In this document: one piece after another, positions 1-32,957 of the stretch
Position numbering within the stretch: position 1 is the stretch's first letter
Layout of the letters: the number at the start of each line of letters is the position of its first letter
From: a virus
DNA: 32,957 bases
Reading direction: 5' to 3' (one strand)
Virus record (IMG/VR): IMGVR_UViG_3300024294_000034
Span: 1-32,957 of that record
Notes under the pieces: generated by a model
Databases searched by the model: none
Seen by the model: only the letters and a program-made list of their open reading frames with translations
What the model was told of the DNA's origin: nothing
Translations under genes and position numbers: made by a program

Positions 1-104
1 CGAAATACTGCTAATTCCCATCCACTTCTGTAATGTGGTGTTCTTTTACCTAAGTATTTATCTGGGTTAGTTGGTACGAATTTTCCGTTTTGAAATTTAG
101 GCAT
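1..104 (-). CDS. Head completion protein gp4-like, N-terminal 34 residues only (partial)
   Basis: An ATG at 104 opens a frame that runs off the left edge of the window, so only the first 34 residues are seen. They begin MPKFQNGKFVPTNPDKYLG and reach a YRSGWEL motif. That layout (short basic start, P.NP.KY.G, then YRS.WE) is typical of the T4 gp4/gp50 head-completion family of small nuclease-like proteins that act when filled heads join tails. An AGGT Shine-Dalgarno-like sequence overlaps the stop codon of the preceding gene, so the two are probably translated together from the gp19 transcript. The family call rests on a short N-terminal pattern, and the catalytic core lies outside the window. 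Confidence 0.6.
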   Translation of the reverse strand, partial: MPKFQNGKFVPTNPDKYLGKRTPHYRSGWELAVF

Positions 105-114
105 ATTGCTGCAC

Positions 115-1125
115 CTAAATTAGGCCAGCAAGGTCATCTGGTAAAACCGCATCGTCTGGAACTATATTGATTTCTGATTCTGGAACTTGTGCTATATATC
201 GTTTACCATTTGGTAAGGTAACAATTTGATTAACACCAATTTGAAATTCAGTGTCTCCTGCTTCTACTCCACCTGCAACAATTTCTTTTGCTCTTGATAG
301 TCTACTTTTCATATCGCCAGTGATGCCTTGAGCAGTACCTCTAAAACTCGAAGTACTTGTAGAAGTACTCGTGGGAGTACTTGTAACTGTTTCAACAACT
401 TTGTCTATTGGAACAACTTCTGCTTTATTTGATGTTACATCTACATCTTCTGTTGTATATTTTGCAGATGTATCATTAAACTGTTGTACTTGCTCACCTA
501 GTGTAGTAGGTGCTGGATTAAATAGAACATTGTTTGGATCGTCTGGTGTCATATCACTAAGTATTCTAAAGCCTTCATATCCAAATGTAATTCTATACTG
601 ACTGGGTCCACTATCTGAATAGTCTAATGTTTCAGCATCGATGTTTTGTATAAACGGATTAAATATTTCTATTGTTTGGGCTAAAGTAGCCGTATCAACT
701 CGTGATATAATCATTTGTGTTATGTAATGGTTGTCTGTTGTTGCTTTCAAACCAAACTGATTGTTTACTTCTTTTGTTTTCCATTCTTCATAACTAGCTT
801 CATTCATTGGTCCAGTTATATAGTGTTTAGCATAATTCTTTAAGAATGTTTCAAATTCAGCATCTTTATTATCGTATGCTGTAAGTGTTATAGGAGTATA
901 GTCTATTCCTGTTTGAATTATGCTTTTACTATTATATTTATTAAGTGTTTGTGTTCTATATGTAAAAGTTGGTAACTGAACATTTGCAATGCGTGTAAGG
1001 TCAACTGAACCGCCTAGTGTGACTAACTTAACTGTAAAGGAAAATTTATTCCTAGGTATAGCAGTTAACTCACCTTTTACTAGGCCTTGTCTATAGTTTA
1101 CATACGCCTTATCACCTAATGCCAT
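115..1125 (-). CDS. Baseplate/tail-tube initiator-like protein (gp54-like)
   Basis: This 336-residue protein lies directly downstream of the tail tube gene and has an AAGGA ribosome site before its ATG. In T4, gp54 (about 320 residues, tail-tube fold) sits on the baseplate and starts tube polymerisation. The features shared with that family are the size, a central segment around residues 65-115 (Ser-Ile-Ile...Pro-Ile-Thr-Leu followed by an aromatic helix FLKNYAKHYITGP), and a late beta segment near 165-195 ending YRITFGYEGFRIL. The C-terminal third is odd: a Thr/Ser-rich low-complexity linker (about residues 245-262) precedes a compact tail, as if an extra piece had been added. It could instead be another tube-fold protein. 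The identification rests on position, length and weak pattern similarity. Confidence 0.55.
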   Translation of the reverse strand: MALGDKAYVNYRQGLVKGELTAIPRNKFSFTVKLVTLGGSVDLTRIANVQLPTFTYRTQTLNKYNSKSIIQTGIDYTPITLTAYDNKDAEFETFLKNYAKHYITGPMNEASYEEWKTKEVNNQFGLKATTDNHYITQMIISRVDTATLAQTIEIFNPFIQNIDAETLDYSDSGPSQYRITFGYEGFRILSDMTPDDPNNVLFNPAPTTLGEQVQQFNDTSAKYTTEDVDVTSNKAEVVPIDKVVETVTSTPTSTSTSTSSFRGTAQGITGDMKSRLSRAKEIVAGGVEAGDTEFQIGVNQIVTLPNGKRYIAQVPESEINIVPDDAVLPDDLAGLI

Positions 1126-1145
1126 CTGATGTGTCCTTTACTAGC

Positions 1146-1164
1146 AATTAACTTGAAGTTAATT
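1146..1164. other. AT-rich inverted repeat at the gp19 stop codon
   Basis: A 9-bp inverted repeat (AATTAACTT / AAGTTAATT around one base) overlaps the stop codon of gp19 and lies about 20 bases before the next gene. No T-run follows, so it is not a classical terminator. It may be an mRNA processing or stabilising hairpin between a very highly expressed gene (tube) and a weakly expressed one. Confidence 0.35.
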
Positions 1165-1780
1165 ATGCGCCGGATCCACCATCAGTTGCTCCACTGCCTA
1201 ATAGACCTGGACCTTCACCTGATAATACATCATCACCTTTTATTACGTGTGCAGCATGATCATAACGTATTGTTAGTGTAACTTGAACCATATTTGAATC
1301 TGCATAGTTTAAGTCGCCATACTGTACTTGACTAACAAAACAACCTTCTAATTGCCATTCATCAAATGTAGTTGGTTTAACTGCGCCGTTCTGTCCATCT
1401 AGTGTTTCAATTTTTACACTAAATTTATATGATCCACCTGCAGTTGCACTTGCCTGATCTGCATGATCAACTTGATTGTTCATTTGAAATCCAAGTTGTT
1501 TAATAACATTTGAATTCATGTCATCACGGAACACAATTGTTACTGGTTCCCATGTATGCTTACCTGCTAGGTACATTTTTGAGTTGTATGAATCAACTAT
1601 TACTTCTTCATGTGTTAAATTTGGTCTTGATGCACTAATGACGTTCTGTGTCATTTCAGATTTTTGTTTGCCGTCACCCATATTAGTGAATGACACTCTA
1701 AATCTATATTGTAACTTAGGCATTAAAGTTGTGCCTGCTGCGGAGTCTGTTGGTACTCCAAAATTTGTAATTACAGCCAT
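1163..1780 (-). CDS. gp19: Tail tube protein gp19
   Basis: This 205-residue protein matches the T4-like tail tube family in length and in pattern: an N-terminal YRFRVSF strand, the central VISASRPNLTHEEVIVDSYN segment, WEPVTIVFRDD, and a C-terminal LEGCFVSQVQYGDLNY...VTLTIRYDHA block. The product polymerises into hexameric rings forming the inner tube through which DNA passes. The C-terminus has a Gly/Ser-rich tail (about 185-205) that probably stays flexible. The ATG at 1780 follows a good AGGAG site. A late promoter lies about 45 bases upstream and a terminator separates the gene from the sheath gene, so the tube is transcribed independently of gp18. This call is secure. Confidence 0.95.
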   Translation of the reverse strand: MAVITNFGVPTDSAAGTTLMPKLQYRFRVSFTNMGDGKQKSEMTQNVISASRPNLTHEEVIVDSYNSKMYLAGKHTWEPVTIVFRDDMNSNVIKQLGFQMNNQVDHADQASATAGGSYKFSVKIETLDGQNGAVKPTTFDEWQLEGCFVSQVQYGDLNYADSNMVQVTLTIRYDHAAHVIKGDDVLSGEGPGLLGSGATDGGSGA

Positions 1781-1824
1781 TTGTTTTCTCCTATAATACT
1801 ATACTGTAGTATTTCTCTTATATT

Positions 1825-1833
1825 GTATTTATC
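1825..1833 (-). promoter_or_regulatory. T4-type late promoter for gp19
   Basis: Minus-strand GATAAATAC, close to the T4 late consensus TATAAATA, lies 45 bases upstream of the gp19 start and just beyond the gp18 terminator. The same nonamer recurs before many virion genes in this window. Confidence 0.7.
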
Positions 1834-1874
1834 AAAACATTGATTAAAAATCACAATATTTAAAATTTGTCATA

Positions 1875-1903
1875 TTAAAGGCTACTATATTTCTATAGTA
1901 GCC
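1875..1903 (-). terminator. Rho-independent terminator after the sheath gene
   Basis: A perfect 10-bp stem (1880-1889 with 1894-1903) is closed on the minus strand by a GAAA tetraloop and followed by a short T-run and AT-rich sequence. It lies 30 bases beyond the gp18 stop. Confidence 0.8.
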
Positions 1904-1932
1904 CTTATTTTTAGTTAAATTAAACTTTTAAC

Positions 1933-4347
1933 TTAAATTTCGCCAGTATTTACGATTCTAATTGGAATATAAATAAATTCTGCTGATTTTGTAGGCTCAA
2001 TTGCTACATCAACATAAAATTCATTTGCATCAATTCTTGCTGGTGTGTTGTTTGTTGTATCACAAACTACTGCAAAGTCATAAACACCACGTTGTGCCAT
2101 AATGTTTGCTAAGAAACCAGTAAATGTTGCTTTAGCATTTGTACGAGTATCTTCGTCATTTGGCTCAAACAAGTAAGGTCTTGCTATTACGGCAAAACGT
2201 TCTCTAAGATAAGCTGTAAGTCTTGCAACGTTAACTCTATCTAATGCTGATGCACTTGGATGCATTGATTTTTGTCCAAATACTACAACACCCTCTGTAG
2301 GGAATTTTGCAATTGGATTCATCTTCTGCTCATACATTGCATCTCTAGAACCTTGTGTTAGTGCTAATGGTGTAAACTCATCTTCTGAGTTTAAGTAACC
2401 AACGTTAGTTGCGTTTTGTACTTGTCCACGTGTTAAACCTGCTGGTGCAAACCATTGGAAGCTCACGTTATCACTATATGCAAATGTATATAATGCAATG
2501 TGTGATGCTGGAGCAACAACGTTATCACCTGTTGAAGGGTTAGTTGTGTATGCATGTGGATAATAAACTGCACTGTATGTATTTGAAGTCACTAATCCAT
2601 CTTCGCCATTTTCTGCTGCACTTGTGCCTTGTTTCCAAGCAATTGCTTCAGTTTGATTTAAACGGAATGGAGCGTCAACAATAACAAATGCTGTTTCGTC
2701 TCTATCACTATTTAATGTTACCATTTCATCATACAACTCAGTGTAACCTGGAGCTGCAATTAAACGAAACGCTACTGTATCTTCACGTAGTTCTGATTTA
2801 CCTGCTGCTGACTGCATAGCTGTTGTAACAACTTTACGCTGAGCAAGTCTACCAAACGAGCCTTTACCAGTTGCCTGGTTAGATGCTTTATTACGCCATT
2901 TCCAAGTTGTAGTTAATGTTGCATCATATTCTCTAACAGTATTACCTGAGCGACACATATTAATACCAGTCATTCCAACTGGGTAAACTAGTGGATTTGG
3001 AGAGCCTGCTAGTAGTGTTGCTTCAAAGACGCCTGCTGCTGTATCATTAGCAGTAATGTCGCCAAATTCTACGCCTGCACTTGTGCTTTGGTCTGTAGCA
3101 TCTTTGGCTACCCATGCTGAACCGTTGTGTCTGTAAATTACAGGATAACCGCTTGCATCTGTATCAATCCAATAGTCGCCATCTGCTAATGCGTTGCCGC
3201 CTTTATCTGTAGTTGGTGCTGCTGTTCCATATTGTACGTCTGTTGCTCTTTTCCATTTTTGAACACCACTGTCTACTGCTACTTCGTAAACTGCTAATTC
3301 GTTTAAATCACCGTCGAACCAAAGTGTACCAGTTGCTGGATTACCAGTTGGTGCAGTTGTACCTGCAGATACTGGGTATGAACCTGAAGATCCAATACTA
3401 TTCCATGCAGCGCCATCATAACGTTTTAAAAGTAAGGCGCCTGTTGCTGCTGAATGATCGTACCATAAGTCGCCTTCTACTAATGTACGAGCAACTGCTG
3501 ATGAACCATCGTGGAATATGTCGTTTGTAGTTCCGTCTGGAGCATTATCGTCTGCATACAATACTGCTTTAGATGTAAACACACCTGAAGCATTTGTATA
3601 TAAACTTGGTGAAAGTTTTAATCCACCTTTTGATGTTGTTTTAATCCATACATCGCCTGCAGTGTTTGAAGATGGTGCTGAATAATGTGGAGCAAATGTT
3701 ACGTCATCTGCAAATCCAGAATCCAATGCATCCCAACTACCGCCAACACCTTTGTAATATACAAATGATGTTGCTGATGTATCGTTTACAACTTCAACAA
3801 GATAGTCACCGTTGACTACTGTTGCTGTTGCTGCCGCTGCTGTAGAAACAACTTCTACAGTTGGTGTTTTTTCTGCCCATGATGAGCCGTCCCATTCAAA
3901 TATTCCCCAACTAGCACCTGTTGGATTAACCCAATAAGTGTTATTTGCTGCAACACCTGTTGGTGCTGATGAACTTGGTCTAAGTTCAGTTAGATTAACA
4001 TCAGCACGTACAATATACGCTGCTGAGCTTTGACCTAAAAATGAGTATGCTGCTAAAAGTCCATATTCGTTAGTTTCATCACCTTGCTGAACTGTACCGC
4101 TTACTTTATGGAAATCAATGTTTCCGAAGTATTGTGTAAGTTCTCTTTGTGAAGTAACTAGAATAGGTTTGTTTGATTGTGCAGACTTTGTGTATTTTGC
4201 AATGCCATCTGTTTCAGTTAGGGTAGGATCTGCCTTATCCTCACCAGTAGCAATGAATAACATAGGAACAGTTCCGGCTCCTGCTGGGCCGTATACTGAT
4301 TCGTCTGTTACTGAAACCTGTACACCAGGTGAAGTAAGATTTGCCAT
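1933..4347 (-). CDS. gp18: Contractile tail sheath protein gp18 with a repeat-decorated insertion
   Basis: This 804-residue protein starts with the typical sheath N-terminus (SPGVQVSVTDESVYG, then a GTVPMLFIATGEDKADPT segment) and ends with the conserved C-terminal domain (FPTEGVVVFGQKS, LDRVNVARL, IARPYLFEPNDEDTR, ...FIYIPIRIV). Monomers assemble around the tube and contract to drive infection. T4 gp18 is about 659 residues. The extra length here comes from an insertion at about residues 125-418, built of six degenerate units of the type APT..GDYW.D...Y..GS.W (near 129-158, 181-206, 224-260, 289-318, 332-367, 377-415). Sheath variable domains point outwards, so the repeats probably form surface knobs. 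The ATG is set by an AAGGAG site 8 bases upstream. Confidence 0.95.
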   Translation of the reverse strand: MANLTSPGVQVSVTDESVYGPAGAGTVPMLFIATGEDKADPTLTETDGIAKYTKSAQSNKPILVTSQRELTQYFGNIDFHKVSGTVQQGDETNEYGLLAAYSFLGQSSAAYIVRADVNLTELRPSSSAPTGVAANNTYWVNPTGASWGIFEWDGSSWAEKTPTVEVVSTAAAATATVVNGDYLVEVVNDTSATSFVYYKGVGGSWDALDSGFADDVTFAPHYSAPSSNTAGDVWIKTTSKGGLKLSPSLYTNASGVFTSKAVLYADDNAPDGTTNDIFHDGSSAVARTLVEGDLWYDHSAATGALLLKRYDGAAWNSIGSSGSYPVSAGTTAPTGNPATGTLWFDGDLNELAVYEVAVDSGVQKWKRATDVQYGTAAPTTDKGGNALADGDYWIDTDASGYPVIYRHNGSAWVAKDATDQSTSAGVEFGDITANDTAAGVFEATLLAGSPNPLVYPVGMTGINMCRSGNTVREYDATLTTTWKWRNKASNQATGKGSFGRLAQRKVVTTAMQSAAGKSELREDTVAFRLIAAPGYTELYDEMVTLNSDRDETAFVIVDAPFRLNQTEAIAWKQGTSAAENGEDGLVTSNTYSAVYYPHAYTTNPSTGDNVVAPASHIALYTFAYSDNVSFQWFAPAGLTRGQVQNATNVGYLNSEDEFTPLALTQGSRDAMYEQKMNPIAKFPTEGVVVFGQKSMHPSASALDRVNVARLTAYLRERFAVIARPYLFEPNDEDTRTNAKATFTGFLANIMAQRGVYDFAVVCDTTNNTPARIDANEFYVDVAIEPTKSAEFIYIPIRIVNTGEI

Positions 4348-4396
4348 GTTATAGCTCCTTTTCTATTATAGACTAATGCCTAAATTTACTATACAT

Positions 4397-4405
4397 GTAT
4401 TTATT
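4397..4405 (-). promoter_or_regulatory. T4-type late promoter for gp18
   Basis: Minus-strand AATAAATAC lies about 50 bases upstream of the gp18 ATG. It differs from the GATAAATAC form by one base, and no other promoter-like sequence is visible in this gap. Confidence 0.6.
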
Positions 4406-4440
4406 TGATTTTGCTTAAATCAGGGGTTTACAGAGTTAAC

Positions 4441-5208
4441 TTAGTTGTTATCAGAGGCTATATTTATCAAAAGTTGATCAAAACTTTCACAAATGTGCCT
4501 TGGAAAGTCGTTACCCCATAATCCATGAATAATCATATGGATTCGATTTTCTGTGCCTTTGTTGTGTACTGCATGCAATCTACCAATATCAATAGCACGA
4601 GCATCGCCTGGTTGCCATGGAATGAGTCCCGACTCTTCTAATGCAAACTCTACTCCTGGTGGATTACTTAATGCTACATTGAATGCCGCTAGGGCTCTAG
4701 TATCATAATCATTATGAGGTTGTATATATCCACCCGGTTCCAGTAGCATATATCTAACTCTATTGTACTTCTTAAACGGCCAAACATTTTTTAACCATTC
4801 AACTGTCACTGGACACTGATCGGCAATTTCTGTCCAGCCCACAGGTGGACTATTTTCTTCTGTATCTATTCCTTCGTCGATGTACCAATGGGGTGGTTGT
4901 GTTCTTTCTGCTGATTGTCCATGTATAGTAATACTACTCCAGCCTGGATTCCAGTTTCCTCTATGTTTTACATATCTACCCAAAAGCGATTCTGCTTCTT
5001 TAGCCATAGCTTCATGTGGGACTGGAATATTCATTACTAAACTTGGACAATTACTTTCTTTTGCAATCCATTTTGCATAGTCCTGCATCAATCCATTATC
5101 CTGTTGCCACCCTTTAAACATATCGCCTGGATTTTTTACATCCCAATAATGTGAATGTTCTTTACATTTATTTAAAAAATTTTCTAATTCTATTTCGTTT
5201 TGTTCCAT
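4441..5208 (-). CDS. Aspartyl/asparaginyl beta-hydroxylase-type 2OG-Fe(II) oxygenase
   Basis: This 255-residue protein has a C-terminal jelly-roll oxygenase domain of the Asp/Asn beta-hydroxylase (AspH) type. Visible features are RVRYMLLEPGGYIQPHNDYD with iron ligands H165 and D167, a strand NVALSNPPGVEFAL, WQPGDARAIDIGRLHAVHN carrying the probable distal ligand H215, and NRIHMIIHG with R222 as the probable 2-oxoglutarate contact. Family members hydroxylate Asp or Asn side chains in proteins, or small substrates. The target here is unknown. The first 130 residues match no domain I recognise. The gene overlaps the upstream 484-residue gene by 19 bases, so the two are co-translated and may act together. 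Family call firm, substrate open. Confidence 0.82.
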   Translation of the reverse strand: MEQNEIELENFLNKCKEHSHYWDVKNPGDMFKGWQQDNGLMQDYAKWIAKESNCPSLVMNIPVPHEAMAKEAESLLGRYVKHRGNWNPGWSSITIHGQSAERTQPPHWYIDEGIDTEENSPPVGWTEIADQCPVTVEWLKNVWPFKKYNRVRYMLLEPGGYIQPHNDYDTRALAAFNVALSNPPGVEFALEESGLIPWQPGDARAIDIGRLHAVHNKGTENRIHMIIHGLWGNDFPRHICESFDQLLINIASDNN

Positions 5209-6644
5209 TTTAGTAATTTTCCTACTGCATGATCGGGGAGACTAGCAAAGTCATCTGTGCTCCAGTTGTCTACCCATTTTAATCTATCTCTGCTGCCACT
5301 TGGACAAGCTGAACAAATCAATATATTATTGTTAATTGATACTTGTTTAAAATGATCCAATAATTCATTATGCAATTGCCAACGTTGTTGCAAACTATAA
5401 TAAAACGAGGTAGGCATATAATGAAATATATTACTTAGATGTACATATGATACAAAGTCATCATGTTTAACCGAATTAGCAAATCTTTTCATTTTATGTG
5501 GATCCATAATATTCATGTGATGATATATTACTTCACATGTTGGTAAAACTTCTTCTATCCATTTTTTAAATCCTCGATCATTTAACTTATCTATTGTTTC
5601 TTCACTGTCTTTTAACTGAGCTGCTCCCCTAAATATATCTCGTCTTCTATTCATATCCGGAGCGTTGTCTTTCATTATCTTTTCTGCAAATTCTCTATAG
5701 TTAGTACCGTCCCAATTTTCTATTATTTGTTGAGTAATTGTTATAGCAAATTTACTTATATCGTATACAAATATTTTACTATCCTTGGGCATGTCTAACA
5801 TAAACGCATATATTAATGGACTTAATCCTGCAGCCGGAACCATTAGTTTTCTAATTTCTCCATTCCATTCTGGATAATGCTGTTTCCTTCTATCAAACCA
5901 AGGTTTGTAATTTGGCAATGTTTCGGTATTGGCAATAAAAAATATATCTATACCCAATTGTTCTAAGATACCATTCATGTGTCTAGGTCCATCGTATTCA
6001 ACTTCTGGATATGTATAATGCTTTGCTTCTCTTATTCCCTCATTCCAAGATATAATTTGTTGTCCATCTTCCATAAGAGCATTTACTAAACTCCAACCAC
6101 CTTGTTTTCCTGTATAAGTTTTTGATACGTTACTTGGTTTAATCCAATGTGGAGTATATTGGTCATGCCAATTTTCTTCACTACGTATTGGTTCTATTGC
6201 ATTGTAAGGCTCTACATTATATTCGTAGTTTCCCCATTCAGGTTTACCTACACTAGCCCACCAATTTAAATCAATAAGAAATGCCTGAGGATGTATTGTA
6301 TAATAATTATCTTGTTGATCTAATATATGCCCTACAAATTTAGCATCTGGATTATCATCGTAAAACTTTACAAACTCATCCTGGAAATTCCACAGTGGAA
6401 TTGTACCTTGCTTAAAAACTAACATCTTAGAAAATCCTGCTTTATGGGCTTTCTCAAATAAAGATCCTATATGATCGTCAGCAAATTGTTGTCTTAAAAA
6501 GGTTGCCATTTCAACTGACCAATAGTCAGTTAAATTTTTTGTGTATCCTTTAGCAAAGTCGTTTTTAATATGGTTGTTATATATCCAACCTAGTGTGAGT
6601 TCTTTTGATTGGTTTTTGGAGTGCCACCATTCCGTGTTAAACAT
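5190..6644 (-). CDS. Unidentified two-domain protein, C-terminal half Rossmann/methyltransferase-like
   Basis: I do not recognise this 484-residue protein. The N-terminal half (to about 210) has MLVFKQGT, KFVGHILDQ and IHPQAFLIDLNWW segments, which loosely recall glycosyltransferase-like phage proteins. The C-terminal half looks like a nucleotide-binding alpha/beta fold. KLMVPAAGLSPLIYAF (residues 266-281) could be a degenerate SAM motif I, FVYDIS (292-297) an acidic strand end, and LSNIFHYM (403-410) sits where methyltransferases carry their motif IV strand. The gene overlaps the AspH-type oxygenase by 19 bases and has its own late promoter and an AAGGA site, so it is expressed late with the virion proteins. 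Modification of a virion protein or glycan is an inference, not shown. Confidence 0.5.
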   Translation of the reverse strand: MFNTEWWHSKNQSKELTLGWIYNNHIKNDFAKGYTKNLTDYWSVEMATFLRQQFADDHIGSLFEKAHKAGFSKMLVFKQGTIPLWNFQDEFVKFYDDNPDAKFVGHILDQQDNYYTIHPQAFLIDLNWWASVGKPEWGNYEYNVEPYNAIEPIRSEENWHDQYTPHWIKPSNVSKTYTGKQGGWSLVNALMEDGQQIISWNEGIREAKHYTYPEVEYDGPRHMNGILEQLGIDIFFIANTETLPNYKPWFDRRKQHYPEWNGEIRKLMVPAAGLSPLIYAFMLDMPKDSKIFVYDISKFAITITQQIIENWDGTNYREFAEKIMKDNAPDMNRRRDIFRGAAQLKDSEETIDKLNDRGFKKWIEEVLPTCEVIYHHMNIMDPHKMKRFANSVKHDDFVSYVHLSNIFHYMPTSFYYSLQQRWQLHNELLDHFKQVSINNNILICSACPSGSRDRLKWVDNWSTDDFASLPDHAVGKLLKWNKTK

Positions 6645-6670
6645 AATATAATTCCTTAAAGTAATTAATT

Positions 6671-6679
6671 ATATTTATC
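6671..6679 (-). promoter_or_regulatory. Late promoter overlapping the end of gp1
   Basis: Minus-strand GATAAATAT includes the gp1 stop codon (GGATAAATAT, where TAA is the stop) and lies 27 bases upstream of the 484-residue gene. It would let the oxygenase module be expressed late and independently of the early gp1 transcript. Confidence 0.6.
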
Positions 6680-7316
6680 CAATGATCTTTTGTAATGTTT
6701 GTTGTTTAAATTCTTCTAGAGTAGAAGTATTATGAAGTTCTAAATCAAACTCCCATCCTGCCCAACTCCATTCACTTTTATGTACGTCTGGATATCTACC
6801 TGTCATACCATCAACTAAATGAGGAGCATTTCCTGAAGCAGTTGCTATATTAAGAGTAGAAGCATTATTCCACCATATTGGTTTGTTGTGTCTCCAAACA
6901 ACAGTAGTTGTTCCGCCTAAACGTTTAATAGCACTTAGTTCGTTGAAAAATCTACAATCACTAATAACAACATTTGTTTCTGCCATAGCAACCTGACGTT
7001 CACATGCAGCAACCCATATGTCCGGATGAAAGTGAGTTCTTAGTACATCTGTTCCTACTTGTTGAAGTGCAAGTCTAGGAGTAAAATTTGGTATATCTAA
7101 TCTAGCAGACCACCACTCATCTGGTGTTTCTCTCCACTCTCTACTTTCGTTTGTAGATCCTTCTAATAATTCTCTATCCCATCCAAACACGTTAGCACAA
7201 GCGTCTTTTAAAACACCTGCAAAACTAATTCTATGGAATCCTTCTTCTATTAAAAAGCCAGCAGCAGTGTCTTTGCCATGACCTATTAATCCGCATATAC
7301 CTATAATTTTCTTCAT
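6675..7316 (-). CDS. gp1: Deoxynucleoside monophosphate kinase (T4 gp1 family)
   Basis: This 213-residue protein has a P-loop close to its N-terminus (GLIGHGKDT, residues 9-17), then FAGVLKDACANVFGWDRELLEGS, the LQQVGTDVLR motif typical of phage dNMP kinases, a Walker B-like VVISDCRF, and a C-terminal VWRHNKP segment. T4 gp1 phosphorylates dGMP, dTMP and hydroxymethyl-dCMP to feed DNA synthesis. The start is fixed because the P-loop begins only eight residues in. A perfect -35/-10 pair upstream places the expected transcription start on the A of the ATG, with no Shine-Dalgarno sequence, so the mRNA is predicted to be leaderless. Confidence 0.92.
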   Translation of the reverse strand: MKKIIGICGLIGHGKDTAAGFLIEEGFHRISFAGVLKDACANVFGWDRELLEGSTNESREWRETPDEWWSARLDIPNFTPRLALQQVGTDVLRTHFHPDIWVAACERQVAMAETNVVISDCRFFNELSAIKRLGGTTTVVWRHNKPIWWNNASTLNIATASGNAPHLVDGMTGRYPDVHKSEWSWAGWEFDLELHNTSTLEEFKQQTLQKIIG

Positions 7317-7322
7317 ATATGT

Positions 7323-7351
7323 ATTATACTAAACTATTGTTTAATTGTCAA
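7323..7351 (-). promoter_or_regulatory. Perfect sigma70 promoter for gp1
   Basis: TTGACA (7346-7351) and TATAAT (7323-7328), both exact consensus on the minus strand, are separated by 17 bases. The expected start site is 7316, the first base of the gp1 ATG. The -35 element lies inside the 3' end of the preceding Cys-rich gene. Confidence 0.9.
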
Positions 7352-7537
7352 GTTATCTTTTATTTTTTGATTGCATTTTTTACATCTACAATGATCACAA
7401 ATTTTAATTTGTCTATATTCGCCACCATCGCATGCATAGTCTTTTACTTCTGCATACCTGGCTGTTCCACAATGAGAACCCCATCCGCAATTTTGACAAT
7501 AAGCGCCGTTTGTATCATGAATTGTGTTTAAGTGCAT
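7334..7537 (-). CDS. Small eight-cysteine, zinc-ribbon-like protein
   Basis: This is a 67-residue protein with cysteines at 14, 17, 23, 36, 47, 50, 52 and 55 (CQNC, then CDHCRCKKC), plus nearby histidines. The spacing suggests one or two structural zinc sites. The ATG directly abuts the gp13 stop (TAAATG), so it is probably translated by coupling to gp13, although I see no strong ribosome site. Its function is not recognised. The 3' end also carries the -35 element of the gp1 promoter, so coding and regulatory constraints overlap here. The regular cysteine pattern argues that the frame is real. Confidence 0.65.
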   Translation of the reverse strand: MHLNTIHDTNGAYCQNCGWGSHCGTARYAEVKDYACDGGEYRQIKICDHCRCKKCNQKIKDNLTIKQ

Positions 7538-8275
7538 TTAGCCGATTACAAATCCGAGCCCAGTACTTCCATCACTGTATAATGTTAGTTCCATCTCTAA
7601 TTTATCAATCTCACCTTGAGCGTCTGTTCTCAATTGGTCTGCGTTCATTGTAGTACCACCCTGTGGTCCTGCAATCTGTGTAAACTTACCACGAGCTTCA
7701 GCTAGAATTAGTTTAGCATGAGCAAATGCGTAATCCTTTATCCAAGGACCTGCATAAGTATCTTCAAGTAAACTTTCAGTTGGTCTGTAGTTATAGCAAT
7801 GCAGTACTGCATTGTCATCTGCTTTAATTTTTCTTTGTAGGATTAATTTTTTATCTTGTGGGCGCCAAGTAAACATTAGTTCTGCACCAAATAGTCTACC
7901 CATTGTTTCTCTGTTTTGTTGTAAGAAATCAAAACTTGATAGTCCACCATTTCTGCTACTACCTAATAAGTATGTGTTAAGGTAAGCTGCTTGAAATGGT
8001 TCAATGTCATTTCCTGTTCCACTGCTTACACCTGTTGTACGTCTGTAAATATCACGTACTTCCATTACTTCTGATGGAAGTGTATATTCACTTTGATCTT
8101 TTATTATTTCAAGAATGATAAAACTTTCTTCTACGGCATTCTCAGCTCGTTGACGATATTTTGCTAATGCCTTATCGGCGGCAAGTTCATAGTGTTCTGG
8201 ATCGAGTTCAACATCGATCATTCCACCGCCTAAGCGTAGTTCTATTTCTTTTTGAAGTTTATTTATTGCTGCCAT
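7538..8275 (-). CDS. gp13: Neck protein gp13
   Basis: This 245-residue protein has the gp13-type pattern of T4-like marine phages: an N-terminal helix-rich part with ALAKYRQRAENAVEESF, then EYTLPSEVMEVRDIYRR, PFQAAYLNTYLL, GRLFGAELMFTWRPQDKKL, YNYRP, WIKDYAFAHAKLILAEARGK and the C-terminal IAGPQGGTTMNADQL...LGFVIG. In T4, gp13 joins gp14 at the head-tail neck. The ATG follows GTAGGAG, and a late promoter lies 18 bases upstream. Unlike T4, gp14 and gp15 are not adjacent. They lie 3 kb away on the opposite strand, beyond four accessory genes. Confidence 0.9.
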   Translation of the reverse strand: MAAINKLQKEIELRLGGGMIDVELDPEHYELAADKALAKYRQRAENAVEESFIILEIIKDQSEYTLPSEVMEVRDIYRRTTGVSSGTGNDIEPFQAAYLNTYLLGSSRNGGLSSFDFLQQNRETMGRLFGAELMFTWRPQDKKLILQRKIKADDNAVLHCYNYRPTESLLEDTYAGPWIKDYAFAHAKLILAEARGKFTQIAGPQGGTTMNADQLRTDAQGEIDKLEMELTLYSDGSTGLGFVIG

Positions 8276-8292
8276 TTAAGTTCTCCTACTAT

Positions 8293-8301
8293 GTATTTAT
8301 C
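8293..8301 (-). promoter_or_regulatory. T4-type late promoter for gp13
   Basis: Minus-strand GATAAATAC lies 18 bases before the gp13 ATG. The predicted start just downstream leaves only enough leader for the ribosome site. Confidence 0.7.
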
Positions 8302-8307
8302 ATAGTA

Positions 8308-9603
8308 TCACTTATTGAAGGCGGCTAATAAGATAGTTTCTCCGTTGATTCGTCCATTTAACTTAGTTTCAGTTGTTTTTAGTGTTTCAAACAACTTTTC
8401 TGTTTTGGCTCTTGTGGCTTTTTTAATTTCTGGTAAAAACTCTTGTGGCTTACGAATTGTTCGTTGTAAACTCTTTTCTTCGTCATAACCAGTTATAGTA
8501 GTTCCTTTAACACTTAGCCCACTACCTTCTCGTTTTAGTCCCATTGGGTCTACATTGCGAGCATAGTACACTCCAACCTTGCGGTTCTTAGTGTTAAAAA
8601 CCACCAGTATGCGGGCGTAAATAATATCTGCTGGTGTTATACTACCTAAACCGTATTCGGCGTCTGTTTGCTTAAATTTGAGCTTCTTAACAAGGTCTTC
8701 TGGGCTCTTTGTACGTGTCTTGCGTGGCTTACGATTTGCTTTGCTTTCTGCTTCAACAATATCGCATGCATCTGTAATCTTTCTGTATATCTCTAATGCA
8801 CCTTTTTGTTGTGCAGTAGACATATGTTCGTAGCCTTCTTCTAACTGTAGACGCATATCGTCTTTGTCTTCTTTTTTAACTTTTTTAGCAAGCTCTGTAA
8901 ACTCTGCAACATTGTCTTTGTATATGTTACGAATAATTCGTACATGTGCCTGCTTTGCAGTTACTCTGCGTAGCATCATATCTGGTTTAAAATCTTTTGC
9001 AAGTTTTGGATCATATCCACTAACTACCCACTGCTCTAAGAATTCTTCTATCTCATCAGTCATTTGCAATGCGGCTGCATGCAGTAGTTGTTGTATAGTT
9101 GGCTTTGGCCTATTGTTTCGTTTTGCTTCTGCTTCTGCTAAACGCTCGGCTTCTTCTACATATTCTTTGCCATCTTCAATTGCTCGTTTAACTGTTTTAT
9201 GAATAAACTCACTAATCGGTGTAGGTGTGCCACTTGTGCCTGCTAAACTTTCCCAATATGCATTCCAGGCCAAATGCTGATCTGGGCAACCCATTGTAAG
9301 CATACGACAATAATATCCTGTAGTTGCATTAATGGATCCGGCTTTTGCTGCCTTAACACATTTTATATCTTTTTTATCATAACCATTAGCAAGCATCCAA
9401 TCCCAAGCAAAATCAATTAAGACAGATGTTTTATAATTTCTGTAATAGTAATCAGTTGCGGCTTGTCTTGCCTGATGATACTCTTTTCCAGACCATCCGT
9501 CTGCGCCTTCCCAACTAGGATCTTTTAATTGGTTTGCACGAATTCTCTCTGATGGTCGCCGAGGTTGTTTCTTCTTTAATTTTATTCCAGCCAGTCTAGC
9601 CAT
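8308..9603 (-). CDS. Conserved-type 431-aa basic, helix-rich phage protein of unknown function
   Basis: I take the ATG at 9603 (MARLAGIKLKKKQPRRP) rather than one nine codons earlier, because a GGAG site lies at the right distance and the start overlaps the stop of the 56-residue gene. The protein is highly charged. It has a basic N-terminus, a long helical acidic/basic middle (about 150-300), a Lys/Arg-rich linker near 300-312, and a C-terminal beta-containing module with ILVVFNTKNRKVGVYYAR followed by LSVKGTTITGYDEE and KLNGRINGETILL. The pattern recalls a hypothetical family found in T4-like cyanophages. No catalytic motif is evident. It is third in a sigma70-driven operon, so it is expected early and is probably not a virion protein. 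Confidence 0.75.
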   Translation of the reverse strand: MARLAGIKLKKKQPRRPSERIRANQLKDPSWEGADGWSGKEYHQARQAATDYYYRNYKTSVLIDFAWDWMLANGYDKKDIKCVKAAKAGSINATTGYYCRMLTMGCPDQHLAWNAYWESLAGTSGTPTPISEFIHKTVKRAIEDGKEYVEEAERLAEAEAKRNNRPKPTIQQLLHAAALQMTDEIEEFLEQWVVSGYDPKLAKDFKPDMMLRRVTAKQAHVRIIRNIYKDNVAEFTELAKKVKKEDKDDMRLQLEEGYEHMSTAQQKGALEIYRKITDACDIVEAESKANRKPRKTRTKSPEDLVKKLKFKQTDAEYGLGSITPADIIYARILVVFNTKNRKVGVYYARNVDPMGLKREGSGLSVKGTTITGYDEEKSLQRTIRKPQEFLPEIKKATRAKTEKLFETLKTTETKLNGRINGETILLAAFNK

Positions 9604-9766
9604 TGTTATTGTCTCCGTTATATTCATCAAATAACCTGCGTTCCATGTCGTCGGCTATTTTTTGGTACTTATCAATAACAGAAGAAATCTGTCGTTTAGA
9701 GGTTAAATCTACAGTTTTAGACTGTAAATCTTTTAATTCGCTTATAAAAGATAATATTTCGAGCAT
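9596..9766 (-). CDS. Small 56-aa helical protein between the two early genes
   Basis: An ATG at 9766 preceded by GGGAG opens a 56-residue frame that begins MLEILSFISELKDLQSKTVD and ends in an acidic Asn-rich tail. Its TAG lies inside the start region of the 431-residue gene (ATGGCTAG), the overlapping arrangement typical of coupled translation. The sequence is amphipathic and probably a single long helix or coiled coil. No function is recognised. Support comes from the ribosome site, the tight packing with both neighbours and the shared early promoter. Confidence 0.7.
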   Translation of the reverse strand: MLEILSFISELKDLQSKTVDLTSKRQISSVIDKYQKIADDMERRLFDEYNGDNNNG

Positions 9767-9803
9767 TTGCGTTACTCCCTTAGGTTAATGATTTACAACA
9801 AGT

Positions 9804-10178
9804 TTACGCTAAAACTTTTATTTCGTCAACCTTTTTAAATCCAAAGTCAGCAACAACATGTTTTACACCGTCTCTTCCTTCAACAATATCACCAACACTA
9901 AGACTGTGCATAGGTGCTAATCGCTCAATTAATTCTTCTGGGCCCATGTTACCCACATGAAACACACCTTCAAGATCTAATGCAGTAATATTACTAACAT
10001 GTGTGTAATATCCTCTGTTGAATGCATCAGCGGCAAGTCTGCCTGTATCTTCTCTACCAAGATTCATGTCTAATCTCAAAGAATTTTTATGAACTGCACT
10101 GTGACCTTCTTCGTTAATAAGATCAATTTCAGCGTCTGTTAGTCTAATTTGAAATACTTTAAATGCTTGCATGTCCAT
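9804..10178 (-). CDS. Early 124-aa protein with a YodL-like SVGD motif
   Basis: The start is set at 10178 (MDMQAFKVF): an AGGA site precedes it and the predicted transcription start (10205) lies downstream of the longer alternative start. The protein has an N-terminal FKVFQIRLTDAEIDLIN segment, a middle GYYTHVSNITALDLEGVFH and an LAPMHSLSVGDIV motif (residues 88-99) followed by a hairpin with KHVVADFGFKKV. The HS.SV.D signature resembles YodL-type domains and related small proteins of phages and plasmids whose role is not established. It is first in an operon with an exact consensus promoter, so it is probably an early gene acting on the host. The family link is tentative. Confidence 0.75.
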   Translation of the reverse strand: MDMQAFKVFQIRLTDAEIDLINEEGHSAVHKNSLRLDMNLGREDTGRLAADAFNRGYYTHVSNITALDLEGVFHVGNMGPEELIERLAPMHSLSVGDIVEGRDGVKHVVADFGFKKVDEIKVLA

Positions 10179-10211
10179 AGTTGGTTTCCTTTTTTTATTT
10201 AATATACTTAT

Positions 10212-10240
10212 ATTATAGAGCAAGATGTCTTACTTGTCAA
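10212..10240 (-). promoter_or_regulatory. Perfect sigma70 promoter for the YodL-like operon
   Basis: TTGACA (10235-10240) and TATAAT (10212-10217), both exact, lie 17 bases apart on the minus strand. The predicted start at about 10205 gives a 27-base leader to the ATG at 10178. Confidence 0.9.
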
Positions 10241-10252
10241 CCTTTTTAGTCA

Positions 10253-10280
10253 AGAAAAAACCCTTGCAGAACAAGGGTTT
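10253..10280 (-). terminator. Terminator after the SbmA-like gene
   Basis: A 9-bp stem (10258-10266 with 10272-10280) with a five-base loop is followed on the minus strand by a T-run. It lies 26 bases beyond the transporter stop and insulates it from the early promoter immediately downstream. Confidence 0.85.
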
Positions 10281-10305
10281 AAAAGTTTTTTTATTTTATT
10301 TTATT

Positions 10306-11277
10306 TTATTTTTCGTTGATTTGACGCTCAAATTCTCTTAAACGTTTAAATACACTCATTAATTCAATAAGTGTTGGCCACGCTCTAAAGAGGTATTGCA
10401 TTGAACCTTCAACTCTACCAAATGCACGAATAATCTGTTGCATTACACCTAGTGTTACAACGCCGGCTACAATGGCTGGTGCTAAGAATACATAAGCTGA
10501 TAACACATTTGCTTGTAAATATGTAATTCTACCTACATTGAAATACAAATAACGCAAATAAGACTTAAAGTGAATTGAACGAACATCTTGGAAAAGTTCA
10601 TTAATAGTCTTTGGTCTCACTGTCTCATCATCTTCTGCAATAACAAGTATCTTACGATATGCTGCTTCTTTCTTCTGTAAGTCATATTCAACACCAACTA
10701 GGCGTAATACCCAACCTAGTGCAATTAAGAATAATGTACCACCTACAGACCAAACAATAGCACCTGTTACTAGTCCATACTGCCAATCACCAAAGAAGAA
10801 GATTGGAATACCAACTGATAGTCCTAATAGAATAGGAACAAACTGTACTAGAACCATAATTGATTCAATAAAACTTGTGCCTAAACCTTCCATAATTCTA
10901 CTGAATTTAATTGTATCTTCTTGTACCCTTTGTGCGGCACCTTCAATAGTTCTAGCTTTGTCATATACTGAATGATACCATTCTACCATTGCTGTACGCC
11001 ATCTAAATAGATAGTGAGCTGTAAAATAACTTACTACAACTGCGATACCGACATATATAGCGGCTAAGTATAAGAAACTTGCTAAACTACTCCAATACTC
11101 ACCTATTGTGATTGCATTGGGTGTTGCTAGGGCTTTCTGGATCATATCATAAAACTGACCAAACCATTCGTTAATTTTAACATCAATTTCGACTTGTACC
11201 CAAAGTGATGATAAAATTATTGCTGATCCTAACCAGGACCACAATGCCCATTTCTTTTCTGTGAAAAATCTAAACAT
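10306..11277 (-). CDS. sbmA: SbmA/BacA-family inner-membrane peptide transporter homologue
   Basis: This 323-residue membrane protein carries the SbmA/BacA signature throughout: FRWRTAM (91-97), IEGAAQRVQEDT (111-122), KEAAYRK (203-209), YLYFNVGRITYLQ (243-255), FLAPAIVAGVVTLGVM (264-279) and LIELMSVFKRLREFE (303-317). Hydrophobic segments lie near 11-28, 65-88, 137-161, 167-190 and 257-280. E. coli SbmA (about 406 residues) imports peptides such as microcins and proline-rich antimicrobials using the proton gradient. This copy starts where the conserved region starts and lacks roughly the first 85 residues. No ATP-binding domain is present, as in SbmA itself. An AGGA site precedes the ATG. 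A late promoter-like site lies upstream and a terminator follows, so it is a self-contained cassette inside the neck gene region. Confidence 0.88.
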   Translation of the reverse strand: MFRFFTEKKWALWSWLGSAIILSSLWVQVEIDVKINEWFGQFYDMIQKALATPNAITIGEYWSSLASFLYLAAIYVGIAVVVSYFTAHYLFRWRTAMVEWYHSVYDKARTIEGAAQRVQEDTIKFSRIMEGLGTSFIESIMVLVQFVPILLGLSVGIPIFFFGDWQYGLVTGAIVWSVGGTLFLIALGWVLRLVGVEYDLQKKEAAYRKILVIAEDDETVRPKTINELFQDVRSIHFKSYLRYLYFNVGRITYLQANVLSAYVFLAPAIVAGVVTLGVMQQIIRAFGRVEGSMQYLFRAWPTLIELMSVFKRLREFERQINEK

Positions 11278-11322
11278 AGTCTTTTCCTTTTATAAAATGC
11301 AGATTATTAACTGCATACAGAA

Positions 11323-11331
11323 CTATTTATC
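11323..11331 (-). promoter_or_regulatory. Late promoter-like site for the SbmA-like gene
   Basis: Minus-strand GATAAATAG lies 46 bases upstream of the transporter ATG. It stands back to back with the plus-strand late promoter of gp14 at 11361, making a divergent late control region. Confidence 0.55.
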
Positions 11332-11360
11332 CTAAATTTGTCTTGTATAATTTAAAATCG

Positions 11361-11369
11361 GATAAATAC
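11361..11369 (+). promoter_or_regulatory. T4-type late promoter for gp14-gp15-nudix
   Basis: GATAAATAC on the plus strand lies 21 bases before the gp14 ATG, with an AAGGA ribosome site in between. It is the only late motif on this strand that I matched to a gene. Confidence 0.7.
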
Positions 11370-11389
11370 ATTATAACAAGGAAACCCAC

Positions 11390-12457
11390 ATGCCAAGACT
11401 CAGTTTATACAAGCCTTTTAAAGGAAACGATTATACTTTTATGGATCATAGTATCCGTGAACAGTTTGATATAGGTGGAACAGGTATACACGTACACAAA
11501 TACCTAGGACCCGATCCACAAAAAGGTAATTCAGACCCAAGCGAGCCTAACTACGGCAGTGGATTAGAAATTGACAACATTACGGGTGAAGAAATTAATC
11601 CGGAAGGATTAATAGACGAAACTAACATACAAGACTTATTGTTTATGGAAAACAGAGATCGTAAATACGATCCTGATGTGTTTGAATTACGTGGTGTATA
11701 TAATGTTAGTGACAATGACTTTGATTTAACACAATTTGGTTTGTTTTTAACAAATGATACACTGTTTATTAGTTTTCATATCAATGACATGGTAGAACGT
11801 ATGGGGCGTAGACTTATGCCCGGTGATGTAATTGAATTACCACATTTGCGTGATGAATTATTACTTACTAACGACAGAGATGCTATTAATAAGTTTTACG
11901 TTGTACAAGATGCAGCAAGAGGAAGTGAAGGATTTTCACAAACCTGGTATCCACACATTTGGCGTGTTAAAGTAGCACCATTAACAGATACACAAGAATA
12001 CGCAGATATACTTGGTACTGCTAGTGATCCAGATAGTCTTAAAAATGATGTTAGTTCTTACAAAACAGAACTTAACATTAGTAATGCTATTGTGGCTTCT
12101 GCAGAAGCAGCCAATCCAAATAACTTACCACTTGCTGATCATTTATTTGGGCAAGCAGATACTAGTACAACATATGAACATGGTGAAGTATTACAACAAG
12201 GTGATCAATTTCCTGCTCAACCAAACGAAGGTGAGTATTTTGTGAGAACAGATTTTACGCCTAACAGACTTTTTGTTAGACGTGGCAGTAAATGGCATAG
12301 ACTATACGACAATGTCACTGAGCAAACCTGGAGTGATAAAACTTATAACGCTAGCCAATTTATTAACAACGATGCTACAACAATAGTTGATAATGTCGAG
12401 ACACCAGAGAAGCAACCGTTGTCTCAAGTAATTAAACCAAAGAGTGATTTTGAATAA
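11390..12457 (+). CDS. gp14: Neck protein gp14 with a C-terminal extension
   Basis: The 355-residue product begins MPRLSLYKPFKGNDYTFMD and carries the gp14-type features: GTGIHVHKYLGP, IQDLLFMENRDRKYD, FELRGVYNVSDNDFDLTQFGLF, FISFHINDMVERMGRRLMPGD, INKFYVVQDA and WYPHIWRVKVAPL (to about residue 205). In T4, gp14 (256 residues) forms the neck with gp13 and receives the completed tail. The last 150 residues exceed T4 gp14 and contain a NEGEYFVRTD...LFVRRGSKWHRL unit resembling the repeats inserted in the sheath. The stop overlaps the gp15 start (TAATG), so translation is coupled. T4's order 14-15 is kept, but on the strand opposite to gp13. Confidence 0.8.
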   Translation: MPRLSLYKPFKGNDYTFMDHSIREQFDIGGTGIHVHKYLGPDPQKGNSDPSEPNYGSGLEIDNITGEEINPEGLIDETNIQDLLFMENRDRKYDPDVFELRGVYNVSDNDFDLTQFGLFLTNDTLFISFHINDMVERMGRRLMPGDVIELPHLRDELLLTNDRDAINKFYVVQDAARGSEGFSQTWYPHIWRVKVAPLTDTQEYADILGTASDPDSLKNDVSSYKTELNISNAIVASAEAANPNNLPLADHLFGQADTSTTYEHGEVLQQGDQFPAQPNEGEYFVRTDFTPNRLFVRRGSKWHRLYDNVTEQTWSDKTYNASQFINNDATTIVDNVETPEKQPLSQVIKPKSDFE

Positions 12458-13815
12458 TGGCACAACAATACTTTTACGATAAACAAATTAGAAGATACAT
12501 TCAACAGTTTATAAGACTGTTTAGTGGATTTAGTGTACAAATGGGTAAGAACGATAACGACCTACCTGTATATCAACAAGTACCTGTACGATACGGTGAT
12601 ATTAGTCGTATGGCAGCACATATACAGAGAGAAAATTCAGAAAACGTTATGAATACTGTTCCATTTATTAGTTGTTATGTAACATCATTGGATATGTTTG
12701 CTGAAAGGCGCACATATCAAGATCATATTGATAAAGTTCAGATAAACGAAAGAAAATTTGATCAAACTACAGGAGAGTATACAAATGAACTAGGCAACCA
12801 ATATACTGTAGAACGTTATGCACCAGTGCCGTATAAGTTAATAATGAACTGCGATATATGGACATCAAACACAGATCAGAAACTACAACTAATGGAACAA
12901 ATACTAGTATTATTCAATCCTACTCTTGATATAAGAACCAATGATAGCCCGGTTGACTGGACTTCATTAAGTCATGTAGAATTAACAAATACAACATGGA
13001 GTACGAGAAGTGTAGGTTCGAGTATTGATGATATTATCGACGTTGCTACATTAACATTTGATCTTCCAATATACATTACTCCACCAGCCAAAGTAAAACA
13101 ACAAAAACTTATTCATACTATTATCAACGAGTTGTATAACTTAGACGATGCTAATTTAGATAATTTTAAAGATAATTTAGCATTCAATACAGAAACTTTA
13201 AAATATACTATTGTAACATATGAAAATAAACAAGTAAAGTTTTTAAACAATACTTTACAAATATTAAATAACAAAGGTTCTAATTTAGGAGATGATGGAT
13301 TAGTAATGGAATGGGATAAAGAGTTATTACCATTTGGCGTATTAAGAGATGGCATAAGTCAATTGAGACTCAGAAAAGGATCTGATGTAAATGATAATGC
13401 AAACGATATAGTGGGTAGATTAGATTCTCACCCAAGTAATCCTAACTTGCTTAATGTTACTATAGATACTGCAACATTACCGGCAAACACATTAACAGCA
13501 ATTGATGGAGTAATTGATCCATCAAACAATTACCCTGGCGATGGATCTGTTCCTGTTGCAACTACTGGGCAACGTTACATTATTTTAAATGATACTCCTA
13601 TAAATGCACTATGGACTAATGTAATTGCACATAAAAATGATATTATAGAATATAACGGTACTACATGGACTATTAGTTTTGATAGTTCATCAAATAACAC
13701 AACACAATATATAACAAATGTATCAAGTGATGATCAGTTGGAATGGAATGGAACAGAGTGGGTTAACAGTTATGAAGGAATTTATAATCCTGGATACTGG
13801 CGAATATATTTGTAA
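12457..13815 (+). CDS. gp15: Tail sheath stabiliser/terminator gp15 with a C-terminal extension
   Basis: This 452-residue protein has an N-terminal part (about 1-240) of the T4 gp15 type: YFYDKQIRRYIQQFIRLFSG, LPVYQQVPVRYGD, NTVPFISCYVTSLDMFAERR, RYAPVPYKLIMNCDIWTSN, QLMEQILVLFNPTLDI and DVATLTFDLPIYITPP. T4 gp15 is 272 residues and caps the finished tail so that it can bind the neck. Here about 200 extra residues follow, including two Trp-containing beta units (IIEYNGTTWTISF and QLEWNGTEWVNSY) like those in the sheath insertion. The start overlaps the gp14 stop by one base. This call is firm for the N-terminal domain. Confidence 0.88.
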   Translation: MAQQYFYDKQIRRYIQQFIRLFSGFSVQMGKNDNDLPVYQQVPVRYGDISRMAAHIQRENSENVMNTVPFISCYVTSLDMFAERRTYQDHIDKVQINERKFDQTTGEYTNELGNQYTVERYAPVPYKLIMNCDIWTSNTDQKLQLMEQILVLFNPTLDIRTNDSPVDWTSLSHVELTNTTWSTRSVGSSIDDIIDVATLTFDLPIYITPPAKVKQQKLIHTIINELYNLDDANLDNFKDNLAFNTETLKYTIVTYENKQVKFLNNTLQILNNKGSNLGDDGLVMEWDKELLPFGVLRDGISQLRLRKGSDVNDNANDIVGRLDSHPSNPNLLNVTIDTATLPANTLTAIDGVIDPSNNYPGDGSVPVATTGQRYIILNDTPINALWTNVIAHKNDIIEYNGTTWTISFDSSSNNTTQYITNVSSDDQLEWNGTEWVNSYEGIYNPGYWRIYL

Positions 13816-13864
13816 TACAGACGATCCTTGCGATGACTGTACACACTGGATAGGACATATATGA
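13772..13864 (+). CDS. Possible 30-aa ORF bridging gp15 and the Nudix gene
   Basis: A second frame within the end of gp15 starts at an ATG (13772) and ends with TGA overlapping the Nudix ATG (ATGA). It encodes a short peptide with three cysteines (CNTDDPCDDC). No good ribosome site is visible. The exact overlap with the next start suggests a coupling peptide, but it may be chance. Confidence 0.28.
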   Translation: MKEFIILDTGEYICNTDDPCDDCTHWIGHI

Positions 13865-14286
13865 TAACAGCAAGTGGATGCATCTTTTTAAGTATAGATA
13901 CTGGTAGAGTAATGCTACAACAGAGAAGTGGTGAAGTTAACCATCCTAGAACATGGGGCTTTTTTGGTGGCAAGGCTGAAGGCAAAGAGCGTCCAGTAGA
14001 GACTTTATATAGAGAAATTGAAGAAGAAGTTGGTTTAGTTCCATCTATAGAAAAAGTTATTCCCATAAACAAATTTACAAGTCCTAATAAGAAGTTTATA
14101 TATCACAGTTTTGTTGTTACAGTAGAAGATGAATTCATTCCTGTATTAAACAATGAGAGTGATGGATATTGTTGGGTTAAAATAGGCAACTGGCCTAGAC
14201 CGTTACACCCTGGTGCTAAAATACAATTTAATTCAAAACAGTTTATTAAAAAACTTAAAACTGTACATTCACATCAAACAAAATAA
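13861..14286 (+). CDS. Nudix hydrolase
   Basis: The 141-residue protein contains a complete Nudix box GX5EX7REUXEEXGU at residues 37-59 (G37, E43, R51, E52, E55, E56, G58), following WGFFGGKAEG. These enzymes use Mg2+ to split nucleoside diphosphates linked to another group: oxidised or non-canonical dNTPs, ADP-ribose, dinucleoside polyphosphates or RNA caps. Substrate cannot be read from sequence. T4 also encodes a Nudix enzyme (NudE), but this one lies directly downstream of gp15 and would be transcribed late from the gp14 promoter. AGGA lies 7 bases before the ATG. It ends one base from the convergent glycosyltransferase-like gene. Confidence 0.9.
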   Translation: MITASGCIFLSIDTGRVMLQQRSGEVNHPRTWGFFGGKAEGKERPVETLYREIEEEVGLVPSIEKVIPINKFTSPNKKFIYHSFVVTVEDEFIPVLNNESDGYCWVKIGNWPRPLHPGAKIQFNSKQFIKKLKTVHSHQTK

Positions 14287-14287
14287 C

Positions 14288-15370
14288 TTAGCGTTTTTTC
14301 ATACTAGCAACAAACTGTTCACGCAACCATTCAAAATCATTAATTTTACTTAACGCTTCTACATCGTCTTTGTGTTCAATGCCGTATGCTTTTCCTTCGT
14401 TTGCACCTTTAAGACAGTAGCGTCCAAAACGTCCACCGTTGTCTACAGTACACCAAGTTTCAAGTCTTGCATCTGTTTCTTTTTGTCTTTGGTTAGGGTT
14501 TACAGAACTTGCTAACTTAACACATTCACGGAATGCACTACGCCATGTTCTATATGGGTCTTTATTAAATCGTGTAATGTTTGATACATCAGCAATTGGT
14601 TGGTAAAAAGATACACCTGTTGTATAATCTGGTAATTCGTGTCCTAATGATAATAACTGTTCACGTGGGAATAATTTAACACCACCGTATCCATATTCTA
14701 AATCATTAATTGGATTTCTCGCACTCCAAACATAAGTTGTATTTTTTCTTTTACTCATTGGTGGAATAAAATCAAAACTAAAGTGTCCTGTAATATCTGC
14801 ATCTGCGTCAACAATATAAATCATTTCAGTTTTTGCTAATTCACCAACTTTTTTATGTGCGTTACCAATGCCTTCAACATTTTTAACATGTTGAGCATCT
14901 TTAAATCTTTCTCTTAGTTTTGTGAAGTTTTCATCTGCCTCTGCTTCATGGAAACTAATCATAAACACATCAAATTCTGCAACATGGAAACTTGATACAA
15001 TCTTATTTTGTACAGTAGTATGTGCAACACCATTAGTAGGAACTAACTGGATGTCTCCCCAACTAACTGGTCTATTTGTTCTTTTAACTACTCTAGGAAA
15101 AGTATGAATTACAGTTTTTGCAAGGCTATCACTTGGTCTATATGTCCAAGGAAAGTTAGGATTTACTTCAATTTCATCAAATACTACCCATACCATGTCT
15201 GCTTTATCTTTGTATGGTAATGCTGCTTCTAACAGTGCAGCCTCATCAGTTATCTTAATCGGTGTTTTAATAACTGGATATGAATCGAACATAAACCTTT
15301 TTAATCTATCCCAAGGTGTTACAACATTTTGTCCTTGGTATTCTCTTTGTACATTGTGTAAATTAATCAT
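14288..15370 (-). CDS. Glycosyltransferase-like protein with a DxD-type motif
   Basis: I place the start at 15370 (MINLHNVQRE), where the ATG overlaps the end of the preceding gene and is preceded by AAGGG. The longer frame is less likely. The 360-residue product has a GT-A-like layout: a strand FDVFMISF, the sequence NVEGIGNAHKKVGELA, then MIYIVDADADITGHFSFDF (DxD motif around 188-192), and a downstream SARNPINDLEYGYGGVKLFP. The DxD motif would bind the metal of a nucleotide-sugar. The pattern is frequent in large marine myoviruses. It pairs with the next glycosyltransferase in one operon. Whether the acceptor is DNA, a virion protein or a host glycan is unknown. Confidence 0.65.
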   Translation of the reverse strand: MINLHNVQREYQGQNVVTPWDRLKRFMFDSYPVIKTPIKITDEAALLEAALPYKDKADMVWVVFDEIEVNPNFPWTYRPSDSLAKTVIHTFPRVVKRTNRPVSWGDIQLVPTNGVAHTTVQNKIVSSFHVAEFDVFMISFHEAEADENFTKLRERFKDAQHVKNVEGIGNAHKKVGELAKTEMIYIVDADADITGHFSFDFIPPMSKRKNTTYVWSARNPINDLEYGYGGVKLFPREQLLSLGHELPDYTTGVSFYQPIADVSNITRFNKDPYRTWRSAFRECVKLASSVNPNQRQKETDARLETWCTVDNGGRFGRYCLKGANEGKAYGIEHKDDVEALSKINDFEWLREQFVASMKKR

Positions 15371-16013
15371 TGCAATCGCCCTTAACTGTATATGCACGTG
15401 TTCCTATATGTGCAATTCTGTCACTTAAATCATGACTAATATTTACTTCGTATCCATTTTCATTTGCTAGATTACAAAAGTAAACATCTTCTCCTACTAA
15501 ACTAGTATAATCTTCATTATACTCAATTTTATAGTGAGGTCGAGAAATATTTTCGTATACTTCTCTTTTTACTAACATCATTCCACTTCCTACTGCCCAT
15601 ACTTTTTCAATTCCTTTTCCTGAAAAAACTCTACTGTCTAAATCAGTTTTGCTTTTAAAGGCAACCGGCCTGTGGGGCGGAACTCTTGTTGAGTAATTTC
15701 CAGCTACAATATTTTTATTGGCTGCTAATAGTATATTTAGCGTATCTACTGGAAACTGCATATCTGCATCAATCCACATAATGTGAGTACAATCTGTATC
15801 TAGTGCTTGATCTACTAATTGTTGTCTTTGCATTGCTACTTCACTACCCATATTAAAATGTAATGAAGTTGCAAGTCCAGTCTCACCACACTTTTTTTGA
15901 AGCATGGCTAAACTATAAGCAAAGACCGCCGTAGTTTGATTCTGCACAGGAACACAAATGGCTACATTTGCGGAATTGTCTTTTTTGTAATAATGGTTAG
16001 TTGTACTGACCAT
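15363..16013 (-). CDS. GT-A glycosyltransferase (family 2-like)
   Basis: The 216-residue protein shows a compact GT-A fold signature: VAICVPVQNQ at the start, MQRQQLVDQAL, HIMWIDADMQFP with the metal-binding IDAD (81-84), IVAGNYSTRVPPHRPVA, VWAVGSGMMLVKREVYENI, and GEDVYFCNLANENGYEV (from 174), whose ED pair is the likely catalytic base region. It ends with LSDRIAHIGT. This architecture is common in phage-encoded glycosyltransferases. The gene starts four bases after the 140-residue gene and overlaps the second glycosyltransferase by eight bases. The shared promoter is sigma70-type, so sugar transfer is expected early rather than at virion assembly. Confidence 0.8.
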   Translation of the reverse strand: MVSTTNHYYKKDNSANVAICVPVQNQTTAVFAYSLAMLQKKCGETGLATSLHFNMGSEVAMQRQQLVDQALDTDCTHIMWIDADMQFPVDTLNILLAANKNIVAGNYSTRVPPHRPVAFKSKTDLDSRVFSGKGIEKVWAVGSGMMLVKREVYENISRPHYKIEYNEDYTSLVGEDVYFCNLANENGYEVNISHDLSDRIAHIGTRAYTVKGDCND

Positions 16014-16016
16014 TAA

Positions 16017-16439
16017 TTACTTTTCAGAAGCTAGTTCTGACTGAAGTTCAGCTTCAATTTGCTGTACTTCGTAATTCAATTGTTTAGCAATTGAAGTTGC
16101 TTCTTTAACACATGCCGAAAATGCTTCATCTTGTAATGAAACCATATAGTTCATATGTTCTGGTTGTACCTTACCTAATGTAAGAATATCAATTGCTGCC
16201 AGTTTTGCTAAACGGTGTACCCAATATTCTTCTTCAGTATTTTCAATATCTGCCATTAAAGCTTCAATGTCATGCTCTGCTGCAAATTCTTTGTAAATAA
16301 CTTCTAAAATTGGTAAGTCTGGGTGTTGTTGTTCTCTAGCCTGTAAGAGCTCTGTTGTTAATGCTGCAGCCTTACGTGCCGCTGTTGGGTGTGCGCCAAG
16401 CACAAACGTTTCGATTTCGAAGCGTGTTCTAATACTCAT
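16017..16439 (-). CDS. 140-aa acidic helical phage protein of unknown function
   Basis: The sequence opens MSIRTRFEIETFVLGAHPTAARKAAALTTELL (shown in part) and is almost entirely helical and acidic, with VHRLAKLAAIDILTLGKVQPEHMNYM in the middle and an EVQQIEAELQSEL tail. I recall similar proteins in T4-like marine phages but no function. It is first in an operon with two glycosyltransferases and has a consensus promoter, a 35-base leader and a good AGGAG site, so it is an early gene. It may be an adaptor for the transferases or an unrelated host-takeover factor. Confidence 0.75.
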   Translation of the reverse strand: MSIRTRFEIETFVLGAHPTAARKAAALTTELLQAREQQHPDLPILEVIYKEFAAEHDIEALMADIENTEEEYWVHRLAKLAAIDILTLGKVQPEHMNYMVSLQDEAFSACVKEATSIAKQLNYEVQQIEAELQSELASEK

Positions 16440-16480
16440 TGTTTTCTCCTGTGGTTGAGTTTACTTTTGTAATTTATTAT

Positions 16481-16509
16481 ATTTTACTATAAAATAATAA
16501 CGCTGTCAA
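16481..16509 (-). promoter_or_regulatory. Sigma70 promoter inside a terminator hairpin
   Basis: TTGACA (16504-16509) and TAAAAT (16481-16486) with a 17-base spacer on the minus strand predict a start near 16474. The -35 element overlaps the loop and 3' arm of the preceding terminator stem. Confidence 0.85.
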
Positions 16510-16531
16510 GTAAAATAACAGCGTTATTATT
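16493..16531 (-). terminator. 14-bp terminator hairpin after the 61-aa gene
   Basis: A perfect 14-bp stem (16493-16506 with 16518-16531) with an 11-base loop and a U-rich 3' side lies 22 bases beyond the stop of the 61-residue gene. It is symmetric enough to work in both directions or to serve as an operator. Confidence 0.75.
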
Positions 16532-16552
16532 AGTTTTATTTAGTTAATTAAA

Positions 16553-16738
16553 TTAACCGTGTGCGCCAGTTGGGTTTGGATTCTGCCAACCGCCAAACGT
16601 TGCTGAAAGCTGAATGTTTGTTGATACGGATGGTGAAATGTATGCACCTAATGTACTAAGTGAAATTGTACCACTTAGTCCAAAATAGTTACGTACTTGT
16701 CCCATACTGATTGTTGATCCTGTTGCTGGTAATGCCAT
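16553..16738 (-). CDS. Small fibre-region protein, 61 aa
   Basis: The sequence starts MALPATGSTISMGQVRNYFG and continues SGTISLSTLGAYI. Such short proteins, with the motif (S/T)G.ISM..(V/I)R..FG...ISLS.L, are common among virion or fibre genes of marine phages. Their role is unknown. A strong AAGGAG ribosome site, a late promoter 55 bases upstream and its own terminator indicate abundant late expression, as expected for a structural component. Confidence 0.75.
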   Translation of the reverse strand: MALPATGSTISMGQVRNYFGLSGTISLSTLGAYISPSVSTNIQLSATFGGWQNPNPTGAHG

Positions 16739-16792
16739 CTGTTGACTCCTTGCTTGTAATTATCGATAATTGCATGCATATTGCTTGCTATT

Positions 16793-16801
16793 ATATTTAT
16801 C
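16793..16801 (-). promoter_or_regulatory. Late promoter for the 61-aa gene
   Basis: Minus-strand GATAAATAT lies 55 bases upstream of the ATG and just after the end of the S74 fibre gene. Confidence 0.6.
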
Positions 16802-16830
16802 CCATATACCTCATAGCATATAGTAGTATA

Positions 16831-18237
16831 TTATTCGTTATCTGTTTTTTTAGCTAACATCATATATAAGGTTTGCAAATCTGTTATTTGTTTTTGCAAC
16901 CCATCTATGGTTTTTTGTTGCTCTTTAATTGCTTCAATTAAAACACCAGATATATTACCATACGCCACTGATTTCATTCCTTCGTCATCAGTGTGTACTA
17001 CTTGAGGTAGAGCTATTTCTGTTTCTTGTGCAATAACACCTACACTGTCTCTTCCATCTTTTTCATATGTTACTCCTCGCAAAGAGTTAACAATATCAAT
17101 TGGTTTATTAATTGTTTCTATATTTCTTTTCAATCTTTGATCTGAGTAAGCAGTAATATCGCCAGTTGCAGTAAAGCTACCTGTATACGAGCCACTCATT
17201 AAAAATTCTGTTCCACTTAGCGACAGACCATTGCCAGCTGTGTATGTTGTGTTTGTGTCTGATGTAACATAGCCACTATCGTTTGTAAATGAACTTATAT
17301 TAGATGGTATACGAGCATCAGCTCTTGCATTTGTAAAATATAAGTTTGTGCTACCTTCGGATATATTATCTGTTGTTAATGTGCCTGTTCCACCAGTTAC
17401 TGCACTATCGACATATGCTTTTGTTGCCGCATGTAAGTTGCTTGTTGGTGCACCATCTAATACTAAAGTACCAGTCATTGTTCCACCTGCTATTGCTAAC
17501 TTACCAGCTAAACTATTTGTCATTGTTGTGCTGAAATTTTCATCATCACCTAATGCATCTGCTATTTCTTCTAACGTATCTAATGTATTTGGTGCTGCTC
17601 CCACAACTGCGTCAATCTTTGCTTGCACTCTTGCATCTGTATAATATAAGTTAGTACTACCTTCTGCTATATCATCAGTGTCTAGTACAACTGAACCAGT
17701 TGCTGAATTAACACTTACCACTGGTGCTGCTGTTGCAGAAAAACTAATTACACCTGTTGAACTATTGTATGATAAATCTCCAGTGGCACTTATTGCACTT
17801 CTTGATCTAGCATCTGTATAATATAAATTAGACCCTTCTGTTAAACTACCCGTGTTTGGTAATAATGCAGTTATTCTTGCGTCTGCTCTTGTATCTGCTC
17901 TTGCGTTTGTAAAATATAAGTTTGTGCTGCCTTCAGCTAAAAAATCAGTAGTTTTATTACCTAGGTCTAGGTTAGCGCCAGTTTGTAAGTTTATACGAGC
18001 ATCAGCTCTTGCGTTTGTAAAGAAAATATTTGTTGTACCTTCTGTTACGTTATCAGTGTTAATACTGGCTTCGGATAAATCAGCAACATTTACATTTTGC
18101 AATGTAATTACTCCGCTACTATGTGTTAACACATCTACACCATTAATTTGTAGTTTATCTAAATCACTGCTAGTAGATATACCAGATGTTGCATCTGTAT
18201 CTTCAATTACCTTGTCTGTACCAATATAAAAAGCCAT
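16831..18237 (-). CDS. Tail fibre protein with C-terminal S74 chaperone domain (468 aa)
   Basis: The N-terminal 330 residues are short beta repeats of the form EGSTNLYFTNARADARI and GSLSYNSSTGVISF, typical of trimeric phage fibres. A module TLDEIADAL-like (APNTLDTLEEIADALGD) follows near 225. At residue 365 an S74 intramolecular chaperone begins with YSDQRLKRNI. The serine of the SD motif is the usual self-cleavage point, and the domain runs through GVIAQETEIALPQVV to a terminal coiled coil. S74 domains help the fibre trimerise and are then cut off. The region before the cleavage site is nearly identical to that of the 645-residue fibre. A GGAG site precedes the ATG. Confidence 0.9.
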   Translation of the reverse strand: MAFYIGTDKVIEDTDATSGISTSSDLDKLQINGVDVLTHSSGVITLQNVNVADLSEASINTDNVTEGTTNIFFTNARADARINLQTGANLDLGNKTTDFLAEGSTNLYFTNARADTRADARITALLPNTGSLTEGSNLYYTDARSRSAISATGDLSYNSSTGVISFSATAAPVVSVNSATGSVVLDTDDIAEGSTNLYYTDARVQAKIDAVVGAAPNTLDTLEEIADALGDDENFSTTMTNSLAGKLAIAGGTMTGTLVLDGAPTSNLHAATKAYVDSAVTGGTGTLTTDNISEGSTNLYFTNARADARIPSNISSFTNDSGYVTSDTNTTYTAGNGLSLSGTEFLMSGSYTGSFTATGDITAYSDQRLKRNIETINKPIDIVNSLRGVTYEKDGRDSVGVIAQETEIALPQVVHTDDEGMKSVAYGNISGVLIEAIKEQQKTIDGLQKQITDLQTLYMMLAKKTDNE

Positions 18238-18261
18238 TGCTAATTCTCCGTTCTATGTAAT

Positions 18262-18270
18262 GTATTTATG
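18262..18270 (-). promoter_or_regulatory. Late promoter-like site for the 468-aa fibre gene
   Basis: Minus-strand CATAAATAC overlaps the stop codon of the methyltransferase gene, 25 bases upstream of the fibre ATG. It is one base off the commonest form. Confidence 0.5.
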
Positions 18271-18907
18271 ACTTTTGGGCAAATACATTCCAACATGGAT
18301 ATTTCCCCCACTCGTTATAAGATTGTAATATAGTATCGTCTAATATTTTAATATCCAGATAATCAAACTCATCCCATGTTTGCTTTTCTACAGTAGGTGG
18401 TTGAAAATTATATGGATTATTTGGAAATTCTTCAATTTTACCAGGCTCTGGAATAAATTCTTCATCTATATTATTATGGCCGCTTTGATTAATATATATT
18501 CCATTATCTTTAAGTACTGCACGTAGTTGTTGATGATAAAATAGTCTTTGTTGTTGTTTATTATCTACTGTATGAATTGACGCACAAAACTGATGGAAAT
18601 ATCCAAAGTCAATTACAACATCATATGTGTTGTTACTCCAATTTTGTTCTTCTAAATTCTTAAGTTCAAATGTTACATTACTGTGTTTTGCAGTTGCTTG
18701 TTTTATTGCTTCTCTAGAATTATCAATAGCATGAACATTAAAACCTTGTTCTGCTAGATAAAATGCATTTCTTCCTATTCCACATCCAATGTCTAATATT
18801 GTTGCATTTTGTGGGAAGTTACTTATACATTGTTTAAGAAATAATGCAGGTTCATGGCCCCATGCAGGGTTGCCTTTTTTATATATACTATCAAATGAAT
18901 AAGTCAA
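18266..18907 (-). CDS. Class I SAM-dependent methyltransferase (TehB-like)
   Basis: A 213-residue protein with motif I ILDIGCGIGRNAFYLAEQGFNVHAIDNS (glycine loop at 40-46, acidic D62), a motif II/III region NVTFELKNLEE, and motif IV YDVVIDFGYFHQF. The closest general pattern is the TehB/thiopurine methyltransferase group. The start is TTG, chosen because a GGAG site lies 7 bases away and the conserved IYKKGNPAWGHEP segment begins soon after. The gene is squeezed between two fibre genes with 13 bases to its upstream neighbour, so it is expressed late with them. The substrate is unknown: a fibre protein, a small molecule or a host target are all possible. Confidence 0.85.
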   Translation of the reverse strand: MTYSFDSIYKKGNPAWGHEPALFLKQCISNFPQNATILDIGCGIGRNAFYLAEQGFNVHAIDNSREAIKQATAKHSNVTFELKNLEEQNWSNNTYDVVIDFGYFHQFCASIHTVDNKQQQRLFYHQQLRAVLKDNGIYINQSGHNNIDEEFIPEPGKIEEFPNNPYNFQPPTVEKQTWDEFDYLDIKILDDTILQSYNEWGKYPCWNVFAQKS

Positions 18908-18920
18908 TTAATGACTCCTA

Positions 18921-20081
18921 TTAGGGAGTAGATTGAAAGGTTGATGGTACAAATTGTACCCATGACGTTCCGTCATATCCTTCAAACATGTTTGTTCCTT
19001 CGTTAAAGAACATCATTCCTGCTACAGGTGAAGATGGACGATCTGCTGTTAATCCTTTTGGTAATCTAAATTCAGTAGGAGAAAGTGCACCTGAGTTATC
19101 AATTACAGGTTGTCCTGCTTGGTTAATAATATTACCTTCAAGGTTACCCACTACATTACCTGTTAAATTACCTATAACGTTGCCTTGCACGTCACCAAGA
19201 ACACCACCTTGTATGTTTGCATAAACAATAGGTTTAGGTACAGCAGTATCATCAATAATAAGTGTGCTACCAGTTCTATCATAAACAGCACCGTTCCAAT
19301 TACCTAATGTATTTGTTCCGGTAAAATCTACACTACCTCCAGTAAATGTAGCAATGCCACTAATATTAGTAGTGCCTGCATTTAATGTTGTTGTGGTTGC
19401 TGAATCAACTGTTAAGACAGAATCTAAATTGCCAGTTCCGCTTTCTAAAATTTTATTTGCACCTGTTGGATTGTAAACATCACCATGCACATCGCCCATT
19501 AGTCCACCAGTAAATGTAGAACTTGTACTTGATACATCTACAATAACTGTGCCACTGTTGTTTATAACATCACCGCGATATGTTGCTGGTGTACTTGCAT
19601 CACCTGGATCCAATACAATTGAAGTTGCATCAGTTTGATCTGCTAAATTGTATCCAACTTTTGTTGCGTATGAATAGTCTGTATCAGTAAAGCTAATAAC
19701 ACCAGTTGCACTATCATAAGACAAACTACCACTTGCCGAAATGGCTGCTCTTGCATCTGCATCTGTATATTGTGTTGGCAAGTTTCCAGCAACAATTGTA
19801 TCTGCTGTAATTGTTCCTACTGTAATATTACCTTTTACTATGCTTGCATCTAAGGCACTTACATCATTAATAGTGGAAGGTGCTAATTGAATTGAATCAA
19901 GTAGAAGAAAGTTACTTGTTTCACTATCTCTAACAAGACCTGCATATGTAGTTGGCCCTAGTTTTCCTAAAAACCCAACATCTGTTGCTTGTAATCCATC
20001 TTTGTTTAATATGAGTAGTGGGTCAGAAAACCCAACATCTGTACTAATTATATTAGTAGTTTGTATTCCTCTAAATGCCAT
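18921..20081 (-). CDS. Tail fibre/structural protein without chaperone tail (386 aa)
   Basis: Repetitive beta-rich fibre protein. It has an N-terminal attachment-like segment (MAFRGIQTTNIISTDVGFSD), a central GSLSYDSATGVISFTDTD unit shared with other fibres here, a GDVQGNVIGNLTGNVVGNLEGN-type run near 290-320 that probably forms a beta helix, and a C-terminal RPSSPVAGMMFF...YDGTSWVQF unit. No S74 domain is present. An AGGA site precedes the ATG and a late promoter lies 25 bases upstream. The stop lies 13 bases before the methyltransferase start, so both come from one transcript. Its exact place in the fibre cannot be told. Confidence 0.8.
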   Translation of the reverse strand: MAFRGIQTTNIISTDVGFSDPLLILNKDGLQATDVGFLGKLGPTTYAGLVRDSETSNFLLLDSIQLAPSTINDVSALDASIVKGNITVGTITADTIVAGNLPTQYTDADARAAISASGSLSYDSATGVISFTDTDYSYATKVGYNLADQTDATSIVLDPGDASTPATYRGDVINNSGTVIVDVSSTSSTFTGGLMGDVHGDVYNPTGANKILESGTGNLDSVLTVDSATTTTLNAGTTNISGIATFTGGSVDFTGTNTLGNWNGAVYDRTGSTLIIDDTAVPKPIVYANIQGGVLGDVQGNVIGNLTGNVVGNLEGNIINQAGQPVIDNSGALSPTEFRLPKGLTADRPSSPVAGMMFFNEGTNMFEGYDGTSWVQFVPSTFQSTP

Positions 20082-20105
20082 GATACAATTCCTTTAATTA
20101 TAGTA

Positions 20106-20114
20106 GTATTTATC
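20106..20114 (-). promoter_or_regulatory. T4-type late promoter for the 386-aa gene
   Basis: Minus-strand GATAAATAC lies 25 bases upstream of the ATG, just after the terminator of the 645-residue fibre gene. Confidence 0.7.
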
Positions 20115-20136
20115 ACAAACAAACTTTTACACGGCC

Positions 20137-20166
20137 ATAAAAAAAGCAGGGCTTTCACCCTGCTTT
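20137..20166 (-). terminator. Terminator after the 645-aa fibre gene
   Basis: A 9-bp GC-rich stem (20143-20151 with 20158-20166) with a six-base loop is followed by a T-run on the minus strand, 22 bases beyond the stop. Confidence 0.88.
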
Positions 20167-20187
20167 AATTTTGTAATTAAAATTTAA

Positions 20188-22125
20188 TTACTTCTTTTTT
20201 AGTTCTTCTACTTGAGCTGATAATTCCTTAACTGCTTCAATTAGTAGACCTGTAATGTTTCCGTATGCTACTGAATGAACACCTTCTGCATCTGTATGTA
20301 CTGCTTCAGGAAGTACTGCTTTAAGTTCCTGAGCGATAACACCTGTTGATACTGAACCGTCTTCAATTCTTTCAAATGTAACACCGCGAATTGCTTCAAC
20401 ACGACCTAATGCACCGTCGATAACTTGAACGTTAGTTTTCAAACTATCATCTGAATAAGCAGTAATGTCACCAGTTGCTGTAAAGCTACCAGTATATGCA
20501 CCACTCATTAAGAACTCAGTACCACTTAGTGACAAACCGTTTCCAGCTGTATAAGTTGTATCTGCCGCTAATGCTGCCGCCTGTGCCGCATTTGCTTTAG
20601 TAGTTGCGTCTGCACTTGCAGTTGAAATTGCATCTGCTTCAGCTGTATCTGCATACGCTTTAGCTGCCACTAATGCCGCATCGGCTTTAGTAGTTGCGTC
20701 TGCTGCCGCAGTAGAAGCCGCTGATGAAGTAACACTTGAGATTGCTGAACTTAGTTCTGCATCTGTTGCCATTGCATCTTGGATTTCTTTCAATGTATCA
20801 AACGCTGCGCCTGCACCGTTAGTTACTGCTGAAATTGCCGCTGCCTGAGCTGCGTTTGCTTTAGTAGTTGCGTCTGCTGCCGCTGAACTAATTGCATCTG
20901 CTTCGGCTGTATCTGCATAAGTTTGTGCTGATGCCAGTGCTGCGTTTGCTTTAGAAGTTGCATCTGCTGCCGCTGTACTAATTGCGTCTGCTTCGGCTGT
21001 ATCTGCATAAGTTTGTGCTGATGCCAGTGCTGCGTCTGCTTTAGTAGTTGCGTCACTTGCCGCTGTGCTAATTGCATCTGCTTCGGCTGTATCAGCATAA
21101 GTTTGTGCTGCTGCCAGTGCTGCGTCTGCTTTAGTAGTTGCATCTGCTGCCGCTGTACTAATTGCGTCTGCTTCGGCTGTATCTGCATATGTTTCGTATG
21201 CAGTTGTAATTGCAGTTGTTTGAGCTGTATCAGCCGCTTGGAACGCCGCCGTTACAACACCATCTGCAGCTGCCCATGCACTATTGATTGCAGTTTCGCG
21301 ATCGTCAGTGTATGTTTTAGCATCTGTTTCGGCTTGGTCTGCATATGATTCATATGCAAGTGTAATTGCAGTTTCACGTGCATCTACGTATGTAGTATTA
21401 GCTTTTGTACCAATTGCTGTGTTTGCAGAAGCCATATCTGTTTCAAGAGCAGTTATGTCGTTTGCATTTACGCCAATTGCTGCTAAGTTACTAGCAATAT
21501 TTGAGTTAGCAGTTACGATTGCTGCGGCGTTAGTTGCAATTGAGTTAGTTACTGTTGTACTAAAGTTTGCATCGTTACCCATAGCATCTGCTAATTCGTT
21601 AAGTGTGTCTAATGCACCTGGGGCGCCGTTAATTACACCTGCTACTGCATTGTCTACATAGCTTTTGTTTGCTGCATCAGTGCCAGCTACTGCTGTACCG
21701 ATGTTAGTGACTAAGTTGTTATTCATATCAAGTTTGTCACCAAAAGATACGGCATTACCTGCCGCGTCTGTGATATTTTTTCCGGCTGCCATTTGTAGCG
21801 TACCGTTTAAATTGACTGTAGTCGCAGACTGTAGTGCTAAAACACCAGTTCCGGTTGTTTTAACCGTTAAACTTTGGTCTTCGTCAGCTCTAACAATAAT
21901 TGTACCAGAATCGTCTTCTAATACTTTTTGGTTGTTAATGAATAGAGATCCTTGTGAAAGATATAAATCTCTCCACTTAGCTGTAGTAGAACCTAAGTCG
22001 TAACCTGTAGTACCGTTAGAGTCTACGTCAGGTAGAATGTGTCCACCCATAGTTAGATTAGCTAATAATTCAGAAGCATCATCAGTTTTAAAACCACCGT
22101 CAATTATAAATTTTCTTTGTGCCAT
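20188..22125 (-). CDS. Large coiled-coil tail fibre with S74 chaperone domain (645 aa)
   Basis: The start at 22125 (MAQRKFIIDGGF) has an AAGGAG site. The longer frame lacks one. The N-terminus (GGFKTDDASELLANLTMGGHILPD, then YDLGSTTAKWRDLYLSQGSL in part) is a common phage fibre head. The middle is an Ala-rich helical shaft with 30-residue repeats of the form AQTYADTAEADAIS plus AADATTKADAALA, most regular near 315-430. Two DTLNELADAM-type modules interrupt it. From residue 558 (YSDDSLKTN) an S74 self-cleaving chaperone follows with GVIAQELKAVLPEAV and a coiled-coil end. Probably a receptor-binding or long-shaft fibre. Confidence 0.9.
   Translation of the reverse strand: MAQRKFIIDGGFKTDDASELLANLTMGGHILPDVDSNGTTGYDLGSTTAKWRDLYLSQGSLFINNQKVLEDDSGTIIVRADEDQSLTVKTTGTGVLALQSATTVNLNGTLQMAAGKNITDAAGNAVSFGDKLDMNNNLVTNIGTAVAGTDAANKSYVDNAVAGVINGAPGALDTLNELADAMGNDANFSTTVTNSIATNAAAIVTANSNIASNLAAIGVNANDITALETDMASANTAIGTKANTTYVDARETAITLAYESYADQAETDAKTYTDDRETAINSAWAAADGVVTAAFQAADTAQTTAITTAYETYADTAEADAISTAAADATTKADAALAAAQTYADTAEADAISTAASDATTKADAALASAQTYADTAEADAISTAAADATSKANAALASAQTYADTAEADAISSAAADATTKANAAQAAAISAVTNGAGAAFDTLKEIQDAMATDAELSSAISSVTSSAASTAAADATTKADAALVAAKAYADTAEADAISTASADATTKANAAQAAALAADTTYTAGNGLSLSGTEFLMSGAYTGSFTATGDITAYSDDSLKTNVQVIDGALGRVEAIRGVTFERIEDGSVSTGVIAQELKAVLPEAVHTDAEGVHSVAYGNITGLLIEAVKELSAQVEELKKK
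20841..21200 (-). repeat. Tandem 90-bp repeats in the fibre shaft
   Basis: Four consecutive near-identical 90-base units encode a 30-residue Ala-rich helical repeat. For instance the same ten-base word recurs at 20921, 21011 and 21101. A diverged fifth unit lies further downstream in the gene. Slippage or recombination between units would lengthen or shorten the shaft. Confidence 0.9.
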
Positions 22126-22176
22126 TTTATTGACTCCTTTTTGATCAAAAAAGTTATGATACATAGAGTATCATAC

Positions 22177-22185
22177 ATATTTATT
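22177..22185 (-). promoter_or_regulatory. Late promoter for the 645-aa fibre gene
   Basis: Minus-strand AATAAATAT lies 52 bases upstream of the chosen ATG. Confidence 0.5.
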
Positions 22186-22232
22186 TCTTTTTCTTAACTG
22201 TAAACAACTATTATAAGCAGTTTCCAATTAAT

Positions 22233-22256
22233 GGGACGCTGTTTCCACAACGCCCC
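22233..22256 (-). terminator. Possible weak terminator after the 1254-aa gene
   Basis: A GC-rich 9-bp stem with two G-U pairs and a six-base loop on the minus strand lies 17 bases beyond the stop. No T-run follows, so it may be a stability hairpin rather than a terminator. Confidence 0.4.
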
Positions 22257-22272
22257 TTTGTTAATTTAGGTA

Positions 22273-25200
22273 TTAAACATCAATGTAAGTTGCAATAACT
22301 TTCACTGTTGCTGTACCTGAAGTTGGTGTATACTGAAGTTGAACATTGTTGCCCGACATAGTAACACTTGCATCACCAATTAAATCTGTTCCGGTATAAA
22401 CCATCGCATATTCAGTGATGTATGCAGTTGTACCATCGTGTACAACCAATGCTTCTCTTGTTTCGTAGTTACCTGCGCCATCATCAACTTGAATAATATA
22501 CTTAGCTGAACGATATAATACACCGTTAAAAGTATCTATTGTTGTTGCACCTGAAGCCGATACGTCTGAACCTTGTACATAAGCCTTAATGTCTGCTGCC
22601 AAGATATCTGTAGTAACCTGTCCACTTGTCAATACTGGTGTTAAACCATTTTGATGAGCTACAACTACTGCTTGTGTTCCAACCGGTAAGGCTGAAGCAA
22701 AAGTAATTGTTTGGGCACTACTGTTAATAGTATAGTGAGTTGACGGATCCTGAATAACACCACCAACAAATACCATGCTGTTTGCTTGGTCTGTTGTAAA
22801 TGTTAATGAATACGTTGTCGCTGTACCATCACCTGGGATAGTCTGACGATTGTTGCTTGTAAAGATCGCTAATGGATCTGCAAGTTCCATTCCAGACTCA
22901 TCTGATTTAACTTGTAAAACAAAATCTGCTTTACCTGTATATGCATTGTCTGAAACGTCAGTTAAGTCAAGTACTGATTCGTTAGTATTAATACTAATTA
23001 CACCAGTTGAACTATCATAACTTGCTAAACCGTTACCTGCTACGTCTGTTACAGAAATAGCTGCTCTTGCTCTAGCATCTGTAAAGTATAAGTTTGAACC
23101 TTCAGCTAAATCATCTGTGTCATAAACACTGATGTCTTGTGCTGTGATTGCCGCTTGCATTACTGCTAATGAAACTGCATCACTTGATGCTGAAGCTGTA
23201 CCTAGTCCAGTTATCATGTTACTATCCATATCAACATCACCTGACATAGTTCCACCAGCTAGTGGTAGTCTTGCCGCGATTGCTGTTACGTTAGTTGCGA
23301 TATCTGTTACGTTAGTTGCTACTTGTGTTGTGTTAGCCGCTACTGCGCCTGTTAATGTACCGTCTGCTGCTTGGAAAGCCGCTACGATTTCACTTAGTGA
23401 ATCTAAAGCTGCTGCGTCTGTATTGCTTTGAATAAACGCAATATCAGTTTCGTTTGCAGTAATACGAGTATTATGTGCTGCAATTGCACTTGTGTTAGTT
23501 GCCACATTAGCTGTTAATGTTGCATCTGCTGCCAAATAAGCCGTATCAACTGCTTTAATTGCCGCGTCCAATTTCATATCAGCGTCTGCTAATGATGAAG
23601 CTGCATCGTGGTAGTTAGAAGTAGTTGGAGCTACATAGGCACCTGTTGCGTCTAAGCCTGCACCTGCCTGTGTTGCAGTAATTTCAACTAAGTTAGCCGC
23701 CGAAGCTGCTGCGTTTGCTGATTCTGCCGCTCTTGCAGTTGATGCCTCAGAAGTGATAGCATTAGCATTAGCTAATTCTGCCGCTCTTGCTGTTGATGCT
23801 TCTGCTGAAATAGCCGCTGCATTTACGCCTTCTGCTGCTCTTGCCGTTGCTGCTTCTGATGTAATATCAGCTGCGTTTGTGGCAATATCAGTTGCGTTTG
23901 TGGCAATGTTAGTTACGTTAGTTGCAATGTTAGTTACGTTAGTTGCAATATTAGTTGCGTTTGTACCTTCAGCTGCTCTAGCCGTTACTGCCTCTGCTGC
24001 AATTGCGTCTGCATTTGCTTTAACTGCCGCGTCTAGTAATACGTCTACTGCTTTCATTGTAGAACCACTATCCATGTAGTTTGTTCCACTATGTGCTGTA
24101 AATGTACCGTCTGCGTTTAAGCCAACTGCTGTTTCAATTGTATCAACTTCAGTTTGTAGTGCTTGCAATCCTGCTGTTGAACCTGTGTTCAATTCATTGA
24201 TCGCTGCAGTTACAGTTTGTGCTGTAGTTGTAAGTACTGTTGAACCCATTTTTGTTTCTAATGCGTCAACGTTACCTTCTTCAGTTGTTAAGCGTGTGTC
24301 TAATGCAGAATCTGCCGCTGCAAACTCTGTACGAATTAACGCACGGTCTGTAGTTGCTGCAGTTGACAAACCAGTTAATGTTGCGTCAACACTTTGGAAT
24401 TCAGTAACAATTTCTGCTAATGAGTTAAGTGCTGTTGCGTCTGTGTTTGACAAGATGTTAGCAATTGCAGTTGTGTTAGTTGCAACGTTAGTTGTTAGTA
24501 CACCTTCTGCTGCTCTTGCTGTTGCTGCTTCAGTATTGATAGCAGTTACATTAGCCGCAATATCTGTAGTGTGTGTAGCTAATAACGTATCGTGTGCATT
24601 GTCTTTTGCAGTTGCACGAGTTACTTCGTTGCTGATTGCAGTTGCATTTGCACCCTCTGCCGCTAAAGCACGAGTTTCTTCTGCCGCAATATCGTTTGCG
24701 TTTTGTAGTTCTGCTGCACGAGCTGTTGTAGCTTCTGCAGTAATGTTAGTTTGCAATGTAGTATCTGCATTTGATCTATTAGTGATTTCACTAGCAAGAC
24801 CTGCCGTGTTAGTTGCAATGTCACCTGTGTTAGTTGCAATGTCACCTGTGTTAGCAGTAATGGCTAAAGTGTTTGCCGCCTCTGCTGCTGAAGCACGAGT
24901 AGTTTCTGCTGCAATTGCTGTAACATTTAACGCTACCTGTGTAGTGTTAGCCGATACTGCACCAGTTAATGTGCTATCAGCACTTTGAAATGCACTAACA
25001 ATTTCTGTTAATGAATCTAAAGCTGCTGCGTCTGTATTACTAATAATATTAGTGATACTACTTTCTGTTGCAGTTACACGTGTATCTAACGCCGTATCTG
25101 CATTTGCTCTAGTAGTTGCTTCAGCATTAATGTCTGTTGCATTTGCTGCCTCTGCCAAACCTGCACGAGTTACTTCTGCTGCTAAGTTTGTTGTTAACGT

Positions 25201-26037
25201 TGAAATATCTGCATTAGTGGCAGTAATTTCTGCTGCTAATCCACTTTGTAGTGTTGAGATATCACCTTCGTTTGCAGTTACGCGAACATCTAAGGCATTA
25301 TCTGCTGATACTCTTGCTGCTGCTTCAGTAACTACTGCTGCTGCGTTAGTTGCCTCAACACCACTTGCTCTTGTGATTTCGTTTGCAATGTTAGTTGCGT
25401 TAACGCCTTCAGCTGCTGTTGCACGAGTAACTTCGTTTGAAATTGCCGTACCATTTGCTGCTACTGCTGCCGTTAATGTACTATCAGAACTTTGAAATTC
25501 TGCAACGATCTCTGCAAGAGAGTTCAATGCAGTTGCATCTGTATTCTGAATAATGTTACTAATTTGTGTTTGTAAACCAGCGTCTGCTGCCTTATAAGCT
25601 GTGTCCAACGCCGTATCTGCCGCTGCACGATCACTTACTTCAGTAGCAAGGTTGTTAGTTAATACAAGCTCTGCTGCTAACGCACGAGTTTCTTCTGCAG
25701 TAATGTCTGTAGCATTCTGAGATTCTGCTGCACGAGCAATTGTCGCCTCTGCTGCAACTGCTGACGCAATGTCTGCCGCTACTGCCGACTGAGCACGTGC
25801 ATCTGTAAAGTATAACGCACTTGCATTTTCACTTAGATCTGCTGTATCAAAAGATCCAATTAAATTTGCTGCCGTAATTTTCTTTAATGTTGACGTACCT
25901 GAGTCATGTACTAATAGTGTGTCTAAATCCACTAGAGCTGTTGTTGCACCTTGGCCTGAAACTGCACTTGCATCTAGTTTTGTGTTAAGAACTGAATTGT
26001 CCCCTAACGCTGGACTCTTAATTTGTCTAAAAGCCAT
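22273..26037 (-). CDS. Giant fibre protein with extended coiled-coil shaft (1254 aa)
   Basis: The start at 26037 (MAFRQIKSPALGDNSVLNTK) has a GGAG site, so I prefer it to the six-codon longer frame. A short head with LYFTDARAQSAVAADIASAV precedes about 800 residues of Ala/Asn/Thr-rich heptad-like sequence (ARAAEGVNATAIS types and runs of NIATNVT). Four modules of the form NTDA(T/A)AL(N/D)SL.EIV..FQS.D.TL interrupt it. A YFTDARARAAIS unit lies near 940. The C-terminal 200 residues are a beta domain (GDGTATTYSLTFTTDQANSM, then a final strand-rich part) and probably the distal tip. No S74 domain is present. The length suggests a long fibre or whisker rod. Confidence 0.85.
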   Translation of the reverse strand: MAFRQIKSPALGDNSVLNTKLDASAVSGQGATTALVDLDTLLVHDSGTSTLKKITAANLIGSFDTADLSENASALYFTDARAQSAVAADIASAVAAEATIARAAESQNATDITAEETRALAAELVLTNNLATEVSDRAAADTALDTAYKAADAGLQTQISNIIQNTDATALNSLAEIVAEFQSSDSTLTAAVAANGTAISNEVTRATAAEGVNATNIANEITRASGVEATNAAAVVTEAAARVSADNALDVRVTANEGDISTLQSGLAAEITATNADISTLTTNLAAEVTRAGLAEAANATDINAEATTRANADTALDTRVTATESSITNIISNTDAAALDSLTEIVSAFQSADSTLTGAVSANTTQVALNVTAIAAETTRASAAEAANTLAITANTGDIATNTGDIATNTAGLASEITNRSNADTTLQTNITAEATTARAAELQNANDIAAEETRALAAEGANATAISNEVTRATAKDNAHDTLLATHTTDIAANVTAINTEAATARAAEGVLTTNVATNTTAIANILSNTDATALNSLAEIVTEFQSVDATLTGLSTAATTDRALIRTEFAAADSALDTRLTTEEGNVDALETKMGSTVLTTTAQTVTAAINELNTGSTAGLQALQTEVDTIETAVGLNADGTFTAHSGTNYMDSGSTMKAVDVLLDAAVKANADAIAAEAVTARAAEGTNATNIATNVTNIATNVTNIATNATDIATNAADITSEAATARAAEGVNAAAISAEASTARAAELANANAITSEASTARAAESANAAASAANLVEITATQAGAGLDATGAYVAPTTSNYHDAASSLADADMKLDAAIKAVDTAYLAADATLTANVATNTSAIAAHNTRITANETDIAFIQSNTDAAALDSLSEIVAAFQAADGTLTGAVAANTTQVATNVTDIATNVTAIAARLPLAGGTMSGDVDMDSNMITGLGTASASSDAVSLAVMQAAITAQDISVYDTDDLAEGSNLYFTDARARAAISVTDVAGNGLASYDSSTGVISINTNESVLDLTDVSDNAYTGKADFVLQVKSDESGMELADPLAIFTSNNRQTIPGDGTATTYSLTFTTDQANSMVFVGGVIQDPSTHYTINSSAQTITFASALPVGTQAVVVAHQNGLTPVLTSGQVTTDILAADIKAYVQGSDVSASGATTIDTFNGVLYRSAKYIIQVDDGAGNYETREALVVHDGTTAYITEYAMVYTGTDLIGDASVTMSGNNVQLQYTPTSGTATVKVIATYIDV
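23875..23958 (-). repeat. 21-bp tandem repeat (four units) in the giant fibre gene
   Basis: Four 21-base units encode the heptad NIATNVT and close variants (NVTNIAT, NATDIAT), giving an exact seven-residue coiled-coil period. The units differ by a few bases. Confidence 0.8.
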
Positions 26038-26055
26038 ATAGATTTCTCCAATCAA

Positions 26056-26194
26056 ATATATTTGATTCCTTATAATCTTTACAAGGAAAAATTAAATGTG
26101 GTATATGAACTCCACACTTAATACACAGGTTGAAACCCGTGCAATGTATTTACCTATATTTGATTAGAATTAAGTTATTTGAGAACTTGTTTTT
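26056..26194 (-). other. AT-rich leader of the giant fibre gene with hairpins and a weak late motif
   Basis: No gene is present in this 140-base gap. On the minus strand it holds a GGTAAATAC late-like motif (26146-26154), a six-bp stem CACGGG/CCTGTG just downstream, and a TGTGG/CCACA stem, followed by an AT-rich stretch and the GGAG site. The leader is longer (over 100 bases) and more structured than for any other gene here. Confidence 0.45.
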
Positions 26195-26225
26195 GAAAAA
26201 TATATTTCCCTAAATTGGGAAATAT
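26195..26225 (-). terminator. Terminator overlapping the stop codon of the 527-aa gene
   Basis: A perfect 9-bp stem (26202-26210 with 26217-26225) encloses a six-base loop and is followed by ATTTTT on the minus strand. The 5' arm encodes the last codons and the stop codon lies in the loop/3' arm. Confidence 0.8.
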
Positions 26226-27793
26226 CTGAAGTCAACAGTTGAACTTGTTGACGGTGCATTTGTGATTGTTAATGTTGTTCCACTAATGCTGTACTCTGTT
26301 GGTTGTAAGATTAAACCATCTACTATAACTAACAAACTGTGGACACTATGCCCTGGTTGAATAGTATATTGTGTTGTAGTGTTATCTCCCACATATTGAC
26401 TACTAGTATATATCAAATTTAAGTGTTGGTTTCCTACAGAGTTATTTAATAAATTTACATTAGTTGCACTTGGGTATCTATACTTAACATATATTTCATC
26501 ACCACTTGCAGGAACTTCATTAAATGATAATGTTGTACCACTCAATGAATAAATGCTAGGACGTTGTAAGACATCATTTACATATACGTCAATTGATTCT
26601 TCGTCTGCTGGCGCATCTGTTAATGTGTATGATGTTAATGATCCGTTTCCTGTAAATACTTGAGAAGTAGGTAACGGATTAGATGTAATACTGTTGTTTG
26701 TAAAAGAAAAATTTCCATTACCATCTGTTTGTAATACTTGTCCACTTATACCATCGCTAATGCCTAAGTCGAGTATTCCACTTACATCACTGGCAATTGT
26801 TATACCCTTTGATCCTGGTGTAGTAACTGGTGTAATAGTAATATTATTACCAGCACGAATATCAATCTCGTCTACTGCACTTGCAATAATGTCTGTTGGA
26901 ATAGTATCAGTAGCAGTATCATATATATGCCACGTTTTAAATGTGGATTCAATTGTGACTGTTACTGTACCGTCTGCGTTATCAGTTAATGCAAAACCGC
27001 CGTCAACATTAAAGTTAATGCCTGTTACATTTGCTACTTCTACGTTTGATACTGGGTCGTTAATTTCCTTAACTGAGAGCGCCAAATCGCTTCGTATAGA
27101 GGTGTTTATGTTTGCAAGCTCTGTTGATGTTGCAAAGGCACTATCTGCTGACTGGAAGCTATTTACAATTTCTGTAAGAGAATCTAGTGCTGCAGGATCT
27201 GTATTCGAAAGTATGTTATTAACTTGCGTTTGTAATGCAGTAATATCAGCAGTAATACTAGATGATACTACACCTCTGTTACCAGAATATGTTGCACCAG
27301 TAATATAAACGCTTTTGCCTGAGAAGTTAACACCGTTTGGTAAGTTATCTCCAATAAAGTTTAGTACACCTGATTGATAATCAAAGAACCATTCATCGTT
27401 ATTACCACTACCAGTAGTAAATACTTTGTTAGACATTGTTTCAGCACCAGCGGCATCGCCACTAGTATGAACATAAACATTTACAAGATATGTTGAACCA
27501 AATTCTGTTGGAATCCAATCTGTAATTCCTGTTTTCCAAGTTCTATTACCTGTTGCAGTAATATCTTCAGTTGCCTCAATGGCTGTTTGTAGTGTTACAT
27601 AACTATTAGAAGCAGAAGGCTTTACACTTGGTATACTTCCAGACTCTGCCCAAATCGTATCACCACGTATTAGTAATGGACTTGGTAAACTTTCGTTGGC
27701 TGCAAGTTTGTTAAAGACTGTATCAGTTTTAGTTGCACCAAAACCAACTTTCTTAAATAGATAGTCTAACTTTTGATTATCGGAAATTGCCAT
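26210..27793 (-). CDS. Virion structural protein (527 aa)
   Basis: The sequence starts MAISDNQKLDYLFKKVGFG and continues with TDTVFNKLAANESLPSPLLIRGDTIW (in part) and TWKTGITDWIPTEFGSTYLV. This N-terminal pattern is typical of a structural family of T4-like cyanophages and other marine myoviruses, usually annotated only as virion protein. Residues near 195-225 carry an ILSNTDPAALDSLTEIV module shared with the giant fibre. The C-terminal half has two similar beta modules, FTGNGSLTSYTLTDAP and GDNTTTQYTIQPGH, each followed by a VDG/VND turn. The ATG overlaps the preceding stop (TAATG) and GGGGAGG gives a strong ribosome site. Confidence 0.8.
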   Translation of the reverse strand: MAISDNQKLDYLFKKVGFGATKTDTVFNKLAANESLPSPLLIRGDTIWAESGSIPSVKPSASNSYVTLQTAIEATEDITATGNRTWKTGITDWIPTEFGSTYLVNVYVHTSGDAAGAETMSNKVFTTGSGNNDEWFFDYQSGVLNFIGDNLPNGVNFSGKSVYITGATYSGNRGVVSSSITADITALQTQVNNILSNTDPAALDSLTEIVNSFQSADSAFATSTELANINTSIRSDLALSVKEINDPVSNVEVANVTGINFNVDGGFALTDNADGTVTVTIESTFKTWHIYDTATDTIPTDIIASAVDEIDIRAGNNITITPVTTPGSKGITIASDVSGILDLGISDGISGQVLQTDGNGNFSFTNNSITSNPLPTSQVFTGNGSLTSYTLTDAPADEESIDVYVNDVLQRPSIYSLSGTTLSFNEVPASGDEIYVKYRYPSATNVNLLNNSVGNQHLNLIYTSSQYVGDNTTTQYTIQPGHSVHSLLVIVDGLILQPTEYSISGTTLTITNAPSTSSTVDFRYFPI

Positions 27794-30700
27794 TAACTAG
27801 CCTCCCCTACTGATATACTAGTTATTTCTTTTCCACTTGCTAATGCTACTCTAACTAACACAACATTATTTGTTGCATTACTCATATTTTCACTACCTAG
27901 TGTCATTGTATAACTTGAATTAATGCTTGTGTTTGTTGGTACAACATCAGCACCTGTTAAAGCACAACCATTTGCACCATTACCACCATTGGCAGTATCA
28001 CTACCAGGTATACCTGCACCTGCGTATTGACTTGTACACTCAATCCAACCATTTAATCCACTTGCATCATCTACACCAGTACCCGGTGCTGCAATCCACA
28101 TACCTGCTATTCCGTTTGAAGTAATGCTGATATCAAAGTTAGCAACAACTTGTCTACGGAATGCAAATGTAAAGTATTGTGTTCCTGTATCACTGCTTCT
28201 GTCTGGACCAACTGGTAAGAATCCTGTGCTATAGTCTGTAGTGTTGTGTTCTAGTGTACCCCATCTTACAGTAGCTTCTTGTGTTCCACTTACACTCACT
28301 GCACCATTAAATGGCGTAGCAGTATAATCAGTTGAACCTGTTATAGCTGGTGTATCAGTTGTAGCATTTACAAAATCTGCAATACGTAAACCATCCTCAG
28401 TAATTGTTCCATTACCTAAGCTGCTTGCTACTGGTATATTGTCTTCTATAACACCTGTAGGATTAGCAGTATGCACCTGTACAGCGGTGTTAGTTAGTTC
28501 TGCATAGTTTGAGCTACCATTTACATTATTCGCTTTAAATTTAAGCGTTTCTACTGCTTTAACACTACTTGTAGTAATGTTAATTGTCTGGTCTGCAAGA
28601 GCGTAGCCAGAAGCTCCAATACCAGTATTTGATTCTGGTATACCTGCTGTTAAATACGAAACTGCTTCTAGGTCTGTATATCCCTTGTACTGTGTACTAA
28701 TGGTTGCACCGCTTGTACCTTCTGAATTAGTACCATTAGCAATTTCAAATACATTGTTTGTATCTCTATATGCTTGGCCTATCCAATCGGAAAGCGATGC
28801 ACCACTAAGTGTAAGGGTAGGACTTCCTGTGTTGTAATAGGGAATTCCAGATATATATCTGTAACTACCTGAAGTGTTTTCTGTCAAAGTAGCACTTGCT
28901 AAGTCAATAGTAGGAACGCTAGTTAAGTCATCACAAATAACTGTCACGTAGTTAGTATTTCCTGTTGCATCGTGCTCTATTCTTTGATCATTAACACCAG
29001 TTGAATATTCAACAAATGGTTTAGTAATTTTTGCATCAAACGTTTGATAAAATCCAGTAGGATAAGTTGAAGAACTTATACTGTCATTTGCATCTCTTTG
29101 ATCGCTAATTACTAAGCTGTCAAAAGTACCGTTTTCATTTAAGGAAGTAGTAAACGCCTTTGAGCCATTTGTTGAACCGTTAACAATTGCAGTTGCAGTA
29201 CCACTTAACCCATTATATACATTTTGTGCAATGCTGGTGTCAATAGTACCGCTAGTATATCGTCTTTCGGTATTTGTGTTTAAACTTGCTCCAGCCGAAA
29301 CTGGTGATGTTGCACTATTATCAGTAAAGTTATTAGCTAGTTTAGGATCAATACCCTGTGCAGAATCAGTAAGTGTAATTGTTTTTGTACTTAATCCGCC
29401 TGGTGCGTTTGGCACTGCATTAACTTGAAAAGTTAAATTGGCCGAATCTGTTTGAGCTGTTATATCTGGAGTACCTGTTGCAGTAAAATCTAATTGATAG
29501 TTACCTGGTGTTACTCCTGTAAAATCATGTTGTACACTGTTTAGTCCTGCTTCAACATCATTTGAGCTACTGTCGTTCCAATCATATGTATGACTGTCGC
29601 CGTTTTCACTTGTGTTGTTTACAGTAACTAACGCTCTATTTACGCCGTTATAATCTACGCCGTCATATACATCATATATGTTATCGCCATTACGATCTGA
29701 AACTGTATCTGCACTACCCGAGATGTTTGCTCTAACATCTGGTTCTACATGAATTGTAAAGTTTATGCTTTCAAAAGGACTGCTAGTATGATCGCTTAAA
29801 ACTTGCAAATTACCTGTGTAATCCTGCGGCGTATTATTATTTAATAAAGTATATTTGTGTGTTATTGTTCTAGCAGTATCTCCACTCTGATTACTGCCTA
29901 CATTTACTGTTGTAATTGTTCCATCGCCAAAGTCCCATCTATAAGTTGTTCCATATGTATTATAACTTCCTATAGTTGCTTCTGTGCCATTAGTAAATGT
30001 TACTGTTAATCCGTTATTTGATTCTTCGTTAATACCAGTTGTAATGTCTGATGTTACATCTGGTGTATGTGTGTCATAAATTTTATAACTTGCATCATCA
30101 TCTAATGGAAGTAATGATGGCGTAGCTGTGCTATGACTGTCTAATGTTAGTGTAACGGTTCTTTGCACTTCTTGTTGTGTGCTAAGAGCAAATGTGTGAG
30201 CTATACGTCCTCCGCCTACGCCACCTGCTACACTATCTAAGTTAATAACATCATCTGCGGAACCATCTGCCCAATCCCATGTGTATTGAATTGTTGCTCC
30301 CGATGTGTTAGTTGTTGTATTTTCGAAATAGACAGTATCGCCATCATCCCAATGTGTAATTGCGTTGCCACCAGTTGGTGCATCGTATACTACAAATGAA
30401 ACGGCTGGATCGCCTGTAAAAATTGTTATGTAATCTTCTCTTATTTTTTGTGCTGAGCTACCAGAGCCTGATCCTGTGTTATTAAATGCAGTTACATTTA
30501 CATCAAAAGGACTACCAGTGTTGGTCGCGTATGTGTGAGTTGGAGTTGAGTCTGTTGTTGCAGTTGTTTGAGTGCCATCGCCCCAATCAATTGTATATCT
30601 GTTTGGATCGCCTACTGCACTAATAGTTAAAGTTGCAGTTAGTCCTGCACCACCAGTTACTATGTCTGATACAAAATCTACAGACTTAACATAAGCACCT

Positions 30701-30939
30701 ATTCTTATGTTTTCGATAATTTCTAAAACAGTATCAGTATCAGCATCGCCACTTGCATCAACATTTGATATTGCTGTTTCTAAATATACTTTTGTTACAA
30801 GGTCTTGCGGGTCAACTGGGTCTGATGCGTTTTTTACAATTTTAGCAGAAACATCAATATTGTTTGCCGCTCCTGCATCTAGTATTAGATCAGATTCAGA
30901 TTTAATTTTATCTGCCTGATGATTTATGTTTATAGCCAA
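27793..30939 (-). CDS. PKD-domain virion adhesin (1048 aa)
   Basis: The start is a TTG (MAININHQADKIKSES) with an AGGA site ten bases upstream. After a head region with LVTKVYLETAISNVDASGDADTD (in part), at least three PKD-type immunoglobulin-like domains are visible through YTIDWGDGT (about 112), YTWDWADGS (about 220) and YRWDFGDGT (about 335). A fourth, degenerate one has YDWNDSS. The rest is Ser/Thr/Asn-rich beta sequence. PKD domains bind proteins or glycans and occur in surface adhesins. The C-terminal 150 residues contain FTFAFRRQVVANFDISITSNG and a GNGANGCALTG turn. The stop overlaps the next ATG. It is probably a host-binding or fibre-linking protein. Confidence 0.85.
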   Translation of the reverse strand: MAININHQADKIKSESDLILDAGAANNIDVSAKIVKNASDPVDPQDLVTKVYLETAISNVDASGDADTDTVLEIIENIRIGAYVKSVDFVSDIVTGGAGLTATLTISAVGDPNRYTIDWGDGTQTTATTDSTPTHTYATNTGSPFDVNVTAFNNTGSGSGSSAQKIREDYITIFTGDPAVSFVVYDAPTGGNAITHWDDGDTVYFENTTTNTSGATIQYTWDWADGSADDVINLDSVAGGVGGGRIAHTFALSTQQEVQRTVTLTLDSHSTATPSLLPLDDDASYKIYDTHTPDVTSDITTGINEESNNGLTVTFTNGTEATIGSYNTYGTTYRWDFGDGTITTVNVGSNQSGDTARTITHKYTLLNNNTPQDYTGNLQVLSDHTSSPFESINFTIHVEPDVRANISGSADTVSDRNGDNIYDVYDGVDYNGVNRALVTVNNTSENGDSHTYDWNDSSSNDVEAGLNSVQHDFTGVTPGNYQLDFTATGTPDITAQTDSANLTFQVNAVPNAPGGLSTKTITLTDSAQGIDPKLANNFTDNSATSPVSAGASLNTNTERRYTSGTIDTSIAQNVYNGLSGTATAIVNGSTNGSKAFTTSLNENGTFDSLVISDQRDANDSISSSTYPTGFYQTFDAKITKPFVEYSTGVNDQRIEHDATGNTNYVTVICDDLTSVPTIDLASATLTENTSGSYRYISGIPYYNTGSPTLTLSGASLSDWIGQAYRDTNNVFEIANGTNSEGTSGATISTQYKGYTDLEAVSYLTAGIPESNTGIGASGYALADQTINITTSSVKAVETLKFKANNVNGSSNYAELTNTAVQVHTANPTGVIEDNIPVASSLGNGTITEDGLRIADFVNATTDTPAITGSTDYTATPFNGAVSVSGTQEATVRWGTLEHNTTDYSTGFLPVGPDRSSDTGTQYFTFAFRRQVVANFDISITSNGIAGMWIAAPGTGVDDASGLNGWIECTSQYAGAGIPGSDTANGGNGANGCALTGADVVPTNTSINSSYTMTLGSENMSNATNNVVLVRVALASGKEITSISVGEAS

Positions 30940-30979
30940 CTTCTTCTATTCCTCACAATTTCGCCGCTCTTGCGTTTTT

Positions 30980-30988
30980 GTATTTAAC
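30980..30988 (-). promoter_or_regulatory. Weak late promoter-like site for the PKD protein
   Basis: Minus-strand GTTAAATAC lies 41 bases upstream of the TTG start and immediately before the end of the 200-residue gene. It departs from the consensus at one central base. Confidence 0.35.
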
Positions 30989-30999
30989 GTTTTAAAATC

Positions 31000-31602
31000 T
31001 TAGCTTACGCTAGGATTTCCATAACTAGAAAGAATAGACCATCCGGCTGTTGTATATACCATCACTGCACTTTGAGCCGTTGTTGTAAACGAAATACTTG
31101 TGCCGTTTAAAAATGTATCAGGGGTAATTGTAACAGTTCCCGATGGAGTTGCAGTAACAACAAATGTTTTTCGTTCTCCCTCAATACCATTTGCTAACGC
31201 TAATGTTGTATTTGTAGAATTATTTATATAAACGATTCCTGACGAACTTAAACTTGCTGAATTTGTAGTTGCTATAGTTACAGTGACTGATTTTTTTAAA
31301 TACTGAACGTTCCATGGATTTGTTGCACTACCTAAGTTATACTGTATGCCCGAGCTTACATTTGGTAATACATCACTACTGACGTTTGCATTTATTGTTA
31401 TTGAAGCATTTCCGTTTCCTAAGGAGATAACATCTCCGTTTACAAGTAACGTTCCGCCTACATACAGATTATCTTCTGTATATGTTCCACCTTTGACATG
31501 TAGTGCTGCGCCTACAGGATCAACAGGTGATGCGGTAACGTCTAATACGTTAGTGCTTTCTATAACTAGTGTTCCAGAATCTGGGTTAATGTGTGATGAC
31601 AT
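31000..31602 (-). CDS. Fibre/virion protein (200 aa)
   Basis: A beta-rich protein beginning MSSHINPDSGTLVIESTNVL. It has an LHVKGGTYTEDNLYVGGTLLVNGDV segment (in part), typical of phage fibre heads, IQYNLGSATNPWNVQYLKKS matching the attachment motif seen in the 645-residue fibre, and a C-terminal part (SASLSSSGIVYINNSTNTTLAL onward, in part) like those of small fibre tips. It has an upstream GATAAATAC late motif and lies right after the ncRNA terminator, so it starts the fibre block transcriptionally. Its precise role is not recognised. Confidence 0.75.
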   Translation of the reverse strand: MSSHINPDSGTLVIESTNVLDVTASPVDPVGAALHVKGGTYTEDNLYVGGTLLVNGDVISLGNGNASITINANVSSDVLPNVSSGIQYNLGSATNPWNVQYLKKSVTVTIATTNSASLSSSGIVYINNSTNTTLALANGIEGERKTFVVTATPSGTVTITPDTFLNGTSISFTTTAQSAVMVYTTAGWSILSSYGNPSVS

Positions 31603-31638
31603 AATGCTTTATTCCTACTACTTCCTTTTATTATATAT

Positions 31639-31647
31639 GTATTTATC
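31639..31647 (-). promoter_or_regulatory. T4-type late promoter for the 200-aa gene
   Basis: Minus-strand GATAAATAC lies 37 bases upstream of the ATG and 25 bases past the ncRNA terminator. Confidence 0.7.
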
Positions 31648-31671
31648 AAAGTCACAACGTTTTGGCTGCTC

Positions 31672-31707
31672 AAAAAAAAAGACTCGTAACGGATCACGAA
31701 TCTTTTT
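31672..31707 (-). terminator. Terminator of the ncRNA
   Basis: The stem (31681-31687 with 31696-31702) is extended by A/T pairs on both sides and followed by nine T on the minus strand. One position is a G-U pair on the minus-strand RNA but an A-C mismatch on the plus strand, so the hairpin is tuned to minus-strand transcription. Confidence 0.88.
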
Positions 31708-31927
31708 AAATTATAAGCAAAATAGGTAGGATTCGGTTATACCTACAACCCCATAACACAGATACCATCTGAAATAAGGGAGCCAAGTTCCGCTTAGTAT
31801 TGCGATGTGACTCAGCGTATTTCTACTACCAAGCCTGGGTACCACCCCTAACTTGCCAAGTTCGACCCTCTGGTAAAGGCCTCTTCCTTGCACTATAAAC
31901 AAAAGCTAATTATTCTTTTGTTGCTAT
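31672..31927 (-). ncRNA. Candidate structured noncoding RNA (about 255 nt)
   Basis: A strong sigma70 promoter predicts a start near 31927 and a terminator ends the transcript at 31672, with no convincing ORF between. The segment is visibly richer in G and C than its neighbours. It folds into many short stems: a 5' hairpin of 8 bp (31898-31905 with 31915-31922), triloop hairpins at 31850-31862, 31837-31847 and 31759-31771, a TAGTA/TACTA stem (31795-31799 with 31824-31828), and GTAGG/CCTAC (31726-31730 with 31742-31746), whose loop can pair with the flank (31735-31738 with 31747-31750) as a possible pseudoknot. The word GCCAAGTTC occurs twice on the plus strand (31782, 31855). It does not match tmRNA, RNase P, 6S or a tRNA that I can recognise. 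A 63-codon TTG frame across it looks spurious. Confidence 0.75.
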
Positions 31928-31933
31928 GTACTT

Positions 31934-31962
31934 AATATACAACATATTTGTATAAAGGTCAA
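31934..31962 (-). promoter_or_regulatory. Sigma70 promoter of the ncRNA
   Basis: TTGACC (31957-31962) and TATATT (31934-31939) lie 17 bases apart on the minus strand. The -35 overlaps the stop codon of the 28-residue ORF. Confidence 0.85.
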
Positions 31963-32045
31963 CCTTTATTTAACAAGAAATTAATCTTTTTTATACGGTG
32001 CTGTTTGATTAGTTGTTTATAGCACCAATAAGTGAATATATCCAT
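31959..32045 (-). CDS. Possible 28-aa basic microprotein upstream of the ncRNA
   Basis: An ATG at 32045 with a good AAGGA site (spacing about 8) opens a 28-codon frame beginning MDIFTYWCYKQLIKQHRIKK and ending at the ncRNA -35 element. It has an aromatic N-terminal half and a basic C-terminal half, suggesting an amphipathic helix. A six-bp inverted repeat (GGTGCT/AGCACC) lies within it. No function is recognised. Short length limits confidence, but the ribosome site and neat fit before the promoter support it. Confidence 0.45.
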   Translation of the reverse strand: MDIFTYWCYKQLIKQHRIKKINFLLNKG

Positions 32046-32120
32046 CACACTTTCCTTTTAAAGGTTAGTGCGTTCCTTCGCTTAGTGCTACTTCCGTCCT
32101 ATAGTGGATGAACGTGAGTC
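32046..32120 (-). other. GGA-rich leader between the gp23 terminator and the microprotein
   Basis: On the minus strand this 75-base stretch contains four GGA words (AGGACGGAAG, AAGGAAC, AAGGAAA), with a fifth just inside the microprotein start, and two imperfect copies of a unit ending GCACTAA. There is no clear promoter of its own, so it would be reached by read-through or an unrecognised start. Confidence 0.45.
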
Positions 32121-32151
32121 AAAAAAATAGGCCCAATAAAGGGCCTATTTT
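32121..32151 (-). terminator. Terminator after the major capsid gene
   Basis: A 10-bp stem (32125-32134 with 32141-32150) with a six-base AT loop is followed by a T-run on the minus strand, 23 bases beyond the gp23 stop. Confidence 0.9.
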
Positions 32152-32173
32152 AGTATATTGTTATTTGCAAATA

Positions 32174-32957
32174 TTATGCAAATGCCAGGTTTGCACCTAC
32201 AACATCAATTTTCGCTAAGTAGTCAGCTGCGTTACCAAGTGATGAAGCCTGGTTGTTTAGCTCAACATAACCATAACGTGTCATGAATGACACTGTTGGT
32301 TCGAAAGTTGATGGATCTAGTACTGTGCCTGAAGACATTAATGGAATGTATGGGCAATAAAAAGCTGCCGCATCAATTTCACCGTCGCCTTTGTAGCCAA
32401 CTAGTACTGGAGCATCGTCTGCCGCGTACTGGTCAACAAAAACACGCATAGTATTATTTAAAGTACCAACAAATTTAGTGTTAGTTGGAGCTTCAAATGG
32501 TCCTTCAGTTGTTCTTGCGAATGCTGAAGTTGTAGCTGATTGTAGTACAGTTAACATAGTTGGTGAAATCACCACGTAGTTACCTGCGCCACGTCTTGTA
32601 CGTGCTGCAATTAGGTTAGCTGCTCTGTTGATTTGAACTGCCAATGCTGCGTGTGTGTCACCAACAAATGTTGTTGTGTGCTTCGCTGCAATTGCTGTTT
32701 GATCAAAAGTATCTGTAGCCGTACCTGCTAATGAACGTAATGAACCAATTACTTCTTGGTCAATCTCAGCAGTAATTTCTTGTGCAAGTGCTTGCATGAT
32801 TTCTGCTTCTACGTCTAGACCGTGCATTGAATTAGCATCTTGTGCCGCTTCAAAAGTCCAACGTGCTGATAATTTACGTGTTTTAGCTTCAACAGTTTGT
32901 TTCAATACTTGGATTGAAAGTTTACGACCTGCTTCTGCCTCTAGTGCTGAAGCTGAA
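32174..32957 (-). CDS. gp23: Major capsid protein gp23, C-terminal part (runs off the right edge)
   Basis: The frame continues to the window edge, so the apparent internal TTG start at 32905 is not the gene's beginning. The visible 260 residues carry T4-like major capsid hallmarks: LSARWTFEAAQDANSMHGLD, VEAEIMQALAQEITAEIDQEVI, NLIAARTRRGAGNYVVISP, MRVFVDQYAADDAPVLVGYKGDGEID (in part), YCPYIPLM, and TRYGYVELN near the end. gp23 forms the hexamers of the head after its N-terminal propeptide is cut. Full T4 gp23 is about 521 residues, so roughly half is here. A strong terminator follows. Confidence 0.95.
   Translation of the reverse strand, partial: SASALEAEAGRKLSIQVLKQTVEAKTRKLSARWTFEAAQDANSMHGLDVEAEIMQALAQEITAEIDQEVIGSLRSLAGTATDTFDQTAIAAKHTTTFVGDTHAALAVQINRAANLIAARTRRGAGNYVVISPTMLTVLQSATTSAFARTTEGPFEAPTNTKFVGTLNNTMRVFVDQYAADDAPVLVGYKGDGEIDAAAFYCPYIPLMSSGTVLDPSTFEPTVSFMTRYGYVELNNQASSLGNAADYLAKIDVVGANLAFA

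Follow-up and report, generated by a model that had tools for sequence, protein, structure and literature searches.

The window, by which we mean the whole stretch of 32,957 bases analysed here, is a genome fragment of an uncultivated virus with contractile-tail genes (Table 1). Two overlapping genes, encoding a protein referred to here as B484 and an AspH-type oxygenase, occupy the interval between its dNMP kinase and tail sheath genes. Both open reading frames were recovered where a preliminary description of this DNA had placed them, with the ATG of the oxygenase gene falling within the last codons (KWNK) of the upstream B484 gene. Near its tail-fibre genes, the window further encodes one glycosyltransferase-like protein and one class I methyltransferase.

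Table 1. Position of the two-gene unit and of other features in the window
Feature	Position	Strand	Remarks
Tail sheath	1933-4347	-	Flanks the pair, downstream of the oxygenase gene
AspH-type 2OG/Fe(II) oxygenase	4441-5208	-	PF05118; 255 aa
GATAAATA	4461-4468	-	Within the 3'-terminal part of the oxygenase gene; 113 bases upstream of the sheath gene
B484	5190-6644	-	484 aa; GT-A-like domain without DXD (about 5-230) and class I methyltransferase-like domain (about 230-469)
B484/oxygenase gene overlap	5190-5208	-	19 bases
GATAAATA	6672-6679	-	Late-promoter-like octamer, 27 bases before the B484 start
dNMP kinase	6675-7316	-	Flanks the pair on the B484 side
Ad2-like adaptor	7538-8275	-
SbmA/BacA peptide-transporter homologue	10306-11277	-	Full length; PF05992, E 6.3e-141
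Sheath stabiliser	12457-13815	+
Glycosyltransferase-like protein	15363-16013	-	Near tail-fibre genes
Class I methyltransferase	18266-18907	-	Near tail-fibre genes
Further copies of GATAAATA, examples	1826-1833, 8294-8301, 11361-11368, 20107-20114, 31640-31647		Before same-strand genes

The octamer GATAAATA is enriched in the window (10 copies against 2.4 expected, a number reached in none of 100 shuffles), and eight of the ten copies are located 18-113 bases before the start of a gene on the same strand. Judging from these positions it is probably the late promoter of this phage, and the common late promoter proposed in the preliminary description is thereby retained as a prediction from sequence. 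T4 CTAAATA and TATAAATA showed no enrichment in the window. The two-gene unit, probably read from the one putative late promoter upstream of B484, is delimited on its far side by the copy located inside the oxygenase gene.

Predicted folds and conserved residues of the two proteins

The oxygenase scores 41.4 bits against PF05118 (gathering cut-off 22.6), a family comprising human AspH, bacterial LpxO and proline hydroxylases, and which also takes in free-proline and nucleoside hydroxylases. Its AlphaFold model (pLDDT 95.9) displays the double-stranded beta-helix of these enzymes (Z 13-14), the best structural match being the nucleoside-antibiotic hydroxylase 7v4m (Z 14.4), followed by human AspH and proline hydroxylases (about 13 each; 12.7 for the proline cis-4-hydroxylase). 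Residues H82, R83, W90, R150, R152, H165, D167, N177, H212, R222 and H224 are invariant in 34 of 34 homologues. H165, D167 and H212 make up a standard HxD...H iron site and R222 is probably the 2OG contact, so that every homologue possesses the HxD/E...H ligands and the 2OG arginine of a 2OG/Fe(II) oxygenase. Human AspH, the Asp/Asn beta-hydroxylase of EGF domains, has by contrast a two-histidine iron site, HxG...H (PMC8252765), whereas Asp167 of the phage enzyme varies in none of the 34. The phage oxygenase also differs from human AspH in having no TPR domain, and from its PF05118 relatives in the KHRG and WT motifs conserved in its own clade and in its conserved partner gene. The initial reading as an Asp/Asn beta-hydroxylase-like enzyme with its iron ligands in place was therefore right as to the family and the ligands, but the residues indicate a PF05118 oxygenase that is not an AspH in the strict sense. 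Its substrate is not deducible from PF05118 membership, since the HxD...H site is unlike that of AspH and the family includes free-proline and nucleoside hydroxylases.

Sequence searches with B484 retrieved no relative in Pfam, PHROGs, NCBIfam, PADLOC or PDB, and a weak match to a designed protein was rejected as a helical coincidence. The AlphaFold model built from 41 homologues (pLDDT 93, pTM 0.89) is confident, as is that of the oxygenase, and fold comparison recovered for B484 what had been guessed from sequence, a transferase-like N-terminal and a Rossmann/methyltransferase-like C-terminal half. Residues 5-230 are predicted to resemble GT-A folds (LH3 residues 293-543, Manic Fringe and the PBCV-1 capsid glycosyltransferase, Z about 9) and residues 230-469 class I methyltransferases (6ulo, Z 10.8; CheR, 9.4; NNMT and AviRa, 8.0). 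The best Foldseek match is the LH3 segment, which we take to be the second, accessory GT-like domain of this enzyme and which resembles B484 in its fold alone (Z 9.4, 7% identity). The only structural matches spanning all of B484 are uncharacterised proteins encoded by uncultured phages.

Because its GT-A half is devoid of DXD, B484 is unlikely to be an active metal-dependent glycosyltransferase, and the transferase-like reading has to be narrowed on this point. No acidic-x-acidic/His column pair exceeds 46% of the 41 homologues, and the position expected for the motif from the strand order reads KQG/xxG, with G80 invariant. Some GT-A enzymes do without DXD; its absence lowers the likelihood of transferase activity, and the N-terminal half of B484 is probably not a classical glycosyltransferase. 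The C-terminal half shares with class I SAM methyltransferases a Rossmann-like arrangement, a strand 2 ending in the acidic D295 and N405 at motif IV, but departs from them by a degenerate glycine-rich motif I and by having no family-level sequence match. As motif I is AxG, with G273 invariant, and not GxGxG, the use of SAM is not certain, and Z values of 8-11 may arise from nothing more than a common arrangement. Invariant residues are present in the N-terminal half (H106, H118, Q120, S155, Y163-T164-P165, R205 and Y212) as well as in the C-terminal half (G273, D295 and N405), and both halves thus appear functional. In the N-terminal half, H106, H118 and Q120 belong to a conserved polar cluster that also takes in D109, H160 and D161.

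Linkage of B484 and the oxygenase

Loci were gathered separately with B484 and with the oxygenase and then clustered, which gave 42 non-redundant B484 sequences. The oxygenase is adjacent to B484 in 37 of these 42, being located downstream in 30, upstream in 4, in divergent orientation in 2 and fused in 1. Downstream oxygenase genes mostly overlap B484 by 4-32 bases, and in one case a second B484 copy lies between the two. Among the five B484 loci without an adjacent oxygenase, two abut the end of a contig, and the three others (L097/L101/L105 type) have one about 9-10 kb away on the same record; the enzyme is encoded in all 18 virus records with B484 that were searched whole. One locus (L144) showed the oxygenase without B484 in the 6 kb upstream, on a contig ending about 300 bases downstream. 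In four loci (L078, L095, L096 and L158) the pair and the genes next to it are on opposite strands, and the natural fusion, a single frame of 739 amino acids, was found on five contigs originating from different metagenome projects. Divergence is strongly correlated between the two proteins (Mantel r 0.884 for their distance matrices, the best of 2000 permutations giving 0.349).

Conserved adjacency, fusion, co-occurrence after rearrangement and correlated divergence support the view that the two genes form a dedicated unit. The co-occurrence that the preliminary description had proposed to look for was thus observed in nearly all carriers, contrary to the never-associated homologues that it had named as the refuting outcome. 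An obligate complex is not implied, because the genes are apart in three lineages and divergent in two. Genes of unrelated function can be packed with short overlaps in phage operons, and B484 and the oxygenase might accordingly be chance neighbours, unrelated auxiliary genes of one operon; this is highly improbable and is contradicted by a co-occurrence that persists where the genes are inverted, swapped in order, separated or fused and where their surroundings have changed completely.

B484 is itself subject to duplication. Tandem copies precede a single oxygenase gene in L030 (5064-7983) and also in L043, L047 and L048, and short paralogues of about 370 amino acids, which lack the middle but retain the beginning of the N-terminal half together with the methyltransferase half, are present in G003 (123000-124091) and G004 (144654-145742).

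In bringing together a 2OG oxygenase and GT-A-like domains, the pair recalls the collagen enzymes LH3/PLOD3 and ColGalT1. Collagen lysyl hydroxylases associate hydroxylation with GT-A domains, one of which is a non-catalytic accessory domain. The likeness is one of working, an analogy and not membership: a catalytic GT and an LH-type oxygenase on one chain were not found here, the oxygenase belonging to PF05118 instead of the LH domain, B484 having an extra methyltransferase-like half and no DXD, and a single lineage being fused.

Genomic surroundings and distribution of the pair

In the tree, the sheath-linked pairs constitute one derived clade, in which no radical-SAM gene was found within the retrieved flanks. 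Outside this clade, 24 distinct pairs had usable flanks (27 before three contig-truncated sheath-clade members were removed by hand). Radical-SAM genes accompany the pair in 19 of these loci and number three or more in 17; in L032, ten of them occur along with a sheath gene. By NCBIfam, the radical-SAM genes of these islands are N_Twi_rSAM members (E as low as 1e-113), and some islands also encode radical-SAM enzymes of the B12-binding kind, a nitroreductase, a tryptophan halogenase and several additional members of PF05118. The island of L163 (3910-12219), for example, combines the B484-oxygenase pair with radical-SAM genes, the tryptophan halogenase (E 7.8e-72) and no fewer than four other PF05118-like enzymes. 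Close radical-SAM genes are missing around the pair in L095, L096, L158, L143 and L102. Four long records of the window clade carry N-twitch genes elsewhere (3, 19, 10 and 3 copies), the other, shorter ones carrying none, and the 204-kb record G003 has a second B484-oxygenase pair inside its radical-SAM island. The association of the pair with N-twitch radical-SAM genes is a descriptive one.

The assignment of the pair to the sheath gene region thus holds for the window and one derived clade, the pair being elsewhere in radical-SAM islands or alone. A virion protein cannot be read as the target from this neighbourhood, since the pair sits elsewhere outside the sheath clade, and the direct tie of the pair to the tail sheath is weak. 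The SbmA/BacA homologue of the window is present in all nine records of the sheath-linked clade and in none of eight others. With PADLOC, considered for a defence-system reading, the pair had no match and the radical-SAM neighbours matched viperin models weakly, as generic radical-SAM enzymes.

The content of the islands, where as many as ten radical-SAM genes may be grouped and where B12-binding radical-SAM enzymes, multiple members of PF05118 and, in L163, the halogenase are also encoded, would fit a phage-borne natural-product pathway, derived from a peptide or an amino acid, of which the sheath clade would keep a relict or trans-acting version; the N-twitch genes found in trans in the four long window-clade records and the second pair of G003 point the same way. 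We consider this quite unlikely, given that no precursor peptide, NRPS or exporter was identified (small ORFs were not systematically searched), that the pair also occurs away from close radical-SAM genes and that the sheath-linked clade keeps it intact with none adjacent.

Radical-SAM-rich T4-like marine viruses, which likewise have large myovirus-type genomes and many N-twitch radical-SAM genes, were noted earlier without a function being given (Nishimura 2017, PMC5332604; PMC7029224). In pelagimyophages, an aspartyl/asparaginyl beta-hydroxylase was called core, and the glycosyltransferases and radical-SAM cassettes of the host-recognition cluster were interpreted as serving O-chain modification (PMC7029224); the pelagimyophage HTVC008M contains neither B484 nor the oxygenase. 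This interpretation, together with the GT-A/nucleotidyltransferase fold of the N-terminal half of B484 and the nucleoside-antibiotic hydroxylase as best match of the oxygenase, would suit a pair that tailors a host-surface glycan, lipid or nucleotide sugar, for O-antigen or lipid A remodelling or superinfection exclusion, with an LpxO-like or small-molecule hydroxylase and a glycan-directed transferase. Such a role appears rather unlikely: the GT-A half has no DXD, the window pair adjoins the dNMP kinase and sheath genes and not nucleotide-sugar genes, and no sugar-nucleotide gene was seen among the scanned island neighbours.

All relatives of B484 but one come from viral metagenome contigs, the exception being a MAG contig, and none from a cultured phage. 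Three of four diverse members searched by tblastn against 50,697 cultured phage genomes gave nothing at E values of 1 or below; for the B484 of the window, tblastn against cultured phages gave a single, meaningless terminase match (E 2). One scan of bacterial genomes returned one relative (L174), on the Bdellovibrionales MAG contig JAHDFM010000016.1, where B484 and the oxygenase are adjacent with radical-SAM genes alongside; a prophage, contaminating phage DNA and a bacterial cluster are all conceivable origins. Limnohabitans phage DC33 (L175), a 39-kb record placed in Inoviridae and unusually large for that family, has a distant oxygenase beside an ORF of 510 amino acids that profile comparison rejected as a B484 relative. 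Matches to N-twitch radical-SAM enzymes in cultured phages were restricted to Vibrio phages and one 'Marine' record, at about 21-24% identity among the matches listed. No description of the B484 family or of its pairing with an oxygenase was found in the open-access literature.

A candidate tailoring module

From the observed coupling, folds, conserved oxygenase site and context, we infer that the pair may be a two-enzyme tailoring module, probably a complex, acting on one common substrate, a proposal to which we give roughly even weight. With Fe(II), O2 and 2-oxoglutarate, the PF05118 oxygenase would hydroxylate this substrate at a carbon, and B484 would, after or before this step, transfer a group, most simply a methyl from SAM, by its C-terminal methyltransferase-like half, while its N-terminal GT-A-like half, having lost DXD, would bind or position the substrate. 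We favour a peptide or a protein as substrate over a surface glycan or a small metabolite, which are less probable, given that the N-twitch radical-SAM enzymes found alongside have as their nearest named relatives, for the most part, maturases of peptides or enzymes; in the window clade, a late-expressed phage protein would be the simplest candidate. Of the dedicated modification pathway suggested initially, the coupled unit is retained; glycosyltransferase activity is unlikely and an Asp/Asn substrate cannot be deduced.

More tentatively, and with considerable doubt as to the whole, B484 and the oxygenase could be the core of an undescribed and widespread phage modification system, which in large aquatic phages would form, with N-twitch radical-SAM arrays, B12 enzymes and halogenases, a phage-borne biosynthetic pathway, and which in the window clade would be reduced to a sheath-side two-gene unit hydroxylating and alkylating a late phage protein.

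Many radical-SAM genes of marine phages lack an assigned purpose. As the pair recurs in such islands, alone and in the sheath operon, it provides a minimal two-gene version that is open to expression and assay. If a virion protein is modified, this would be a chemistry for which we found no report in phage tails; if the pair is part of a biosynthetic pathway, phages would carry their own tailoring chemistry.
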